Positions 1-64,000 of a stretch of 64,000 nucleotides of DNA are shown here, piece after piece. A program made the position numbers and the translations under genes. The notes beneath the pieces were generated by a model. The model ran no database searches. It was not told the DNA's origin and worked only from the letters and a program-made list of their open reading frames with translations. This DNA is from Stackebrandtia albiflava (GTDB taxonomy: Bacteria; Actinomycetota; Actinomycetes; Mycobacteriales; Micromonosporaceae), in NCBI RefSeq assembly GCF_007994225.1, contig NZ_VLLL01000006.1, positions 310,001-374,000 of the forward strand, read 5' to 3'. Numbering within the stretch: the stretch's first letter is position 1; each line of letters opens with the position of its first letter.

Positions 1-537
1 CTGCAGGTGCCGCCGTTCCACTACGAGACGTACCCGGACCTGCTGGCGGCCGCCGCCGAGCACCCGCAGCCGCCGCTGCTCGTGGCGCTCGACGGCGTCA
101 CCGACCCGCGCAACCTCGGGGCGATCATCCGTTCCGCGGCCGCGTTCGGCGCGCACGGCGTCGTCGTACCGCAGCGGCGGGCCGCCGGTATGACCGCCAC
201 CGCGTGGCGCACCTCGGCGGGTGCGGCGGCGCGGCTGCCGATCGCCAAGGCCACCAACCTGACCCGGGCGCTCCAGGAGGTCCAGCAGGCGGGGCTGCTC
301 GTCGCCGGACTCGACGCCGACGGTGAGATCGACCTGTTCGACCTGCCCGCCGCCGTCGACCCGCTGATGCTGGTGGTCGGCTCGGAGGGCCGTGGGCTGT
401 CCCGTCTCGTCGGGGAGACCTGCGACCTGCGGGTCCGGATCCCGATCGCCTCCGACGTGGAGTCGCTCAACGCCTCGGTGGCGGCCTCGGTCGCGCTCGC
501 CGAGGTCAACCGGCGCCGGGGCCTGCACACCGGCTGA
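1..537 (+). CDS. rlmB: 23S rRNA (guanosine-2'-O)-methyltransferase, RlmB/TrmH type (5' end outside the window)
   Basis: This is a SpoU/TrmH-family 2'-O-ribose methyltransferase of the RlmB type. RlmB uses SAM to methylate a conserved G (G2251 in E. coli numbering) in 23S rRNA. The frame is open from base 1, and the 178 codons seen here cover only the catalytic SPOUT domain, so the N-terminal substrate-binding domain lies upstream of the window. All three knot motifs are visible: NLGAIIRSA with the catalytic Arg, VVGSEGRGL, and [13 protein letters not shown] near the C-terminus. The stop codon is TGA at 535-537. A related SpoU paralogue acting on another rRNA site or tRNA is possible, because the specificity domain cannot be seen. 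Confidence 0.85.
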
Positions 538-576
538 CCCGTCCGGCCGAGTCCGGCCGGGGCTGGCGGTTGTCCG

Positions 577-582
577 TAGGAT
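577..582 (+). promoter_or_regulatory. Probable -10 element (TAGGAT) for the Hsp70-like gene
   Basis: TAGGAT lies 38 nt upstream of the ATG at 621 and matches the TANNNT -10 form seen before many genes in this window. No good -35 hexamer stands at 17-18 nt. The ribosome binding site is the GAGGAAAG run near 605-612. Confidence 0.35.
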
Positions 583-620
583 CGTGTCGAACCAACCATC
601 CCCGCGAGGAAAGCCAATAC

Positions 621-3488
621 ATGTCAGCCCCCAACGGCTATGTACTCGGTGTCGACCTGGGCACGTCTCACACCGTGGCGGTGATCCGCTGGCCGGACGG
701 CCGGACACGCCCGTTGCTGGTGGACGGGGCACCCGTCATGCCGTCCGCGGTGTTCCTGGACGAGTCGGGGCATCTGCACGTCGGCCGTGACGCGCAGCGG
801 CTCGCCCAGACCGACCCCGCCCGGTACGAACCCAACCCGAAGCAGCGCATCGGAGAGGGCACCGTGCTGTTGGGCGACCGGGAGGTCCCGGCGACCGCGT
901 TGCTGTCGGCGATCCTGCGCAACGTCGCCGCCAAGGCGGTGGAGGCGGTGGGACAACTCCCGCCCACGGTGTTGACCTTCCCCGCGAAGTGGGGGCCGCA
1001 ACGCAGGTCCGTCCTCGAGGACGCGGCCGCACAGGCCGGGTTCCCGCCGGTGGCACTGGTCCCCGAACCGGTCGCCGCCGCGCACTACTTCACCGAGGTG
1101 ATGCGGCAACCGATCCCGCAGGGCGGCGCGGTCGCGGTGTTCGACTTCGGCGGCGGCACCCTCGACATCGCGGTGGTCCGGCACGAGGCGGACGGCCGGT
1201 TCACCGTGTTGTCCGACGGCGGGCTCGACGACCTCGGCGGCCTGGACGTGGACGAGGCCCTGGTCGACTATCTCGGCAAGACGATCTCTGCGCACGTGCC
1301 GACGGTGTGGGAGCAGTTGACGAGCCCCGGCACGGCCACCGACCGCCGCAACCGGCGGTTGTTCTGGGACGACGTGCGGGGCGCGAAGGAGATGCTGTCG
1401 CGCACCACCGTCGCCCCCGTCCCGGTACCCGGCGTGGAGGCAGCGCTGCACCTGACCCGCGACGAGTTGGAACGCCTGGCGAGTCCGCTGCTCGCCCGCG
1501 CCGTCGCCGAGACCGAACGGGTCATCGGCGGCACCGGGCAGGCCGCCGACCAGTTGGCGGGCCTGTTCCTGGTCGGCGGTGCCAGTCGCATCCCGTTGGT
1601 GGGGCGGATGCTGCACTCGCAACTGGGCATCGCGCCCACCGTCCTGGAACAGCCGGAACTGCCGGTGGCCGAGGGGAGCCTCGCCGCCGCCTTCCCGGTG
1701 AAGGACGCGCCGGCCGAGGCCACCCCGCCGCCGCAGCCGCATCAGGTGTCGGTCCCGGTCCCGGCCGAGACGACGCCACCGCCGCCTCAGGAGTCGTTCA
1801 CGCCGCAGGTGCCGGTGTCGGGCGGCCCGTCCGGTGACGCCTACCCGCGTCCCGTGTCGGGTGGCGCCTCCGGAGAGCCGTACACCCGGCCGGTGTCGGG
1901 CGGTGCCCCCGGCGAGCCCTACACCCGGCCGGTCTCCGGTTCGCCGTATCCCCATCCCGTCTCCGGTGGTGCCGCGGCCGGCCCGGTCTCGGGCGGCCCG
2001 TCCGGTGACCCCTACGCGAGCCCCGTCTCGGGCGGTGCACCGGGGACGCCGACGTTCGCCCGCCAGACGCCGCCCGGCGTGCCCGGGCAACGCGCCCCCT
2101 TCGGAACGCCGCCGTCCGGCGCCGGGACGGGCGGAACCGTCTCGGCGACCCGTCCGTGGTGGCGCAACCGTTCCACGTGGATCGGCGCGGGCGTGGGCGT
2201 CGTCGTCCTCGCCCTGCTGGCCGGCTGGCTGATGTACGACCCGTATCCGCAGCGGGACATGACCCCGCTGGAGCAGGTCGGCGCGGACATCGCGTACCCG
2301 GGGATCGACGAGGGTGAGACGCCGTACGTCTTCGCGCCCGACATCGACGGCGACGTCGCCTACTACGCCACCGAGCCCGAGACCGACCGGTTGTACGTCA
2401 CCGCCGTGGACCTCACCACCGGCGAGAAACTGTGGGAGACGCCGGCGATGACCGGCGACTGGACCGACATCGTCGCCCAGAACTCCCTGCTGTACGTGGG
2501 GGAGACGATCGACACCGGGACCAACCGGCTCACGTTCCTCGACAGGGAGACCGGTGACCGGCGCGGCACCGTCGACATGGCGTCGGACGACTGGGGATAC
2601 GCGGTGGGCGACCGGCTCGTGATCTTCCGGGCGGAGTCGGGCGCGGTGGAGGCCTACGACGACGCCGGTACCCGGCAGTGGTCGGTGGACCTGGCGGCGC
2701 CGCTGGTGGACGGTGCCCGCGTGAACACCTGGGAAGAGGTCAGCGCACGCGCCAACGAGACCTTCGACCGCACCGAGGGCAGCGTGTGGGCGGTCGACGA
2801 GGCGGGTGAGACGAGCATCATCGACGTGGAGGCCGGAGAGGTCGTCGCGTCCAAGGCACTCGCCGACCCGGACGCCGACTACTACGCCTACGAGGACACC
2901 CTGTTCGTCGCGGAGGGCGACGGCGGCTACCTCGTCTCCGCCTACGACGTCGCCGACCTGTCGGGGACGTTGAACTGGCGTCCCGAGGGAACGACCCAGA
3001 ACCCGCTCTGGCTAGGGCCGTGCGGGGAGACCCGGGTGTGCGTCATGGAGGACCGCGACGAGGACGACACCGCCGACGGCACCACCGTACTGAGTTTCGA
3101 CGGCGAGGGCGAGATCGTGTGGACCTCGCCGGCCGGCCAGTTCGTCCGCGGCGCGCAGATCGCCGGCGAATACCTCGCGATCTCCCGGTTGACCGGCGAG
3201 GGCGAGGACTCACAGGTGACCCAGGTCTACGACGAGAACCTGGAACCGGTCGGTGAGGCGCAACCGGGCACCTTCACCCGCATCGACAGCGGCAGCTACC
3301 TGCGGTTCCCCTACAGCGGAGGCTCTACACCGCTGCCGGAACAACGCGCCTTCGTCGGCCTGGGCGGTCAGGACGGCACCCGCTACGAACTGGGGTCCTA
3401 CGAGGTGATCCCGCAGTGCGACGCCACCGACATGTACCTGACATGCCCCACACCGACCGGTTTCCGAGTGTGGACGTTCCGGGAGTGA
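621..3488 (+). CDS. Hsp70-like ATPase domain fused through a transmembrane segment to an extracytoplasmic beta-propeller
   Basis: The protein has 955 residues and three parts. Residues 1-360 form an actin/Hsp70 ATPase domain: phosphate-1 motif VLGVDLGTSHTV near residue 9, FDFGGGTLDIA near 173 and LVGGASRIP near 320. Residues 370-520 are a Pro/Gly-rich linker with repeated PVSGG units and no Hsp70 substrate-binding domain. One transmembrane helix follows (about 524-541), then roughly 410 residues with PQQ/WD-type blade motifs such as LTTGEKLWETPA. The topology would put the ATPase in the cytoplasm and the propeller outside. The chosen ATG has a good ribosome binding site (GAGGAAAG); a GTG start 51 nt earlier is less likely. 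Actinobacterial proteins of this type are usually uncharacterised. A role in sensing or envelope chaperoning is inference. Confidence 0.85.
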   Translation: MSAPNGYVLGVDLGTSHTVAVIRWPDGRTRPLLVDGAPVMPSAVFLDESGHLHVGRDAQRLAQTDPARYEPNPKQRIGEGTVLLGDREVPATALLSAILRNVAAKAVEAVGQLPPTVLTFPAKWGPQRRSVLEDAAAQAGFPPVALVPEPVAAAHYFTEVMRQPIPQGGAVAVFDFGGGTLDIAVVRHEADGRFTVLSDGGLDDLGGLDVDEALVDYLGKTISAHVPTVWEQLTSPGTATDRRNRRLFWDDVRGAKEMLSRTTVAPVPVPGVEAALHLTRDELERLASPLLARAVAETERVIGGTGQAADQLAGLFLVGGASRIPLVGRMLHSQLGIAPTVLEQPELPVAEGSLAAAFPVKDAPAEATPPPQPHQVSVPVPAETTPPPPQESFTPQVPVSGGPSGDAYPRPVSGGASGEPYTRPVSGGAPGEPYTRPVSGSPYPHPVSGGAAAGPVSGGPSGDPYASPVSGGAPGTPTFARQTPPGVPGQRAPFGTPPSGAGTGGTVSATRPWWRNRSTWIGAGVGVVVLALLAGWLMYDPYPQRDMTPLEQVGADIAYPGIDEGETPYVFAPDIDGDVAYYATEPETDRLYVTAVDLTTGEKLWETPAMTGDWTDIVAQNSLLYVGETIDTGTNRLTFLDRETGDRRGTVDMASDDWGYAVGDRLVIFRAESGAVEAYDDAGTRQWSVDLAAPLVDGARVNTWEEVSARANETFDRTEGSVWAVDEAGETSIIDVEAGEVVASKALADPDADYYAYEDTLFVAEGDGGYLVSAYDVADLSGTLNWRPEGTTQNPLWLGPCGETRVCVMEDRDEDDTADGTTVLSFDGEGEIVWTSPAGQFVRGAQIAGEYLAISRLTGEGEDSQVTQVYDENLEPVGEAQPGTFTRIDSGSYLRFPYSGGSTPLPEQRAFVGLGGQDGTRYELGSYEVIPQCDATDMYLTCPTPTGFRVWTFRE
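1813..2055 (+). repeat. Degenerate in-frame tandem repeat encoding PVSGG-centred units
   Basis: At least eight imperfect copies of a unit encoding P-V-S-G-G/S followed by a short variable spacer (such as PSGDPYA or APGEPYTR) lie in the linker of the Hsp70-like gene. The repeat encodes a flexible Pro/Gly/Ser-rich stalk just before the membrane helix. Copy number could vary by slippage between strains. Confidence 0.8.
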
Positions 3489-3509
3489 CGGCCCGCGAAC
3501 CCCATCCCG

Positions 3510-3515
3510 TAAACT
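3510..3515 (+). promoter_or_regulatory. Probable -10 element (TAAACT) for tRNA-Thr
   Basis: TAAACT is 27 nt before the mature tRNA 5' end. A weak TGACGG lies 18 nt upstream as a candidate -35, overlapping the stop of the preceding gene. Confidence 0.4.
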
Positions 3516-3542
3516 GGAGGCGCGCCGGGACACCGGCGCCCG

Positions 3543-3615
3543 GCTGGAGTGGCGCAATTGGCAGCGCAGCTGTCTTGTAAACAGCAGGTTGTGGGTTCGA
3601 GTCCCATCTCCAGCT
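3543..3615 (+). tRNA. tRNA-Thr(TGT)
   Basis: The 73-nt cloverleaf has a 7-bp acceptor stem (GCTGGAG with CTCCAGC), an anticodon stem CTGT/ACAG around the loop CTTGTAA (anticodon TGT, reading ACA) and a T arm with GTTCGAG. The discriminator base is T and CCA is not encoded. Threonine follows from the anticodon. Confidence 0.95.
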
Positions 3616-3627
3616 CCGAGGAACACC

Positions 3628-3674
3628 GAGAGCCGCCGACCACCTGGGAGACCATCCCGGAGTCGGCGGCTCTC
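3628..3674. terminator. Strong hairpin after tRNA-Thr
   Basis: A perfect 13-bp inverted repeat, GAGAGCCGCCGAC (3628-3640) with GTCGGCGGCTCTC (3662-3674), surrounds a 21-nt loop. There is no T-run, as is common for actinobacterial terminators. It probably ends the tRNA transcript. Confidence 0.6.
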
Positions 3675-3940
3675 GCCGTGCCGGTGGCCGAAGAGGGTGT
3701 ACCGGAGGGTGGAACGCGTCGTTCCCGCAACACCCGCCTCATACGTTCCGTAGCGGCCATTAACGTTTCGCCGGCCACATACGTGTACCGCTGAGCAGCC
3801 AGGCGACGAATGGCGGGAGCCTTCTGGAAAGTGGGAATCCAATGCCTTGCGTCGCCGTGGTGTGGCGCATGTCATGTGACGCACAGGAGGCTTTCCTGCG
3901 GGCCTTCCTCACCGATCCGCTGAGCCACATGAAGGCGACA

Positions 3941-3946
3941 TATCCT
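3941..3946 (+). promoter_or_regulatory. -10 element (TATCCT) for a leaderless Nudix transcript
   Basis: TATCCT ends six nt before the ATG at 3953, which would put transcription start on the start codon. This decides the choice of 3953 over the in-frame ATGs further upstream. Confidence 0.5.
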
Positions 3947-3952
3947 CACACC

Positions 3953-4504
3953 ATGGCTTCAACGATGTGGACCATCCACAGTGAGCGAATTGTGGATGGG
4001 TCTAGGCGGGCGGTGTGGTCGATCGCCGACGTTGAACTGCCGGATGGTATCCGGTTCGAGCAGTATGTCTACAGGGCGCCGGCGGCGGCGATGATGCTCA
4101 TGGTCCGTGAAGATGCGGTCCTGATGATGCGGCGGCACCGGTTCGTGATCGACCGGTGGGTGTGGGAACTCCCCGGGGGCTACCAAGAGCACGGCGAGAC
4201 ATTGGCCGAGTGCGCGGCCCGGGAGGCGGAAGAGGAGACCGGTTGGCGGCCTGTCGAATCGCTCCCGTTGGTGGAAGTGCAGCCGTGGGTGGCGACCGCA
4301 GATGCGCTCAACGCGCTGTTCGTCAGCTACGGGGCGGAGCAGGTGGCGGAGCGACCGCCGGACATCAACGAGGCGGCGGCGCTGCGGTGGATCCTGCTGG
4401 ACGAGGTGCCAGGCATGATCGCTGCTGGCGAGATCATCGGCGCCGCGACCGTGGTCGGGGTGCAGGCGGTGCTACTGGACCGGCTGAGCCGCAACCGCAG
4501 CTGA
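3953..4504 (+). CDS. Nudix hydrolase
   Basis: The 183-residue protein has a complete Nudix box: a Gly of the ELPGGYQEHGE stretch, then E, seven residues, and REAEEETGW, fitting GX5EX7REUXEEXGU. The N-terminal beta-strands and the position of the box resemble ADP-ribose pyrophosphatase-like Nudix enzymes, which hydrolyse nucleoside diphosphates linked to another moiety using Mg2+ or Mn2+. The substrate cannot be told from the sequence. No ribosome binding site precedes the ATG, but a TATCCT hexamer lies six nt upstream, so the mRNA is probably leaderless. The open frame extends upstream to 3842 without family similarity. The gene is convergent with the DUF397/HTH pair, and a hairpin lies between them. 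Confidence 0.85.
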   Translation: MASTMWTIHSERIVDGSRRAVWSIADVELPDGIRFEQYVYRAPAAAMMLMVREDAVLMMRRHRFVIDRWVWELPGGYQEHGETLAECAAREAEEETGWRPVESLPLVEVQPWVATADALNALFVSYGAEQVAERPPDINEAAALRWILLDEVPGMIAAGEIIGAATVVGVQAVLLDRLSRNRS

Positions 4505-4698
4505 GAACTCGCGCACGGCGATGATGTCGTATGCGGACAGTTCCCGCTGTAGCCGCTTCAGGTAGGTCACGGCTCGCGCCGACCGCATGGCGTCGGTGAG
4601 TTCCAGTGCCACGTGACGCTCGGCGGCCGACCAAGCCGAAGTGCCAACCGATCCGGGAGTCGATCTACCAAATGCCGGCCAGGTGTGTCGGCGATGAG

Positions 4699-4728
4699 CC
4701 GCCCCGGCCGTGTCGTCGGCCGGGGCGG
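4699..4728. terminator. Bidirectional hairpin between the Nudix and DUF397 genes
   Basis: A 12-bp perfect inverted repeat, CCGCCCCGGCCG (4699-4710) and CGGCCGGGGCGG (4717-4728), closes a 6-nt loop between two convergent genes. The rest of 4505-4756 shows no gene. Confidence 0.6.
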
Positions 4729-4756
4729 TGTGTGCACAACGATTGTCGGTGCGCTG

Positions 4757-4939
4757 TTATCCCACCGAGCGCAGCAGGGCGATGAACTCTGCACGGTCGA
4801 CGGCGAGGCTCCCGAGTTCCGGGGCCTTGCTGTCCCGCACATCGACCAGCGCATTACGGGCGCTGTAGGTGCGGGCCTCGACGCAGTTGCCACCGTTACC
4901 GGCACTGCGGCTTGACTTGCGCCACTTTCCGGGCGTCAT
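4757..4939 (-). CDS. DUF397 protein
   Basis: This 60-residue protein shows the DUF397 signature: an N-terminal WRKSSRS, then GGNCVEA and VDVRDSKAPE, then a C-terminal helix (AEFIALLRSV). DUF397 proteins are small actinobacterial proteins almost always encoded beside an HTH protein with a DUF5753 domain. The best-known examples are in Streptomyces, where such pairs affect development and have been compared with toxin-antitoxin modules. The ATG overlaps the stop of the upstream HTH gene by four bases (ATGA), so the two are translationally coupled. Confidence 0.9.
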   Translation of the reverse strand: MTPGKWRKSSRSAGNGGNCVEARTYSARNALVDVRDSKAPELGSLAVDRAEFIALLRSVG

Positions 4940-5754
4940 TTCAGGTACTCCTCAAACGGGATGGTGCATTTCAGAGCGGCAGCGAACGTCCGCTCATACA
5001 GGGACACTACGTCTCGCTTCTCCTCATACCGGCCGCCGTCGACCGAATCGACAAACACGAATGGAGGGCCGGGAATCGGTGGGCCGGGTGTGATGATCGT
5101 GAATGCGCCGACCATCGCAGGGTGCAGCTCAGTGATGACGCGGATGTCGGCCCCAGGCATCTGGGACACCTCGATGATTCGCTTACGTTGGCGGTCGCCG
5201 ACCTCGCCGAGGCCGTCGAGATACCAGAGCGCCGACCGGCCGATGAGCATGGTCATGCGCGGCAGTGGAGTGCGTGCGAATACCCGTTCTTGGCGATGGT
5301 GGCGCAACCACCGGATCGCCTTGACTCGCTCAGGGGGCATCGGTAGAAGTGCTGCCTGCACGGCTTGGAGGTAATCGTCGGTCTGTAGCAGCCCAGGTAT
5401 GTGTTCCAGTTCGAGGGATTGCAACGTGGCCATCTCGGCCTCGGCCTCGACGAACGCGCGGGTCTCCGGCGGGACACCCTCCCGGTACTGCTCCCACCAT
5501 CCCCGTTTCGCGCCCTCTTTCGCCCATCGTTCGAGCTCGGCGCGCTGCGCTGGTGGAACGCCGTAGAGGTCGCAAAGGCCCTGAACCTGGTGAGGGCGTG
5601 TCGCTTGCACGCCTTCTTCGATCCGTTGAATCGTCTGGTGCGCGTATCCGATGTGCAATCCGGCCGCCGACCGGCTGATGCCCAAAGCTTCCCGATGATT
5701 TCGCAGCGTCGTTCCAAGCGCCCGACGCGCAACGGTGGGACTACCGTTCGTCAT
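4936..5754 (-). CDS. XRE-family HTH regulator with DUF5753 domain (Scr1-like)
   Basis: The 272-residue protein has an N-terminal helix-turn-helix (about residues 12-70; LRNHREALGISRSAAGLHIG, then IQRIEEG) and a C-terminal DUF5753-type region with FVEAEAEMATLQSLELEHIPG and LQTDDYLQAV. This is the partner of the DUF397 protein encoded immediately downstream with ATGA overlap. It is expected to bind DNA and repress or activate neighbouring small genes. The ATG at 5754 was chosen because it begins the conserved N-terminus; the frame is open further upstream without similarity. A palindrome at 5838-5854 lies in the divergent promoter region and is a candidate operator. Confidence 0.9.
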   Translation of the reverse strand: MTNGSPTVARRALGTTLRNHREALGISRSAAGLHIGYAHQTIQRIEEGVQATRPHQVQGLCDLYGVPPAQRAELERWAKEGAKRGWWEQYREGVPPETRAFVEAEAEMATLQSLELEHIPGLLQTDDYLQAVQAALLPMPPERVKAIRWLRHHRQERVFARTPLPRMTMLIGRSALWYLDGLGEVGDRQRKRIIEVSQMPGADIRVITELHPAMVGAFTIITPGPPIPGPPFVFVDSVDGGRYEEKRDVVSLYERTFAAALKCTIPFEEYLK

Positions 5755-5837
5755 GTAACGAGTGTTGCAGGCCACACGGTGTCCGCATCGGGGGACCCCA
5801 TGACGGACATGCCCGTATCGGACCTGACCGTGTGGCA

Positions 5838-5854
5838 CTGTCCGAAACGGACAG
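5838..5854. promoter_or_regulatory. Candidate operator CTGTCCG-AAA-CGGACAG
   Basis: A perfect 7-bp inverted repeat around AAA lies 84 bp upstream of the HTH start, in the 272-bp divergent gap (5755-6026) between the HTH gene and the small-gene chain. Further CGGAC half-sites occur just to the left, near 5793 and 5819. Binding by the adjacent HTH protein is inference. Confidence 0.4.
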
Positions 5855-6026
5855 CACTGCGCCTCTTCCATCTAGCCGCAACGTGCGTTTACGGTCGTCA
5901 CATGGGGTCGCCTCCCATCGGTTCAGCCCACAAGTTGCCCGGCCGGAGGTCCCCATGTGAAACGGAGCCGGGTGCGGCTGCATCCCGCCCGGCTTCTCGG
6001 GACATCCACTTTGCTTGGAGGGCTCC

Positions 6027-6206
6027 ATGGACGACGGAGACGGGGTACGTGTGGACGGTGCGGTGAAGCCGCATCGTGTGGCTGAGCCGATTTCGCATGG
6101 TGATGTTCGGCCGCATTTTCCGGATGTGATCCGGGGTGAGGTGTGTCGGGCGTGTGGTGGTGAGTGGCCGTGCGAGACCGTGAAGACGCGGCGGTGGTGG
6201 GAGTGA
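6027..6206 (+). CDS. Small hypothetical protein with Cys-x2-Cys and WPC motifs
   Basis: The 59-residue protein starts with an acidic stretch (MDDGDGVRV) and ends with VCRACGGEWPCETV followed by RRWW. I recognise this style of short tail, one CxxC and a WPC, from small actinobacterial proteins of unknown function encoded near HTH/DUF397 pairs; no function is known to me. The ATG at 6027 follows a TTGGAGGG ribosome binding site. It is the first gene of a four-gene chain with 4-bp overlaps, divergent from the HTH regulator, so joint regulation is likely. Confidence 0.65.
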   Translation: MDDGDGVRVDGAVKPHRVAEPISHGDVRPHFPDVIRGEVCRACGGEWPCETVKTRRWWE

Positions 6207-6475
6207 ACGTGGAACTCGGGCGGTTCGCGCTCGCCGGCGGGGTGTTCGAGGTCGTGTCGAGCGTCGCGCCGCACACCGTGCGCCTGTACTCCATTCAGGG
6301 TGATCACCGCATCCTCGCGTGCACGATCAGCGTTGTCGGTGAGTCGGTGGCGGCGTCGTGGGGCGCGGCGTGGCTCGGACAGTCCGCCGACTGGTACGCC
6401 CGTGTGGAGGCGGCGGCTGTCGAGGTGTACCGGGCGGCGGCGCGGCACCGGTCAGCATCGGAGGCCGGGTCATGA
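6203..6475 (+). CDS. Hypothetical protein, second gene of the overlapping chain
   Basis: The 90-residue protein starts at a GTG that overlaps the previous stop (GTGA). It begins VNVELGRFALAGGVFEVVSS and contains alternating hydrophobic strands followed by an Ala-rich helix (WYARVEAAAVEVYRAAARH). There is no signal peptide and no recognisable family. The coupled start and the downstream ATGA overlap support real translation. An earlier start is possible, but then the overlap with the first gene would be long. Confidence 0.6.
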   Translation: MNVELGRFALAGGVFEVVSSVAPHTVRLYSIQGDHRILACTISVVGESVAASWGAAWLGQSADWYARVEAAAVEVYRAAARHRSASEAGS

Positions 6476-6651
6476 CGGCCTACACCAGGTGCCCCGGTTG
6501 CGATGCGGCCCGCACGGTCACCGCAACAGCCCGCGACGACGGCACCGAGTCGCTGGACGCCGAGGACCCGCAGCCGTGCCCGCAGTGCGACGGCACCGGT
6601 TGTGTGCCGTTTCAGGGTTATGTCCTGGTCGCTGCGGAGGAGGACCGGTGA
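6472..6651 (+). CDS. Small zinc-ribbon-like protein
   Basis: This 59-residue protein has CPGC near residue 7 and CPQCDGTGC near residue 37, a spacing that resembles the CxxCxGxG repeats of DnaJ-type zinc fingers. It probably binds one zinc ion. The ATG overlaps the upstream stop (ATGA) and its own stop overlaps the next start (GTGA), so it is the third member of a tightly coupled chain. Its role is unknown. Confidence 0.65.
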   Translation: MTAYTRCPGCDAARTVTATARDDGTESLDAEDPQPCPQCDGTGCVPFQGYVLVAAEEDR

Positions 6652-6860
6652 CCCGGCTACCGATCCGACTTGACGACCTCGGCGGGAAGGTCTGCACGAT
6701 CCACAACGCACATTTGGAGACCCGGGGTGATGCCATCCGGATCCGCAACGGCTGGGGGATCCTCCACACCGGTCCCGCACCCCGCATCGGCTACTGCGAG
6801 GCGACGCAGAGCTGGCACGTCATCCCGCCGCGCCCGACACCACGGCGCCGCACCCGGTAG
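6648..6860 (+). CDS. Hypothetical protein, fourth gene of the overlapping chain
   Basis: The 70-residue protein starts at a GTG overlapping the previous stop. The sequence is strand-rich (VTRLPIRLDDLGGKVCTI, then WGILHTGPAPRIGYCEATQSW) and ends in a basic tail (RPTPRRRTR). No family is recognised. It looks like a small cargo gene of the kind seen near plasmid- or phage-derived loci, but nothing else in the chain proves mobility. Confidence 0.55.
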   Translation: MTRLPIRLDDLGGKVCTIHNAHLETRGDAIRIRNGWGILHTGPAPRIGYCEATQSWHVIPPRPTPRRRTR

Positions 6861-6967
6861 CCGCCCCACCCGGGGCACCCCCCCGGGGCCGGCCGTCGAC
6901 GTCCCCCCCGCTGCGACGGTCGGCCCGGCGGATACCGGATCTTCGGATCACGAAGGAGGAACACGTC

Positions 6968-7390
6968 ATGATGACCGACACGCCATGCCGGACGGTGTCC
7001 ATGTGGGTCGCCGGAGAATTCTCGCGCGACATCTCCTACATCGAGGACATCGAGGACCTGGTGGAGGACCACCAGTGGCAGTGGGGTGGCAACACGGTAG
7101 CGCTGTGCGCACTCGGGACCAAGGGCGAGTTCCCCCCGGTGATCCACTACGCCCGCTGGCCCGACGTCGAGGGCGCATACCTGGCCTGGCGAGGCGTACC
7201 GGCGCGCAGCCCGGAACCGCCACCGTCCCCGGCCACGGGCATGGAGGTCGACGACACCGGGCACACCAGCCGCACCATCCCCGCCGCCGACATCGCCGTC
7301 ACGCAGGCCGACCTACTCGCCGCGCTCCTGGAATGGCTCGACACCGGGGAGCGCCCGACGTGCGTGGAGTGGTCCACCAGCTCGCCATGA
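6968..7390 (+). CDS. Hypothetical protein
   Basis: The 140-residue protein has a clear ribosome binding site (AAGGAGGAA) before ATGATG. It begins MMTDTPCRTVSMWVAGEF, carries an acidic stretch (IEDIEDLVEDHQWQW), a Pro-rich linker and a C-terminal helix (QADLLAALLEWLDTGERP). No domain is recognised. It follows the four-gene chain after a 107-bp gap and may belong to the same accessory cluster. Confidence 0.6.
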   Translation: MMTDTPCRTVSMWVAGEFSRDISYIEDIEDLVEDHQWQWGGNTVALCALGTKGEFPPVIHYARWPDVEGAYLAWRGVPARSPEPPPSPATGMEVDDTGHTSRTIPAADIAVTQADLLAALLEWLDTGERPTCVEWSTSSP

Positions 7391-7479
7391 CGGCTCTCAC
7401 CGCGCCCGCGACCGTCCGGCACCCGGGCGGGCGGTCCCGGTGGTCGCGTCGGGGTGGTCGCGTCTTCCCCGGTCAAGTG

Positions 7480-7528
7480 GGCCGGCCGGGTTTGATCTTG
7501 ATTCGGTAACAAACCGGTCCGGCCGGCC
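7480..7528. repeat. Long bulged inverted repeat before msiK
   Basis: GGCCGGCCGGGTTTG (7480-7494) pairs with CAAACC and CGGCCGGCC on the right arm (7510-7528), with a 4-nt bulge. It sits in the 262-bp gap 7391-7652. It may be a terminator for the upstream gene or an operator. No T-run is present. Confidence 0.5.
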
Positions 7529-7652
7529 ACCGGGAACTTGGCATCGATGGTGAACCCGGTTACGGTGTCAGCCAGCCCCTCGGCCGTCCCTCGGCCCCGG
7601 TGCTTTCTACTCGGATCGTCCGGCACGTTCCTGCCGGTGGAAGGACACGCAC

Positions 7653-8756
<1,104 letters not shown>

Positions 8757-8775
8757 TCCCCGACCGATCGCACCG

Positions 8776-8801
8776 ACCGCCCCGGCCGCCGCCGGGGCGG
8801 T
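8776..8801 (+). terminator. Terminator hairpin after msiK
   Basis: An 11-bp stem, ACCGCCCCGGC (8776-8786) and GCCGGGGCGGT (8791-8801), closes a 4-nt loop, followed by TCTCG. It lies between the convergent msiK and the small secreted-protein gene. Confidence 0.65.
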
Positions 8802-8819
8802 TCTCGTATCCGGGGACGG

Positions 8820-9221
8820 TCAGGCGTCCCGGTCGCCCCGGTAGTCGCCCCGGTGCGGGGCGATGTCACCGCGGGCGCCTCCGATCGTGGAGCCGCCCAG
8901 CGGACGTGAACCGATCAGGTCGGCCCGGATCCCCGACGACACCGGCGCGACCCGGTGGCGGCCCGGGGCCGGTGAGGCGCTCGACTCGATCCGGCCGGAC
9001 GGTTCACCGGGTGTCGTCGCGATCGCGGGGAAGTCCCCGGCCGACAGCGGGCGCATCGTGTCGCCCAGCAGCGGCAACCAGGGGGTGTCGAGTCCGGACG
9101 GCGCCGGTCCTCCCGGCGCGACGGGAAGGGGTTCGGCGGCGAACGCGGTGCCCGCCGCTCCCGCGCCGATGACGGACGCGGCGATCACCGCCCCCACGGC
9201 GTGGATCAGGCGTGTCCTCAT
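8820..9221 (-). CDS. Small secreted protein
   Basis: The 133-residue protein has a classic signal peptide: MRTRL, a hydrophobic core (GAVIAASVIGAGAAGTAFA) and a predicted cleavage at AFA-AE. The mature part is Pro/Gly-rich and low in complexity (LPVAPGGPAP), with no domain I recognise. The ATG at 9221 was preferred because the signal peptide begins there; the frame is open upstream to 9281. It is probably exported by the Sec pathway. Confidence 0.65.
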   Translation of the reverse strand: MRTRLIHAVGAVIAASVIGAGAAGTAFAAEPLPVAPGGPAPSGLDTPWLPLLGDTMRPLSAGDFPAIATTPGEPSGRIESSASPAPGRHRVAPVSSGIRADLIGSRPLGGSTIGGARGDIAPHRGDYRGDRDA

Positions 9222-9375
9222 GTCGAATGCGGCCCTTCTGTTCGCGCCCACCAGCCGGTGGGCTGATTCCGGTCGTCTCATGATTACAACGAGTCACGGC
9301 CCGGACGGACGCGTTTCGCCGAATCGTGGCACGTTGTACCGAAAGTAGGGCTTCCCTCACCTTGCGTGCCCCGGA

Positions 9376-9381
9376 TACCAT
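9376..9381 (+). promoter_or_regulatory. -10 element (TACCAT) for a leaderless transcript
   Basis: TACCAT ends six nt before the GTG at 9388. TTCCCT lies 18 nt upstream as a possible -35. The spacing implies transcription starting at or next to the start codon. Confidence 0.4.
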
Positions 9382-9387
9382 CGCGCC

Positions 9388-11082
9388 GTGTCTCCGGTCT
9401 CCCTGCGTCGCAACGCTTTTCGTGATCATGTGATCGTCTGTGGTGACGACGGCATGACGTTCCGGCTCGTCGAGGAACTCGTCTACCGGCGAGGTGAGAA
9501 CGTCACGGTCGTGTTGCCGTCACGTCGCCGCAACCACGGCCCGCAGATCTCCAGGGTCCCCACGGTCCGAGTGGTCGAGAACGACCGGTTGGACGAGGAC
9601 GCCTTCTCCGCCGCGCGGATCGGCACCGCCAAGGCGTTGGCGCTGATGGTGCAGGACGACGTGGGCAACATCCACGCCGCGTTGCGGGCCCTGGAGATCA
9701 CCGACGTCCGGATCGTGGTGCGGGTTTACAACACCAACCTGGGCAACCGCATCGAGGGACTGCTGGGCGACTGCGTCCTGCTGTCGGACGCCTCGATGGC
9801 GTCACCGACCTTCGTCGCCGCCGCCCTCGGTGAGGTCGAGCCGAGGTACCTGCCGATCGCCGACAGGACCCTGTACGTCACCACCGCCGAACTCGCCCGC
9901 CGCATCCCGGGGCCGAGCTGGACCATCACCACCACCGAGTCGCGCGGCGTCCTGCTGCCCGGCCCGGAGCGGGAACCGGGGCTGGCGATCACGGCGGCGG
10001 TCCGGCGGCCCCGGGCGCTACGGACGACCCGGCACCGGGTGCGGCGGCTGGTGACCCGGTTCTGGGACGAACTGCGGGAGATCCTGGACCGGAAACTGCG
10101 GTTCGTCACCGTGTCGCTCGTGCTCGTCATCCTGCTGGGCACCCTGCTGATCTGGCAGTTCCACAACGACCGGCCCGGCGTGCCCGACATCAGCTGGATA
10201 ACCGCCGGATACGTCGCCCTGCTGGCCGCCGCGGGCGGTATCGACCCCGACCTGGCGGCCCCGGCGGCGGAGAAACTCGCCCACACCATCGTGGCGTTCG
10301 CGGGAGTACTGCTGGTCCCGGTGTTCACCGCATCCATAGTGGAGAACATGGTGGGCCGGCGTATCGCCACCCAGGAGGGCAGGCTACGCGGCCCGGTGAG
10401 CGACCACGTGATCGTCATCGGGCTCGGCAACGTCGGGATCCAGGTCGCCACCCAACTGCACAACCTCGGCGTACCGGTCGTGGCGGTGGAACGGGACGGG
10501 CGGTCCCGCGGTGTCGAGGCGGCCCGCAGCCAGGGCATCCCGGTGGTGCTGGGCGACGCCAGCCACTCCGAGACGCTGCACAACGCCCAGGTCCGGACCT
10601 GCCGTTCACTGGTCGCCGTCACCAGCAACGACATCGTCAACCTGGAGGCCGCCCTGCACGCCCGCCGGTTGCGGCCCGAACTGCGTACCGTGCTGCGGCT
10701 GTTCGAACCCGACCTGGCGAACCGGGTCCACGACACGTTCGGGATCGGGGCCACCCTCAGTGTCGCCGGAGTCGCCGCCGCCGAGTTCGCCGCCGCCATG
10801 ACCGACCGCAACGTCAAGGGCACCATCCCGTTGGGGCGCATGCTGTTGCTGGTCGGCGAGATCACCGTCGGCGCCGGCTCCATCTTCGACGGTGCGGCGA
10901 TCAGTGAAATAGACGTCGACGAACAGGTGAGAGTTCTCGCCGTATGCCGCCCCGGTAGGACAGAGTGGAGACCGGATCCCGCGCGGCGGCTGCGGAGCGG
11001 CGAGACGCTGCTCGTGCTGGCGACCCGGCCCGGACTGGCCGGGATGGTCGCGGACGCCGCCGCGCCCGTCGCACAGGAGTAA
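9388..11082 (+). CDS. TrkA-N (RCK-like) double-domain membrane protein with a degenerate channel pore
   Basis: The 564-residue protein has two NAD-binding RCK/TrkA-N domains (residues about 12-150 with HVIVCGDDG, and 350-490 with HVIVIGLGNVGIQ) separated by a membrane section. This section has a helix near 240-258 (VSLVLVILLGTLLIW), a re-entrant-like stretch (WITAGYVALLAAAGG) and a second helix near 300-318. The order resembles a two-helix potassium channel, but the TVGYG-type selectivity filter is missing. It may be a diverged ion channel or a redox or nucleotide sensor. A C-terminal TrkA-C-like region follows. It is followed 2 nt later by a nitroreductase gene, so the two form an operon. 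Confidence 0.75.
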   Translation: MSPVSLRRNAFRDHVIVCGDDGMTFRLVEELVYRRGENVTVVLPSRRRNHGPQISRVPTVRVVENDRLDEDAFSAARIGTAKALALMVQDDVGNIHAALRALEITDVRIVVRVYNTNLGNRIEGLLGDCVLLSDASMASPTFVAAALGEVEPRYLPIADRTLYVTTAELARRIPGPSWTITTTESRGVLLPGPEREPGLAITAAVRRPRALRTTRHRVRRLVTRFWDELREILDRKLRFVTVSLVLVILLGTLLIWQFHNDRPGVPDISWITAGYVALLAAAGGIDPDLAAPAAEKLAHTIVAFAGVLLVPVFTASIVENMVGRRIATQEGRLRGPVSDHVIVIGLGNVGIQVATQLHNLGVPVVAVERDGRSRGVEAARSQGIPVVLGDASHSETLHNAQVRTCRSLVAVTSNDIVNLEAALHARRLRPELRTVLRLFEPDLANRVHDTFGIGATLSVAGVAAAEFAAAMTDRNVKGTIPLGRMLLLVGEITVGAGSIFDGAAISEIDVDEQVRVLAVCRPGRTEWRPDPARRLRSGETLLVLATRPGLAGMVADAAAPVAQE

Positions 11083-11084
11083 CC

Positions 11085-11738
11085 ATGATGGACATACGCA
11101 CGGTCGAGGCACCCCGGTTCGGGATTCCCGCCGACGACGGATTGGCGCGCGCGAGACGGTTCGCCGACACCATGGCCGCCCGGCGCACCGTGCGGGACTT
11201 CTCGCCCGAGCCCGTGGACGAACGCATCGTCACCGAGGCGATCCGGGCCGCCGCCACCGCGCCCAGCGGCGCCAACGTGCAACCGTGGCGGTTCGTGGTG
11301 GTGACCGACCCCGGATTGAAGTCGCGCATCCGGGAGGCCGCCGAGGCGGAGGAACGCGAGTTCTACGGCCGCCGGGCCGGTGACGAATGGCTGGCCGCGC
11401 TCGCGCCGCTGGGCACCGACGACAGCAAACCGTTCCTCGAGACCGCGCCGGTGCTGGTGGTGGTCTTCGAGGTCCACAAGGGTGACGGCGAGCCGCGACC
11501 GTACTACGTCAAGGAGTCCGTCGGCATCGCGGTCGGCCTGTTGCTGGCCGGCCTCCACCAGGCCGGTCTCGCCACCCTCACCCACACACCCAGTCCGATG
11601 CGGTTCCTCGCGGAGCTGTGCGGCAGGCCCGCCAACGAACGGCCGTTCGTCCTCATCCCGGTCGGTTACCCGGCGCCCGGTGCGCGGGTGCCCGACATCG
11701 AACGGAAGCCGTTGACCGAGGTCCTCGTCCGGCGCTGA
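11085..11738 (+). CDS. Nitroreductase-family flavoprotein
   Basis: This 217-residue FMN-dependent oxidoreductase shows the N-terminal signature RRTVRDFSPEPV, the flavin-contact segment AAATAPSGANVQPWRFVVV and the C-terminal PVGYPAPGA. These fit the nitroreductase fold, in the subgroup near BluB and iodotyrosine-deiodinase-like enzymes. The substrate is unknown. The start ATGATG follows an AGGAGTAA ribosome binding site that overlaps the end of the TrkA-N gene, so the two are co-transcribed. Confidence 0.85.
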   Translation: MMDIRTVEAPRFGIPADDGLARARRFADTMAARRTVRDFSPEPVDERIVTEAIRAAATAPSGANVQPWRFVVVTDPGLKSRIREAAEAEEREFYGRRAGDEWLAALAPLGTDDSKPFLETAPVLVVVFEVHKGDGEPRPYYVKESVGIAVGLLLAGLHQAGLATLTHTPSPMRFLAELCGRPANERPFVLIPVGYPAPGARVPDIERKPLTEVLVRR

Positions 11739-11882
11739 GGCCGAGACGGGTCACCCGGTCGGGCTCTCCCTCCACTCCGGCCACGTCACGGGCGTGGCCA
11801 AACGCTGTGTGGCTCGTTGATTACCGGGGAGGTCTCGTCGCCGCCCCCGCAATCGCCAACATCAGCAACAGGAGGGGGCAGG

Positions 11883-13052
11883 ATGAGGCGAACCGTCACG
11901 CTGGTGGCCATCGGCATGGTCGCCGCCGCCACGCCACTGCTGCTGGGCCCGGTGGCCGAAGCGGTCCAACAGGAGGACCGTCCGGTACGCCAGGCGCAGC
12001 AGCCGGTGGAGAGCGGCACCATGGAGATCGGTACGGTGGAGGACGTCGGCAAGACCCTCTCGTACCTCACGTCGGCGGAGCAGACACTCCGCTACCCGGG
12101 CAGCAAATACGTCAAGGTCCACTTCTCGCGGCTCGACCTGCTGCCGGAGGACTACATCACCGTGTCTAGTCCGGACGGTTCGGAGAGTCACCGCATCGAG
12201 GCCGCCGACGCGCCTCGGTGGAGCACCTCCATCACCGGCGACACCGCCGTGGTGGAGTTGCACACCGCCGGAGGTGTCGTCTCCGACGTGATGTCGCGGT
12301 ACGGGGTGGAGGTCGACAAGGTCGCCCGCGGCTTCACCGACACGGAACTCGCCGAGGAACGGGAGTCCCACCGCCGCACCGAGAGCATCTGCGGCGGAGA
12401 CGACCAGCAGGACGCCGTCTGCTACGAGTCCGACGAGCCCGAGGTCTACGACAACGCGTCCCCGGTGGCGCGGCTGCTGATCGGCGGAACGACACTGTGC
12501 ACCGCTTTCCGGGTCGGCGAGGACAACCGGATGCTCACCAACAACCACTGCTTCGAGACGACCGCGCAGGCCCGCGACACCGAGGTCTGGTTCGACTACG
12601 CGTGCCGCGAATGCGGCGGCGAGGAGGTCCGCGACGTCGTGAAGGTCAACGGTGACGAGGTGCTGGACACCGACTTCACCTACGACTACACACTGTTCAC
12701 AGTGGACGACTTCGCCAAGATCGAGGAGTTCGGTCACCTGACCCTCTCCGACCGGAAGTCCCGTCAGGGCGAGAAGCTGTACATCCCGCAGCATCCCAGC
12801 GGAGCACCCAGCCAGATCGCCATGGTGTCCGACGCCGACGGCGGCGCCTGCCGGGTCGACGACCCGGCCTTCGACGGGTACGCCGCCGACAGCGACGTCT
12901 CTTACTACTGCGACACCGAGTTCGGTTCGTCCGGTTCGCCGGTGCTGTCCCGCGACACCCACGAGGTCATCGCACTGCACCACTTCGGCGGTTGCCCCAA
13001 CTCGGGCGTGCGCTCGGACATCCTGCTGGACCGGATCGGCTCCATGCTGTGA
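11883..13052 (+). CDS. Secreted trypsin-like serine protease (S1 fold)
   Basis: The 389-residue protein has a signal peptide (MRRTVTLVAIGMVAAATPL, cleavage near AEA). After a 170-residue N-terminal region it shows a chymotrypsin-fold triad: His in MLTNNHCFET, a likely Asp in the TDFTYDYTLFTV segment and Ser in EFGSSGSPVLS. Paired cysteines (CRECGG, GACRVDD, YYCDTEFG, FGGCPNSG) fit disulphides in an extracellular enzyme. The N-terminal region may be a propeptide. The family resembles bacterial lysyl endopeptidase/V8-like proteases. The ribosome binding site GGAGGGGG lies just before the ATG. Confidence 0.85.
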   Translation: MRRTVTLVAIGMVAAATPLLLGPVAEAVQQEDRPVRQAQQPVESGTMEIGTVEDVGKTLSYLTSAEQTLRYPGSKYVKVHFSRLDLLPEDYITVSSPDGSESHRIEAADAPRWSTSITGDTAVVELHTAGGVVSDVMSRYGVEVDKVARGFTDTELAEERESHRRTESICGGDDQQDAVCYESDEPEVYDNASPVARLLIGGTTLCTAFRVGEDNRMLTNNHCFETTAQARDTEVWFDYACRECGGEEVRDVVKVNGDEVLDTDFTYDYTLFTVDDFAKIEEFGHLTLSDRKSRQGEKLYIPQHPSGAPSQIAMVSDADGGACRVDDPAFDGYAADSDVSYYCDTEFGSSGSPVLSRDTHEVIALHHFGGCPNSGVRSDILLDRIGSML

Positions 13053-13066
13053 CGTGAACGCACGAC

Positions 13067-13104
13067 AGACCGGGCGGCAGCGGGTTCACGCTGCCGCCCG
13101 GTCT
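13067..13104 (+). terminator. Terminator hairpin after the serine protease
   Basis: A 14-bp perfect stem, AGACCGGGCGGCAG (13067-13080) with CTGCCGCCCGGTCT (13091-13104), closes a 10-nt loop, 15 nt after the protease stop. Confidence 0.75.
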
Positions 13105-13174
13105 CGTGTCTCGGATCGAAACCGCCCCTCGGAACCGTCGACGCGACGCGCCTCAGGACCGCGGGCGCCGTGCC

Positions 13175-13687
13175 TCAGGACCGACCGGTCGTGCGCCGCG
13201 TCGTCGTGGCCTTCCGGGTCCCGGCCTTGCGGGTCGTCGACTTCCGCGTCCCGGTCCGGGGCGTGGCGGCGGGCTCCACCGGGTCGGCGGAGACCGTGTA
13301 GTCCTCGGTCGGCTCGTCGCGGTGCGCGATGGTCGCGATCACCTTGATCGGGCTGCGCTCGCCGTTGGCGACGTGCTCACCCCGCTCCACCAACTCCTGG
13401 TACGTCAGACGGGCCCGCTCCGACGCCGTCCGGGCGCGCTCGCCCAGCGTGCCGGCGGTCTCGGTGGCCGTCTCCCGCAGTCGCGTGGCGTCCATGCCGC
13501 GCACGGTCTCCACGCCCCGCGTCACGTTCTCCCGGACCACCGTGGACACCGCGGTGAACCGCTCCTCCAGCTTGCTGCGGTCCCGCAGGTCCTCCACGAC
13601 GGCGGGCAGTTTCCTCAGTTGCTCCACCACCACCTCGGACGCGCCCGCGGCGGCGTAGAACGGTGACGGGAGTTTGCGCTGTGCCAT
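13175..13687 (-). CDS. Heparin-binding haemagglutinin-like protein (HbhA family)
   Basis: The 170-residue protein has a long helical, coiled-coil-like core (residues 15-115, many heptad-like ERA/RARL stretches) and a Lys/Arg/Thr/Ala-rich C-terminal tail with repeated TRK units (GTRKSTTRKAGTRKATTTRR). This matches HbhA of mycobacteria, a membrane-associated protein whose basic tail binds sulfated glycans; in soil actinomycetes it is probably involved in membrane or cell-envelope organisation. The gene follows the HTH gene at 13873-14493 on the same strand, the same order as Rv0474-Rv0475 in M. tuberculosis. The ribosome binding site is AAGGAGA. Confidence 0.85.
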   Translation of the reverse strand: MAQRKLPSPFYAAAGASEVVVEQLRKLPAVVEDLRDRSKLEERFTAVSTVVRENVTRGVETVRGMDATRLRETATETAGTLGERARTASERARLTYQELVERGEHVANGERSPIKVIATIAHRDEPTEDYTVSADPVEPAATPRTGTRKSTTRKAGTRKATTTRRTTGRS

Positions 13688-13872
13688 GTGATCGTCTCCT
13701 TGGCTCGTTATTACCGTGGTCGGTGGCCTCGTTCGTCACGCCCGGCGGCGTCCGGCCGAACCGCGGTGCCGGATGTCCCGGTCACCACGGCCTCAGGCCG
13801 TGTCGCCGCGCGAACGCGCCGTTCCCCACGCCACCGTGGGAACGCGCCGTACGCGGGTTCACCGCACACGGC

Positions 13873-14493
13873 CTAGTCCGTCGGATCGTCTGTCGTCGTC
13901 GGCGCGGCGGTGCGCCTGCGTGCCCGGGTGCGAGCGGGACGCCCGGCCGCGCGGGCGGCGGGTTCCGTCGGTGCCGGTTCGGGTTCGGTGGGGCCGGGTT
14001 CGGCCGGTTCGGGAACGGCCTGCGGTCGTTCGGGGGCGTCGTCGTCCCGGCGGCCGTACTGTTCGGCCTCGGCCGCCTCGTACAGGTCGTCGGCCACGGC
14101 GGCGACGTCGGCGTCGAAGACCACCGGGGCCTCCATGTCGTCGTCGAGGTCGGTGCCCTCGTTGCGGATGTTCTCGCGCCGGAACGCCTCGTAGATCTCG
14201 CTCAGGGTCTGCTTCTGGCGGGTGGTGAGGCCCGGGTCGGCCGCGATGGCCGCCAGGGTCCCCTGCCCGTCTTTCTGGTTGAGCAGTCCCGCCCGCAGGT
14301 ACATCAGCGGGGTGGAGACCTTCAGGGCGTTGGCGATCTGTTGGAGCACTTCGGCACTGGGTTTTCGCAAGCCACGCTCAATCTGACTGAGATACGGATT
14401 GCTGACTCCCGCCTGGTCGGCGAGCTGCCGCAGGGACACCTTCGCGTTTCGGCGCATGTCGCGGATGAATCCGCCGATGTCTCGTTCGGCCAT
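13873..14493 (-). CDS. XRE-family transcriptional regulator upstream of hbhA (Rv0474-like)
   Basis: The 206-residue protein has an N-terminal HTH (residues 8-65; MRRNAKVSLRQLADQAGVSN, then QIERGLRKPS), a middle helical part (LAAIAADPGLTTRQKQTLSEIY) and a long acidic, then Pro- and Arg/Thr-rich disordered tail. The conserved position before an HbhA-like gene supports control of hbhA. It is transcribed away from the VOC gene at 14601. The AT-rich direct repeat GCTAGCAATTGCAAGC and CTTGCAATTG near 14512-14545, just upstream, is a likely promoter/operator region. Confidence 0.85.
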   Translation of the reverse strand: MAERDIGGFIRDMRRNAKVSLRQLADQAGVSNPYLSQIERGLRKPSAEVLQQIANALKVSTPLMYLRAGLLNQKDGQGTLAAIAADPGLTTRQKQTLSEIYEAFRRENIRNEGTDLDDDMEAPVVFDADVAAVADDLYEAAEAEQYGRRDDDAPERPQAVPEPAEPGPTEPEPAPTEPAARAAGRPARTRARRRTAAPTTTDDPTD

Positions 14494-14600
14494 GCGTCAA
14501 CGCTAACTCGCGCTGCTAGCAATTGCAAGCAAAACGCTTGCAATTGTTGTACACGTCTCCGGTGCGAGGACCGGCCGAGGGTTCCGGCAGGATCACCAGC

Positions 14601-14987
14601 ATGGCGTACTTCGGAATGACGACGGTGCTGGTCGACGACTACGACACCGCGATCGGCCACTACGTGACCGCGATGGGGTTCACCCTCGTGGAGGACACCG
14701 ACCTCGGCGGCGGAAAGCGGTGGGTGGTCGTCGCACCGGACCCGCGGACCGGCGCCCGGTTGCTGTTGGCGCGCGCCGACGGCGACGCGCAACGCGCCAG
14801 GATCGGCGACCAGACTGGCGGCCGGGTCGGCTTCTTCCTCTACAGCGACGACTTCGCCACCGACCACGCCCGATACGCCGCGGCCGGAGTCCGCTTCGAC
14901 ACCGAACCCCGCGAAGAGGAGTACGGCACCGTCGTGGTGTTCAGCGACCACTACGGGAACCGGTGGGACCTCATCGCCCGGCGGTGA
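14601..14987 (+). CDS. VOC-superfamily (glyoxalase/bleomycin-resistance-like) protein
   Basis: This 128-residue single-domain vicinal-oxygen-chelate protein has two beta-alpha-beta-beta-beta modules (MAYFGMTTVLVDDYDTAI, then GRVGFFLYSDDFATDHARY) and ends YGNRWDLIARR. Such proteins bind a metal and act as dioxygenases, isomerases or antibiotic-binding proteins. The specific role is unknown. The ATG at 14601 fits the family N-terminus. Repeat copy A at its 3' end points antisense into it. Confidence 0.85.
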   Translation: MAYFGMTTVLVDDYDTAIGHYVTAMGFTLVEDTDLGGGKRWVVVAPDPRTGARLLLARADGDAQRARIGDQTGGRVGFFLYSDDFATDHARYAAAGVRFDTEPREEEYGTVVVFSDHYGNRWDLIARR

Positions 14988-15015
14988 CCGGGCCGGGCGG
15001 TCCTTGAGTGTTCTT

Positions 15016-15123
15016 CGGGGGCCGCCACTCCTCCACCCCTATGGCTTCAGCCTAGATCGCATCCCGGGCGTGGCGCCAGCCCGGAAGCCCGGGCCTGTGG
15101 ATAACCCGGGATTGTGGAAAACC
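15016..15123 (-). repeat. Dispersed DnaA-box/promoter repeat, copy A
   Basis: Read on the minus strand, this copy has TTTTCCACA (15113-15121), an 8-nt gap, TTATCCACA (15096-15104, a perfect E. coli-type DnaA box), then exactly 41 nt, then TAGGCT (15049-15054), six nt, and the conserved tail that ends GGCGGCCCCC (to 15016). TGGCGC stands 18 nt before TAGGCT as a -35. The ATG found in the other copies is ATA here. The remainder of the gene-free gap (15124-15394) is GC-rich, with no further feature except the esterase promoter area. Confidence 0.85.
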
Positions 15124-15394
15124 GGCGCCGTGACGGCGGCATCGGGGCCGGACGTCGGGCACACCCGCCCGGTGCCGGCCGTCGTCCGGTCGTGGGCCGG
15201 TGGCGCCCCGGTATCGCCCGCCGCCGACCGCGTCCGGCGGGCCGCGCCCGATCCACCGGCCGGGCGAGCCGGCACCCGTCACACCACCGAGCCGCGTCGC
15301 GCGACTCCACCACGGTTTGAGACTCAACCGCCACTACACCAGCGTCACGCCACGAGAAGTCTCAACCGTCGTTTCAACGATACGATTCAGACAC

Positions 15395-16546
15395 ATGACT
15401 CGGAGAATCCAAGAGTTCCTGGCCCCGTCATGTGAACTGCTCGCCTACGGTGAACCCACACACCTGGAACCGGCGTTCGGCCGCATCCGCAACACCCTCT
15501 TCACGCAACTCGTCGCACTCGGCTTCCGGTCGGTGGCCGTCGAATCCGACCGCGCCGCCGCACTCGTCGTCGACGACTTCGTCCGTAGAGGACACGGAAC
15601 CCTCGACGAGGTGATGCGGGACGGCTTCTCACACGGCTTCGGCGCGGTGCAGGCCAACCGCGACCTGGTCGTGTGGATGCGCGACCACAACGAGCACCTG
15701 CCCGAGGCGGAACGGCTCGCATTCCACGGCTTCGACGCCTCGGTGGAGACCATGAGCGCGCCCAGCCCCCGCCGCCACCTCGAACCCGCGCGACACCTGC
15801 TCGGCTTCGACGTCGATTTCGCGGACCTCCTCGGCGACGACGAACGGTGGAGCCGTACCGAGGCCGTCATGGACGCCGCCGAATCACCCGGCGCCACCCC
15901 TGAAGCCGTACGGGCGGCCGTCCTGGCCGACGACATGCTCACCGACCTCTACACGCGCGCGCCGGAACTGATCGCGGCGACGTCGCCTCGCGAGTGGACC
16001 GTCGCCCGGACCCACCTCGTCGCCGCGATCGGGCTGCTCCGATACCACCGGCGCGCCGCCGACCCCGGCGCCCCGGACGCACGCTGGAACCGGATGTGCG
16101 CGACCAGGGACGCGCTCATGGCGCAGAACCTCCTCGACATCCGGCGGATCGAGAGCCCCCGGGGCGGCACCCTCGTGTTCGCCCACAACCTCCACCTGCA
16201 ACGCAACGTCAGCGACATGGACATGGGCCCCATGCACATGCACTGGAACGGCGCGGGTGCGATCCTGTCACCCCTGCTCGGCGACGCTTACCGGTTCGTC
16301 GCGGGAAGTCTGGGCCGCAGCGACGGCATCGGCCTCGCGGAGCCACCCGGCGCGACCGTCGAGGCCGCGTTGCAGGACCGGGTCACCGACTGGGGGATAC
16401 TCCCGGCCGGCACGGTCCCCGACGGCGACGTCCGGACCGACCACGTCCCCGAACAGGGCTACTTCCCGTTGGAGGCGGCTACCGTGCACGGCGCCGACCT
16501 GGTCCTCCACGTCTCCGGGAGGACCGGCGGCGACACCGCGGCGTGA
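15395..16546 (+). CDS. Erythromycin-esterase-like protein
   Basis: The 383-residue protein begins with the family signature AYGEPTHLEPAFGRIR and shows VAVESDRAAALVVDDFV and MRDHNEHLPEAERLAFHGFD, all typical of the Ere/TIKI-like superfamily. True Ere enzymes hydrolyse the macrolide lactone. Chromosomal homologues in actinomycetes mostly have unknown substrates, so resistance is not established. The ATG at 15395 is chosen because the conserved region begins 17 residues later and the upstream frame is unrelated. Confidence 0.8.
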   Translation: MTRRIQEFLAPSCELLAYGEPTHLEPAFGRIRNTLFTQLVALGFRSVAVESDRAAALVVDDFVRRGHGTLDEVMRDGFSHGFGAVQANRDLVVWMRDHNEHLPEAERLAFHGFDASVETMSAPSPRRHLEPARHLLGFDVDFADLLGDDERWSRTEAVMDAAESPGATPEAVRAAVLADDMLTDLYTRAPELIAATSPREWTVARTHLVAAIGLLRYHRRAADPGAPDARWNRMCATRDALMAQNLLDIRRIESPRGGTLVFAHNLHLQRNVSDMDMGPMHMHWNGAGAILSPLLGDAYRFVAGSLGRSDGIGLAEPPGATVEAALQDRVTDWGILPAGTVPDGDVRTDHVPEQGYFPLEAATVHGADLVLHVSGRTGGDTAA

Positions 16547-16590
16547 ACCACCGCCCCGGGCGGTCCTCCGCACGGGGCGTCACGCCCGCC

Positions 16591-18981
16591 TCAACCGGCG
16601 GCCCGGACCAGGGCCGCGACGTCCAACATGCCGGCCCCGGCCGCGTCCTCCGCCGAGCCGCACGCGTCGAGCTCCGCCCCGGTGGCGCCGGTGACCGGTG
16701 CCGCCGTCTCCCGCAACAACTCGGCGGTCGCGGACACGTCGCCGCGAAGCTCCGGAACGGCCGACCACAACACCGCGACCGCTCCCGACACGTGCGGGGC
16801 CGCCATCGAGGTCCCCATCATGCGGCCGTAACCGCCGCCGGGCAACGCCGACACCACACCGTTCGTCGAGGTGTCGGTGCCGGGCGCCACCAGGGCGGGG
16901 ACGGTGTGCCCGCCGACCGGCCCCCGGCTGGAGAACCACGCGACCCGGCCCTCGGCGTCCACCGCGCCGACACTGAACGCGCCCGGGTCGCCCACCGGCG
17001 GGGTCGAGGCGGTGCCGCAGGCCGGCCCGGCGTTGCCCGCCGACACCACGAAGAAGATCCCGGCGGACTGGTAGGCCGCCAACGCCGGGCCGAACACGCC
17101 GGAGTCGCAGCCCTCCACGTGAGGACAACCCCACGAGTTCGACACCACGTCGGCAGCCCGGGACGGGTCGCCGTCGGTGAACGGGTCCTCGCCGGGCGCG
17201 TAGGGTGCCAGCATGAACTCCAGGCACGCCAGGTAGTCGCCCGGGTTACCGGCGTTGCGGGGCAGGTTCGCGCACCCGATCCAGTCGGCGCCCGGCGCGA
17301 CGCCGACCCCCTCACCACCCAACGCGAGACCGAGCGCGTGGGTGCCGTGCCCGTTGGGGTCGTTCGGTTCCGTCGTACCGTTCACCGGGTCGGCCCACGA
17401 GTCGTCGCCGCCGCGGAACCGGTCCGCGAACGCCGGATGCGTGCCGTCGACCCCGCTGTCGGCGATGCCGATGACGACACCGTCGCCGTCGGAGCCGGCC
17501 TGCCACGCGGTGGGGGCGCCGACCTGCGTGATGTTGGGTTGTGGCGCGTCCGTCTCCAGCGGCCCTCCGGTGGTGACCGGCCAGGCGAACGGCACGGGCC
17601 GGCTCTGCGGGCTCAACAGGACCGCCGCCACGTCGGAACGCTCCTCCAGCCAGTCCCGCTCCCACAGGTCGGCGTCGACCTCGATCGCGTTCACCAGGTA
17701 GAACGGCCGCCACGTGAGACCGCGCGCGGTGAGCTCCGCCCGCAACGGGGCCTGGGACTCCACCGCGGTCGCCGTCAACCGCGAGTAGACCTCGGCGCGG
17801 CGCTGCGCGACGTCCCCCTCGACGCCGTCCAGGTCGGCCTGCTCCCGCAGCACCACGAGCAGTTTCTCGCCGTGGAGACCGGGCTGCGCCAACGCACCGG
17901 TGCCCCCGGCGACGGCGGCCACGATGACGGCGGTCCCCGCCGCGAACGCCGGAACGGTCACCAGTTTCCGGGCCGTCAACCCGTAGAGCAGACCCGCGAG
18001 CCACGCCAACAGCACCGCCATGATCGCGGCGACGAGCAGCCACACCCCGAAATCCGGCCCCAGCGCCAACGGCAGGAACTCGTCGGCGTCGCCGTAGGCG
18101 AGCGGTCCGAAGGTCGCCGGCGCCACCGCGGCGGCGACCACCCGCCCGGTCCGGTACGTGCGGCGTTGCAGGGCGGCGACCGCGAAGCAGACGGCCGGGA
18201 CGCTCATCCCGATGAGGAGGTTGAGACCGCCGCCGCCCATCACGAGCGACGGCAGGGCGAGGGCGACACCCGCCGCGGCACCGCCGCCCAGTATCCGGCG
18301 GGCACCGGACATGCCGACGAACCGGGACCAGAACCGGTCACCCAGCAGTACCCCGCACAGCAGTGCGAATCCGAGGGCGGCGGCGACGGCGGCGACGGTC
18401 TCCCAGGCGCCACCGAGTGCGCCGGCCCAGACCCACGGGACGAGCATGACGCCGCCGGCGCACAACGCCCACCAGAACGCGCCGGGTGCGGCGGGCGCCC
18501 TGTCCGGTGACGGGGAGGCGGGCTTCCCGCGCCACAGTGGCCACAGTACGGCGGCCGCGATCGCGCAGCAGACGGCCTGCACCGCCAGTTGCAACGCGCC
18601 CGCGGGCATCGCGACGAGCCGGGTGACGCCGAGCAGCCCCATCAGCACCGCGGCCACCGCCCAGGTGGCGCCGACCGTGCGCAGGGCGGGGAAGCGGCGG
18701 GCCGCGAGCAGCGGTGACGCGATCAGCAGTGCCAGCGCCGCGGCCACGGCGGTCTCGCCGGGCCACAGTGTCATGTCGACGGGTGCCGAGCCCAGTACGA
18801 GCGACTGGGCGTCGAGCCAGACGCCGAACTCCAGGTACCCCGTCACCAGGACGATCGCGGCGCCGGCCAGGACGGCGTACCCGGTGGCGAGCGGACCCCA
18901 CACGCCGGAATCCACAGTAGAATTACGTTGTGCCTCGCCGGTTCCGCCCGGCGTCACGTCGTTGTGATTGCCCTCATCCAC
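16591..18981 (-). CDS. Subtilisin-family (S8) protease with a polytopic N-terminal membrane domain
   Basis: The 796-residue protein has about ten hydrophobic helices in residues 30-380, then a short propeptide-like region (LLVVLREQADLDG, FYLVNAIEVDADLWERDWL) and a complete S8 catalytic domain (about 480-796). Catalytic residues are visible: Asp in GIADSGVDGTHP, His in NGHGTHALG, the oxyanion Asn in VVSAGNAGP and Ser in GTSMAAPHVSG. Subtilases normally carry one signal peptide, so this many-helix anchor is unusual. The protease domain should face outside. The start GTG at 18981 is 44 nt from the divergent glpD start. Confidence 0.85.
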   Translation of the reverse strand: MDEGNHNDVTPGGTGEAQRNSTVDSGVWGPLATGYAVLAGAAIVLVTGYLEFGVWLDAQSLVLGSAPVDMTLWPGETAVAAALALLIASPLLAARRFPALRTVGATWAVAAVLMGLLGVTRLVAMPAGALQLAVQAVCCAIAAAVLWPLWRGKPASPSPDRAPAAPGAFWWALCAGGVMLVPWVWAGALGGAWETVAAVAAALGFALLCGVLLGDRFWSRFVGMSGARRILGGGAAAGVALALPSLVMGGGGLNLLIGMSVPAVCFAVAALQRRTYRTGRVVAAAVAPATFGPLAYGDADEFLPLALGPDFGVWLLVAAIMAVLLAWLAGLLYGLTARKLVTVPAFAAGTAVIVAAVAGGTGALAQPGLHGEKLLVVLREQADLDGVEGDVAQRRAEVYSRLTATAVESQAPLRAELTARGLTWRPFYLVNAIEVDADLWERDWLEERSDVAAVLLSPQSRPVPFAWPVTTGGPLETDAPQPNITQVGAPTAWQAGSDGDGVVIGIADSGVDGTHPAFADRFRGGDDSWADPVNGTTEPNDPNGHGTHALGLALGGEGVGVAPGADWIGCANLPRNAGNPGDYLACLEFMLAPYAPGEDPFTDGDPSRAADVVSNSWGCPHVEGCDSGVFGPALAAYQSAGIFFVVSAGNAGPACGTASTPPVGDPGAFSVGAVDAEGRVAWFSSRGPVGGHTVPALVAPGTDTSTNGVVSALPGGGYGRMMGTSMAAPHVSGAVAVLWSAVPELRGDVSATAELLRETAAPVTGATGAELDACGSAEDAAGAGMLDVAALVRAAG

Positions 18982-19024
18982 GTAGCCAGCCTATGGTCTT
19001 GCGCCGCGTACTACGGTTAGCAGC

Positions 19025-20794
19025 GTGAGAACCGATCCACACGTCTCCCGCTACCACGCCGGAACGCTGTCGCCCGAACGCCGCGGCGCGGACCTGGACC
19101 GGATGCGTCACGAGCACTTCGACGTACTGGTGATCGGCGGCGGCGTCACCGGCGCCGGCGCCGCACTGGACGCCGCCAGCCGGGGCCTGCGCGTCGCGAT
19201 GGTCGAGGCCCGCGACTACGCCGCCGGCACCTCCAGCCGCTCCAGCAAACTCATCCACGGCGGCCTGCGCTACCTGGAACAGTTCGAGTTCGGCCTGGTC
19301 CACGAGGCGTTGACGGAACGGGGACTCCTCACCAACCGGCTCGCCCCGCACCTGGTCAAGCCACTGCCGTTCCTCGCGCCCCTGTACAGCAGGTTCCAGC
19401 GCGGCTACTACGGACTCGGCCTGGCCGTCTACGACGCCCTCTCCACCGCGCTCGGTCACGGCGGCCGGCTGCCCCGGCACCGCCATCTGAGCCGGCGGGG
19501 CGCCCGCCGCCAGTTCCCCGGACTCGCCCCGCACCGGCTGGTCGGCGCGATCCGCTACTTCGACGCCCAGACCGACGACGCCAGATTCGTCGTGACCCTC
19601 GCCCGCACCGCCGCCTCGTACGGCGCCGCCGTCGCCACGTCCACCCGCGTGGTGGGGCTCAACCGCGACGCGCGCCAGGTCACCGGCGCCCGGGTGTGCG
19701 ACCTGGAGTCCGGCGACGAGTTCGACGTCTCCGCGACCACCGTCATCGCCGCGACCGGCGTGTGGAGCAACGACCTCACCGGCATGCTCGGCAGCAAGGT
19801 CGGACTGCGGGTCAGGGCGAGCAAGGGCGTTCACCTGGTGGTGCGGCGCAGCGCGATCGCCGGTGAGACCGCGGTGATCCTCCGGACCCCCAGCAGCGTG
19901 CTGTTCATCCTGCCGTGGGGCGGCCACTGGATCATCGGCACCACCGACACCGACTGGACGCTCGACCGCGACCACCCGGCGGCCTCCGCGATCGACGTCG
20001 CATACCTCCTGGAACTCGCCAACAAGTCACTCGACCGTCCGCTCACACTGAGCGATGTGGAGGGCGTCTACGCGGGCCTGCGGCCACTGCTGTCGGGCGA
20101 GGACGAGGACACCTCGCAACTGTCCCGTGAGCACGCCGTCGTCGAACCGATGCTCGGCCTGTTGCTCGTCGCGGGCGGCAAGTTCACCACCTACCGGATC
20201 ATGGCCAAGGACGCCGTCGACCGGGCCGCCCGGCGACTCCACGGCGTCCCCAAGTCCCGGACGGCGGACGTGCCGCTGCTGGGAGCCGACGGATACGACG
20301 CCGCCTGGCGCGACCGCGCCGAGACCGCCGCCCGGGTCGGACTGTCCACCGGCGTCATGGAACACCTCCTCGGCCGGTACGGCACGCTGACCACCGAACT
20401 ACTCGACCTGATCAGGGAACGCCCGGAACTGGCGGCGCCGGTCGAGGGAGCCCCGGAATACCTCGCCGCCGAGGTCGTGCACGCGGTCCGGCACGAGGGG
20501 GCGCTCCACGCCGACGACGTCCTCACCCGCCGCACCCGGATATCCGTGGAGACGGCCCACCGCGGCGAGAACTCCGTCGCGCACGTCGTCACGCTGATGG
20601 CCGACGAACTCGGGTGGTCCCCGGAGGAACGGGAACGCGAGATCTCCCACTACCTCGCGCGGGTCGCCGCGGAACGTGACTCCCAACGGCAACCCGACGA
20701 CGCCACGGCGGACGCCGCCCGGCTCGGCGCCGAGGACGTCCGGGGAATGAGCCTGACGGCCCCCGGCGAACCGGCGGTGACCGGCCGACGATGA
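19025..20794 (+). CDS. glpD: Aerobic glycerol-3-phosphate dehydrogenase
   Basis: The 589-residue FAD enzyme oxidises sn-glycerol-3-phosphate to dihydroxyacetone phosphate and passes electrons to quinone at the membrane. The FAD-binding motif DVLVIGGGVTGAGAALDAAS starts near residue 34, followed by SSRSSKLIHGGLRYLE, and the C-terminal DAO domain is complete. Length and motifs fit GlpD throughout. The GTG at 19025 follows no clear ribosome binding site, and a TACGGT hexamer a few nt upstream suggests a near-leaderless mRNA. No other glycerol genes are adjacent. Confidence 0.93.
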   Translation: MRTDPHVSRYHAGTLSPERRGADLDRMRHEHFDVLVIGGGVTGAGAALDAASRGLRVAMVEARDYAAGTSSRSSKLIHGGLRYLEQFEFGLVHEALTERGLLTNRLAPHLVKPLPFLAPLYSRFQRGYYGLGLAVYDALSTALGHGGRLPRHRHLSRRGARRQFPGLAPHRLVGAIRYFDAQTDDARFVVTLARTAASYGAAVATSTRVVGLNRDARQVTGARVCDLESGDEFDVSATTVIAATGVWSNDLTGMLGSKVGLRVRASKGVHLVVRRSAIAGETAVILRTPSSVLFILPWGGHWIIGTTDTDWTLDRDHPAASAIDVAYLLELANKSLDRPLTLSDVEGVYAGLRPLLSGEDEDTSQLSREHAVVEPMLGLLLVAGGKFTTYRIMAKDAVDRAARRLHGVPKSRTADVPLLGADGYDAAWRDRAETAARVGLSTGVMEHLLGRYGTLTTELLDLIRERPELAAPVEGAPEYLAAEVVHAVRHEGALHADDVLTRRTRISVETAHRGENSVAHVVTLMADELGWSPEEREREISHYLARVAAERDSQRQPDDATADAARLGAEDVRGMSLTAPGEPAVTGRR

Positions 20795-21002
20795 CACCGG
20801 CCCGGACGGGCGACCGCGGCCCCTTCGGATCGGGTGACCGTGCCCCGGACCGGTGACCGTGTTCCGCCTGGGCAGAGCGGCCCCGCCCCGGATTGGTGAT
20901 GATCAGCGACCCCGCCCTCGCCCGATGGTCACCGGCAACCGTGCTCCCGGACCCGCCGCCGGACCGGGCGGGCCGACGCGACGGTGGCCGGGTGCCATCG
21001 AC

Positions 21003-21008
21003 TAGACT
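21003..21008 (+). promoter_or_regulatory. Probable -10 element (TAGACT) for tRNA-Arg
   Basis: TAGACT lies 30 nt before the mature tRNA-Arg 5' end, the same distance as the TAAACT before tRNA-Thr. The rest of the 20795-21038 gap shows no gene. Confidence 0.4.
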
Positions 21009-21038
21009 CCGGTGCGTCGCCGCGCGCGACCACCGTCC

Positions 21039-21111
21039 GCCCTCTTAGCTCAGGGGATAGAGCAATGGTTTCCTAAACCATGTGTCGCAGGTTCGAATCC
21101 TGCAGGGGGCA
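21039..21111 (+). tRNA. tRNA-Arg(CCT)
   Basis: The 73-nt cloverleaf has acceptor stem GCCCTCT/AGGGGGC (one G-T pair), anticodon stem ATGGT/ACCAT around the loop TTCCTAA (anticodon CCT, reading AGG), and a T arm with GTTCGAAT. The discriminator is A and CCA is not encoded by the gene. tRNA-Arg genes are common integration sites, and an AT-richer island follows. Confidence 0.95.
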
Positions 21112-21122
21112 CCTAGCAAAAG

Positions 21123-21160
21123 ACCCGCTGACCAGCGACGACACCGGTCAGCGGGTTTTT
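21123..21160 (+). terminator. Rho-independent terminator after tRNA-Arg
   Basis: An 11-bp stem, ACCCGCTGACC (21123-21133) with GGTCAGCGGGT (21146-21156), is followed by a run of T. It is a textbook intrinsic terminator, rare in this GC-rich window. Confidence 0.9.
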
Positions 21161-21456
21161 CACGTCCGGTCGCTCCGCGCGTTCGGAAGCGGCGAACGTT
21201 GTCAGCGTTCGCCTTTAACGTCAAGGGCTCGGATGCTGGGTGAAGACTAGTCGCCGTGGCCGCTCAACTTCAGAGCCTGATTGCATCGGCATGGTCTCAT
21301 GTAGATACTCATGCAATGATCTCCGGAAAGCCAGTGGAGAACGGTTGATGCCCGAAAGGGCAATATTAGCCGGACAGGCCACGCGTATTACAGACCGACA
21401 CACCAACCGATATGCTGTGAGCCAAGACTGTCAACTCAGTACACGGCGGTGAACCC
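21161..21456. other. Gene-free entry to the AT-richer island
   Basis: GC content drops visibly from about 21210 onward. A hairpin GGCGAACG (21191-21198) with CGTTCGCC (21206-21213) is followed by TTT. No convincing gene is present, although the frame on the plus strand (21240-21452) is open. The promoter of the NACHT gene should lie here, but I cannot place it. I looked for a repeat of the tRNA 3' end at the far side of the island and saw none. Confidence 0.5.
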
Positions 21457-24400
21457 GTGATCGAGACACCATCAGAAGTATTCTTGCGCATGGAAGCAGC
21501 ATATGCGCCCGCTGGTGATCGCCAGCGCAGTGTTCACGAGTGCTTCTCACTTCTAGACTTCCAGCTTCGTTTTCTGACCTTCCTGACAGTAGCCGCAGTG
21601 AGTGCCGAGGGTTTGGTTGCTGCTCCTGTTCGTCGGTCGTCAGGGCTCGGCGAGTGGATCCGCTACTTGCGTCGCAGCGCCAAACAGCTCGTCAACTACC
21701 CTTCAGCCTCCGCTACCGCTACCGCTGTCCGGCGGGCTGTTGTCGAGATACTGAGTTTTTATGACGGTGGTTTGCCTGATGCTCCCCCCGGCCTACAGAA
21801 TGTTAAGCATCTACGAGACCATATAAGTCATGGAGGGCCGTTGCCGACGGACCTTCGAGAAATTGACACGCTTAAGGACTTGGTCAATGCTGCATCCAAG
21901 ACAATAGCTAAATGTATCGCCTCAGCTGAACTTCGTATGGATTCAGACGATCAGAGTCGTTCACTCAAAAGACCGGTACTAATTTGGGAAGAACACGAAG
22001 TGCCGCTGTGGCCCTTCTTCTATGTTACGGTCGGCAATGAATGGTGCGTCTTTTCCAGCATGCGTGGAGCAGACCTGAAATACCTTTGCTTCGGGGGAAG
22101 CCGGGGTAGCCTAAAGCCTACTGAAGAGCAGCTCAGTGTTGCAATCGAGCCGTTCCTGGAGGGTAAGCAAGGTGCGAAGGACGCTACGCTGACTCAATAT
22201 ATGAAAGACGTGGAAAAAGACCTCCGTGGCTTTGCCGACGATGACGCTGAGCTAATATGTTTGGATTCTGATCAGGGGTTCGAATTCTACTGGAGTAAAG
22301 CGACGGGAGAAGGCACGGGTACTCAGCTTCGCAGAGATTACTTCCGCCTCGGCCCTGAGAATGCACGGCAATGGCGCGCGAAAGATGCTTGGGTGCCTTA
22401 CTCGAAATATTTGCGTGAGCTGGCAAACTGGCACGTTGTTGCTACACGCCTACGCCAAAGGCTAGAACAGATTGAAAGCCAGCTGGTGGGAGAGGAGCGT
22501 GAAACTCTGGGATGGATCTCCAGCGAGCCGGGTAACACTCGAATGGCTAAGGTTGTCGTATCAGATATGGACGGGAGCAATCGGGGGTCGCCCCGGACAT
22601 TCGCTGAATTGATCGGCGAGGTTGATGAAGACCTCCAAGCGAACCGAGGACAGACGCAGGTCGTCTTTATCAATGGTGAGGCTGGCATTGGCAAGACCCG
22701 CGCAATGGTAGATGCCGCTAAATCGCGAGCCCAAGAAGTAGAGGGCGCTATTGATCAGGGGAACGATACCAATCTAGCATTGTTTCTATACGTTCGTTCG
22801 ACAGGACAGGTGCTCGACAGCCTACCTACAGTGGTCTCCAGCGCGGTTGCATCGACACGCAACCTCACCGACGCAGGAGTCAAGGCTTTGTGCCGAAACG
22901 GTCTAATGACCCTGCTAATCGACGGATTCGACGAATTGTTGGGTGGTGCCGGGTATAGCGATGCAATTGGTTCGCTTCGCCCGTGGTTGAACGAGCTTGG
23001 TGGCCGTGGGGTGGTGGTCGTGTCGGCGCGATCGTCCTATTATATGGGCCAGTATCGATCCAGCGTTGAACGCGCGAATGAGCAGGGAATGGAATTGGTT
23101 CGTCATAGGATTGCAGAGGTGCAGCGGTGGTCCGACGAAGATGTTCTAGCGTTCCTCGCTGACTATAACGTCCCAAGTAAAAGGTTCGAAAGTCTATCTG
23201 AACATGATCGCCGACTGCTGGGACTACCCTTCTTCACACGTGTCTTCGCAGAGATGGCCACCTCGTCGGAAGTGAACCATAATTCTAACGAGAGTCTCAC
23301 TGAACGGCTTCTCAACAAATATGTGGAGCGTGAAGAACGCAAGCTCACGATGGGTCAAGAGGATACGACTCTTCTCACTAGTGCAGAGTTGCGGCGCACT
23401 TTTGAATACGTGGCCGAGTTCATGGCCAGTAGCGCTGAGCGTGAGGCTGACATTAGCGAACTTGAGATCGCTGCTGAAAGCGCGATTGAGGTTGAACTGA
23501 ATACACCTGAACGGCGACAGCTGAAGCAGCGACTTCCGGTTCTATGTGGGCTCGCTGCGGCATCCGACGACATATCGACGTCTCGCTTCCGGTTCCAGCA
23601 CGAGCTGTTTTTTGACCAGTTCCTCGCTGGCGCTGCATGCCGGTACCTGATGACTGGTCAGGAGAAATTGTTTCAGACGATGCTGGGAGAGTCGCATTGG
23701 AGATCGGCGACAGTGGCGGCGGTAGTTGCTGGAGCTGGAACTGAACGCATCCGAAAGGCAATCGGATACCGCCCGCGAGCAGGTGTGCGCAACGATGTCG
23801 CGGCAACCAATATGGGGGCGTTGTGGTCGATGATCATAAAAAACGCTGGGGAGATACCAGTGTCAGACCTTAACGGGCTGACATTTACTGACCACCTAGA
23901 CTTGAGTTGTGTTCGGTTCTCAAAACTTCGCATGGTTGATTGTCGACTTTCCTCCATGTCTTTGCCGGAGCTTCCAGGTTGGGAACTACAACTGAACGGA
24001 ACTAAAATCAAAAAGATCGAGGTTACCGGACACCCTTCAGACCTCTCCCGACTTCGGGCCCTTCAACATGCTGATTTGGCGGAGTTGCAGCTTCCAAACG
24101 AGGTGCATTATAAGAAGGAAGCGATCCTTGAGGTGCTACACAGATATGGTGCCGAAGTCGTGGACGGTACGCCACTAGGTGTCGGCAGTCCCTCTGAAGA
24201 AGTGCTCGCTGCTCGTCATTTTCTCAGCAACCTTGCTCGGCGTGTAGAGAAATCTGTGATTCTTCGCCGGGATCATCAGCCAGAGGACGATGTCCGACTC
24301 AAGTGGACACGCGTGTATGGCCGGGATGCGTGGCGGAAGTTTGTAAATGGCCTGGTTCTGGCGGAGCTAGCCACGCTCGATAACTTTTCAGCTAGTGGAG

Positions 24401-24516
24401 AACCCAAGATCCGATTGCGACTGAAGTGCAGCGCAACCACGATCCTAGCGAACGACGAAGCCCAAAGCAAGGTACAGGAGTATTGGAAAGGGCTTGAAAG
24501 GTCCGGTAGTGTTTAG
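21457..24516 (+). CDS. NACHT-domain STAND NTPase with N-terminal HEPN-like region, probable anti-phage defence protein
   Basis: The 1019-residue protein starts at a GTG. Residues 1-165 are helical and end in HLRDHISHGG, an R-x4-H arrangement (R120, H125) like the HEPN ribonuclease motif. Residues 170-300 form a strand-rich region (PLWPFFYVTV, DLKYLCFGG). The NACHT core follows: Walker A GEAGIGKT (407-414), Walker B TLLIDGFDELLG (about 485-496) and VVVVSARSSYYMG. A helical region and pentapeptide-like repeats (LTFTDHLDLSCVRFSKLRMVDC, residues about 805-845) complete it. Bacterial NACHT proteins are known anti-phage STAND ATPases that sense a trigger with C-terminal repeats and fire an N-terminal effector. 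The gene is much richer in A+T than its neighbours and follows a tRNA, which suggests horizontal gain. Confidence 0.85.
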   Translation: MIETPSEVFLRMEAAYAPAGDRQRSVHECFSLLDFQLRFLTFLTVAAVSAEGLVAAPVRRSSGLGEWIRYLRRSAKQLVNYPSASATATAVRRAVVEILSFYDGGLPDAPPGLQNVKHLRDHISHGGPLPTDLREIDTLKDLVNAASKTIAKCIASAELRMDSDDQSRSLKRPVLIWEEHEVPLWPFFYVTVGNEWCVFSSMRGADLKYLCFGGSRGSLKPTEEQLSVAIEPFLEGKQGAKDATLTQYMKDVEKDLRGFADDDAELICLDSDQGFEFYWSKATGEGTGTQLRRDYFRLGPENARQWRAKDAWVPYSKYLRELANWHVVATRLRQRLEQIESQLVGEERETLGWISSEPGNTRMAKVVVSDMDGSNRGSPRTFAELIGEVDEDLQANRGQTQVVFINGEAGIGKTRAMVDAAKSRAQEVEGAIDQGNDTNLALFLYVRSTGQVLDSLPTVVSSAVASTRNLTDAGVKALCRNGLMTLLIDGFDELLGGAGYSDAIGSLRPWLNELGGRGVVVVSARSSYYMGQYRSSVERANEQGMELVRHRIAEVQRWSDEDVLAFLADYNVPSKRFESLSEHDRRLLGLPFFTRVFAEMATSSEVNHNSNESLTERLLNKYVEREERKLTMGQEDTTLLTSAELRRTFEYVAEFMASSAEREADISELEIAAESAIEVELNTPERRQLKQRLPVLCGLAAASDDISTSRFRFQHELFFDQFLAGAACRYLMTGQEKLFQTMLGESHWRSATVAAVVAGAGTERIRKAIGYRPRAGVRNDVAATNMGALWSMIIKNAGEIPVSDLNGLTFTDHLDLSCVRFSKLRMVDCRLSSMSLPELPGWELQLNGTKIKKIEVTGHPSDLSRLRALQHADLAELQLPNEVHYKKEAILEVLHRYGAEVVDGTPLGVGSPSEEVLAARHFLSNLARRVEKSVILRRDHQPEDDVRLKWTRVYGRDAWRKFVNGLVLAELATLDNFSASGEPKIRLRLKCSATTILANDEAQSKVQEYWKGLERSGSV

Positions 24517-24644
24517 GCTCCGTGAGCTTCCTGACACGGGGTTTCTATTCTGGTGGGCTGTATTGGGATGTGGGCCACGTAAGGAATCCCCTGGTTTATA
24601 AACGGTGGGCGAGTTGGTTGCGGCGGTTCATGGACGTGTGTCCT

Positions 24645-25079
24645 TCAGTCGAGGCAGAACTCGTTGCCTTCGACGTCCTGCATCACGATGCACGACTCGT
24701 TGAAGCCGTCGGCCTCCAGGAGCCGGAAGCGGACAGCGCCGAGCGCCACGAGCCGGGCGCATTCGGCCTCAAGGGCGGCGAGCCGTTCCTCGCCGACCAG
24801 CCCGGTGCCGACGCGTACGTCCAGATGTACCCGGTTCTTGACGACCTTGCCTTCGGGAACGCGTTGGAAGAACAGTCGCGGACCCACCCCCGTGGGGTCG
24901 ACACAGGCGAACGCGGAACCCCGGCGTTCCGGTGGTAGCGAGTGGTTGAAGGCGTCCCACGAGTCGAAGCCCGGCGGCGGCGGTGGCACTTCGTAACCCA
25001 ACACCTCACACCAGAACCGGGCGACCCGTTCGGGGTCGGCGCAGTCGAAGGTGACCTGGACCTGCTTGACGGACGTCAT
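24645..25079 (-). CDS. VOC-superfamily protein
   Basis: The 144-residue protein begins MTSVKQVQVTFDCADPERVA and contains FWCEVLGYEVPPPPPGFDSW, LFFQRVPEGKVVKNRVHLDV and a terminal VMQDVEGNEFCLD. This is the glyoxalase-like VOC subgroup common in actinomycetes, with the second-module His and the C-terminal Glu as likely metal ligands. The function is unknown. The ATG at 25079 begins the conserved domain. The gene is convergent with the NACHT gene across a 128-bp AT-richer gap (24517-24644) that holds a 10-bp palindrome, GTTTATAAAC (24594-24603). Confidence 0.85.
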   Translation of the reverse strand: MTSVKQVQVTFDCADPERVARFWCEVLGYEVPPPPPGFDSWDAFNHSLPPERRGSAFACVDPTGVGPRLFFQRVPEGKVVKNRVHLDVRVGTGLVGEERLAALEAECARLVALGAVRFRLLEADGFNESCIVMQDVEGNEFCLD

Positions 25080-25455
25080 TGGAACACCATAGTGCGACCC
25101 GGCGCGAACCACCACGCCGTTTCCGTGTGACCCGTGGCAACACCGGTCGGTCCGCGGCCGGGGCCGGTGCCCGATGGTGTCGGGGCACCCGGTGGATCGT
25201 TCAGCGCGGGAGGAACCGGCCCGCGCCCCGTCGGTGTCGGGTGTCGCCGGGCCCGACCGGAGAACGCGGTGCCCGGTACGTCGTGACCGCTGACGAGGGG
25301 CGCGCCCCCACTTCGGAGGCGCGTGGAAGTGGAACCGGACGACTCGCCGGCCTTGACGTCGCCCGCACGCGGTGACTTCCGCCGGGCACGGCCATGGCGG
25401 AATCCGACAGATCGTCGTCATTGCGGACGCGCCGAGCCGGGGGCACCATCGACGT

Positions 25456-26439
25456 ATGTCCCCCACTCATCGCGTCGTCATCGCCGTCTTTTCCGACGTC
25501 GACCTGCTCGACGTCACCGGCCCGGCCGAGGTGTTCGCCCTCGCCAACCGGGAGAGCGGGGGACTCGCCGGATACGAGGTACGTCTCGCCGCGCCCGAAC
25601 CGGGACCGGTGACGACGTCGGCGGGTGTGCGCCTCGTCGCGGACACCACCTTCACCGAGGTGGGGGCCGCCGTCGACACGCTCCTGATACCCGGCGCGGT
25701 CGATCTCCGGCCGGACGGGCCGGTCGCCCGCGTCGACGACACGGTCGTGGACTGGGTGAAGGCGACCGCGGTGCACGCCCGCCGGATCGCGTCGGTGTGT
25801 GTGGGCGCGCACGTCCTCGCCGCCGCCGGACTCCTCGACGGGCGGCGGGCGACCACCCACTGGTCGACCGCCGGGCAGCTCGCCGGCGATCATCCGCGGG
25901 TGCACGTCGACCCCGATCCGATCTTCGTCCGCTCCGGACGGATATGGACCGGTGCGGGAATCAGCACCTGCATCGACCTCGCGTTAGCGTTGGTCGCCGA
26001 GGACCACGGGGAGGAACTGGCGCTGTCCGTCGCACGGCAACTCGTCGTGTACCTGCGTAGGCAGGGCGGTCAGAGCCAGTTCAGCGTCCCGTTGCGCAGT
26101 CCGGCCACCAACCGCAGGGACATCGACGACCTGCGCGGCTACATCACCGAACACCTCGACGCCGACCTGTCCGTTCCGGCCCTGGCGCGGCGGATGTGTC
26201 TGAGCGAACGCCACTTCGCCCGCGTCTTCCGCCGGGAGACGGGCACCGGGCCGGCCGGTTACGTGGAGGCGGCGCGCGTCGAAGCGGCCCGTCGTCTCCT
26301 GGAGACCACCGATCAGCCGCTGGAGCGGGTCGCCGAGTCGAGCGGCCTGGGATCGGTGGAGACGCTGCACAGGGCGTTCCGCCGCCAGATCAACACGACC
26401 CCGGCGTCCTACCGGCGCCGGTTCCGCACCACCACCTGA
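25456..26439 (+). CDS. GlxA-type transcriptional regulator (DJ-1/PfpI domain plus AraC HTH)
   Basis: The 327-residue protein has an N-terminal DJ-1/PfpI-like amidotransferase domain (VVIAVFSDVDLLDVTGPAEV, with the Cys of ASVCVGAHVLAAAG at the elbow position) and a C-terminal AraC-type double HTH (LARRMCLSERHFARVFRRET, then ESSGLGSVETLHRAFRRQI). GlxA-type proteins sense an unknown ligand and activate nearby genes. The next gene, 67 nt downstream on the same strand, is an isochorismatase-family hydrolase, a frequent partner and likely target. The ATG at 25456 matches the family start. Confidence 0.9.
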   Translation: MSPTHRVVIAVFSDVDLLDVTGPAEVFALANRESGGLAGYEVRLAAPEPGPVTTSAGVRLVADTTFTEVGAAVDTLLIPGAVDLRPDGPVARVDDTVVDWVKATAVHARRIASVCVGAHVLAAAGLLDGRRATTHWSTAGQLAGDHPRVHVDPDPIFVRSGRIWTGAGISTCIDLALALVAEDHGEELALSVARQLVVYLRRQGGQSQFSVPLRSPATNRRDIDDLRGYITEHLDADLSVPALARRMCLSERHFARVFRRETGTGPAGYVEAARVEAARRLLETTDQPLERVAESSGLGSVETLHRAFRRQINTTPASYRRRFRTTT

Positions 26440-26506
26440 CCCATTGGGAACGGCCCGCCCCACCCCGGGGCGGCTTCGCCGTGCCCGCCTACCGAAAGGA
26501 ACCACC

Positions 26507-27110
26507 GTGAAACCGTCTTCCACCCTGCGCGACGTCATCGGTCTCGGCGACGCGACGCCGCGCCTGGCCGACGCCACACTCCTCATGATCGACTACCAGA
26601 ACACCTACCGGACCGGCGTCATGGCGCTCGACGGTGCCGGACCCGCCGTGGCGGCCGGGGCGCGGTTGCTCGCCGCGGCCCGCGCGGAGGGTGCGAAGGT
26701 CGTCCACATCGTCAACGACGGCGGCGAGGGATCCCCGTACGACGTCCGCGCCGAGATCGGCCGCATCGACTCCGAGGTGGCGCCCCGTCGACGGGGAACC
26801 GGTGATCGTCAAACGGTTCCCCGACGCCTTCCACCTCACCGCGCTCAGGCAGACGCTCGAGGACCTCGGCGCCGGGCCCGACCTGGTGCTCGCCGGTTTC
26901 ATGACCCACATGTGCGTGGCCGCCACCGCGCAGGGCGGGTTCGAGGCCGGTTTCCGGCCCACCGTGGTCGCCGAGGCCACCGCCACCCGGTCGCTCCCGG
27001 TGCCCGGTGGCGGCGTCGTCTCCGCCGAGGCACTGCAGGCGGCGAGCCTGGCCATGATCGGGTACCTGTTCGGGACCGTGGTCGACACGGTGGACCGGTT
27101 GACGCCGTGA
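26507..27110 (+). pseudogene. Isochorismatase-family hydrolase, interrupted by a +1 frameshift
   Basis: The start GTG (ribosome binding site GAAAGGAA) reads an isochorismatase N-terminus (DATLLMIDYQNTYRTGVMAL, catalytic Asp) up to DSEVAP near 26780. It then leaves frame at a CCCC run (about 26783-26787). The +1-shifted frame continues with VDGEPVIVKRFPDAFHLTAL, the nucleophile Cys of GFMTHMCVAATA and ends at 27110. Removing one C restores a full family-length protein of about 200 residues. This is either a real frameshift mutation, a slippage-prone site or a sequencing error. The gene lies downstream of the GlxA-type regulator. Confidence 0.75.
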
Positions 27111-27160
27111 ACCGACCGGCCCGTCACGGCGCGCGGACAGGTCGTGTCGGGGGCGGCGGC

Positions 27161-27166
27161 TAGGCT
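27161..27166 (+). promoter_or_regulatory. -10 element (TAGGCT) ahead of a 7-codon leader and the pentapeptide gene
   Basis: TAGGCT ends six nt before an ATG at 27173. That ATG opens a seven-codon frame (27173-27196, MVTRGPA) whose TGA overlaps the pentapeptide-gene ATG (TGATG). Confidence 0.4.
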
Positions 27167-27195
27167 GCCCGCATGGTGACACGGGGACCGGCGTG

Positions 27196-27816
27196 ATGGC
27201 CGAACGCAAGCACGGGGCCGCGCCCCCGCCGACCGAGTCCACCGTCCGTTCCGAGGACTGGTACGGCCGGGAGCTCGCCGACGAGACCTTCACCCGGGTC
27301 GCGTTCGTGGACGTGGACATGACGGAGGCCGCGTTCCGGAACGTGGTCTTCACCGAATGCACCTTCCGGGGCGTCCGGTTCCACGCGTCCACGCACGTCG
27401 ACGGCGGGTTCGTCAACTGCACGTTCACCCGCTGTGGGTTCTTCGACTCCGAGTTCACCGGCGGGAAACTCGTGGGGAGCATGTTCGACGGCTGCAGCTT
27501 CGGCCTGTGGCGGGTCCGCGGCGGCGACTGGTCCTTCGTCGGTCTCCCCGGCGCGGACCTGCGCAAGTCGGAGTTCACCGGCGTGCGGTTGCGCGAGGCC
27601 GACCTGACGGGCGCGCGCTGCGAGCGGGCGGAGTTCCGGGACAGTGACCTGTCGGGCGCGTGGTTGTCGAAGGCGGACCTGCGGGGGTGCGACCTGCGGG
27701 GCAGTGTTCTCCCCGACATGGATCCGCTCACCGTGCGGTGGGACGGTGCCGTGGTGGACGCGGCGCAGGCCGTCGCGATCGCCCGCGCCTTCGGACTGGA
27801 CGTCCGCACCGACTGA
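27196..27816 (+). CDS. Pentapeptide-repeat protein
   Basis: The 206-residue protein carries about 25 pentapeptide-like units of the A(D/N)LXX type, for example VDMTEAAFRNVVFTECTFRG and GADLRKSEFTGVRLREADL. These fold as a right-handed quadrilateral beta-helix. Relatives such as MfpA and Qnr mimic DNA and bind gyrase, but many others have unknown roles, and nothing here proves gyrase binding. The start is ATG 27196; a GTG at 27193 is an alternative. A seven-codon leader ORF ends across the start (TGATG), so translation may depend on re-initiation. Confidence 0.85.
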   Translation: MAERKHGAAPPPTESTVRSEDWYGRELADETFTRVAFVDVDMTEAAFRNVVFTECTFRGVRFHASTHVDGGFVNCTFTRCGFFDSEFTGGKLVGSMFDGCSFGLWRVRGGDWSFVGLPGADLRKSEFTGVRLREADLTGARCERAEFRDSDLSGAWLSKADLRGCDLRGSVLPDMDPLTVRWDGAVVDAAQAVAIARAFGLDVRTD

Positions 27817-27817
27817 T

Positions 27818-27847
27818 CGTCCGCCCCGGTGACCACCGGGGCGGACG
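27818..27847. terminator. Bidirectional hairpin between pentapeptide and DUF4287 genes
   Basis: Arms GTCCGCCCCGGTG (27819-27831) and CACCGGGGCGGAC (27834-27846) are perfectly complementary between convergent genes. Confidence 0.7.
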
Positions 27848-27854
27848 TCGCGGT

Positions 27855-28067
27855 TCAGCCCTTCGCGTGCTCGGCCCGGTAGTGGGCGACCAGCGCGTTG
27901 GCGTGCCCGTGGCCCAATCCGTGTTCCGTCTTCAACCAGGTCACGAGTTCACCGTGCGCGGTCAGTGGGGAGGAGCCGATCAGGTCCATCCATTCGGCGA
28001 TGGGCCGACCGTACTTCTGCTCGATGGACGGGAAGTAGCTGGCCGGACCGTTCCCGGAAGCCGCCAT
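27855..28067 (-). CDS. DUF4287 protein
   Basis: The 70-residue protein matches the DUF4287 pattern: YFPSIEQKYGRPIAEWMDLI, then HGELVTWLKTEHGLGHGHANALVAHY. The fold is a small helical domain of unknown function, sometimes found fused to DUF5655. A strong ribosome binding site (AAGGAGAA) precedes the ATG. It is monocistronic as far as can be seen. The gap 28068-28349 upstream holds no gene. Confidence 0.88.
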   Translation of the reverse strand: MAASGNGPASYFPSIEQKYGRPIAEWMDLIGSSPLTAHGELVTWLKTEHGLGHGHANALVAHYRAEHAKG

Positions 28068-28349
28068 GGGGTTCTCCTTCGTGTCGGGGTGACGGCGCGG
28101 GCCGTCGTCCGGTGACGTGGGGGATCACGCCGGTCAGACGGTACCCCGCAGTCCGCACCGGTCGCGGGGTCGATACACCCGGATGCGACGCGCATCCCGG
28201 CACGTCGCCTCGGGTGTTCGCGGGCGACGTGCGACATGGTCGGTCTCGGGGAGGCTCAGGCACGCGGCCGGGTGGGTGGTGGTGTCGCCGCCACAGATCC
28301 ACCCTCCGGCCGCGCCGGGACGCCGGCCTCGGTGTGGCGCGGCGGCCGG

Positions 28350-28715
28350 TCAGGTGGTGACCGGTACATACTCGCCGCACTCCCGGCAGGTGGTGCCCTT
28401 GTCGGGGCCGCCCACCACGCAGACGCAGCCGGCGTTCGGCCGGGTCGGCAGGTCCAGCACGGCGGGTGGTACGGACACCAACTCCCGCCACCGTTTCGCG
28501 ATGCATCGGTGCAGGTATTCCGCCCAGTACTTGTCTCGGTACTCCATGTACACCTGTGCCAGCCAGGTCGCGGGGACCGGGCACTGCTGGAACATGCCGT
28601 GGTCCATGCAGGCGAACAGCAGGCCGGCGCTCTGGGAGATCATCGGAAGGACGTCCGCCTCGTGGCGGCCGCATTGCAGGCAGTGCCAACGTGTCTGCGA
28701 CTTCTCCACGCTCAT
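28350..28715 (-). CDS. Hypothetical protein with putative zinc-binding cysteines
   Basis: The 121-residue protein has CLQCGRHE near residue 12 and CVCVVGG plus CRECGEY near the C-terminus, which together could bind zinc. The middle is helical and aromatic (WLAQVYMEYRDKYWAEYLH). I do not recognise the family. The ATG at 28715 overlaps the stop of a short upstream frame (ATGA). Confidence 0.65.
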   Translation of the reverse strand: MSVEKSQTRWHCLQCGRHEADVLPMISQSAGLLFACMDHGMFQQCPVPATWLAQVYMEYRDKYWAEYLHRCIAKRWRELVSVPPAVLDLPTRPNAGCVCVVGGPDKGTTCRECGEYVPVTT

Positions 28716-28837
28716 CCCACCTGTGTACCGCTCGCCGTGTCCTCACCGACGGACCCGCGGTGCGACCACGGTCGCCGGTAACTGATGTTCGCGAAGAGCT
28801 GGACGTCGTTGAACGTGAACTGCCGCGCCGGCGACAC
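28712..28837 (-). CDS. Possible 41-codon ORF coupled to the downstream Cys-rich gene
   Basis: The GTG at 28837 would give a 41-residue product containing SPARQFTFNDVQLFANIS. Third positions are mostly G or C, and its TGA overlaps the next ATG (ATGA). There is no similarity I recognise and no strong ribosome binding site. An in-frame ATG at 28900 would give 62 residues. The remaining 28838-29029 shows no gene. This may be chance. Confidence 0.25.
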   Translation of the reverse strand: MSPARQFTFNDVQLFANISYRRPWSHRGSVGEDTASGTQVG

Positions 28838-29029
28838 CGCCGTTGCCCGTGTCCTCCGCGTGAATCGCCTGGCGCGGGACCGTATCGTGCCCGACCTCAT
28901 GTGACGTGTCCGAGCCGGTTCGAGGCTCGGGGCGCTCCGCCAGCTGGTACGGGGCTTATCGGGTGTGCGTTCGCGACGGTCGGACCGACGGGTGACGGGG
29001 CGGGCCGGCCGCCCCGCCGCCCCGGGCGG

Positions 29030-29377
29030 TCAGGACGCCGCGCCGATCACGAGGGCCGTCACCACCGGGGCCATGTACACGACCGGGAACGCGACGTGCG
29101 AATAGGACCGGGCACGGAGGACCGTGATGACGGCACCAGTGAAGTACAGCACCAGTCCCACACCGGCCGCGACGCCGATCACCGGCACGAACAGGCCCAC
29201 CAGCAGGCCGGCCGCGCCCGCGGCCTTCGCGGCGCCCAGCCACGGCCACCACGACACGGGCACCCCGTATTCGGTCAACGGCTCCGTGACCCACGCGGCG
29301 CGCAGGAACACCGAACCCGCCGAGAACGCCGCCATGGCGGCACCCAACACACTGACGACGATGTGGACGGTCGACAT
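29030..29377 (-). CDS. DoxX-family membrane protein
   Basis: The 115-residue protein has four hydrophobic helices (IVVSVLGAAMAAFSAGSVFL, WWPWLGAAKAAGAAGLLVGL, GVAAGVGLVLYFTGAVITVL, VVYMAPVVTALVIGA). The Ala/Gly-rich second helix with LGAAKAAGAAGLL is a DoxX-like hallmark. Family members are small inner-membrane proteins of poorly known function, sometimes linked to redox or thiosulfate metabolism. A good ribosome binding site (GAAGGAGTGG) precedes the GTGATG start. Confidence 0.85.
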   Translation of the reverse strand: MSTVHIVVSVLGAAMAAFSAGSVFLRAAWVTEPLTEYGVPVSWWPWLGAAKAAGAAGLLVGLFVPVIGVAAGVGLVLYFTGAVITVLRARSYSHVAFPVVYMAPVVTALVIGAAS

Positions 29378-29515
29378 CACGGACCACTCCTTCGGAGAGT
29401 CGGCGCCGCCACGGGGATCGTGTCGGCGGGAGTCCCACCGGGGCCTCCACCTCTTCGACACCGCCCACCGGGCCGCCGTGACCGGTCCGTGGTGAGACGG
29501 TGATCACTCCGGGAT

Positions 29516-30451
29516 TCAGCCCGCCGCCGCCCGGGTGATCTGCCGGTGGGTCGCGGCGGCCACGCGCGGGTTCACCGCCGCGTACGCGGTGTACGCGTTC
29601 AAGCCGGTCGCGATCGCCCAGCCCCGGCCGCGTGTCCAGGTCGCGTCGTCGACACCGGACAGGGACCGGAACGTGTCGCGTGCCGCCGCGTCGAACAGGG
29701 TCCAGGCGACGACCAGGTCGCACGCGGGGTCGCCCGCCGCCAACCCGCCGAAGTCGATGACCGCGCTGAGCCGGCCGTCCACCACCAGGAGGTTCCCGTC
29801 GTGCATGTCGCCGTGCACCCAGCGGGGTGCCCGGTCGTCGGTGGTGGCGAGCGCCGCCTCCCACACCCGGGTGAGCGCGGCGGCGTCGAACCGGTCGGCG
29901 GTGGCGGTGATCGCGTCGCGGGTGGCACGGTCCCGGCGGGCCAGTCCCTCGGCGGTCGGCGCGGCGTCGTCCGATCCCTGGCCGGGCAACGGTGTCTCCC
30001 ACAGCGTGGTCAGGAAACCGGCGAGGTCGCGGGCGGCCCGCTGCGGGTCGGTGAGCAGTTCCGTTCTGGCGGCGGTGCCGGGCAGCCACTGGGACACCGA
30101 CCAGTGCCACGGGTAGCCGAGCGCGGGTTCACCCAGGCCGACCGGTGCGGGAATCGCCAAGGGCAACCGTGCCGCCAGGCCCGGCAGCCACCGGTGTTCC
30201 TTGACCGCCTGCCCGGCGGCCCACTCGCCGCGCGGCAACCGGACCGACAGGTCGTCGCCGAGCCGGTAGATGACGTTGTCGGAGCCGGCCGGTTCCCACC
30301 TGCGCAGCGGCAGGCCGCTCCAGGCGGGGAACCGGTCGGCGACGAGGTCGCGGACGAGTGCGTCGTCGATGTGTGGCGGGTCCGTGGGCCGGGGTGTCGG
30401 CACGTCGCTCCTCGGGGCGTGGACGGTCGTGACGTGTGGAGTCCACCGCAT
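29516..30451 (-). CDS. Aminoglycoside-phosphotransferase-family (APH) kinase
   Basis: The protein has about 312 residues with the APH fold: N-lobe VIYRLGDDLSVRLPRGEWAA, catalytic loop WVHGDMHDGNLLV and the Mg-binding segment AVIDFGGLAAGDPACDL. Such kinases phosphorylate small alcohols or antibiotics; this actinobacterial subgroup has no proven substrate, and resistance should not be assumed. The start is uncertain (ATG 30451 chosen). It follows the VOC gene on the same strand after 29 bp, so the two are probably co-transcribed. A second APH-type kinase lies at 49568-50452. Confidence 0.82.
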   Translation of the reverse strand: MRWTPHVTTVHAPRSDVPTPRPTDPPHIDDALVRDLVADRFPAWSGLPLRRWEPAGSDNVIYRLGDDLSVRLPRGEWAAGQAVKEHRWLPGLAARLPLAIPAPVGLGEPALGYPWHWSVSQWLPGTAARTELLTDPQRAARDLAGFLTTLWETPLPGQGSDDAAPTAEGLARRDRATRDAITATADRFDAAALTRVWEAALATTDDRAPRWVHGDMHDGNLLVVDGRLSAVIDFGGLAAGDPACDLVVAWTLFDAAARDTFRSLSGVDDATWTRGRGWAIATGLNAYTAYAAVNPRVAAATHRQITRAAAG

Positions 30452-30480
30452 GCCCGCGTCGCTGTCCACCCCGTTACGTC

Positions 30481-30933
30481 TCACGCCTCGTCGTCGGCGT
30501 CGACGGGGCCGAGTCGTACCGTCCCGTCCGCCCGGATCGACCATCCCGGGTTGTGGCAGATCTCCCAGGTGACGCCGTTGGGGTCGCGGACGTGCCCGTG
30601 GTAGCCGCCGAAGTCGGCGGTCTGCGGTGGTTTCACCACGGCCGCGCCCAGGGCGGCGAGCCGGGCGACGGTCTCGTCGACCTCTTCGGGGGAGTCGAGG
30701 TTGTGGGACAGGGTGAGGCCGCCCAGGGACGTGTCGGCGACGGCTCCGGCGATGTCACCGACGAACCTGTCCGCGTCGAACAGGCCGAGGACCAGGCCGT
30801 GACCGACCTGGAAGAAGACGATCTCGCCGGGCACGTCCAGCAGCGGGGACCATCCGAGGCCGTCCCGGTAGAAGGCGCGGGCGGCCGCGAGGTCGGGCGT
30901 GGCGAGGGTGATGAAGTGGACCCGTGGTGTCAT
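30481..30933 (-). CDS. VOC-superfamily protein
   Basis: The 150-residue protein starts MTPRVHFITLATPDLAAARA, has FYRDGLGWSPLLDVPGEIVF in module one and GGYHGHVRDPNGVTWEICHN at the end. Its VOC metal site is probably His6, the second-module His of LTLSHNLDSPEEVDE and Glu in WEICHN. This form is close to the PhnB/glyoxalase-like proteins of unknown substrate. It is the first gene of a probable two-gene unit with the downstream APH kinase. Confidence 0.88.
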   Translation of the reverse strand: MTPRVHFITLATPDLAAARAFYRDGLGWSPLLDVPGEIVFFQVGHGLVLGLFDADRFVGDIAGAVADTSLGGLTLSHNLDSPEEVDETVARLAALGAAVVKPPQTADFGGYHGHVRDPNGVTWEICHNPGWSIRADGTVRLGPVDADDEA

Positions 30934-31055
30934 TCCGTCAGTGTGCGCCCCCGAGGGCGCGATGGTATTGAACGAAACGGCCGGGCGCGGCCGGTGCCGG
31001 GGATAGCCTCGGGGAACGCCGCCGATGGCGGGCGGCAGGACATGGGGGTGTGGCG

Positions 31056-31694
31056 ATGGCCAAGACGTCGGAGGAGCCGCGCCGGGACCCGGCCGGCGAC
31101 GGGTTGCTGGCGCCGGGGAACTGCGTGCTCGCGTTGATCGACTTCCAGCCCGGACAGTACGCGACCGTCCGTTCCTCGCCCGTGGAACTGATCGACCTCA
31201 ACGTGCGGGCGCTGTGCGAACTGGCGACCGCGTTCGAGGTGCCCGTGGTGCTGTCGACGGTCGGAGTGGACATGGGTGTCAACGAGGGCACCGTGGACTT
31301 CATCCGGCGGGCGCTGACCGGTGTGGAGGAGATCGACCGTACCGGTGTGAACGCGTGGGAGGACGCCGACTTCCGCGCCGCCGTCGAGGCCACCGGTCGT
31401 TCACGGGTGGTCGTCGCCGGATTGTGGACGGAGGTGTGCGTGACGTTCCCGACCCTGGACATGCTGGCCGCCGGATACCGCGTGTATCCGGTGGTGGACG
31501 CCATCGGTGGCGTCTCCGAGACCGCGCACCGTGCCGCGATCGGCCGGATGACGCAGGCGGGCGCGTCCCCGGTCACCGCCGTCGGGTGGGGGTGTGAGCT
31601 CATGCGGAACTGGGCCCGGCCCGAGGCCGACGGACTGCGTCGTGTGATGAGTTGGTACTTCCCACGGTTGCGCGAACTGTCGGACACGCGCTGA
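31056..31694 (+). CDS. Isochorismatase/nicotinamidase-family hydrolase (YcaC-like)
   Basis: The 212-residue cysteine hydrolase has the catalytic Asp in CVLALIDFQPGQYATV, a Lys/Arg-type position in the middle and the nucleophile Cys in VVVAGLWTEVCVTFPTLDML. The pattern is that of the YcaC-like branch, whose substrates are mostly unknown. GTG 31050 and ATG 31056 are both possible starts; a GGGGGTG ribosome binding site suits either. Unlike the copy at 26507-27110, it is intact. Confidence 0.88.
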   Translation: MAKTSEEPRRDPAGDGLLAPGNCVLALIDFQPGQYATVRSSPVELIDLNVRALCELATAFEVPVVLSTVGVDMGVNEGTVDFIRRALTGVEEIDRTGVNAWEDADFRAAVEATGRSRVVVAGLWTEVCVTFPTLDMLAAGYRVYPVVDAIGGVSETAHRAAIGRMTQAGASPVTAVGWGCELMRNWARPEADGLRRVMSWYFPRLRELSDTR

Positions 31695-31746
31695 CGGGAA
31701 TGTCGGTGCCCGCGAGCATGATGGCCGGAAACCGGAGGGAGAACCG

Positions 31747-32343
31747 ATGACACCCGACCTGGCGCCCGCCGCGGAGACGATGAGAAGACTCCTCACTCAG
31801 GTGACCGACGACCAACTGGACCTCCCGACGCCATGCGAGCGGTACCGGCTCGGCGACCTGGTCGAGCACGTCGGCGGCCTCGCGTCGGCGTTCATCGACG
31901 CCGCGCGCAAGGCACCCGGGGCCGGTGGCGCCGGGCCGTCCGGCGACGCGGCGCGGCTGCCTCCGAAGTGGCGTGAGATCTACGGTGAACGCCTCACCGA
32001 ACTGGGCGAGGCGTGGCGCGACCCGGCGGCGTGGGAGGGACGTACCCGCGCCGGCGGCGTCGACCTGGCCGGATCCGAGGCGGGCGCCGTCGCCCTCGAC
32101 GAACTGGTGCTGCACGGCTGGGACGTGGCCCGGGCCGTGGGGCTCCCGTACGAACCGGACGAGGCGACGCTCGACGTCGTCGAACCCTTCGTGGCGTCGT
32201 TCAGCGGCCCGGGGCACGAGGAGGCCAGGAACGGCCTGTTCGGTCCCGAGGTCACACCACCGGCGGGCGCGTCCCGGTTCGCGCGGGTGCTCGCGATGGC
32301 CGGCCGTGACCCGGAGTGGCGACCGGACGGTCCGCGAGGGTGA
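31747..32343 (+). CDS. TIGR03086-type DinB-like protein (mycothiol maleylpyruvate isomerase family)
   Basis: The 198-residue four-helix-bundle protein has LTQVTDDQLDLPTPCERYRL, LVEHVGGLASAFIDAARKA (metal His) and LDELVLHGWDVARAVGLP (metal His), the actinobacterial MDMPI pattern. Family members include mycothiol-dependent maleylpyruvate isomerase and mycothiol transferases. The exact reaction is not known. A GGAGGGAG ribosome binding site precedes the ATG. Repeat copy B begins 28 nt after the stop and points antisense into this gene. Confidence 0.88.
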   Translation: MTPDLAPAAETMRRLLTQVTDDQLDLPTPCERYRLGDLVEHVGGLASAFIDAARKAPGAGGAGPSGDAARLPPKWREIYGERLTELGEAWRDPAAWEGRTRAGGVDLAGSEAGAVALDELVLHGWDVARAVGLPYEPDEATLDVVEPFVASFSGPGHEEARNGLFGPEVTPPAGASRFARVLAMAGRDPEWRPDGPRG

Positions 32344-32371
32344 CGGGGGCGGGGGGCGGATCGCCCCGAGT

Positions 32372-32480
32372 GGGGGGCCGCCACTCCTCCTCCCCATGGC
32401 GTCGAGCCTAGCCACCGCCGCCGGGACGTGTCGAGTCGCGAACCCGGTGCCTGTGGACGACGGGCCTGTTGTGGATAACC
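32372..32480 (-). repeat. Dispersed DnaA-box/promoter repeat, copy B
   Basis: On the minus strand: TTATCCACA (32470-32478, a perfect DnaA box), 9 nt, TCGTCCACA (32452-32460), exactly 41 nt, TAGGCT (32405-32410), seven nt, then ATGGGGAGGAGGAGTGG and GGCCCCCC (to 32372). TCGACA stands 18 nt before TAGGCT as a -35. The ATG opens a long frame antisense to the upstream MDMPI gene. Confidence 0.9.
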
Positions 32481-32582
32481 GCCCGCGCGGTGCGGGCCCT
32501 TCCCGGGTCGGCCGATCGGCCAGGGTGTGCGGAAATTCGGCCCACACCCGTGCGTGACGGCACGTGTACGACTCCGACCCCA

Positions 32583-32588
32583 TAGGAT
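32583..32588 (+). promoter_or_regulatory. -10 element (TAGGAT) for the DsbA-like gene
   Basis: TAGGAT ends eight nt before the ATG at 32597, so the transcript is probably leaderless or nearly so. Confidence 0.4.
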
Positions 32589-32596
32589 CCGGGGGT

Positions 32597-33385
32597 ATGA
32601 GTGATCCACGTTCGGCCGCGTCGCCGGAGCCTCGCCCGGCGGGATCGCCGGTCGATGCCGGCGGGGACGACCGGCGTGACGACCCGTGGGGGGACACCGG
32701 CGACGCCGACGCCGCGACGGACCGGCGACGGTCTCGGCGGGGCGTGATGTGGGGCGTCCTGGCGGCCGTGCTGGTGCTGCTGGCGGGCCTCACCGTCGGC
32801 GGGGTCGTGTTGTGGAACGCGACCGGCCCCGGGCACGACCGGGTGTCGCAGCCGCAGGCGCCGAACCAGGCGGGCGGCATACTGCTCGGCAACGGCCCGG
32901 TCGAGGTCGACGTGTACCTGGACTACCTGTGCGAGTCGTGTGCCGTCTTCTACGTCTCGCACTCCGACCGGATCGCGCGCGAACTGGAGGCCGGCACCGT
33001 CTCGGTCAGGTTCCATCCCCTCGGTTGGCTCGACGAACGCAGCAGCGGCGGCCGCTACTCGACACGCGCGGCCGCGGCCGCGGTGTGCGCCGCCGACCAG
33101 GACGAGTTCATCGGGTACTCGCGGGTGCTGTTCGAGAGCCGCCCCGCCTCGGGATCGACCGGGCACGACGACGCCACGTTGGTGCGTATGGGTGACCAGG
33201 TCCACCTGGGTGCCCGGTTCGCCGACTGCGTCGACTCGGGCACCTATCTCGACTGGGTGGAGTTGGCGACGGTGAGCGCGCGGAACCAGGGGGTCGCGTC
33301 GGTCCCGTACGTGACGATCGACGGCGAGGTCGTGCAGGACGCGATGCTGGAGTTCGGATCCGCCCTCGACGAGGCGTTGCGTTGA
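32597..33385 (+). CDS. Membrane-anchored DsbA-like thioredoxin-fold protein
   Basis: The 262-residue protein has a disordered, acidic N-terminus, one transmembrane helix (GVMWGVLAAVLVLLAGLTVG, residues about 50-72) and an extracytoplasmic thioredoxin-fold domain with the active-site motif DYLCESCAVFY (CESC). The later VASVPYVTIDGEVV carries the cis-Pro. Such proteins catalyse disulphide formation or exchange outside the cell membrane in actinobacteria (mycobacterial DsbA-like). The ATG at 32597 is supported by the TAGGAT hexamer just upstream. Confidence 0.9.
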   Translation: MSDPRSAASPEPRPAGSPVDAGGDDRRDDPWGDTGDADAATDRRRSRRGVMWGVLAAVLVLLAGLTVGGVVLWNATGPGHDRVSQPQAPNQAGGILLGNGPVEVDVYLDYLCESCAVFYVSHSDRIARELEAGTVSVRFHPLGWLDERSSGGRYSTRAAAAAVCAADQDEFIGYSRVLFESRPASGSTGHDDATLVRMGDQVHLGARFADCVDSGTYLDWVELATVSARNQGVASVPYVTIDGEVVQDAMLEFGSALDEALR

Positions 33386-33388
33386 CCG

Positions 33389-34510
33389 TCACGCGCCGGG
33401 CCGCGTGACCCGGTGCGCCTCGGTGAGGTCGGGGCTCTCCCAGCGGCGCAGCATCCGCTCCACCACGGCGGCGGGCACGGTGTCGGGCCGGTCGCGGTTG
33501 CGGCGGCGGAGCTCGGCGGGCGTGGTCTCCACGGCGACGATCTCCACCCTCGCCCGGTAGGCGGCGGCCAGCCCGATCACGGCGTCACGGGACCTGCGTG
33601 ACAGCGTGGTCGCGTTCCAGACCAGCGACGTACCGGCGCGCAGCAGCACACGGACCCGCTCCCGCGCGGCGGCGACGACGGGCCCCTGGTTCTCGCCGGG
33701 GTGGATCCCCAGTTCGGCGCGGATGTCGTCGAGCGCCACCACCGGCAGGTCCGGGCGGTGGTGTGCCACCCAGGTGTCCTTGCCGGAGCCGGGCAGTCCC
33801 GACATGACGGTCACGGTGCAGACGGTGTCGTCGTAGGCGTCGTGACCCGGGTCGCGTCCGGGGGTCCGGAAGTACTGGAACCGGGCGTGGTCGGACGGGA
33901 AGTCGCGGGGCGTGTCGAGGCAGCCGCGGTCGTCGCAGTACTCCTCGAACAGCGCGATGTTCTCCAGTACCCGTTCGGCGTCGCGGCAGATCCGCCCGGT
34001 GATGTCGGCGCGGGCCAGTACGGCGAGGTCGTCGTTGCGGGTGGTGAGGCTGCTCGCGAACACGATCCGGTCGAGGTCTTCGCGTTCCAGCGCCCAGAAC
34101 GGGAGTTGGTGGTGGCGGATGAGGGCGGCGACGTGTTCCCGGTCGGCGGCCGGCACTCCGGCCTCCCACAGTAGACGCCGCGCGACGAGTTCGCCGCGGC
34201 GGGAGTGGCCGTGCGCGGTGACGCGGCCGTCGTCGCCGACGACGGTGCAGTCCCGTTTCCCGACGTCGTGCAGGAGGACCGCCGCGAACAGGCGGAGCCG
34301 ACGGGCGGGTTCGAGCCGCCGCCACGCGGGGTCGGCGGCGAGTGCCTCGGCGGCCATCCGGGTGTGGACGGCGACGTCGCCCTCGGCGTGGTGGACGGGG
34401 TCCTGCGGTACGCCGTCGAGTTCGGCGAGCCAGGGCAGGCCGCGTACCGTGGCGTCCCAGTCGAGTGTCCAGTCGGGACCGGTGGGGCAGTGCGGTTCAA
34501 ACGGTCGCAT
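33389..34510 (-). CDS. HD-Pnk: HD-domain phosphohydrolase fused to 5'-OH polynucleotide kinase (RNA end-healing)
   Basis: The 373-residue protein has an N-terminal HD domain (metal ligands in VHHAEGDVAVHTRMA and LLHDVGKRDC, residues 39-87, with GHSRRGE and IRHHQLPFW) and a C-terminal P-loop kinase (MSGLPGSGKDTWV, 236-248; VALDDIRAELG; VWNATTLSRRSRD). The HD + Pnk order matches the end-healing enzyme described from Runella, in which the HD domain removes 2',3'-phosphates and the kinase phosphorylates 5'-OH ends. It overlaps the RNA ligase gene by 14 bp, so healing and sealing activities are encoded as a unit. The ATG at 34510 begins the conserved domain. Confidence 0.88.
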   Translation of the reverse strand: MRPFEPHCPTGPDWTLDWDATVRGLPWLAELDGVPQDPVHHAEGDVAVHTRMAAEALAADPAWRRLEPARRLRLFAAVLLHDVGKRDCTVVGDDGRVTAHGHSRRGELVARRLLWEAGVPAADREHVAALIRHHQLPFWALEREDLDRIVFASSLTTRNDDLAVLARADITGRICRDAERVLENIALFEEYCDDRGCLDTPRDFPSDHARFQYFRTPGRDPGHDAYDDTVCTVTVMSGLPGSGKDTWVAHHRPDLPVVALDDIRAELGIHPGENQGPVVAAARERVRVLLRAGTSLVWNATTLSRRSRDAVIGLAAAYRARVEIVAVETTPAELRRRNRDRPDTVPAAVVERMLRRWESPDLTEAHRVTRPGA

Positions 34511-35282
34511 AGAGCACTCCGGGGTCGGCGAGCCGGTTGGCGATGACGGGCCGGTCGTGCCAGTGGCTACCGGAGTCGAGTACGGCGGTGAGGAACGAGG
34601 CCCGTACCCACTTGTAGCGGTCCACGGTGTGCGCGTCGGTCTCGACCTTGATGTACAGGCCCTCCATGTGGTCGCTGGAGTCGGACTCGGCGGCGGCCCG
34701 GTCGGGGTCGACTCCGGAGCTGCGGGCTTCGGCGGCGAGGGCGTCCCGCCACCGCGGGGTGCGGCAGGTGGAGGGGCCGACGTGCGCGGTGACGGCGGAG
34801 AGGGACCGGAACCGTCCGGTGGCCAGGACGGGCACCGACACGACGCCGGTGTCGGCCAGTAGGGCGTGCCGGGCGGGTGTGGACAGGAAGTCACCGGTCC
34901 GCCGGTCGTAGACGTCGAACTCGCAGAAGTAGTGCGGTAGGGCGTCGTAGAAGACGGTGTGTTTGGCGTACAGCCATTCGCCGTACATCACGTACCGGTC
35001 TTCGAGGACGGGGCGGAGCCGGTGGGCGGCGGTGGCGGCCCAGGACTTCAGGGGCGCGAACTGGCGTTCCCGTGGGCCGCCGGTCAGGTAGTGGCCGCGG
35101 CTCTGCAGCCGCAGGGTGCCGTCGGTGTCGAAGCTGACGGCGCAGTTGGCGCCGTCGAGTTTCTCCTCGACGACGAGGTGGCGGCCCGCGAGCGTGGCGA
35201 AGGGGACGGAGTCGAGGTCCTCGTCGCCGGGTTGCCGCCGGGAGCCCTCCAGGTGCGGGGTGCGGGGGTACTTCAGCAGCAT
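34497..35282 (-). CDS. RNA ligase (Rnl-type nucleotidyltransferase) paired with HD-Pnk
   Basis: The 261-residue ATP-dependent ligase shows nucleotidyltransferase motif I VVEEKLDGANC (adenylated Lys41), a motif III-like YVMYGEWLYAKH and FCEFDVYDR, motif IV HMEGLYIKVE and motif V VDRYKWVR. It should seal 3'-OH/5'-phosphate RNA ends produced by the HD-Pnk encoded immediately downstream, whose start lies inside this gene. Together they form a compact RNA-repair operon, plausibly acting on tRNAs or other RNAs cut by ribonuclease toxins. The promoter region is shared with the divergent ABC operon. Confidence 0.9.
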   Translation of the reverse strand: MLLKYPRTPHLEGSRRQPGDEDLDSVPFATLAGRHLVVEEKLDGANCAVSFDTDGTLRLQSRGHYLTGGPRERQFAPLKSWAATAAHRLRPVLEDRYVMYGEWLYAKHTVFYDALPHYFCEFDVYDRRTGDFLSTPARHALLADTGVVSVPVLATGRFRSLSAVTAHVGPSTCRTPRWRDALAAEARSSGVDPDRAAAESDSSDHMEGLYIKVETDAHTVDRYKWVRASFLTAVLDSGSHWHDRPVIANRLADPGVLYATV

Positions 35283-35358
35283 GGGTCGTTTGTATCCGGC
35301 CGCGGCGCCGTTCTCCAGGGATTATCGACAGGACTGATAGCGCCTATGCGCAGGAATG

Positions 35359-35372
35359 TAGTACATGTACTA
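35359..35372. promoter_or_regulatory. Palindromic operator TAGTACATGTACTA
   Basis: A perfect 14-bp palindrome lies 37 bp before the ABC-operon start and 77 bp before the divergent RNA ligase start. It probably overlaps the ABC promoter. A likely binder is the small XRE protein encoded third in the operon (37250-37477), but this is inference. Confidence 0.5.
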
Positions 35373-35408
35373 TCTTTCTCAATGGTTCGACTACAAGAGG
35401 ATGTGAAC

Positions 35409-36359
35409 ATGACGGCGGTTGACCCCGTGACTGCCGACCCCGACCAGCCCGTCATCGAGGTGACGGACCTGCGGATGCGGTACGGCAGCGAAGACGTCCT
35501 GACCGGGGTGGACTTCACCGCCCGGCGCGGAGAGGTCCTGGCCCTGCTCGGCCCCAACGGAGCCGGTAAGACCACCACCATCGAGATCCTCGAAGGGTTC
35601 CGGATGCGGTCCGCCGGGCACGTCCGGGTACTGGGCGTGGACCCGGCCCACGGCGGCGAGGAGTGGCGCGCCCGGTTGGGAGTCGTGCTGCAGTCCTGGC
35701 GCGACCACGGCAAATGGCGGGTACGGGCACTGCTGGAACACTTCGGCGTCTACTACCGGCCCTACTCCACCGGCGCCGTGAAACGCCCCTGGCCGGTCGA
35801 CGACCTGCTGGAGGCGGTCGGCCTCACCGCGCAGGCGGGACAGCGGGTGTCCCAACTGTCCGGTGGGCAACGCCGCCGCCTCGACGTCGCCATCGGAATC
35901 GTGGGACGACCCGAACTGCTGTTCCTGGACGAACCGACCGTCGGCTTCGACCCGCAGGCACGCCGCGAGTTCCACGACCTCGTCCACCGCCTGTCCGACA
36001 TGGACGAGACGACGATCCTGCTGACCACCCACGACCTGGACGAGGCCGAGAAACTCGCCGACCGGATCGTCATCCTGGCGGGTGGACGCATCATCGCGGA
36101 CGGTTCCGCCGACGCCCTCTCCCGGCGGATGTCCACCGAGGCCGAGGTGAAGTGGAGCCGCCACGGCGAACACTTCGTCCACTCCACCCTCGACGCCACC
36201 GGTTTCGTGCGGCGACTCTTCGCCGAACACGGTGAGGACGTCGCCGACCTGGAGGTCCGCCGGGCCACGCTGGAGGAGACCTACATGACCATGGTGCAGC
36301 GGTTCGAACAGGGCCGCGCCGAATCCGCCGTCGCGGACTTCCAGGAGGCCACCCGATGA
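35409..36359 (+). CDS. ABC-2 exporter ATPase
   Basis: This 316-residue DRA-type ATPase has Walker A LGPNGAGKTTT (about residues 48-58), signature QLSGGQRRRLDV, Walker B LLFLDEPTVGFD and switch TTHDLDEAEKLAD, plus a C-terminal extension typical of drug or antibiotic exporters. Its stop overlaps the start of the permease (ATGA). The ATG at 35409 follows AAGAGGATG. A palindrome at 35359-35372 marks the probable operator. Confidence 0.9.
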   Translation: MTAVDPVTADPDQPVIEVTDLRMRYGSEDVLTGVDFTARRGEVLALLGPNGAGKTTTIEILEGFRMRSAGHVRVLGVDPAHGGEEWRARLGVVLQSWRDHGKWRVRALLEHFGVYYRPYSTGAVKRPWPVDDLLEAVGLTAQAGQRVSQLSGGQRRRLDVAIGIVGRPELLFLDEPTVGFDPQARREFHDLVHRLSDMDETTILLTTHDLDEAEKLADRIVILAGGRIIADGSADALSRRMSTEAEVKWSRHGEHFVHSTLDATGFVRRLFAEHGEDVADLEVRRATLEETYMTMVQRFEQGRAESAVADFQEATR

Positions 36360-37210
36360 ACCGCACCTGGACGCCCTACCGGGCGGGACTGCTCCGCGGC
36401 CTCCTCGAATTCCGGTACTTCGTCACCTCCGCGGCCGAGATGACCGGCGCGCTGTTCCCCTCCCTGATCGCACTCGTCGTCATGATCTTCCTCCGCGACA
36501 CCGATGTGGACTCGTCGGTGGTGTCGCTGGGTGCCATGACGATGCCCAGCCTCATCGGCATGAACATCGCGTTCGGCGGCCTCATGAACGTCCTCGGCAT
36601 ACTCGCGACCGAACGCGAGGACGGCACACTGCTGCGCGCCAAGGCGATACCCGGCGGCATGACCGGCTACCTCGTGGGCGTCGTCGTCCTGACCGCCCTC
36701 AGCACCGTCATGACCCTGCTCGTCATGATGGTGCCCGCCCTCACCCTTTTCGACGGCGTCGGCCTCAACGGACTCGGTGGCACACTCACCCTGCTGTGGG
36801 TGCTGACGGTCGGGCTCGTCGCCACCATGCCCATGGGCGCCGCCCTGGGTTCCCTGATCTCCAGCCCACGGCTCGTCGGACTGCTGATGCTGCCGATCAC
36901 CGGCCTGATCGCCGTCTCGGGGATCTTCTACCCCGTCACCGCGCTCCCGGGATGGGTGCAGGGCATCGCCCAGGTCTTCCCGTTCTACTGGCTCGGCCTC
37001 GGCACCCGCTCCGCGATGCTGCCCGACGCCATGGTGGCGGTGGAGATAGGACAGTCGTGGCGGCACCTGGAGACCCTCGCCGTCCTGGGCGGATGGGCGG
37101 TGGCCGGCATGCTGCTCGCGCCACTGCTGCTGCGCCGGATGGCGCGCCGGGAATCCGGATCCGCGGTAGCGGCACGGCGGGAACGGGCCATGCAGAGCGC
37201 CGTACGGTAA
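36356..37210 (+). CDS. ABC-2 type exporter permease
   Basis: The 284-residue protein has six hydrophobic helices and the conserved loop ATEREDGTLLRAKAIPGG after the second, as in ABC-2 permeases of drug/antibiotic exporters. The near-C-terminal segment PITGLIAVSGIFYPVTALPGW is typical. It pairs with the preceding ATPase (ATGA overlap). The cargo is unknown, and the XRE gene 39 nt downstream probably regulates the operon. Confidence 0.9.
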   Translation: MNRTWTPYRAGLLRGLLEFRYFVTSAAEMTGALFPSLIALVVMIFLRDTDVDSSVVSLGAMTMPSLIGMNIAFGGLMNVLGILATEREDGTLLRAKAIPGGMTGYLVGVVVLTALSTVMTLLVMMVPALTLFDGVGLNGLGGTLTLLWVLTVGLVATMPMGAALGSLISSPRLVGLLMLPITGLIAVSGIFYPVTALPGWVQGIAQVFPFYWLGLGTRSAMLPDAMVAVEIGQSWRHLETLAVLGGWAVAGMLLAPLLLRRMARRESGSAVAARRERAMQSAVR

Positions 37211-37249
37211 TGCCGACCGCCACCACCTACCGGAGAGGACGTCCAACCC

Positions 37250-37477
37250 GTGAGCAGTGAGGTGATCTACAACCGGATCGCGATGCTCCGCGCCGAACGG
37301 GGCATCTCCCGCCGACAGCTCGCCGAGGCCCTGGGCGTCCACTACCAGACGATCGGATACCTCGAACGCGGCGAATACAGCCCCAGCCTGCACCTGGCGC
37401 TGCGCATCGCCGAACACTTCGAGGTCGCCGTCGAGGTGGTGTTCTCCACCGCCCCGTTCCCCCGCATCGGGAGCTGA
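37250..37477 (+). CDS. Small XRE-family regulator
   Basis: The 75-residue HTH-only protein (IAMLRAERGISRRQLAEALG, then QTIGYLERGEYSPSLHLALR, then IAEHFEVAVEVVF) belongs to the Cro-like group often placed after two-gene ABC-2 exporters in Gram-positive bacteria. It probably controls the exporter through the palindrome at 35359-35372. It starts at GTG and is tail-to-tail with ArfB. Confidence 0.9.
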   Translation: MSSEVIYNRIAMLRAERGISRRQLAEALGVHYQTIGYLERGEYSPSLHLALRIAEHFEVAVEVVFSTAPFPRIGS

Positions 37478-37903
37478 TCACTCACCCGGATCCCGGCGCA
37501 ACCGTTTCACCTCGCCGCGCCGCCGCTTGTCGTCCACCCGCCGCTGCTTCGCCCGGCGGCTCGGCTTCGTCGGGCGGCGCGGCGGCGCGGGAGGCGCGAT
37601 CGCGTCCGCCAACAGCCGCGCCAACCGCTCCATCGCGGCCTCACGGTTACGCAACTGGGAACGGAACTGTGACGCCGTCACGGTCACCGTGCCGTCGACG
37701 AGCCGTCCCGCCAACCGCTGCAACGCCCGGTCACGCTGCACCGGCGACAACGCCGACGACGCCGACACGTCGAAGCTCAACTCGACACGACTGTCGGTGG
37801 TGTTGACGTGCTGCCCACCCGGCCCGGACGCACGGGAGAACCGCCAACTCAACTCGGCCTCCGGTATGGACACCGAATCCGTCACCCGCAGTGTCGCGGC
37901 CAC
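37478..37903 (-). CDS. arfB: Alternative ribosome-rescue factor ArfB (YaeJ-type peptidyl-tRNA hydrolase)
   Basis: The 141-residue protein has the catalytic GGQ motif (SRASGPGGQHVNTTDSRVEL) and a basic C-terminal tail (RRPTKPSRRAKQRRVDDKRR) that enters the empty mRNA channel. This is the codon-independent hydrolase that frees stalled ribosomes. The GTG at 37903 is preferred because GGGAGGTGGG lies just upstream. Confidence 0.92.
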   Translation of the reverse strand: MAATLRVTDSVSIPEAELSWRFSRASGPGGQHVNTTDSRVELSFDVSASSALSPVQRDRALQRLAGRLVDGTVTVTASQFRSQLRNREAAMERLARLLADAIAPPAPPRRPTKPSRRAKQRRVDDKRRRGEVKRLRRDPGE

Positions 37904-38034
37904 CGAAACCCACCTCCCAGACTGCGATCGTACGGCCGCCACCCGCCCCGCACCACCGCGATTCACCGTCCACGCCGGTCACCGGAACCCGCGAACCGGC
38001 CCCGGGCGGCGCCGCGACCGGGTGGGATGAGGCC

Positions 38035-39231
38035 ATGACCGACTATCCGGCCGTACCGTGGCGGCGCCGCATGCGGGCCAGGGACGCCGCCGAACCGCAC
38101 CGCGCCGCCACACCGCTGGAACTGTTCTACGACCTGTGCTTCGTCGTCGCGGTCGCCGCCGTCTCACACGAACTCCACCACGCCGAGACCGAGGGACACC
38201 TGGCGTTCGGCCTTCTCGGCTACCTCCCGGTGTTCTTCACGATCTGGTGGGCGTGGATGAACTTCACCTGGTTCGCATCCGCCTACGACCCCGACGACAC
38301 CCCGTACCGGTTGTGCGTGCTCGTCCAGATCCTCGGCGTGCTGATCCTGTCGGCGGGCGTGGCCCCCGCCTTCGCCCACGGCGACTTCCGCGCGGTCTTC
38401 GCCGGATACGTGATGCGGATCGGCCTGGAGACGCAGCGGCTCCGCGCCGCCCGGGCGGACCCGTCCGGCCGCCGCACCATGCGCCGGTACGTCGCCGGTG
38501 AGTCGACCGCGCTGCTCGGCTGGGCGGTCGTCGTCTTCACCCTGACCGGCGCCGCCCTCACCGCCGGGTTCGTCGCCATGGCCGTCGTGGAACTGCTGGT
38601 CCCGGTGTAGGCGGAGGTCGGAAGGCGCTCCCCCTGGCACCCGCACCACATCGCCGAACGGTTCGGCCTGTTCACGTTGATAGTCATGGGCGAATCGGTC
38701 GCGGCGGCGACCACCGCGGTCGCCGAGGCGCTCGGCGACCGCGCCCACTTCGACGAACTCGCCACCCTGACCTGCGGGGGACTGCTCATAGTGTTCTCGA
38801 TGTGGTGGCTCTACTTCGCGCTTCCCGCGCACGAACTGCTGACCTCGGTGAACCGGGCGTTCGTGTGGGGATACGGCCACTACGTGATCTTCGCGTCGGT
38901 GGCGGCGGCCGGGGCGGGGCTCGCCGCCCACATCGACGTCGTCACCGGCGACTCGGCGTTGACCGGTTGGTGGCGCGGCGGCGTCGTCGCGGTGCCGGTG
39001 GCGCTGTACCTGTGGGTGTTGTGGGCGCTGCAGATGAAGCCCAGGGCGATGCCGGGCCGGTTCCAGCCGGTGCTTCCCGTCGCGGGCGTCGTGGTGCTCG
39101 CGTCGGCCGGAACGCCGGAACCGGTGCTGGCCACCGGGGTGGTGACGGCCGTCGTGACAGGTGGCGCGATCGTCGTGTCGTCGCGGTCGGCGGCCGCGTC
39201 CGGTCGCGCGGGCACCGGTGAGGCGACGTAG
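38035..39231 (+). pseudogene. Low-temperature-requirement A (LtrA) protein, interrupted by in-frame TAG
   Basis: The first part (38035-38610) reads an LtrA membrane protein (TPLELFYDLCFVVAVAAVSH, then several helices) and stops at TAG 38608-38610. The same frame then continues through AEVGRRSPWHPHHIAERFGL and FTLIVMGESVAAATTAV to 39231 with unbroken family similarity. The stop replaces the codon between VELLVPV and AEVGRR, where a TGG (Trp) is likely. The gene looks recently inactivated by a point mutation. A sequencing error or readthrough is the alternative. LtrA proteins are poorly characterised membrane proteins. Confidence 0.8.
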
Positions 39232-39263
39232 CATCGCGGTGCGTACGGCGAGAGGACACGATC

Positions 39264-39797
39264 ATGCGGAGATTGACGGTGGCGGGCCGGGTCCCGGCCA
39301 CGGAGGCGGTTCACCTGTTGGCGGCGCCGGTGAAGCAGGCGTTGTCGGCGCTGCCCGGCGCGGACGCCGGGGTGATGGAGATCGACGCGGACTTCGCCGA
39401 CACCGCCGCGTTCTGCGAACGTTACGGCATCCCGTTGGACGCCTCCGCCAACTGCGTGATCGTCGCCGGGAAACGCGGCGAGACGGTGGGTTACGCGGCG
39501 TGCATGGCGTTGGCGACGACACGCGTCAACGTCAACACGGTGGTGCGGCGCCGGATGGGCGCCCGCAAGGCGTCCTTCGCGCCGATGGCGGACGCCGTGG
39601 AGATGACCGGGATGGAGTACGGCGGCATCACCCCGGTCGGGTTGCCCGCCGACTGGCCCGTCCTGGTGGACCGGGCGGTGGCGGAGGCCGGTGAGGTCGT
39701 CGTCGGTAGCGGCATCCGCGGGTCGAAGTTGATCGTGACCGGGGAGTTCCTTGCGGCGCTGCCGGGCGCCGAGGTCGTGGACGACCTCGCGTCCTGA
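39264..39797 (+). CDS. YbaK/EbsC-type aminoacyl-tRNA deacylase-like protein
   Basis: The 177-residue protein has the YbaK/ProX fold: CVIVAGKRGETVGYAACMAL (substrate pocket with the conserved Lys), VNTVVRRRMGARKASFAPMA and MEYGGITPVGLPADWPVLVD. Family members hydrolyse mis-charged tRNAs such as Cys-tRNA-Pro or Ala-tRNA-Pro; which substrate is used here cannot be told. Repeat copy C begins 72 nt downstream. Confidence 0.88.
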   Translation: MRRLTVAGRVPATEAVHLLAAPVKQALSALPGADAGVMEIDADFADTAAFCERYGIPLDASANCVIVAGKRGETVGYAACMALATTRVNVNTVVRRRMGARKASFAPMADAVEMTGMEYGGITPVGLPADWPVLVDRAVAEAGEVVVGSGIRGSKLIVTGEFLAALPGAEVVDDLAS

Positions 39798-39868
39798 CCG
39801 GGGAGGGTTGTCACCGCTCGGGGTGTGGCTCGTTCGCCGGCGGGCGGCCGAAACGCCGGCCCCCATGA

Positions 39869-39987
39869 TCGTCCACAGGGGCTTTTCCACAACCGGCGCC
39901 CCGTCCACAACCCGCACCGTCGCGGCTGGACACCCGGTCCGAACCGGGGCTACGCTCGAAGTATGGGGCGGAGGTTGGAGGCCCCCC
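39869..39987 (+). repeat. Dispersed DnaA-box/promoter repeat, copy C (three boxes)
   Basis: On the plus strand: TCGTCCACA (39869-39877), TTTTCCACA (39883-39891), 9 nt, CCGTCCACA (39901-39909), exactly 41 nt, TACGCT (39951-39956), six nt, ATGGGGCGGAGG and GGCCCCCC (to 39987). TGGACA stands 18 nt before TACGCT. The ATG opens a 28-codon frame ending near 40049. This copy is the most diverged in its tail and has an extra box. The remainder of the gene-free 39798-40126 gap has no further feature. Confidence 0.85.
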
Positions 39988-40126
39988 ACCATCGCCGGTA
40001 TCCGCATGTGCGCCACCGTCCACCGCAGGATTCAGCCGTCCGAACGTAACGCGGCGGGGTCGCAAGCCGGCGCAAGCCGTTCGTGACGCCGGTGCCGCCA
40101 TGCCCGACGGCGGCACCGGCGGACCG

Positions 40127-40525
40127 TCAGCCGGGGGCCCGTTCCTGCAGCGCCCAGCCGTTGCCGTCCGGGTCGTCGAAGAACACCCAGGAGTTCCACG
40201 TGCCGCCCGGGCCGTCACGCCATTCACCGGCCTCGAAATGCCGGACGGGCGACACGTCCACACCCCGCTCCGCCAGTCCACGCCGGGCCGCCTCGACGTC
40301 CTCGACGACGATCTGCACGCCCCGCACCGAACCCGGCGCGGCGTCACTGCCGCTACCCAACACGATCGAACAGGCCGAACCCGGCGGCGTCAACTGCACC
40401 GCCCGCCGCCCGTTCCCCAGATCGACCTCCAGGTCCAGGGTGAAACCGACCTTCGCGGTGTAGAACTCCACCGCCGCCGTCACGTCGGTGACCGGGATCG
40501 GGATCACCTCGATCGCCCACTTCAT
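40127..40525 (-). CDS. VOC-superfamily protein
   Basis: The 132-residue protein begins MKWAIEVIPIPVTDVTAAVE, has FYTAKVGFTLDLEVDLG in module one and GTWNSWVFFDDPDGNGWALQ at the end. It belongs to the glyoxalase-like VOC proteins with a C-terminal Gln in place of the usual metal-binding Glu (WALQE). The ribosome binding site is GAGGAGA. The promoter-like part of repeat copy C points antisense into its 3' end. Confidence 0.88.
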   Translation of the reverse strand: MKWAIEVIPIPVTDVTAAVEFYTAKVGFTLDLEVDLGNGRRAVQLTPPGSACSIVLGSGSDAAPGSVRGVQIVVEDVEAARRGLAERGVDVSPVRHFEAGEWRDGPGGTWNSWVFFDDPDGNGWALQERAPG

Positions 40526-40618
40526 CGTCGTCTCCTCTCGCTTCGCCCCACCGTCCGGTGGGGCCGACGTCGGAGACGTCGAAGCCGCGCCGCCGGTTTC
40601 GACACCCGGCGTCGGCCG

Positions 40619-41407
40619 TCACCGTCCCGGGCGCACCGGCACGACCGCCGGTCCCGCCGACGTGTCCACCACCATCACGTTCGCCCGGTAGTGGCGGGTC
40701 AGCAACGGCACGGTCAGCACCTCGGCGGGAGGACCCGCCGCCACGACCTCACCCGCCGCCAGCAACAGCAGCCGGTCGGCGTACTCGCCCGCGACCGACA
40801 GTTCGTGCATCGTCGACACGACCGTCAGGCCGCCGTCCCGCCGCAGCGAGTCGACCAGCTCCAGCACCTCCTGCTGATGACCGATGTCGAGCGCGCTGGT
40901 CGGTTCGTCCAGCAACAGCAGCGCCCGCCCCGCCCCGGACAGCTGCGCGAGCGCCCGAGCCAGGAACACCCGCTGCCGCTCCCCACCCGACAGCGTGTCG
41001 AGGCGGCGGCCCGCCAGTCCGGTCAGGTCGAGCCGTTCGCACACCGCCGCCACCACCGACAGGTCCGCCGGGCTCTCCCTGCCCAGGAACGGAAGATGCG
41101 GCGTCCGTCCCAACAGGATGTAGTCGAAGACCGACATCCCCGTCGGCACGACGGGATGCTGCGGCACCACCGCGACCCGGCGCGACCGCTGCCGCCGGTG
41201 CAGACCCGCCGGGTCGTCGCCGTGCCAGCGGACGTCACCGGTGAACGGCAGCAGCCCCGCGACGGCGTGCAGCAGCGTCGACTTCCCCGCCCCGTTCGGC
41301 CCGATCACGGTGAGCCACTCCCCGTCCCCCACCGAGAACGACACGTCACGCACCACCGGTACACCGCCCAGGGCGACCCGCACTCCGGCCGCCGTCAGCG
41401 CGGTCAC
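40619..41407 (-). CDS. btuD: Cobalamin ABC importer ATPase
   Basis: The 262-residue ATPase of the Fec/Btu class has Walker A VIGPNGAGKSTLL, signature TLSGGERQRVFLARAL, Walker B LLLLDEPTSALD and switch STMHELSVAGEYAD. It is the last gene of an operon with BtuC and BtuF homologues preceded by a cobalamin riboswitch, which is why cobalamin rather than iron is inferred as cargo. The GTG start overlaps the permease stop (GTGA). Confidence 0.88.
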   Translation of the reverse strand: MTALTAAGVRVALGGVPVVRDVSFSVGDGEWLTVIGPNGAGKSTLLHAVAGLLPFTGDVRWHGDDPAGLHRRQRSRRVAVVPQHPVVPTGMSVFDYILLGRTPHLPFLGRESPADLSVVAAVCERLDLTGLAGRRLDTLSGGERQRVFLARALAQLSGAGRALLLLDEPTSALDIGHQQEVLELVDSLRRDGGLTVVSTMHELSVAGEYADRLLLLAAGEVVAAGPPAEVLTVPLLTRHYRANVMVVDTSAGPAVVPVRPGR

Positions 41408-42483
41408 GGCGCCGCCTCCTTCGCGGTCCGCATCACCAGCACGAAGAACGGCGCCCCGATGAACGCCGTCACCACGCCGATCGGCAGTTCCGCCGGCGCG
41501 GCGACCGTACGGGCGGCCAGGTCCGCGAGGATGAGGAAGCTCGCCCCGCTCAACAGCGACAACGGCAGGATGCCCCGGTAGGAACGGCCCGTCAGCAACC
41601 GGATGATGTGCGGCACCACCACTCCCACGAAACCGATCAGGCCGCTGACCGACACGGCGGCGGCCGTCCCCAGCGACGCCGCCAACAGCAGGATCAGCCG
41701 GGAACGTCTCGGATGCAGCCCCAACGCGGCGGCCTCGTCGTCACCCACCGACAGCACGTCCAGTTCCCGCCGCCGGAACAACACCAGCGCCGCCGTCACC
41801 ACCACGTACGGCAACAGCAGCCGCACCTCCGCCCACCCGGCGACCGTGAGCTGCCCCAGCAGCCACGAGTACACCGACGTGATGGCGTCGACGTTGCGTT
41901 GCTGGATGTAGGTCTGGACGGCGCTGAGGAAACTCGACACCGCGACCCCCGCCAGGATCAGGGTGGTGGTCCCACGTCTCCGGCCGCCCGCCGCGCCCAG
42001 CAGGTACGTGGCGGCCAGCGCGAGCACGGCACCCACGAACGCCGCCAGTGGCAGCAGTCCGCGAGGCAGCGGAACCCCGGCCGTGCGCGCCACGATGAAC
42101 AACGTCGCCGCCAACCCGGCGCCGGCGGCGACACCCAGCAGCATCGGGTCGGCCAGCGGGTTGCGGAAGACACCCTGGTAGCAGCCGCCGGCGAGCGCGA
42201 GCATCGCGCCCACCAGCAGCGCCAGCAGGACACGCGGCAGCCGGAGCTTCCACACGATCGCGGCCTGCTGGGCGGTCAGGCCGGTGTCGAAGTCGGTGCC
42301 GAGGATCCGGTTGGCGAGTTCGGCGGCGACCCCGCCGAACGGCAGCGACACGGGACCGAACGCGACACCGGCGATGACGGTCAACACCAGCAGGAGCGAC
42401 GCGACGATCAGCCACGACGGCCGCAACCCCGCCGGACGGGGAAGCGTCCAGCGGGGCCGCGGCGGAACCGGGTCGGTGATCAC
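41404..42483 (-). CDS. btuC: Cobalamin ABC importer permease
   Basis: The 359-residue FecCD/BtuC-type permease has about ten helices, with the conserved LRLPRVLLALLVGAMLALAG (first cytoplasmic coupling region) and GLIGFVGVVVPHIIRLLTG, where a Gly-rich loop contacts the ATPase. The GTG at 42483 lies 11 nt after the BtuF stop. It belongs to the riboswitch-controlled operon and sits in the cell membrane between the binding protein and ATPase. Confidence 0.88.
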   Translation of the reverse strand: MITDPVPPRPRWTLPRPAGLRPSWLIVASLLLVLTVIAGVAFGPVSLPFGGVAAELANRILGTDFDTGLTAQQAAIVWKLRLPRVLLALLVGAMLALAGGCYQGVFRNPLADPMLLGVAAGAGLAATLFIVARTAGVPLPRGLLPLAAFVGAVLALAATYLLGAAGGRRRGTTTLILAGVAVSSFLSAVQTYIQQRNVDAITSVYSWLLGQLTVAGWAEVRLLLPYVVVTAALVLFRRRELDVLSVGDDEAAALGLHPRRSRLILLLAASLGTAAAVSVSGLIGFVGVVVPHIIRLLTGRSYRGILPLSLLSGASFLILADLAARTVAAPAELPIGVVTAFIGAPFFVLVMRTAKEAAP

Positions 42484-42494
42484 GGTGCGCGGTG

Positions 42495-43406
42495 TCAGGC
42501 GGCGGCCGCGGCCGTGGTGATCGCCTCCATCAACTCCACGACGCGGGGACCCCACCGGGACGCGACGTCGGGGTCGAGGACGACGACGCCGTCGTTCTTC
42601 ACCGCCGTCACGGTGTCCCAGCCGTCCCGGCCGGTGACGTCGGCGGCGGCCTCCTCACCGGAGACGAAGATCAGGTCCGGGTCGGCGTCGAGGATGTACT
42701 CGGCCGACAGTTGGGGGTACCCGCCGGCCTCCTCGGCGCCCTCGGCCGCGTCGGCGATGTTCTCCAGGCCCGCCATCTCCAGCAGGGACCCGGCGAACGT
42801 CGTCGACGTCAACGAGAACAGCTGGTTGTCGAGCTCGTAGTACGCGGTGAGCGGCTCAGGCTGGTCGGGCAGTTCCGTCAGCAGCTTCTCGATACCGGTG
42901 GCGATGTCGTCGTTGACGGTCTCGGCCTCCTCGGTGTGCCCGGTGAGGGCACCCAGGTCGCTGATCTGCCGGTACGTGTCCTCGATGGTGGCGGCGGCCG
43001 GCGCGTAGTACACCGGGACCTCCACCTCTTCGAGTTTCGCGATGATGCCCTCCTGGTCGTGGGACAGCACGACCAGGTCTGGCTGGTACTCGGTGATCGC
43101 CTCGACGTTCGGCATGTAGGCGTCGAGGTCGGTGGTGGGGACGCCCTCCGGGTGGTTGGAGGTCATGTCGACGGCGGTGACCTGGTCACCCGCGTCGATG
43201 GCCCACAGCATCTCGGTGGCGGTCGCCGACAACGACACGATCTTCTCGGGACGTTCCGGGAGCACGAGGTCGCCGGCGGCGTACGTGCTCTCCGTGGAGG
43301 GGGAGGCGGAGTCGCCGGGTTCGGTGCCGCCGCCGCAGGCGGCGAGTGTCCCGGCCAGTGACAGGGCCATCGCGCCGACGAGGGCGGCACGAGGAGTACG
43401 GTTCAT
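42495..43406 (-). CDS. btuF: Cobalamin ABC importer lipoprotein binding protein
   Basis: The 303-residue lipoprotein has a signal peptide with lipobox LAAC, then a disordered linker and a class III periplasmic-binding fold (PEKIVSLSATATEMLWAIDA, PNVEAITEYQPDLVVLSHD, YPQLSAEYILDADPDLIFVS). It binds the substrate and delivers it to BtuCD. Iron-siderophore use is the other option, but the upstream cobalamin riboswitch argues for a corrinoid. Confidence 0.88.
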   Translation of the reverse strand: MNRTPRAALVGAMALSLAGTLAACGGGTEPGDSASPSTESTYAAGDLVLPERPEKIVSLSATATEMLWAIDAGDQVTAVDMTSNHPEGVPTTDLDAYMPNVEAITEYQPDLVVLSHDQEGIIAKLEEVEVPVYYAPAAATIEDTYRQISDLGALTGHTEEAETVNDDIATGIEKLLTELPDQPEPLTAYYELDNQLFSLTSTTFAGSLLEMAGLENIADAAEGAEEAGGYPQLSAEYILDADPDLIFVSGEEAAADVTGRDGWDTVTAVKNDGVVVLDPDVASRWGPRVVELMEAITTAAAAA

Positions 43407-43504
43407 GGTCTCTCCTAGCGGGGTGGCGAGGGATGTCGGCTCGCCGGACGGGCTAGAAGATCCCGGCGGTGCGAACGCTCGTTCCTCGACAGCTCGGTTC
43501 GCGA

Positions 43505-43625
43505 CACCGGGGCAGGCGGCCTGGCTCAGCCCCCGTGCGGGGGCATCACAGTTGCGGGACAGCGCCGGATTCGCACCGGCTTCGCTGCGCAGGGTGTCAG
43601 GTGTTCGCCATGACGGTAACGCAGA
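43505..43625 (-). ncRNA. Cobalamin riboswitch
   Basis: On the minus strand the core reads GAAGCCGGTGCGAATCCGGC, then GCTGTCCCGCAACTGTGA, then a GC-rich hairpin around GCACGGGGGC, then GAGCCAGGCCGCCTGCC, the AdoCbl-riboswitch pattern. It sits about 100 nt upstream of btuF and should reduce expression of the transport operon when B12 is abundant. Ends are approximate. Confidence 0.88.
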
Positions 43626-43681
43626 GCCGCGTACGGGTCGCAGTCACCCGTGCGGGCGGGAGCCCCGTCACTCCGGCCGGG

Positions 43682-45082
43682 TCAGCATTCGATGACGTTG
43701 ACGGCGAGGCCGCCCCGTGACGTCTCCTTGTACTTGACCTTCATGTCGGCGCCGGTCTCCCGCATGGTCTTGATGACCTTGTCGAGGCTGACGGTGTGCC
43801 TGCCGTCGCCGCGCATCGCCAACCTGGCGGCGGTGATGGCCTTGATGGAGGCGACCGCGTTGCGTTCGATGCACGGGATCTGGACGAGCCCGCCGACGGG
43901 GTCGCAGGTGAGACCGAGGTTGTGTTCCATGGCGATCTCGGCGGCGTTCTCGACCTGCGCGGGGGTCCCGCCGAGTACCTCGGTGAGCCCGGCGGCGGCC
44001 ATCGAGCAGGCCGACCCGACCTCGCCCTGGCAGCCGACCTCGGCACCGGAGATCGAGGCGTTCTCCTTGAACAGCACGCCGATGGCGGCGGCGGTCAACA
44101 GGAACCGGACCACCCCGTCCGGTCCGGCGCCGGGCACGTACCGCCAGTAGTAGTGCAGGACGGCGGGCACGATGCCGGCGGCGCCGTTGGTGGGCGCGGT
44201 CACGACCCGGCCCCCGGCGGCGTTCTCCTCGTTCACCGCCAACGCGAACAGCGTCACCCAGTCCATCACCTGCAGCGGGTCGCTGGTGGCCTGGCGGCCG
44301 AGGTCGCTCTCGGCCTGGTGCTCGTCGCGGAGGCGGCGGTACAGCTCGGAGGCGCGTCGCGGCACCTTGAGTCCGCCGGGCAGTCGTCCCTCGGTGTGGC
44401 ATCCGGCGTGCACGCAGTCGCGCATGACCTGCCAGATCCGCAGCAGGCCTTCCCGGACGTCGGACTTGGAACGCCAGGCGAGTTCGTTGGCGAGCATGAC
44501 CTGGCTGATCGACGAACCGGTGCGTTCGGTGATGTCGAGCAGTTCCGCGCCGGTGGTGAACGGGTGGGTGACCCGGGTGTCGTCGGCCTTGATGGGGGAG
44601 TCGCCGGCCGCCGCCGACTCGTCCACGACGAAGCCGCCGCCGACCGAGTAGTAGGTGCGTTCCCGGATCTCGGCGCCGTTGGCGTCGCGGGCGGCGAACA
44701 CCATTCCGTTGGGGTGGAAGGGCAGGCTGCGGCGGCGGTGGAGGGTGAGGTCGGTGTCCGGGTGGAAGTCGATGTGGTGGACGCCGAGGAGGTTGAGGCG
44801 GCCGGTGCGGTGGATCGCGTCGACGCGGTCGGTGACGCCGCGGGTGTCGACGGTCTCGGGGTCCTCGCCCTCCAGGCCGAGGAGTACCGCGGGGCCGGAG
44901 CCGTGCCCGTGGCCGGTGGCGCCGAGCGAGCCGAACAGCTCGGCGCGGATGGCGGTGACGCCGGAGAGCATCCCGTCGGCCTTGAGTCCCTCGACGAAGG
45001 TGCGGGCGGCCCGCATGGGTCCGACGGTGTGGGAGCTGGACGGCCCGATCCCGATCTTGAACAGATCGAACACGCTGATCAT
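43682..45082 (-). CDS. sdaA: L-serine ammonia-lyase (iron-sulfur, single chain)
   Basis: The 466-residue enzyme converts L-serine to pyruvate and ammonia using a [4Fe-4S] cluster. It starts with [20 protein letters not shown] and has the cluster-type cysteines in [20 protein letters not shown] and [20 protein letters not shown]. Length fits the fused alpha-beta form of E. coli SdaA. The ATG at 45082 follows AAGGAGTT; a start at 45115 is not supported by the family. Confidence 0.93.
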
Positions 45083-45255
45083 GGCGAACTCCTTGAACAC
45101 TGTGGACGACGGCACCTCGTCGTGCCGGCCGCTGGCAAGCGTAACGCGCCGGAGATCACTGAATGCCGCGCCGAGACGGGCTTCACCACGTATTCATCGC
45201 CGGGGGTGCCCGCCGACACCGGGAGCGTGCCCGGAATGTGCCGGGACGTCCGGGT

Positions 45256-47286
45256 TCACTCCCGCAGGCCCGCCTTCCGGTCGGCCTCGGCCAGCTTCGC
45301 CAGGTACGCGTTGTACCGCTCGTGCGGGTCGTCCTCGGGACGGCCGGTCTCGGCGGCGCGTGCCGCGAGCCGGTCCAGCCGCCTGCCCTCGCGTTCCTCG
45401 CTGCGGGACCACTGCCACACGAGCGCGGCCAGTACGACGACGCTGGGTATCTCGCCGAACGCCCACGCGATGCCGCCGCCGGTCCGCTGGTCCTCCAGCG
45501 ACGAGGCGCCCCAGTCGCGGCCGAGCGCCTGGAACCAGTCGGCGGCGATCACCTCCGTGGACTGCATGATCGTGAGTCCGAAGATGGTGTGGAACACCAC
45601 GGCGATGAAGAACATCAGGACCCGCGCCGGGTACGGGGGCCGCCGGGGCGCCGGGTCGGGTCCGATGATCACCCAGAAGAACAGACCGCCCGCCGCCAGG
45701 AAGTGCCCCACCATCAGCATGTGCCCGGCGTGGGACCGCATCGCCCATTCGAACAGCGACGTGAAGTACATCAGGTAGAGGCTGAATATGTACAGCGCCA
45801 ACGCGATCAACGGATGCGACACGAACCGGACGAACCGGGAGTGCAGGATCGCCAGCAGCCACTCGCGGGGGCCGCGCGGCCTGGCGGGCCGCAGCGCCCG
45901 CAACGCCAGTGTCAGGGGGGCGCCCAGTACCAGCATGATCGGGATCAGCATGTTCAGCGTCATGTGCTGCACCATGTGGACGCTGAACATGACCATGCTG
46001 TACCGGCCCATGCCCGAGGAGGTCACGAACACCGCGAGGCCCCAACCGCCGATCCACACCAGGACACGGGTCACCGGCCAGCGGTCGCCGCGTGCGACCA
46101 GCCGCCGCACTCCCAGCAGGTACAGGCCGATCCCGGCGACGGCGGCGGTGCAGATCAACACCTGCGGATACCAGTCGAGGAGGAGGCTGCGCACGGTGAG
46201 CGGCCCGGGCATCGGGAAACCCAGCAGCGACTGCGCGGCGGTCTCGTCGGCCTCGGGAACCGGGAACGGTGTGCGGGACAACGCCACCGCGAGACCGAAG
46301 GTGGCGCCCATGACGACGAGCTCGACCGCGGCCAGGCGCCGGAACGCCCGGGTCTCACCCGCGTCGACACGGGGGATCGTGGCGCGGCGGTGCCACAGGC
46401 CGAACCCGCCCAGGACGACCAGGGCGGCGGACTTCGCCAGCACCTCCCGGCCGTAGGGGGTGCCCAGCAGGTCGCCGAGGCCGGTGAGCCGGGTGGCGGC
46501 GTTGACGACCCCGGAGGCCCCCACGAGCACGAACGCGACCAACGCGACCCGGCTGTACCGGCGGACGGCGGGCGCGGCGGTGCGGCGCGCCAACAGGAGC
46601 GCCAGCAGGCCGCCCGTCCACAGCAGTGCGCCCAGGACGTGCAGGATCATCGAGTCCACCGCGATCTGGTGGTTGCCCGAGGACGCGGAGTGGCCGGTGA
46701 AGACCTGAGGCAGTGCCGCGGCGATCGCGATCACGGTCGCCCAGGCGGCGGAGTTGACGGTCAGCGTGTTGAGCGCCACCACTCCCGCCACCAGCGCCAG
46801 GACCGCGGTCAGCGCGAGCGCGAAACCGTCCTCGGTGTCGGACAGGTAGCTCCACACGGCTTCGGGGGTCGCCGTCTCCATCCCGGAGGCGAACACGTCG
46901 GCGAGCGTGGCGGGTGCCTGCACGAGTGCCACGACCGCCCACAGCACGGCGAGCCAGCCGCCGGTCTTCAACCACCGCCACGCGGTCGACCGGATGCGGC
47001 CGTCCTCGCCGTCGACGAAGAACGCGGCGGCGGCCAGGCAGCCGACGACACCGGCGGACAGTAGTTGCCCGGCGAGTTTCAGCATGGGGACGAGCCAGGT
47101 GACGGTGGTGTCGCGTGGCGGCAGCCCGAGTACGGGCTCGGTGATGACGCCACCGCCGAGGTTCAGCACCCACACCGCGACGCCGACTGCCGCGGCCACG
47201 GCGAGCGCGGGCACCACGGGGTTGACGCCGCGTCGCGCGGGCGCGGACACCGGGGCGTCGGTGGAGGGTTTCGCTGTGTCTACCAC
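45256..47286 (-). CDS. CopD-CtaG fusion membrane protein
   Basis: The 676-residue protein has about 16 hydrophobic helices. The N-terminal half (residues about 130-340) is CopD-like (QVFTGHSASSGNHQIAVDSM and HVLGALLWTGGLLALLLAR), and the C-terminal half is a caa3-type CtaG (FSVHMVQHMTLNMLIPIMLV, MLMVGHFLAAGGLFFWVIIG). Both are linked to copper handling and cytochrome-oxidase assembly. This fusion is common in actinobacteria. The gene is monocistronic here as far as seen. Confidence 0.9.
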   Translation of the reverse strand: MVDTAKPSTDAPVSAPARRGVNPVVPALAVAAAVGVAVWVLNLGGGVITEPVLGLPPRDTTVTWLVPMLKLAGQLLSAGVVGCLAAAAFFVDGEDGRIRSTAWRWLKTGGWLAVLWAVVALVQAPATLADVFASGMETATPEAVWSYLSDTEDGFALALTAVLALVAGVVALNTLTVNSAAWATVIAIAAALPQVFTGHSASSGNHQIAVDSMILHVLGALLWTGGLLALLLARRTAAPAVRRYSRVALVAFVLVGASGVVNAATRLTGLGDLLGTPYGREVLAKSAALVVLGGFGLWHRRATIPRVDAGETRAFRRLAAVELVVMGATFGLAVALSRTPFPVPEADETAAQSLLGFPMPGPLTVRSLLLDWYPQVLICTAAVAGIGLYLLGVRRLVARGDRWPVTRVLVWIGGWGLAVFVTSSGMGRYSMVMFSVHMVQHMTLNMLIPIMLVLGAPLTLALRALRPARPRGPREWLLAILHSRFVRFVSHPLIALALYIFSLYLMYFTSLFEWAMRSHAGHMLMVGHFLAAGGLFFWVIIGPDPAPRRPPYPARVLMFFIAVVFHTIFGLTIMQSTEVIAADWFQALGRDWGASSLEDQRTGGGIAWAFGEIPSVVVLAALVWQWSRSEEREGRRLDRLAARAAETGRPEDDPHERYNAYLAKLAEADRKAGLRE

Positions 47287-47604
47287 GGGTTCGATCCTCT
47301 ACGACGCAATGTCGAAGCGCGCGGCGGGGCCGTCGTCAGTGACCGTGGCGTCTCGCCGAGGGGGAACGGTGGTGGTGAAGTGGCCGGTGTCGGCGGATGG
47401 GGTGGCGGTGTGGGCGGGCGTCGGTCGGTGCGGCCGGTCGGTGCGACCGAAGGCCGGGCGTCGCGGTCGCCGGCGGGTGGACTGCGCCGAGACCGCACCG
47501 GTGTCCTGTGCACCGGTGGGTGGTCGTCGTGCGAGGCGGACGCGCGGCGCGGCCGTCGCCCCGGGCCGCCGCGTCGGGGCACCGACACGACGGTCCATAA
47601 TGGG
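47287..47604. other. Intergenic region upstream of the CopD-CtaG gene
   Basis: Part of the 514-bp gene-free gap 47287-47800. A basic, low-complexity frame (47299-47598, minus strand, about 99 codons from ATG 47598) is open, but Arg/Pro/Thr-rich content and mixed third positions make coding doubtful. The remainder is repeat copy D (47605-47709) and 91 bp that belong to the convergent membrane-protein gene end. Confidence 0.4.
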
Positions 47605-47709
47605 TTCTCCACAATCCGGAGTTGTCCACACCCCTCCCCGTCCGCGGCTGGTGCGGCCCCGTCCATCGGCGTAGGCTCGACGCCATGGGGAGGAGGAGTG
47701 GCGGCCCCC
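47605..47709 (+). repeat. Dispersed DnaA-box/promoter repeat, copy D
   Basis: On the plus strand: TTCTCCACA (47605-47613), 8 nt, TTGTCCACA (47622-47630, the actinobacterial consensus DnaA box), exactly 41 nt, TAGGCT (47672-47677), seven nt, ATGGGGAGGAGGAGTGG from 47685, and GGCGGCCCCC (to 47709). TGGTGC stands 17 nt before TAGGCT. The tail is identical to that of copy B. The ATG opens a frame antisense to the neighbour. Confidence 0.9.
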
Positions 47710-47800
47710 GAACACGTGCGTGCGGTCGCGCCTTCCCCACCGGGTCCTCAACCCGGGTGGGCCGCCGTGCGTTCTGGGAGCGGTCTTCGGTGGGGCCGGT

Positions 47801-48310
47801 TCAGCGGGTCAGCGAGCCGAAGTCGTTCCGTCCCCGGTCGCGCGTGCGGCGGCGTTCCGCGCTCACCGCCTCGATCAGCCAGGCCCCGCCGAGTAGGCAG
47901 ACGGCCAGGATCGCGAGGGACGTGCCCTCGCCGGTCTCGGGGTTGCCGACGAACCGGATCGGGTCGGTGATCTGATTCCACAGCAGGACCAGGCCGCCGG
48001 CCGTGATCCCGGCGAGGACGGTCATGGTGACGCCGCGGGCGACGGTGTGGGTCCGCATCGCGGTGAGCGCGACGGAGGACACGAGGCACAGCACGGTCAG
48101 CCAGGCGGCGACGCAGCCGGAGTCGACGACGGCGGACTCGGTGAGACCGGTGAACAGTTCCCCGGCGAACAACAGGCCGGCCCCGGTGTGGCGTTCCCGG
48201 ATGTCGTCGGCTTCGTTGACGTACCAGGGCAGGAACAGCGCGACCAGTAGGACGCCGTGGAGTACGGCGATTCCGGTGTGCAGGCGAAGCCGGGGTGTGG
48301 GCTCGGTCAT
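47801..48310 (-). CDS. Four-helix membrane protein of unknown function
   Basis: The 169-residue protein has four hydrophobic helices (TGIAVLHGVLLVALFLPWYV, VAAWLTVLCLVSSVALTAM, VTMTVLAGITAGGLVLLW, SLAILAVCLLGGAWLIEAVS) with a LPWY motif and a hydrophilic loop after the first. The C-terminus is basic (ERRRTRDRGRNDF). I do not recognise a family. Repeat copy D points antisense into its 3' end. Confidence 0.65.
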   Translation of the reverse strand: MTEPTPRLRLHTGIAVLHGVLLVALFLPWYVNEADDIRERHTGAGLLFAGELFTGLTESAVVDSGCVAAWLTVLCLVSSVALTAMRTHTVARGVTMTVLAGITAGGLVLLWNQITDPIRFVGNPETGEGTSLAILAVCLLGGAWLIEAVSAERRRTRDRGRNDFGSLTR

Positions 48311-48357
48311 GACCGCACGTTACCCAACCGGCACAAGACGTCCGGTGACGGAGTGGA

Positions 48358-48386
48358 CCCGGGCGGCCGTGGTCGGGCCGCCCGGG
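48358..48386 (-). terminator. Terminator hairpin after the chitinase gene
   Basis: An 11-bp stem, CCCGGGCGGCC (48358-48368) with GGCCGCCCGGG (48376-48386), closes a 7-nt loop directly after the chitinase stop. Confidence 0.7.
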
Positions 48387-48394
48387 TGCCGGGT

Positions 48395-49453
48395 TCAGCA
48401 GTAGAGGTTGCCGCCGGGGGCGACGCCCAGCAGGCTCGTGAAGGACTGGTACTTGGTGACGCGGCTCTGGACCTGTCCGGGGTTGCCGCCGTCGCATTCG
48501 AGTGCGCCGTTGATGGCCCGGATGGTCTCACCGAATCCGTGGCCGCCGACCATGGCGTTGTGCGCGGTCATGGAGCCGGGGCCGCTCTGGGTCATCCAGT
48601 ACCAGATGGCGGTCTTCCACGCCACCGCCGAGTCCTGCTCGACGAGCCAGGGGTTGGTCAGCAGCGGCAGTCCGAGGGCGTTGCCCGCGGCGTTGTAGTT
48701 GAAGTTCCAGCTCAACTGGATCGGCCCGCGGCCGTAGTAGGCGTCGTTTCCTGCGGGGCAGCCGTAGGGCTGGGTGGTGTCGCAATAGTGCGGGTAGTTT
48801 GCCTGGTTCTGTTCGACGATGTGGACGAGTCCGCCGGTCTCGTGGGAGACGTTGGCCAGGAAGGCCGCGGCCTCCTGCTTGGCGACGGTGGTGCCGCCGG
48901 CGGCGAACGCCGGGAAGGACTGCGCCGCGGTGACGAGTCCACTGTAGGTGTAGAACGGGTTCCGGTTGGGGAACATCTGCTGGAACTGGGATTCGGTGAC
49001 GACGAAGCCGGACGGGTCCGGGTCTCCGCCGCCGTCGCACTGGTACGGGTTCCAGTACCAGGTGGATATGACGGGGTCGTATCCGGGATTGTCGTGTTCG
49101 GCGATGTAGAGGTTGCCGTCGCTGTAGCGGACGATGCTGCCGGCGGGGTACCAGGTGCCCGCCACCCAGGACGGGTGGTCGCAGTCGTCGGAGGGCGGGT
49201 TGCCGCCGCCGTCGCAGGGGCCGTTGTCGGTCCACACGGAGGCGGTGCCGGGTGCCTCGTTCTGGGTCCACCACTGCGCGGTGTAGTTGCGTCCGTTGTG
49301 GGAGGCGGTGTCGCCTCCCCAGTAGACGGTCGCGGAGTTCCACGGGGTGTCGCAGGACTGGGCGGCCTGGGCGGTGGATCCGGGGAGCAGGAAGGCGATC
49401 ACGCCGACGACGGCGACCGCCAGTGTCGCCGTGAGGGCACGTATTCGGGACAT
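48395..49453 (-). CDS. Secreted GH19 chitinase with two carbohydrate-binding modules
   Basis: The 352-residue protein has a signal peptide (MSRIRALTATLAVAVVGVIA, cleavage near AQA), two ChtBD3/CBM5-12-type modules (CDTPWNSATVYWGGDTASHN; WVAGTWYPAGSIVRYSDGNL) and a C-terminal GH19 domain with FLANVSHETGG (general-acid Glu), YYGRGPIQLSWNFNYNAAG and WYWMTQ. It hydrolyses chitin outside the cell. ATG 49453 was chosen over a TTG at 49477. The AT-rich palindrome at 49491-49504 in the promoter is a probable operator and differs from the 12-bp direct repeats described before Streptomyces chi genes. Confidence 0.92.
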   Translation of the reverse strand: MSRIRALTATLAVAVVGVIAFLLPGSTAQAAQSCDTPWNSATVYWGGDTASHNGRNYTAQWWTQNEAPGTASVWTDNGPCDGGGNPPSDDCDHPSWVAGTWYPAGSIVRYSDGNLYIAEHDNPGYDPVISTWYWNPYQCDGGGDPDPSGFVVTESQFQQMFPNRNPFYTYSGLVTAAQSFPAFAAGGTTVAKQEAAAFLANVSHETGGLVHIVEQNQANYPHYCDTTQPYGCPAGNDAYYGRGPIQLSWNFNYNAAGNALGLPLLTNPWLVEQDSAVAWKTAIWYWMTQSGPGSMTAHNAMVGGHGFGETIRAINGALECDGGNPGQVQSRVTKYQSFTSLLGVAPGGNLYC

Positions 49454-49490
49454 CTGACCACTCACTTTCACTTTCAAGTCAGTAAGTTAA

Positions 49491-49504
49491 CTGATATATA
49501 TCAG
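49491..49504. promoter_or_regulatory. AT-rich palindrome CTGATATATATCAG upstream of the chitinase
   Basis: A perfect 14-bp palindrome, unusually rich in A+T, lies 37 bp before the chitinase ATG. It probably overlaps the promoter and serves as an operator or a high-AT nucleoid-protein (Lsr2-like) site. Confidence 0.45.
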
Positions 49505-49567
49505 CAACTATCGATGTGATCAAGTGGTGTCGTGTCATGACGTTCCGTATACCGGAGTGATCGCGGG

Positions 49568-50452
49568 TCAGTCCCGCAACGCCTCCAGGGTCCGCCGGGC
49601 GATGCGCGCCATCATCGGATTGGTCTCGACGTAGTACGGCAACGCCATGATCGCCTGCAGTACGGCCCATCCCCGGCCCCGCAGCCACTCCTCGTCGTCG
49701 GCGGCCAGACCGTGCCGGTACGCCTTCCGCGCCTCCCCCGACCACACCGTCCACGCGGCCAGCATGTCCACGGCCGGGTCGCCGATCCCGGCGATCTCGA
49801 AGTCCAACACCCCCACCAGCTCACCGTCCCGCACCAACAGGTTGCCGGGCATGAGGTCGGCGTGGATCCGTGCCGGCGTCCCCGAGTACGCCGGTGCCGC
49901 CACACACCGCCGCCACAACCGTTCGATCGGTGCCGTGTCGATCAGATGCCCGCTGCGGGCCAGCGCGTCGGTGACCGCCGCGTCGTGGTCGGCCAGCGGC
50001 CCGCCCCTGCCGACGCCGGGCCAGCCCCGACCGTCGTTGCCCACCGCGCGCAACGCCGACACGAACTCCGCCAACCGGTGTGCGGCCGCGACCGGATCAC
50101 GGAACGGCACGGTGTCGGCGGTGGCGCCGGGAAGCCACCGGTGGACCGTCCACAGTCCCGGATACCCCGGACCGGGTTCCCCCACCGCGACCGGCTCCGG
50201 GATCGCCAGCGGCAGCCGTTCCGCCAGGCGGTGGGCCAGGGCGATCCGCTCCGACAGCTCCGCTCGGAACTCCGCACTCGCGTCCGGCTGCAACGGGAAC
50301 CGCGCCACCAGATCGTCCCCGACGCGGAACAGCGCGTTGACCGTGCCGTGTGAGGGCACCGGCCGGATCTCGGCACCGCGCGACCCGGGCAGCGCGTCCG
50401 CCACCAGGGACGCCACCGTCACGACGTCCACGTCCACCTGGTCGGAGTGCAT
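49568..50452 (-). CDS. Aminoglycoside-phosphotransferase-family (APH) kinase
   Basis: The 294-residue APH-fold kinase has ALFRVGDDLVARFPLQPDAS in the N-lobe, the catalytic loop RIHADLMPGNLLV and the Mg-binding segment GVLDFEIAGIGDPAVDML. It resembles the kinase at 29516-30451 in layout (about one third of C-lobe positions look alike) but is clearly separate. The substrate is unknown. ATG 50452 or GTG 50464 may be the start. Confidence 0.85.
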   Translation of the reverse strand: MHSDQVDVDVVTVASLVADALPGSRGAEIRPVPSHGTVNALFRVGDDLVARFPLQPDASAEFRAELSERIALAHRLAERLPLAIPEPVAVGEPGPGYPGLWTVHRWLPGATADTVPFRDPVAAAHRLAEFVSALRAVGNDGRGWPGVGRGGPLADHDAAVTDALARSGHLIDTAPIERLWRRCVAAPAYSGTPARIHADLMPGNLLVRDGELVGVLDFEIAGIGDPAVDMLAAWTVWSGEARKAYRHGLAADDEEWLRGRGWAVLQAIMALPYYVETNPMMARIARRTLEALRD

Positions 50453-50558
50453 CTTGAGAGTCACCCGGTCATGCTGCCGCAACCCCCCCGGCGCCCGCAA
50501 TCGGATTCGGGCGACCCGCCGCCGGACACGATGTGCGACGGACGGGTCGCCGGCTGAC

Positions 50559-50564
50559 TAGCCT
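50559..50564 (+). promoter_or_regulatory. -10 element (TAGCCT) for a leaderless transcript
   Basis: TAGCCT ends six nt before the ATG at 50571, so transcription should start at or beside the start codon. Confidence 0.45.
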
Positions 50565-50570
50565 TGAACC

Positions 50571-51059
50571 ATGTGGTTCACCCGGCACAAGACCGCCGAC
50601 GCGCTCACACCCGAGACGGCCCAGGAACTGGTCACCGCCGAACGGGTGCGGGACCGGTTGGACGCGGTGGCCCGCGCCCGGTTCGACGACGAGTGGCGCG
50701 CGGTACTGGCCGCCGTCCGCCGGTCGTACGACCTGGACCACGCCAAGGCGCTGGAACGGTCGTGGTGGTTGGTCTCGGGAGGCGACCGCCGCACCGCGCA
50801 GCTCGCCGAACAGCAGGCGAGGACGTTGTCCTCGGCGCGTTCGGCGACCTACGGCAGGTTCCACGCCGCCGCCGAACGCAACGGCCCGGCCGTGTACGCG
50901 CAGATCTCCGAGGCCGACCGCGCCGACTTCGACCGCGAGTGGGGTGAGGCCTGCGACGTCGCGCGGTACACCTTCGACCTGGTGCCGTTGGAGGGCCTGA
51001 TCACGAAGTACTGGGCCCACACCGAACTGCGTCACCACGACGCCTCGCCGTCGGTGTGA
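50571..51059 (+). CDS. Tandem DUF6247-like protein, possible antitoxin
   Basis: The 162-residue protein contains two similar helical units: RFDDEWRAVLAAVRRSYDLD followed by SWW, and DFDREWGEACDVARYTFDLV followed by KYW. Both resemble DUF6247, a small actinobacterial domain often encoded before RelE-type toxins. Normally one unit is present, so this looks like an internal duplication. The gene is followed after 12 nt by a RelE-like gene, supporting an antitoxin-like role, which is inference. A leaderless start fits the TAGCCT hexamer. Confidence 0.6.
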   Translation: MWFTRHKTADALTPETAQELVTAERVRDRLDAVARARFDDEWRAVLAAVRRSYDLDHAKALERSWWLVSGGDRRTAQLAEQQARTLSSARSATYGRFHAAAERNGPAVYAQISEADRADFDREWGEACDVARYTFDLVPLEGLITKYWAHTELRHHDASPSV

Positions 51060-51071
51060 CCGGGAGCCGCC

Positions 51072-51317
51072 GTGGTGAGGTTCGCCGTTCGCTTCACCGG
51101 ATCCGCCGCCCGCACCCGTGACGACCTGCCCGGTCCCGCCCGGCGCGCGCTGGACGACCTGGTGGAACGGTTGGCGTCCGACCCCTTCCTGGGCGGTGCC
51201 CCGGCGGAGGCGGCCGCGGAGCACTCGGCGACGTTCGGCCGGGGCGGGGTCCTCGAATACGCCGTCCACACTAGACTCACAACGGTCTCGGTGATCCGCA
51301 TCGTCTACATGGGATGA
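51072..51317 (+). CDS. RelE/ParE-like small protein, possible toxin
   Basis: This 81-residue protein has the compact RelE pattern: an N-terminal helix (PGPARRALDDLVERLASDPF), then ATFGRGGVLEYAVHTRLTTV and a final strand VSVIRIVYMG. It lies 12 nt after the DUF6247-like gene and is probably co-translated. RelE/ParE toxins cut mRNA on the ribosome or inhibit gyrase, but catalytic residues are weak here, so activity is uncertain. The 3' end overlaps the convergent DinB-like gene by 13 bp. Confidence 0.6.
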   Translation: MVRFAVRFTGSAARTRDDLPGPARRALDDLVERLASDPFLGGAPAEAAAEHSATFGRGGVLEYAVHTRLTTVSVIRIVYMG

Positions 51318-51811
51318 TCCTCGCCGGCGAACCGGCGTCCCAGGACCCCCAGTTCCGCGACGTTCTTCGTCAGCTCGACGTTCAACCAGGCGGCGACCCG
51401 CGACAGCGGCCAGTCGGGCAGGATGCCGCCCGTGCAGGGCCGTGCCAGATCGGCGTCGCGCAGCACCGCGTCCCACTCGTCGTGCATGCGGTGGAGTTCC
51501 CCGACCGACGTCGCGAGGTCGCCCGACCACTCCTGCGCGTCGGGCGGCGAGGCCGGTCCGCCCCGGACGGACGCCAGGGCCGCGCCCCACCACCACTCGA
51601 CGTGCCACAGCAGCCAGGCCGCGGTCGGCTCCGGCGGCGGCACGGCGGTCTCGTCGGGCAGTTCGGCGCGCCATCGGCCCTCGACCGGCCGCACCCCCAC
51701 CGCCCGCGGTGAAGGCGGCCGGTGCAGCATGTCCTCCGTAAGGCCGGGCAGGACGTGTTCGGTGGCCAGTCGCCAGGGGATCGCCAACTGGTCGCGCAGG
51801 AGCCGACGCAT
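51305..51811 (-). CDS. DinB-superfamily protein
   Basis: The 168-residue four-helix-bundle protein has LLRDQLAIPWRLATEHVLPG, WLLWHVEWWWGAALASV (metal-ligand His), MHDEWDAVLRDADLARPC and a final LNVELTKNVAELGVLGRRF, a DinB_2-like layout. Members are often thiol-dependent or of unknown function. ATG 51811 is chosen; an in-frame ATG at 51892 would add 27 residues. The 3' end overlaps the RelE-like gene. Confidence 0.75.
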   Translation of the reverse strand: MRRLLRDQLAIPWRLATEHVLPGLTEDMLHRPPSPRAVGVRPVEGRWRAELPDETAVPPPEPTAAWLLWHVEWWWGAALASVRGGPASPPDAQEWSGDLATSVGELHRMHDEWDAVLRDADLARPCTGGILPDWPLSRVAAWLNVELTKNVAELGVLGRRFAGEDHPM

Positions 51812-51970
51812 TCCCGCAGTCTGCGTGACCGCGGCGGTGGACGCCACCGGATTACTCCGCCAGACGTGCCATATTTCCGCGTTGTCCCGCATGACCGTTT
51901 CCACGTGCCCTTGACGGCGTTGACCAATATGTCCACCATTGCCCACACAGGCATATCGCGGAGGTGCCGC

Positions 51971-52894
51971 ATGGCTCACGAGGCTCCGGCGTTGGTGATC
52001 GAGAAGAAGCGGCTGTCGGTGGTGAAGGCCCGCTTCCTCGGCATCGTGGGCGACGCCGCCCACAGTTTCGGTTATCACCTGGCGGCGGCCGACCTGCCGT
52101 CCGACGACTACAGCCTGCAGGGCGCGAACCAGCCGGTCGCCGACGACGGCGCGGCCTGCGCCATCGACATCGGCATGGACTGGCCCGCGTCGCGCCGGTG
52201 GCTGCGGTGGCTGATCGCCGAGATCCGCGCCGACCGCATCAAGGGGATCGGCGAGGTGATCGGCTCCTACGACGGGAAACGGGTCCGGTACTGGTCGGAC
52301 GGTTCCGGTTGGGGCCGCGACGGCGTCGAATACCAGGGTTCCGGTCACGACAGCTGGACCCACGTCGCGATCTACCGCAACGACACCACCACCGATCGCG
52401 GGCTGCTCAAGGGCTGGACGCCCGACGGATACGAAGGAGACGACGACATGCCCACCGCCAAGGAGATCGCCAAGGCGGTCGTTGACTACACCTGGCGCAA
52501 ACCGAAGCAGGCCACCTATTCCGACGCCGAGGACTGGCGGCTCGCCACCCGGCTCGACTCGGCGTGCAACAACTCGATCGCGGCGTACAACAACACCAAG
52601 GAGATCCTCGCCGCGCAGGCCGCGATCCTGGCCAAGCTGGAGGGCAAGGACCCGTCGGCCACCCGCGAGATGATCGGGGAGCAGTTGCGCCGCTCCGGAA
52701 GCGACCCGGCCGACCACCGTGGGGAACTGCTGGACGCGCTCGCGGCGGCGGCTCCCCGCATCGCCGAGGACGTCGCGCGGGAGCTGCCCGGTGACGTCGA
52801 CGTCGAGGCACTGGCGGCGGCACTCGCCGAGGCGCTTCCCCGGCGGCTGGCACCCGCACGTGGAACCGTGCCCGCGCAGGCGAAACCGGAGTGA
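51971..52894 (+). CDS. Phage-endolysin-like protein (M15-type metallopeptidase pattern)
   Basis: The 307-residue protein has an N-terminal domain with AAHSFGYHLAAADLP, GAACAIDIGMDWPASRRWLR, and HDSWTHVAIYRNDT, so H...D...H ligands occur in the order seen in M15-type (VanY-like) peptidases. Similar sequences occur as endolysins or lysis-associated proteins of actinobacteriophages. The C-terminal 150 residues are helical and Ala-rich (DALAAAAPRIAEDVARELPG). No other phage genes are adjacent, so it may be a domesticated or orphan lysin. The GTG/ATG-type start is ATG 51971. Confidence 0.6.
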   Translation: MAHEAPALVIEKKRLSVVKARFLGIVGDAAHSFGYHLAAADLPSDDYSLQGANQPVADDGAACAIDIGMDWPASRRWLRWLIAEIRADRIKGIGEVIGSYDGKRVRYWSDGSGWGRDGVEYQGSGHDSWTHVAIYRNDTTTDRGLLKGWTPDGYEGDDDMPTAKEIAKAVVDYTWRKPKQATYSDAEDWRLATRLDSACNNSIAAYNNTKEILAAQAAILAKLEGKDPSATREMIGEQLRRSGSDPADHRGELLDALAAAAPRIAEDVARELPGDVDVEALAAALAEALPRRLAPARGTVPAQAKPE

Positions 52895-52985
52895 AGCCAC
52901 GTTCCGTGGCCGTTTCATCACGATTTCGACAAGATCGGGTGGCCGGGTCTGGTGCAATCCTTTTGCGATCATGCACTGTTGTTAG

Positions 52986-54677
52986 ATGGCAGAGCGCCCA
53001 ACGGATCTTTCGCCCGAACAGTTGCACTTCCAACGACAGCCGGCGGTCCGCTGGCTGTCCACGAGGGTTCTGACATCGACGGCGGCCCGGCTCGCCCTCG
53101 CCCGGCTGCTGGGTGCCTATCTGGACAAACGCGAGTTGCAGGCGTTGTCGCCGCAGGGGGTCTTCGACCACTCCGACGGCGACGAACTGTGGCTCGACTA
53201 CGTCGCCGACATCGGCGACGGGTTCGACGCCACCTACTCGGTGGCCTACCTGGCGAGCCAACCCGAACTCCGACCCTCGGGTCCCCCGGAACGGCACGGC
53301 CTCACCACCCGGCCGACTCCGGGGCCCGAGACCGGCCTGCCGCGCGGCGACATCCTCGTCATGGGCGGCGACCAGGTGTATCCGGCGGCGAACTGGCGTG
53401 ACTACGAGAACCGTTGCAAGGGGCCGTACCAGGCCGCGCTGCCCGCCGGCGGCGGCTGGCTGTACGCCGTCTCGGGCAACCACGACTGGTTCGACGGGCT
53501 GACGTCGTTCCTGCGGGTGTTCTGCGCCGAACGCGACATCGGCGGCCGCACCACCCGGCAACGCCGCAGCTACTGGGCGGTCCGGCTGCCGCACCGCTGG
53601 TGGCTGATCGGGATCGACGCCCAGTTCGACGCCTACCTCGACGGTCCACAGTTGCAGTACTTCACCGAGGCGCTGGCCGAGATGGAACCGGGAGACCCGG
53701 TGATCCTGTGCGTGCCGCGTCCGTCCTGGGTGTGGACCGAGGCGGATCCTCGCGCGTACGACCGGATCGACTACTTCATCCGGATGTTCATCAAACCCAA
53801 GGGCGGCAAGGTGCCGCTCATCCTCACCGGCGATCGCCACCACTACGCGCACTACCAGGAGATCGGCGGGCCGCGCCACCTGGTCACCGCCGGCGGCGGC
53901 GGCGCCTACCTGTCGGCGACCCACACGCTGCCCGAGATCCTGGAGGCACCGCCGCACGACTCGATGGTCAGGCACGGTTCCCCGGTGCGCACCTACGAAC
54001 GCGGCGCCACCTACCCGGAGCGGAAACGGTCGTGGAGCTTCGCCACCGGGGTGTTCTGGCGCCTGCCCCGCCGGAACCCGAGTTTCGTGATCCTGTTGGG
54101 ACTCATACACCTGTTGGGGCTCATGGCGTTCGTCGGGTCGCCGGGCACCGCGGTCGCCGCGGCGGCGGCGACGGTCGGCGCCACGGTCATGTTCGCGAAC
54201 CCGTCGGCGGGCGGGCGCACCGCCCGGCACTGGATCGCCGGACTGACGCACGGCGTCGCGCACCTGGCCCTGGTGGTGGCGGGCAGTCTGGCGTGGTCGG
54301 CGCTGGAGTTGTCGGGTTGGCTCGCGCACCTGGGTTACGTACCGGTGGCGGGCCTGGCGGCGACCATGCTGGTGGCCGCGTACCTGTTGGTGGCGGGCGG
54401 TTTCGGCGTCAACGAGAACGAGTTGTTCGCCGGGCAGTGCATCGACGACGCCAAGTGCTTCGTGCGGCTGCGGGTGACCGCCTCGGGTGTCACCGTGTAT
54501 CCGGTGGCGATCCCGAAGGTCGGGCGGCTGTGGAAGGCCGAACCGGACGGGCCGGAGGACGCCTCCTGGATCTCGCCGGAACAGCCGATCCGTTCACATC
54601 TGATCGAGCCGCCGTTCACGATCCCGGGAAAGATTCCCGGGACGGAAAAAATTCACGAGGTCCCGGAAACGACGTAA
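52986..54677 (+). CDS. Membrane-bound calcineurin-type metallophosphoesterase
   Basis: The 563-residue protein has the metallophosphoesterase blocks DYVADIGDG, DILVMGGDQVYP, YAVSGNHDWFDG and PLILTGDRHHYAHY in residues 70-295, followed by four transmembrane helices (about 365-465: FVILLGLIHLLGLMAFVG and others) and a C-terminal cytoplasmic or outer domain. Such proteins cleave phosphodiesters or phosphomonoesters with two metal ions. The substrate is unknown. The start ATG lies 91 bp after the endolysin-like gene. Confidence 0.85.
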   Translation: MAERPTDLSPEQLHFQRQPAVRWLSTRVLTSTAARLALARLLGAYLDKRELQALSPQGVFDHSDGDELWLDYVADIGDGFDATYSVAYLASQPELRPSGPPERHGLTTRPTPGPETGLPRGDILVMGGDQVYPAANWRDYENRCKGPYQAALPAGGGWLYAVSGNHDWFDGLTSFLRVFCAERDIGGRTTRQRRSYWAVRLPHRWWLIGIDAQFDAYLDGPQLQYFTEALAEMEPGDPVILCVPRPSWVWTEADPRAYDRIDYFIRMFIKPKGGKVPLILTGDRHHYAHYQEIGGPRHLVTAGGGGAYLSATHTLPEILEAPPHDSMVRHGSPVRTYERGATYPERKRSWSFATGVFWRLPRRNPSFVILLGLIHLLGLMAFVGSPGTAVAAAAATVGATVMFANPSAGGRTARHWIAGLTHGVAHLALVVAGSLAWSALELSGWLAHLGYVPVAGLAATMLVAAYLLVAGGFGVNENELFAGQCIDDAKCFVRLRVTASGVTVYPVAIPKVGRLWKAEPDGPEDASWISPEQPIRSHLIEPPFTIPGKIPGTEKIHEVPETT

Positions 54678-54853
54678 CCGGCCACACAATGCCTCGTTGA
54701 AACAGGTGGATCCGATGATTCCGCCGCATCGGAGCACCGGCTTTCACCGCCCAACCCGAGGGCCGGGCGTCATCGCGGTTCACACCCACCGCCTGGCGCC
54801 CGGCCCGCCCCATGTGAGGGGACCGGACCGGAACGGGCGAACCGCCTTCCGGG

Positions 54854-55450
54854 TCAGCCCTCGATCCTCGCCAACCGCGCCGACAGGTGCGGCGTCATCG
54901 GGTGCCCCATCGCGGCCATCTCGGCGGCGTACATCAACGCCCCCTCCACGATCCCGTACAGCCGCTTCCCCGCGGTGACCTCCTTGGCGGCGGGGCTGCG
55001 GATCACCGCGTCGGTCGCGAGTTCGACGGTGGTCCCGTCGACGTGCCCGTAGTAGAGCTCCATGATCCCGGTGGGGTGGCTCAACTCCAGCTCGACCTCG
55101 TGGCGTTTGCCGTCACCTCCGACGACCCGGAACCAGCCGCATTCACGGGCGGCGGGCCGGATCGGCGCGTCGGACTCGTCGACGAGCCAGGTACGCGAGT
55201 CGTAGAACAGGAACGGCCGCCCGTCGTGCGAGATCCGCACCTCCTGGCCGTACGCGAAGTCCTCCATGTCCGGGTAGCCACCCTGCCCCCGGCCCCGCCA
55301 CACCCCGATCAACGGCAGCAGCGGAAGCATCTGCGGGTGCAGGTCCGGTCCGTGCCGCAGGTTGTGGCTGTCCTCGAACGGATAGGGGTCGATGGGGGTG
55401 AACGTGCGGCTGAAGTCCGCGGGGATCTCGCCGTCGCCGGTCTCGGTCAC
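54854..55450 (-). CDS. Nitrobindin-family haem protein
   Basis: The 198-residue protein has the nitrobindin (DUF1794) pattern: LPLIGVWRGRGQGGYPDMED, FAYGQEVRISHDGRPFLFYD and GIVEGALMYAAEMAAMG, with an all-beta barrel binding ferric haem through a proximal His. It can bind or scavenge NO and peroxynitrite. The GTG at 55450 overlaps the stop of the tiny membrane ORF (GTGA). Confidence 0.9.
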   Translation of the reverse strand: MTETGDGEIPADFSRTFTPIDPYPFEDSHNLRHGPDLHPQMLPLLPLIGVWRGRGQGGYPDMEDFAYGQEVRISHDGRPFLFYDSRTWLVDESDAPIRPAARECGWFRVVGGDGKRHEVELELSHPTGIMELYYGHVDGTTVELATDAVIRSPAAKEVTAGKRLYGIVEGALMYAAEMAAMGHPMTPHLSARLARIEG

Positions 55451-55542
55451 CTGTTTCTCCCTACCTTGATCGCCCAGTAACCGAGCCCGCCCGCGAGCGC
55501 GCCGCAGGCGGCCACCAGCGCGACGACCACGACCACGTCCAT
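55447..55542 (-). CDS. 31-residue membrane micro-protein coupled to nitrobindin
   Basis: The ATG at 55542 opens 31 codons encoding MDVVVVVALVAACGALAGGL, then GYWAIKVGRNR, a single transmembrane helix with a positive C-terminus. The TGA overlaps the nitrobindin GTG (GTGA). No strong ribosome binding site is seen, so the mRNA may be leaderless. It is too short for most gene finders. Confidence 0.5.
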   Translation of the reverse strand: MDVVVVVALVAACGALAGGLGYWAIKVGRNR

Positions 55543-55737
55543 CACGCCCGACAGCTTAGAACTCCCGGATCACGGGGGCCTGACCAGGGAGGGGAGCCCG
55601 CATGGCCCACACACCCGGCGACCGTCACCGCGTGCGCCGTGCCGGTCCGGGGACGCGCGACGTGACCAGGCCACCCGGGACCGGACGGGACCGCGACCAG
55701 GCCCCCGGACGTCGCACCCGGATGGCACACTTGCGGC

Positions 55738-56526
55738 ATGAGCACGCGCGGACCGATCGAATGCTGGCTGACCGACATGGACGGCGTCCTGGTCCACGAG
55801 GGCGTACCGGTGCCGGGTGCCGACAAGTTCCTCGACGCCCTGAAGTCGTCGAACCGGCGTTTCCTGGTGTTGACGAACAACTCGATCTACACGCCCCGAG
55901 ACCTGCACGTCCGGCTCCGCGCCGCCGGCCTGCACGTCCCCGTCGAGGCGATCTACACCTCCGCCATGGCCACCGCGGACTTCCTGTCGGTGCAGCGCCC
56001 GGAGGGGACGGCGTACGTGATCGGTGAGGCCGGCCTGACGACGGCGCTCCACGAGATCGACTACGTCCTGACCGACATCGCCCCCGACTACGTGATCCTG
56101 GGCGAGACCCGCTCGTACAGCCTGGGCGCGATCACGCGCGCGATCCGGCTGGTCGACGCCGGGGCACGGTTCATCGCCACCAACCCCGACGCCACCGGGC
56201 CGTCCCCGGAGGGCATCCAGCCCGCCTGCGGCGCGGTCGCGGCCCTCATCACCAAGGCGACCGGGGTGGAACCGTACTTCGTCGGGAAGCCGAACCCGTT
56301 GATGATGCGGTCGGCGCTCAACCGGGTCAACGGGCACAGCGAGACCACCGCCATGATCGGCGACCGGATGGACACCGACATCGTGTCGGGCATGGAGGCG
56401 GGCCTGGAGACGATCCTGGTGCTGACCGGGGTGACGAAGGCCGACCAGGTGAACCGGTTCCCGTTCCAGCCCAACCGGATCGCCGACTCCGTCGCCGACC
56501 TGGTGCCACTGGTGGAGCCGAGTTGA
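55738..56526 (+). CDS. HAD-superfamily phosphatase (NagD-like)
   Basis: The 262-residue HAD IIA protein has motif [11 protein letters not shown], motif [10 protein letters not shown], motif III Lys in YFVGKPNP and motif [20 protein letters not shown]. These are sugar- or nucleotide-phosphate phosphatases of the NagD/PGP type. The last codon overlaps the next gene start (TTGA), so the two form an operon. Confidence 0.92.
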
Positions 56527-56777
56527 ACCGCCCCCCTCACACCCCCCTCACCTCGCGGCAGCGGGAGATCCTCGCGTTCGAGGCCCGGTTCTGGCGTGAC
56601 GCCGGCGCCAAGGAGCAGGCGTTGCGCGACGAACTCGGCATGACCGAGACCGGTTACTACCAGGCGCTCGCCCGGCTGCTCGACGAACCGGCGGCGCTGG
56701 AGCACTCACCGGCGCTGGTCAACCGGTTGCGGCGGGCCCGCGACCGGCGGCGTGGCTGGCGCACCGCCACCGACTGA
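56523..56777 (+). CDS. DUF3263 protein
   Basis: The 84-residue protein has [20 protein letters not shown], then [20 protein letters not shown], then a basic tail ([11 protein letters not shown]), a DUF3263 pattern found only in actinobacteria and HTH-like in shape. Its TTG start overlaps the HAD stop by four bases. The role is unknown. Confidence 0.88.
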
Positions 56778-56792
56778 CCGGCGGCGCGGCCC

Positions 56793-57632
56793 TCACCGTG
56801 CCGGACCGGGGTCGAAGCGGTTCAGTGGCCCCAGTGGCAGCGTCGCCCACGGCAGCCGTTGCAGACACCGGATCACCACCATTCCCAGCAGGTATCCGGC
56901 CGGGGTGTCGGTCAGCCAGTGGTAGCCGAGGTAGGTCTGGCTCAGCAACAGGATCACCGGCGGCGCGACGTAGAGGATCATGCGCTGCCGGTGTGTGAGT
57001 TGCGCGCCGAGCAGCAGCACGATGAAGGCGAACCAGACCGCGGTGTTGGCGGCGTGCCCCGAGGGGTAGGACGCCGACGGTTCCAGTGGCGTGAACAGCA
57101 CCGAGCCGTTCGCGTCCACGTACGGCGGCGGCAGTTCGGCCCCGGGGTAGCGGGGCGCGACCCGGTCCGTCAAGTCCTTGCCGATCTTTATCACCAGCGA
57201 CGACGTGAACCACACCGCGACGTGCAGCAGCAGCGGCCGGATCGTGCGGTACCGCCACGCCGTGATCGCCGCCAACCCGAGCGCGATCACCGCCAGTGGA
57301 GTGCCCTGGCCGACGTAACGCAGCATGTCGGCGGTGAACCGCGCCCACTCGGGCTGGTGCGACAGCGACCAGTCGCGCACCAGGATGTCCAGTTCCACCA
57401 GTGGCGACGGCCAGACCAGCAGCGCCGACAACGCCGCCACGGTCAGCAGCATCAGTACGTCCGGCCACCAGGAGCGCGGCCCCCCGTAGGGCCGCCAGCG
57501 TTCACCGGTGACCGGCCAGAACCGGTCCAGCAGCCGGTCGGGCCACGCCGGCGACGCCGGGGCCTCGGCCGGCCGTGACGTCGCGGCCGGCGCCGAGGGG
57601 TTGCCGCCGTCGGATCCAGGTGGTTGAGCCAT
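56793..57632 (-). CDS. PAP2-family phosphatase, membrane
   Basis: The 279-residue protein has six helices and the PAP2 motifs: KIGKDLTDRVAP (K-x6-R type), YPSGHA and TYLGYHWLTDTPAG (S/T-R-x5-H-x3-D type). It removes phosphate from lipid phosphates, polyprenyl pyrophosphate or related substrates, with the active site on the outer face. ATG 57632 starts a 40-residue disordered N-terminus. Confidence 0.88.
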   Translation of the reverse strand: MAQPPGSDGGNPSAPAATSRPAEAPASPAWPDRLLDRFWPVTGERWRPYGGPRSWWPDVLMLLTVAALSALLVWPSPLVELDILVRDWSLSHQPEWARFTADMLRYVGQGTPLAVIALGLAAITAWRYRTIRPLLLHVAVWFTSSLVIKIGKDLTDRVAPRYPGAELPPPYVDANGSVLFTPLEPSASYPSGHAANTAVWFAFIVLLLGAQLTHRQRMILYVAPPVILLLSQTYLGYHWLTDTPAGYLLGMVVIRCLQRLPWATLPLGPLNRFDPGPAR

Positions 57633-57808
57633 CACGGCAACAATCCTGACATCCGGTTCGACGGCGTGGTTCACACCTCCGGCGTCATTTCTGGCCAGAA
57701 CCGCCACGGCATCCCGTCCGAGCAGCCGATTCCCCACCTTCGCGGCTCGACGTGGCGGAATGCCGGAGACGGGGGCGTGACGGGACGGCCGGGGGTGGAG
57801 TGGGCCGC

Positions 57809-57814
57809 TAAGCT
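57809..57814 (+). promoter_or_regulatory. Probable -10 element (TAAGCT) for the AmrS-Memo operon
   Basis: TAAGCT lies 30 nt before the ATG at 57845, in the 203-bp gap between the divergent PAP2 and AmrS genes. A GGAGACCGAAGGCG stretch is the ribosome binding site. Confidence 0.35.
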
Positions 57815-57844
57815 CGGTCCAGGAGACCGAAGGCGGTGAAACGG

Positions 57845-59023
57845 ATGCCTTCCTCAGGCCCGGCCCCGTTGAGTGAGTCCGACCCGTACACGGTCGGCAC
57901 CGACCACTGGCACAGCCTGCCGGACGGGCGGATCCAGTGCGACGTCTGTCCCCGCGCCTGCCGGTTGCGGGAGGGGCAACGCGGCCTGTGCTTCGTCCGG
58001 GGCCGCGTCGGCGACCAGGTCGTGCTGGCGTCCTACGGCCGTTCCAGCGGGTTCTGCGTCGACCCCGTCGAGAAGAAACCCCTCCACCACTTCCTGCCCG
58101 GCACACCCGTGCTGTCGTTCGGCACCGCCGGGTGCAACCTCGGTTGCCGGTTCTGCCAGAACTGGGACATCTCGAAGTCCCGGGAGATCGACACCCTGTC
58201 CGGCGCGGCGTCACCGGACGCGCTCGCGGCGGTCGCGGAACGGCTGGGCTGCCGCTCCATCGCGTTCACCTACAACGACCCGACGGTGTTCTTCGAGTAC
58301 GCCGCCGACATCGCCCAAGCCTGCGCGGCGCGCGGCATCCGTTCCGTGGCGGTCAGCGCCGGTTTCATGAACCCGAAGCCGCGCGAGGAGTTCTACCGGC
58401 ACATCGACGCCGCCAACATCGACCTGAAGGCGTTCACCGAGTCGTTCTACGAGAAGATCGCGTTCGCGAAGCTGGCGACGGTGCTGGAGACCCTGGAATA
58501 CCTGCGCCACGAGACCTCGGTGTGGCTGGAGATCACGACACTTCTCATCCCCGGCCACAACGACTCCGACGAGGAGCTGACCCGGCAGTGCGCGTGGATC
58601 GCCGCCCGGCTCGGCACCGACGTGCCGTTGCACTTCTCGGCGTTCCACCCCGACTTCAAGATGCGCGACGTCCCACCGACGCCGCCGGAGACGCTGCACC
58701 GTGCCCGCCGCATCGCACGCGACCACGGGCTGCGGTTCGTCTACACCGGCAACATCCACGACCCGGAGGGCCAGACCACCTACTGTCCCGGCTGCGGCGA
58801 GGCGGTGGTGGTGCGCGACCGGTACGTCCTGAATGACTACCGGCTCGGCGACACGGGCGAGTGCGCCGCCTGCGGGCACCGGCTGCCCGGCGTGTTCGAC
58901 GGTCCCGCCGGTGACTGGGGCGCCCGCCGCCGGCCGATCCGGTTGGCACCCCCGGCCTCCCGCCCCGGCCCACACGACCGGCGCCGACCGGCGGCCGAGA
59001 ACACGTCGAAGGGTGAACGGTGA
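57845..59023 (+). CDS. amrS: AmmeMemoRadiSam-system radical SAM enzyme (AmrS)
   Basis: The 392-residue radical-SAM protein has cluster motif AGCNLGCRFCQNW (C97, C101, C104), the N-terminal RIQCDVCPRACRLREGQRG and a C-terminal zinc-type ribbon (YCPGCGEAV, CAACG). It pairs with the Memo-family gene, and the stop overlaps the next start (GTGA). The reaction is unknown to me. ATG 57845 is chosen; GTG 57836 is an alternative. The third usual partner, AMMECR1, is not in this window. Confidence 0.9.
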   Translation: MPSSGPAPLSESDPYTVGTDHWHSLPDGRIQCDVCPRACRLREGQRGLCFVRGRVGDQVVLASYGRSSGFCVDPVEKKPLHHFLPGTPVLSFGTAGCNLGCRFCQNWDISKSREIDTLSGAASPDALAAVAERLGCRSIAFTYNDPTVFFEYAADIAQACAARGIRSVAVSAGFMNPKPREEFYRHIDAANIDLKAFTESFYEKIAFAKLATVLETLEYLRHETSVWLEITTLLIPGHNDSDEELTRQCAWIAARLGTDVPLHFSAFHPDFKMRDVPPTPPETLHRARRIARDHGLRFVYTGNIHDPEGQTTYCPGCGEAVVVRDRYVLNDYRLGDTGECAACGHRLPGVFDGPAGDWGARRRPIRLAPPASRPGPHDRRRPAAENTSKGER

Positions 59024-59796
59024 CCTCGGTCAGGGAGCCCGCTGTCGCGGGCCGGTTCTACCAGTCGGGTCCGCACATCCTGCGCAACTCCGTCGAGGCG
59101 CGGCTCGCCGAGGTCGCCTTGCCGGAGTCGGAGCCGCCCGCGCGCGGATACGTCGTCCCGCACGCCGGTCACCGGTTCTCGGGGGCGATCGCCGCGAAGG
59201 TGTACGCCCGGTTGCGGCGCGACGCGGCCCGGATCGGACACGTCGTCCTGATCGGCCCCTCGCACTTCGTGCCGTTGCGGGGTTTCGCGGCGTCCCCCGC
59301 CACCGGGTGGCGGACGCCGCTGGGGGTGGTGGAGGTCCGCGGCACCGACGCGGCCCCCGCGCACGAGGCACCACACGCCCGGGAGCACTCGCTGGAGGTG
59401 CAGTTGCCGTTCCTGCAGGTGTGCCTTCCCGGCGTACCGGTGACGCCGGTGGCCGTCGGCGTGTCGAAACCGGAGGCGGTCGCGGACCTCGTCGACGCGG
59501 CCATGACCGCCGACGCCGTGCTGCTGTGCAGCACCGACCTGTCGCACTACCTCGACAGACCGACCGCGGAGGCACGGGACCGTGCCACCGCGAACGCGAT
59601 CCTGGCGGGCCGGCACGACCTGATCGGCGACCGGGACGCGTGCGGCAGGTGGGCGCTGCGCGGGACGGTCGCGTGGGCGGCCCGGCACGGCCTGGTCACG
59701 ACGGAGCTGGACCTGAGGAACTCCGGTGACACCTTCGGCGGCGATGACCGGGTTGTGGGGTATTCCGCGTTTTCGTTCCGGGAAAGCACCGTTTGA
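59020..59796 (+). CDS. amrB: AmmeMemoRadiSam-system protein B (Memo family)
   Basis: The 258-residue Memo-family protein has a dioxygenase-like fold: VPHAGHRFSGAIAAKVYARL (metal His), HVVLIGPSHFVP, REHSLEVQLPFLQV and LLCSTDLSHYLD. It is structurally related to LigB-type dioxygenases. The GTG start overlaps the AmrS stop, so the two are coupled. Confidence 0.92.
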   Translation: MTSVREPAVAGRFYQSGPHILRNSVEARLAEVALPESEPPARGYVVPHAGHRFSGAIAAKVYARLRRDAARIGHVVLIGPSHFVPLRGFAASPATGWRTPLGVVEVRGTDAAPAHEAPHAREHSLEVQLPFLQVCLPGVPVTPVAVGVSKPEAVADLVDAAMTADAVLLCSTDLSHYLDRPTAEARDRATANAILAGRHDLIGDRDACGRWALRGTVAWAARHGLVTTELDLRNSGDTFGGDDRVVGYSAFSFRESTV

Positions 59797-59828
59797 CGCA
59801 ACTGGCCGCCCGGTTCGCGCGTGAATAG

Positions 59829-59844
59829 TGGCAAGAGCTTGCCA
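59829..59844. promoter_or_regulatory. Inverted repeat TGGCAAG-AG-CTTGCCA
   Basis: A perfect 7-bp inverted repeat with a 2-nt centre lies 119 bp before the small LuxR-type gene. It is a candidate operator for that regulator. Confidence 0.4.
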
Positions 59845-59962
59845 GAAAAGGCCGTCAGGTGTCTCGTGCCGATCGCGATGGCACCTCCGCCGCGCCACCC
59901 CCTCGGCGCGGAAGGTTGACGATCTTTCGAACGTCACGGTATGAAAGCGAGGTCCTACCCCC

Positions 59963-60229
59963 ATGCCTTCACACTTGCGAGCGCCAGACACCCTGCGGCT
60001 CAACGGATCCCACCCGTTCACCCGGCCACCCGAGCCGCCCCGCCTCCCCGCCGACCAACTCGAGTTGCTGCGGCTGCTCGCCACCGGACTGTCCGACCAG
60101 GCCATCGGCCGCCGGCTGGACCTGTCCCGCCGGACGGTGCAGCGGCGGGTGAGGTCGCTCATGGACTCCTTCGGCGTGCAGACCCGGTTCCAACTGGGTA
60201 TGCGCGCCGCGACCCAGTTGGAGTCCTGA
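59963..60229 (+). CDS. Small LuxR-type HTH protein
   Basis: The 88-residue protein is little more than a LuxR C-terminal HTH: ADQLELLRLLATGLSDQAIG, then RRLDLSRRTVQRRVRSLMDS, with a short N-terminus and no receiver or ligand domain. Such stand-alone LuxR HTH proteins occur in actinomycetes beside secondary-metabolite or peptide genes. A 38-codon ORF begins 5 nt after its stop. Confidence 0.85.
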   Translation: MPSHLRAPDTLRLNGSHPFTRPPEPPRLPADQLELLRLLATGLSDQAIGRRLDLSRRTVQRRVRSLMDSFGVQTRFQLGMRAATQLES

Positions 60230-60234
60230 ACGAC

Positions 60235-60351
60235 ATGGAGACCGTGGTGAGAGGTGCGGCGCGGGCCGACACCCCGGCGCACCCGGCCGTCGCGGCGGCA
60301 CAGACGTGCGTGGCGGAACCACACTCGCCCGAGGTACCCGGCACACCTTGA
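60235..60351 (+). CDS. Possible 38-residue peptide after the LuxR-type gene
   Basis: The ATG at 60235 follows the LuxR-type stop by five nt and gives a 38-residue peptide with a basic start (METVVRGAARADT), a single Cys (AAQTCVAEPH) and a Pro-rich end. A GGAG at 60218-60221 is a possible ribosome binding site. A hairpin at 60369-60400 ends the unit. No family is recognised. It may be a peptide precursor or a chance ORF. Confidence 0.4.
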   Translation: METVVRGAARADTPAHPAVAAAQTCVAEPHSPEVPGTP

Positions 60352-60368
60352 CGGTTCCACGCGAACCG

Positions 60369-60400
60369 CGAGCCCACCCGAACGAGATCGGGTGGGCTCG
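60369..60400 (+). terminator. Terminator hairpin after the LuxR-peptide unit
   Basis: A 13-bp stem, CGAGCCCACCCGA (60369-60381) with TCGGGTGGGCTCG (60388-60400), closes a 6-nt loop, 17 nt after the peptide stop. Confidence 0.75.
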
Positions 60401-60485
60401 TCGCGTCCGGGCCGTGGACGGACACCCGGGCCGTGCGTGGCGCCGAACCGCCCGCCCGGGAAATCGGGATCAGTACCTTATCCGA

Positions 60486-61274
60486 GTGACCTACGACTCC
60501 CCGAAACCTCGAAATCCGGTCGACCCCAACGAGACGGAAGTGCACGCGTTGTCGTTCGGGCAGGCCGCGGACCTCTACAACTCGGCACGTCCGAGCTACC
60601 CGCCGGAGGCGCTCGGCTGGGCCTTCGGCGACCGGCCACTCGACTTGGTGGACATCGGCGCCGGCACCGGACTGCTGACCCGCGGGCTCATCCAGGCGGG
60701 TCACCGGGTGACCGTCGTCGAACCCGACCGCAAGATGCTCGACAAGCTCGTCGCCGTGACCGAGGGGCTCACCGGGCACCACCTGGGCAGTGCCGAGCGG
60801 CTTCCACTGCCGGACGGGTCGGCCGACGCCGTCACCGCCGGACAGGCGTACCACTGGTTCGACCCCGAGGCCGCCCTGCCGGAGATCCGCCGGGTCCTGC
60901 GGCCGGGCGGCGTGTTCATCCCCATCTGGAACGTCCGCGACGAGTCGGTGGACTGGGTGCGGCGGCTGTCGGAGAACGTCGGGCAGTCCGCCGCCGAGCT
61001 CACCGCGTCGGTGGCCGGGCAGCCCGGCTACTTCGCGCCCTACTTCCGGGACCCGGAGCTGCGGGTGTTCCGGCACGAGAAGCCGTTGACACCGGAGAGC
61101 CTGATCCGGTTGGTGAAGTCCCGTTCCTACTACCTCACCGCGACCGACGAACGGCAGCGGCAGATCATGGCGGGCGTGGCCGAGCTGTTGGCCGACCATC
61201 CCGACCTGGCAGGCCGGGAGGCGTTCCACATGCCGTACGTGACGCACGTGTACCGGATGCGGGCCGTCGACTGA
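60486..61274 (+). CDS. SAM-dependent methyltransferase (class I)
   Basis: The 262-residue protein has motif [33 protein letters not shown] and [20 protein letters not shown], then [15 protein letters not shown]. This is the UbiE/Tam-like group of small-molecule methyltransferases. The substrate is unknown. GTG 60486 is preceded by TTATCC, consistent with a short-leader mRNA. Confidence 0.85.
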
Positions 61275-61363
61275 CCCGCCGCCCGCCGCCGCCCTCCGGT
61301 GGCGGGCGGCCGGCGGACCCGCCGTACCCGAAATCCCGTTGGCGTGCCGTTCCCGGCGGCGTT

Positions 61364-61369
61364 TAGGCT
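61364..61369 (+). promoter_or_regulatory. Probable -10 element (TAGGCT) for lysS
   Basis: TAGGCT lies 107 nt before the lysS start, with TTGGCG (61339-61344) 19 nt upstream as a possible -35. The hexamer equals that in the dispersed repeats. Confidence 0.45.
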
Positions 61370-61476
61370 TGTCAACGGCAATCAGCCCAGTACGAAACGC
61401 CGCGTCCCGCCACACCGTCGGCCGACCGACCGGTCGGTGTCGCCGGGAGCGGCCCCGAGACCGAAATGAGCGGTAC

Positions 61477-62985
61477 GTGACCGAGAATCCCAGCACACCG
61501 GCCCTCGAGGACGACCTTCCCGAGCAGATGAAGGTGCGGCGCGACAAGCGGGCCGCACTCCTCGGCGAAGGCGGCAAGCCGTACCCGCTGGGCGTCAAGC
61601 GTTCGGTCACGCTCGCCCGGCTCCGCGCGACCTACGGCGACCTGGGGGCCGGTGAGTCCACCGGTGAGACCGTCACGGTCGCGGGCAGGGTCATGTTCGT
61701 CCGGAACACCGGCAAGCTGTGCTTCGCGACCGTCAGGGAGGGCGACGGCACCGAGCTGCAGCTCATGTTGTCGCTGGCGAAGGTCGGGGAGCAGGCGTTG
61801 GCGGACTGGAAGCGCCTGGTCGACATCGGCGACACGGTCGCCGTGACCGGTGAGGTGGTGTCGTCGCGGCGTGGCGAGCTGTCCGTGATGGCCGACTCGT
61901 GGACGATGGCCGCCAAGGCGCTGCGGCCGCTGCCCGTCGCGCACAAGCCGCTCGGGGAGGAGACCCGGGTACGGCAGCGCTACGTCGACCTGATCATGCG
62001 GCCGGAGGCCAGGCGCAACGCCAGGCAGCGCTCCACGGTGACGCGCGCGCTGCGGGACATCCTGCACGACGCGGACTACATCGAGGTGGAGACGCCGATG
62101 CTGCAGGTGCTGCACGGTGGCGCGACCGCCCGGCCGTTCGTGACGCATTCGAATGCGTTCGACCTCGATCTGTACTTGCGGATCGCCCCCGAACTGTACT
62201 TGAAGCGGTGCCTGGTCGGCGGTATCGAAAAGGTCTTTGAAATCAACCGGAATTTCCGGAATGAGGGGGCCGACTCCTCACATTCACCCGAATTCGCGAT
62301 GCTGGAGGCATACGAGGCGTTCGGGGATTACCAGACGATGGCCTCGCTTATCACCTCGCTGGTGCAGGGGGCCGCCACCCGTACGTTCGGTTCCACATTG
62401 GTGCGTCACGTCGACGGCGTGGAACTGGATCTGGGCGGGCAGTGGCGCCGCGTGACCCTGTTCGACGCGATATCGGAGGCGCTGGGCGAGACCGTGACAA
62501 TCGACACCCCTTACGAGACACTGGTTTCGTATGCGGAAAAGACCGATCTCGGTGTTGATCCGGTATGGGGTCCGGGCAAACTGGCCGAAGAACTATTCGA
62601 GCATCTGGTCGTGGATTCGCTCATTGAACCGACCTTTGTGTTCGACTATCCGGAGGAGACCTCCCCGTTGACGGCCGCGCACCGCGAGGCGCCCGGCCTG
62701 ACCGAGAAGTGGGACCTCTACGTGCGCGGCGTCGAGCTCGGCACCGGCTACTCGGAGCTCAACGACCCCGTTGTCCAGCGCGAACGATTCGTACAGCAGG
62801 CCGCGTTGGCGTCCAGGGGTGACGACGAGGCCATGCCGCTCGACGAGGACTTCCTGCGGGCCATGGAGTACGGCATGCCACCGGCCGGCGGAATGGGCAT
62901 GGGCATCGACCGGCTCCTGATGGCGTTGACGGGCTTGGGAATCCGGGAGACCATCCTGTTCCCACTCGTTAAACCCGAAGTCTGA
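61477..62985 (+). CDS. lysS: Lysyl-tRNA synthetase (class II)
   Basis: The 502-residue enzyme has the N-terminal OB-fold anticodon-binding domain ([20 protein letters not shown]), motif 2 [11 protein letters not shown] and motif 3 [13 protein letters not shown], and charges tRNA-Lys. Length and motifs are standard. The GTG at 61477 was chosen; upstream frame lacks similarity. It precedes lsr2 and clpC, as in mycobacteria. A strong terminator follows. The segment 62140-62660 uses more A/T-ending codons than the rest of the gene. Confidence 0.95.
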
Positions 62986-63016
62986 TCCGGTCCCGGATTA
63001 TCGCCTAAAAGCGCGC

Positions 63017-63060
63017 CCGCCCCGGGTGGCGACATTCGCCACCCGGGGCGGTGCGCTTTT
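63017..63060 (+). terminator. Rho-independent terminator after lysS
   Basis: A 15-bp perfect stem, CCGCCCCGGGTGGCG (63017-63031) with CGCCACCCGGGGCGG (63037-63051), closes a 5-nt loop, followed by TGCGC and TTTT. Confidence 0.9.
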
Positions 63061-63123
63061 CGAATTCGTTGGGATAAAGTATCGATGCGTATGGCACATA
63101 ATTGACGACCAGGAGGTCTTGCG

Positions 63124-63480
63124 GTGGCACAAAGAGTTCAGGTAATCCTCGTTGACGACCTCGATGGTGGTCAGGCGGAAGAAACCGTCAAGTTCGGCCT
63201 GGATGGATTCGCCTACGAGATCGACCTGTCCCATGAACATGCCGGCACCTTGCGGGAAGCGCTGGCCGATTACGTCAACGTGGCTCGTAAGCTGGGACGC
63301 TATTCCGTGAGTGCGAAAGCCGGAACGACTAACACCCCGCCCAAATCGCGTGCCCCGATCGACCGTGAACAGAACAAGGCCATCCGCGAATGGGCGGCTC
63401 GGGTGGGCAAGAAGATTTCCGACCGCGGCCGCATCGCGCAGAGCATCGTCGACGAGTACAACGCCAGCGCCGGTAAGTGA
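63124..63480 (+). CDS. lsr2: Lsr2 nucleoid-associated protein
   Basis: The 118-residue protein has the N-terminal oligomerisation part (AQRVQVILVDDLDGGQAEET, then VKFGLDGFAYEIDLS) and the C-terminal DNA-binding helices (NKAIREWAARVGKKISDRGR) with an RGR hook that inserts in the AT-rich minor groove. Lsr2 silences horizontally gained AT-rich DNA, of which the NACHT island is a candidate target. The GTG start follows AGGAGG. Monocistronic, with terminators on both sides. Confidence 0.95.
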   Translation: MAQRVQVILVDDLDGGQAEETVKFGLDGFAYEIDLSHEHAGTLREALADYVNVARKLGRYSVSAKAGTTNTPPKSRAPIDREQNKAIREWAARVGKKISDRGRIAQSIVDEYNASAGK

Positions 63481-63513
63481 CCTGGTCGCACACCGGAGCG
63501 GCCCGCGCGCCGC

Positions 63514-63563
63514 GACACACCGAACGCGAGGGAGGCCCCGGGCTCCCTCGCGTTCAGTGTGTC
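63514..63563. terminator. Long hairpin after lsr2
   Basis: Left arm 63514-63534 (GACACAC then CGAACGCGAGGGAG) pairs with 63543-63563 over 20 of 21 positions (one C-A mismatch), with an 8-nt loop. It is a strong bidirectional terminator. The rest of 63481-63791 holds no gene but has the ClgR-type site and clpC promoter. Confidence 0.8.
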
Positions 63564-63636
63564 AGCGGTCTCGTAGCCGCAGGTGGCGAATAAAGAGGCC
63601 GCCCGCGGGCGTCACGGTCGGTTCCCGCCCGGTCGG

Positions 63637-63659
63637 GTTGTTCGCCCAGGGCGTACAAC
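63637..63659. promoter_or_regulatory. ClgR-type operator upstream of clpC
   Basis: GTTGTTCGCC (63637-63646), CAG, GGCGTACAAC (63650-63659): nine of ten positions are symmetric. The core CGCCCAGGGCG fits the CGCYNANRGCG consensus of ClgR boxes, established upstream of clpC and clpP genes in Corynebacterium and Streptomyces. ClgR activates Clp genes in response to stress. Confidence 0.6.
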
Positions 63660-63791
63660 GCCATCACCTGGGAATGCCATTGGCGGGTACACCGTTGCGG
63701 TCCCACATCAGCGATAGGGTGGACTCATTGTTAAGTAGTCGCATCTGTCGGCGCAGGCCCATCACGGGGCGGACGCAAGGAGCACGAGCAC

Positions 63792-64000
63792 ATGTTTGAA
63801 CGGTTCACCGACCGTGCGAGACGAGTGGTTGTCCTGGCCCAGGAAGAGGCCCGGATGCTCAACCACAACTACATCGGCACCGAGCACATCCTGCTCGGCC
63901 TGATCCACGAGGGCGAGGGGGTCGCCGCCAAGGCCCTGGAAAGCCTCGGCATCTCGCTGGAAGGGGTGCGACAGCAGGTCGAGGAGATCATTGGACAGGG
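63792..64000 (+). CDS. clpC: ATP-dependent Clp protease ATP-binding subunit ClpC (3' end outside the window)
   Basis: The frame opens at ATG 63792 with MFERFTDRARRVVVLAQEEA and the Clp N-domain signature NYIGTEHILLGLIHEGEGVA, and runs off the window after 69 codons. ClpC unfolds proteins for ClpP. The order lysS-lsr2-clpC is conserved in actinobacteria. A ClgR-type box lies about 130 bp upstream. Confidence 0.95.
   Translation, partial: MFERFTDRARRVVVLAQEEARMLNHNYIGTEHILLGLIHEGEGVAAKALESLGISLEGVRQQVEEIIGQ

Follow-up and report, generated by a model that had tools for sequence, protein, structure and literature searches.

A dispersed family of probable competence-type promoters with G-tract start regions in Stackebrandtia albiflava

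Four putative promoter units of the window and their genome-wide family

The window, i.e. the whole stretch of 64,000 nucleotides analysed here (C2:310001-374000, 70% G+C), is part of the 5.55-Mb genome of Stackebrandtia albiflava, which is represented by 13 contigs, and contains four copies of a dispersed unit, designated A to D. Copy D, located at 47605..47709 on the + strand, consists according to its sequence of two boxes, a promoter and a G-tract start region. The DnaA-type boxes TTCTCCACA (47605..47613, +) and TTGTCCACA (47622..47630, +) are followed by the -35-like hexamer CTGGTG (47648..47653, +), a weak match to the family consensus CTSGAC, by the -10 hexamer TAGGCT (47672..47677, +) and by the core ATGGGGAGGAGGAGTGGCGGCCCCC (47685..47709, +), where a transcript is predicted to start on the basis of the -10 hexamer. 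A CtaG/CopD-type gene is located on one side of copy D and a small ORF that matched no Pfam family on the other. The copies A (15016..15123; core match 15019-15039, C2:325019-325039) and B (32372..32480; core match 32375-32395, C2:342375-342395) are oriented on the - strand, the former flanked by glyoxalase-type and erythromycin-esterase-type genes and the latter by MDMPI-type and thioredoxin/DsbA-type genes. Copy C (39869..39987, +) is situated after a gene encoding a tRNA-editing domain and includes three boxes (39869, 39883, 39901), the -10 hexamer TACGCT at 39951 (+) and a core match at 39965-39984 (C2:349965-349984). The window additionally contains an msiK RNA (7595-7652, +) and a cobalamin riboswitch (43520-43580, -), both scoring over the Rfam gathering threshold.

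An earlier note on this DNA had described the four copies, all of which were recovered at the same coordinates, with A and B on the - strand and C and D on the + strand, and had set the distance between the second box and the -10 hexamer at exactly 41 nt. This distance was found in the copies A, B and D and also in copy C, provided that CCGTCCACA (39901-39909) is taken as its second box, with an extra third box ahead of the pair. On the genome scale the spacing turned out to be near-fixed rather than absolute, with 41 nt in 44, 40 nt in seven and 42 nt in two of the 53 core-bearing exact pairs.

The genome scan proposed in that note was performed with the box-pair pattern TNNTCCACA-N8/9-TNNTCCACA and yielded 58 exact pairs versus a single hit for the reversed pattern used as control, which is far above chance; the original observation is right, and the family is larger than is visible from the window. 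Inspection of all 58 pairs with their flanks revealed a promoter and a core after 53 of them and neither after the other five. A narrower core pattern matched the genome 44 times and the wider pattern GGGGNGGAGGN2-3GGNGGCCC 67 times, versus zero matches in the controls, and 62 of the 67 matches were inspected together with their upstream DNA. The hexamer TANNNT is located immediately 5' of the core GGGG in all 62 copies, such that a transcript would start there, and two or three CCACA boxes are present in 61 of them. The exception (L295, G000:C1:856564) has the promoter and the core but lacks CCACA boxes and carries CTTAAGG repeats instead. Seven units were detected via the core alone and showed imperfect boxes along with the same promoter.

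The general plan of the unit thus includes two or three DnaA-type boxes, the -35 hexamer CTSGAC, the -10 hexamer TANNNT and the region AUGGGGNGGAGGN2-3GGNGGCCCC at the predicted start; a third box, beginning with TCCA 11 nt ahead of box 1, is present in 16 of the 58 pairs. Relative to a background of 70% G+C, the 53 units contain 17.5 bits of information in each of the boxes 1 and 2, 11.5 bits in the -10 hexamer and 15.9 bits in GGGGNGGAGG, whereby the constancy of boxes, -10 hexamer and core is partly built in by the patterns used to find the units. The weak conservation that the earlier note ascribed to the middle 41 nt was apparent from a mean of 0.36 bit per base and a spacer identity between copies of 0.43 (random 0.29), but the spacer includes the -35 hexamer, at which conservation reaches its maximum and which had been missed. 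Similarly, the described purine tail exists, yet it represents a highly conserved run of G-tracts where the transcript is predicted to begin, in which the G-tracts and the CCC are invariant among the 53 units and the intervening bases are variable. The chief core spellings of the genome are ATGGGGAGGAGGAGTGGCGGCCCCC, ATGGGGCGGAGGTTGGAGGCCCCC and ATGGGGTGGAGGATGGCGGCCCCC, besides rarer variants. The DNA flanking the units is near background, with pairwise identities of 0.36 before box 1 and 0.35 past the core (random 0.29). Repeats of the type CTTAAGG/CTTCAGC, about 11 bp apart and near the -35 hexamer, were observed in L295, L060, L065, L068, L071, L133, L139 and L151, and we take them to resemble an OmpR/PhoP-type operator.

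According to the predictions of a home-made gene caller, 39 of the 53 copies have a convergent gene downstream of the core (binomial p = 8e-4 versus one half), and the stop codon of this neighbour is located 15-110 nt from the core end in 31 of the 39 cases. The upstream gene lies on the same strand as the unit in 30 of the 53 copies.

Box pairs ahead of transformation-linked genes

A set of 51 box pairs without a core, derived from several genera, was picked by eye from the inspected loci. Pairs followed by a core were excluded, the overlapping triple boxes of L066 were counted as one, and the core-less pair L071:8386 as well as those among 40 later loci (e.g. L260) are outside the set. The functional assignment yielded a group of 18 pairs that precede genes encoding ComEA (5), SSB (4), YraN (2), ComM (1) and CpaE-like proteins (6), and a further ten that precede genes for M23 peptidases (5) or DUF4192 proteins (5). 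ComEA, ComM and YraN are the names that we take to correspond to the Pfam assignments SLBB+HHH_3, Mg_chelatase and UPF0102, respectively; CpaE is likewise a presumed name, and L070 and L105 of this category gave only weak ParA/AAA/CbiA Pfam matches. The roles of SSB, YraN and ComM extend beyond transformation. The remaining 23 pairs, including L118 (no candidate gene) and L123 (core-like stretch further on), have other genes or none downstream. The 28 gene-linked pairs are spread over five genera, and their genes were assigned by Pfam scan in 14 cases and named via BLAST to those in the other 14. In 11 of the 28 cases the script placed the start codon 53-54 nt after box 2, which is the site of the core's AUG in the core units and therefore indicates the same promoter geometry.

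Four of the five core-less pairs of S. albiflava precede genes for an M23 peptidase (L011), a single-strand-binding protein (L012), a DUF4192 protein (L019) and a ComEA-like protein that combines SLBB and HhH domains (L057); the fifth (L018) lies ahead of a short ORF without BLAST relative among the others. In three of these cases, L012 (ssb), L019 (DUF4192) and L057 (comEA), the box pair of the gene is preceded, at 141-146 bp, by that of a core unit. The yraN gene of this genome, located by motif only, and two dprA regions showed no matching boxes. The relative G004 possesses gene promoters without core units, as none of the five inspected pairs out of nine has a core, and relatives of this kind suggest that the units are dispensable for transformation as such.

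The DUF4192 family, the function of which is unknown, was repeatedly observed behind the box-pair promoter (L019, L066, L086, L146 and L157) and is a candidate for a new transformation gene. In the genus g18, box pairs were also seen by eye before WXG100-like and serine-protease-like genes (L130, L143, L154 and L156), which have the look of type VII secretion and no obvious link to transformation. Additionally, two back-to-back box pairs at L091 (G010:C5) face two divergent short genes, one of them without Pfam match.

The boxes had been regarded as DnaA-like nonamers in the earlier note, and the same spellings recur in the dnaA/oriC region of the genome, namely TTTTCCACA, TTATCCACA, TCGTCCACA, TTCTCCACA, TTGTCCACA and TCATCCACA. 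A search of eight genomes for the Bac_DnaA_C domain gave in each of them a single match, the DnaA-like gene, and a second DnaA-like regulator was rejected for these genomes. The shared spellings of the oriC region along with the sole Bac_DnaA_C protein make DnaA the simplest candidate; it is plausibly the protein that acts at the boxes, and it is conceivable that an unrelated regulator recognises the same site.

Start regions in related genomes and in Bacteroidetes bins

Among 300 genomes of the family, 19 contain at least 18 box pairs (up to 87), and many congeners have few. The architecture of the unit is kept in G003, G010, G045, G187 and G247, with a lineage-dependent spelling of the core. 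Among 393 other genomes sampled from the class, matches to the core pattern of S. albiflava did not rise above chance, with one or two matches in 14 of these genomes; a related core spelling is present ten times in G322 (Candidatus Stackebrandtia, apparently identical to G002 of the same genus) and four times in G321 (Herbihabitans). Conservation of the sites between species is mostly absent. Among 14 loci of G003 with box pairs, three share an intergenic region with a pair of S. albiflava (L066/L019, L071/copy D and L072/L027). According to the BLAST spans, copy D and a G003 copy adjoin the same CtaG/CopD-type gene in the same orientation, and the units were not brought into register when the two intergenic regions were aligned directly. 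At the orthologous site L027/L072, S. albiflava has promoter and core and G003 has boxes and a -10 hexamer without a core, and a conserved palindrome ATTCTAC-N5-GTAGAAT overlaps the -10 hexamer. Tandem duplications were detected past 15 of 131 cores and upstream of 10 of 131, which is no significant excess (p 0.40), and instability scars were also rejected for the four g45 genomes alone (12/59 vs 6/59, p 0.20). Short tandem repeats right after the core were observed at L108, L121, L236, L248 and L257 of g45, in insignificant excess over the upstream DNA.

The folding of ten core types was computed by means of an energy model with a quadruplex term. For five types (three of S. albiflava, G003 and Bact1) the prediction was a two-layer quadruplex on top of a GGGG/CCCC stem, and quadruplexes were obtained for the G247 core, whereas ordinary hairpins were favoured by the four types G010, G045, G187 and Bact2. 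In comparison with shuffled sequences, the quadruplex signal of the six former types gave z values of about -4.2 for three and of -1.6 to -2.1 for the others, spanning -1.6 to -4.3 overall. The commonest core of S. albiflava, representing 37 of the 44 matches to the narrower pattern, showed the weakest signal (z -1.6), with 18 of 300 shuffles being as low. Plain RNA folding of the S. albiflava cores was no better than that of shuffles (z 0.4 to 0.8), and a plain RNA hairpin was rejected for this genome; one Bacteroidetes core type formed two strong hairpins (z -3.0). A conserved RNA body beyond the start, as expected of a csRNA-like multicopy RNA acting in trans, is absent (identity past the core 0.35, random 0.29). 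A known RNA family was also rejected, with no Rfam match for the units in the window at the gathering threshold or in ten loci at E values up to 1. A leader peptide was rejected, as the AT before the GGGG is not always kept (GT, TC, AC, CA or TA in some S. albiflava copies and TAGGGG in G003) and no outstanding reading frame follows the core start.

A scan of genome contigs with the pattern ATGGGGNGGAGGN1-2TGGNGGCCCC resulted in 23 stretches. Those of Herbihabitans rhizosphaerae and Candidatus Stackebrandtia excrementipullorum have boxes upstream in most cases, and those of Bacteroidetes bins lack DnaA-type boxes upstream. Most of the Bacteroidetes cores follow an A+T-rich promoter with the period-10 operator TAAACG-N4-TAAACG-N4-TAAGCG, the bin G318 being without it. 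The operator was found 20 times in four bins, compared with zero times for the control. Among the 16 sites of G316, G317 and G319, 11 are followed by a GC-rich start region as judged by eye, five of them by the same core and others by GTGGGGTGGGGCTGCTGTCCCCCC or hairpin forms; one site precedes ssb and one a comEA-like gene, and three stayed unassigned (L225 not inspected). None of the four sites of G320 was assigned. An additional weaker operator in G316 is located before a comEA-like gene that closely follows a core unit. These sequences are metagenome bins, in which contig assignment calls for caution, and the scan was seeded with the core, such that the likeness of the cores was selected for and the link to ssb and comEA was not.

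Proposed function and alternative explanations

The units are apparently best read as dispersed promoter units of competence type that start short noncoding RNAs. Each copy would be a stand-alone transcription unit under a promoter type that also serves natural-transformation genes in this bacterial family. A protein bound to the tandem TNNTCCACA boxes, in all likelihood DnaA, would control this promoter, and RNA synthesis would begin at the front of the G-tract run (AUGGGGNGGAGG..GG.GGCCCC). As far as the sequence side of this reading is concerned, we regard it as well supported and highly probable, whereas expression and induction are presumed. Our confidence is no higher because two of the seven families included in the count, the M23 peptidases and the DUF4192 proteins, have no established role in transformation, although they repeatedly appear along with the other five. 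The RNA body would be irrelevant, and the lack of conservation past the core is expected if it is idle. The G-rich start of the RNA would remain on the C-rich strand, and the displaced G-rich strand would fold into a two-layer quadruplex on the GGGG/CCCC stem or into a GC hairpin. The local opening left, a quadruplex or an R-loop, may serve as an entry for recombination with incoming DNA, and dozens of dispersed units may make the chromosome receptive during DNA uptake. This complete explanation, including the transcription-opened G-tract as a recombination entry point in cis, is advanced tentatively and with somewhat less than even confidence; the convergent downstream genes of 39 of the 53 copies could instead indicate effects on neighbouring genes.

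The folds predicted by the quadruplex model and the lack of a conserved RNA body suggest a resemblance to the gonococcal pilE element, for which a noncoding RNA has been reported that starts within the G4 sequence and the transcription of which is needed for recombination (PMC3547852). An sRNA promoter beside a G-tract run, with a transcript initiating within it, is described for pilE and predicted for the present units; an RNA:DNA hybrid on the C-rich strand has been proposed for pilE, where changes downstream of the G-rich part were without effect. The pilE element is a single locus for pilin gene conversion with 12 GC pairs forming the G4, whereas the present units are dispersed in dozens, have two-layer quadruplex or hairpin cores, share their promoter with transformation-linked genes and would have only a putative role in recombination. 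A broader proposal states that two phyla link the transformation-gene promoter, via unrelated operators, to genome-wide G-tract-start units, which would be switched on with competence and ready the chromosome for incoming DNA by serving as recombination entry points, with DnaA as the switch in this actinobacterial family; we consider this speculative and rather unlikely.

A trans-acting multicopy RNA accounts for nearly as much as the cis model and is nearly as likely, a serious possibility that falls short of being probable. The conserved 5' domain would then be an aptamer or a pairing module supplied in large amounts during expression of the transformation genes, with many loci providing the dosage and the tails being merely read-out. 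The promoter ahead of all 62 inspected core copies fits this explanation, as does the finding that sequence-divergent core types still permit a stem, one Bacteroidetes type even two hairpins (z -3.0). The CiaR-controlled csRNAs of Streptococcus provide a precedent, in which five highly similar RNAs target comC and control pneumococcal competence (PMC4507080, PMC3091779); the likeness includes several similar sRNA genes, one regulator and a connection to competence, but the present family contains 60+ units that have only a start of about 25 nt in common. Dosage could moreover be obtained from one strong locus, so that tens of dispersed loci whose tails are unrelated would be unusual, Rfam gave no match for the units (window; ten loci), and the core spelling differs among genera, which a conserved partner would resist.

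The other explanations address the boxes, the cores or the dispersal. A titration or replication-timing element, in which DnaA is retained at the boxes and the promoter is a by-product, would resemble datA and other DnaA-box clusters, in which several DnaA boxes lie together on the chromosome away from oriC, and is compatible with the presence of the box spellings in the oriC region as well as with the uneven placement of 71 box pairs of all kinds by distance from dnaA on the complete chromosome of G187 (KS p = 1e-4). The counts per step of about 1 Mb from dnaA are 13, 23, 20, 10 and 5, however, so that the nearest Mb is not the densest, and this bias towards the origin half may just mirror gene density, which was uncontrolled. 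To our knowledge, datA clusters have no built-in promoter with a conserved start region and do not occur in dozens of copies. The -35 and -10 hexamers and the core are kept along with the boxes, and one of the 62 core copies (L295) is box-free, which makes DnaA titration, put forward in the earlier note, very unlikely as the main function. DNA uptake or self-recognition signals (DUS/USS) with genus-specific spellings would explain dispersed, dialect-like cores tied to transformation-linked genes, but only tens of copies are present per genome and the promoter attached to all 62 inspected copies is needless for uptake; we see little prospect for this explanation. The least probable one is a miniature mobile element with a com-type promoter. 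Copies come and go between species, with three of the 14 G003 loci in the same intergenic region as a pair of S. albiflava, yet the spacers are only 0.43 identical between copies (random 0.29) with constant functional parts, the core was not matched in viral contigs, plasmids or phages, and the few, poorly aligned site pairs compared gave no sign of a clean insertion flanked by repeats or a duplicated target. The earlier interpretation is hence partly supported: a selected, dispersed, promoter-like element instead of a transposon relic is in agreement with the data, which gave no transposon sign, whereas the link to the promoters of transformation genes and the Bacteroidetes cores behind another operator had been missed. 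We classify the family as promoter units of competence type that are dispersed over the genome, start in G-tracts and have a putative function.

No description of such units was found in the open-licence PMC literature at the level of listings. Transformation by means of Flp/Tad pili has been reported for Micrococcus luteus, a high-GC Gram-positive bacterium with comEA/comEC and tad genes, and the competence regulatory cascade is described as still to be identified (PMC4322843, PMC12849477); term searches of these papers, each for its own terms, gave no mention of DnaA, ssb or sRNA. The two-box promoter on comEA, ssb, comM, CpaE-like, M23 and DUF4192 genes provides a concrete regulon for a related high-GC group, with DnaA as the candidate regulator. 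The occurrence of G-tract start units in two phyla suggests that natural transformation includes a component not recognised so far, which may be either a chromosomal recombination receptor acting in cis or a high-dose sRNA.
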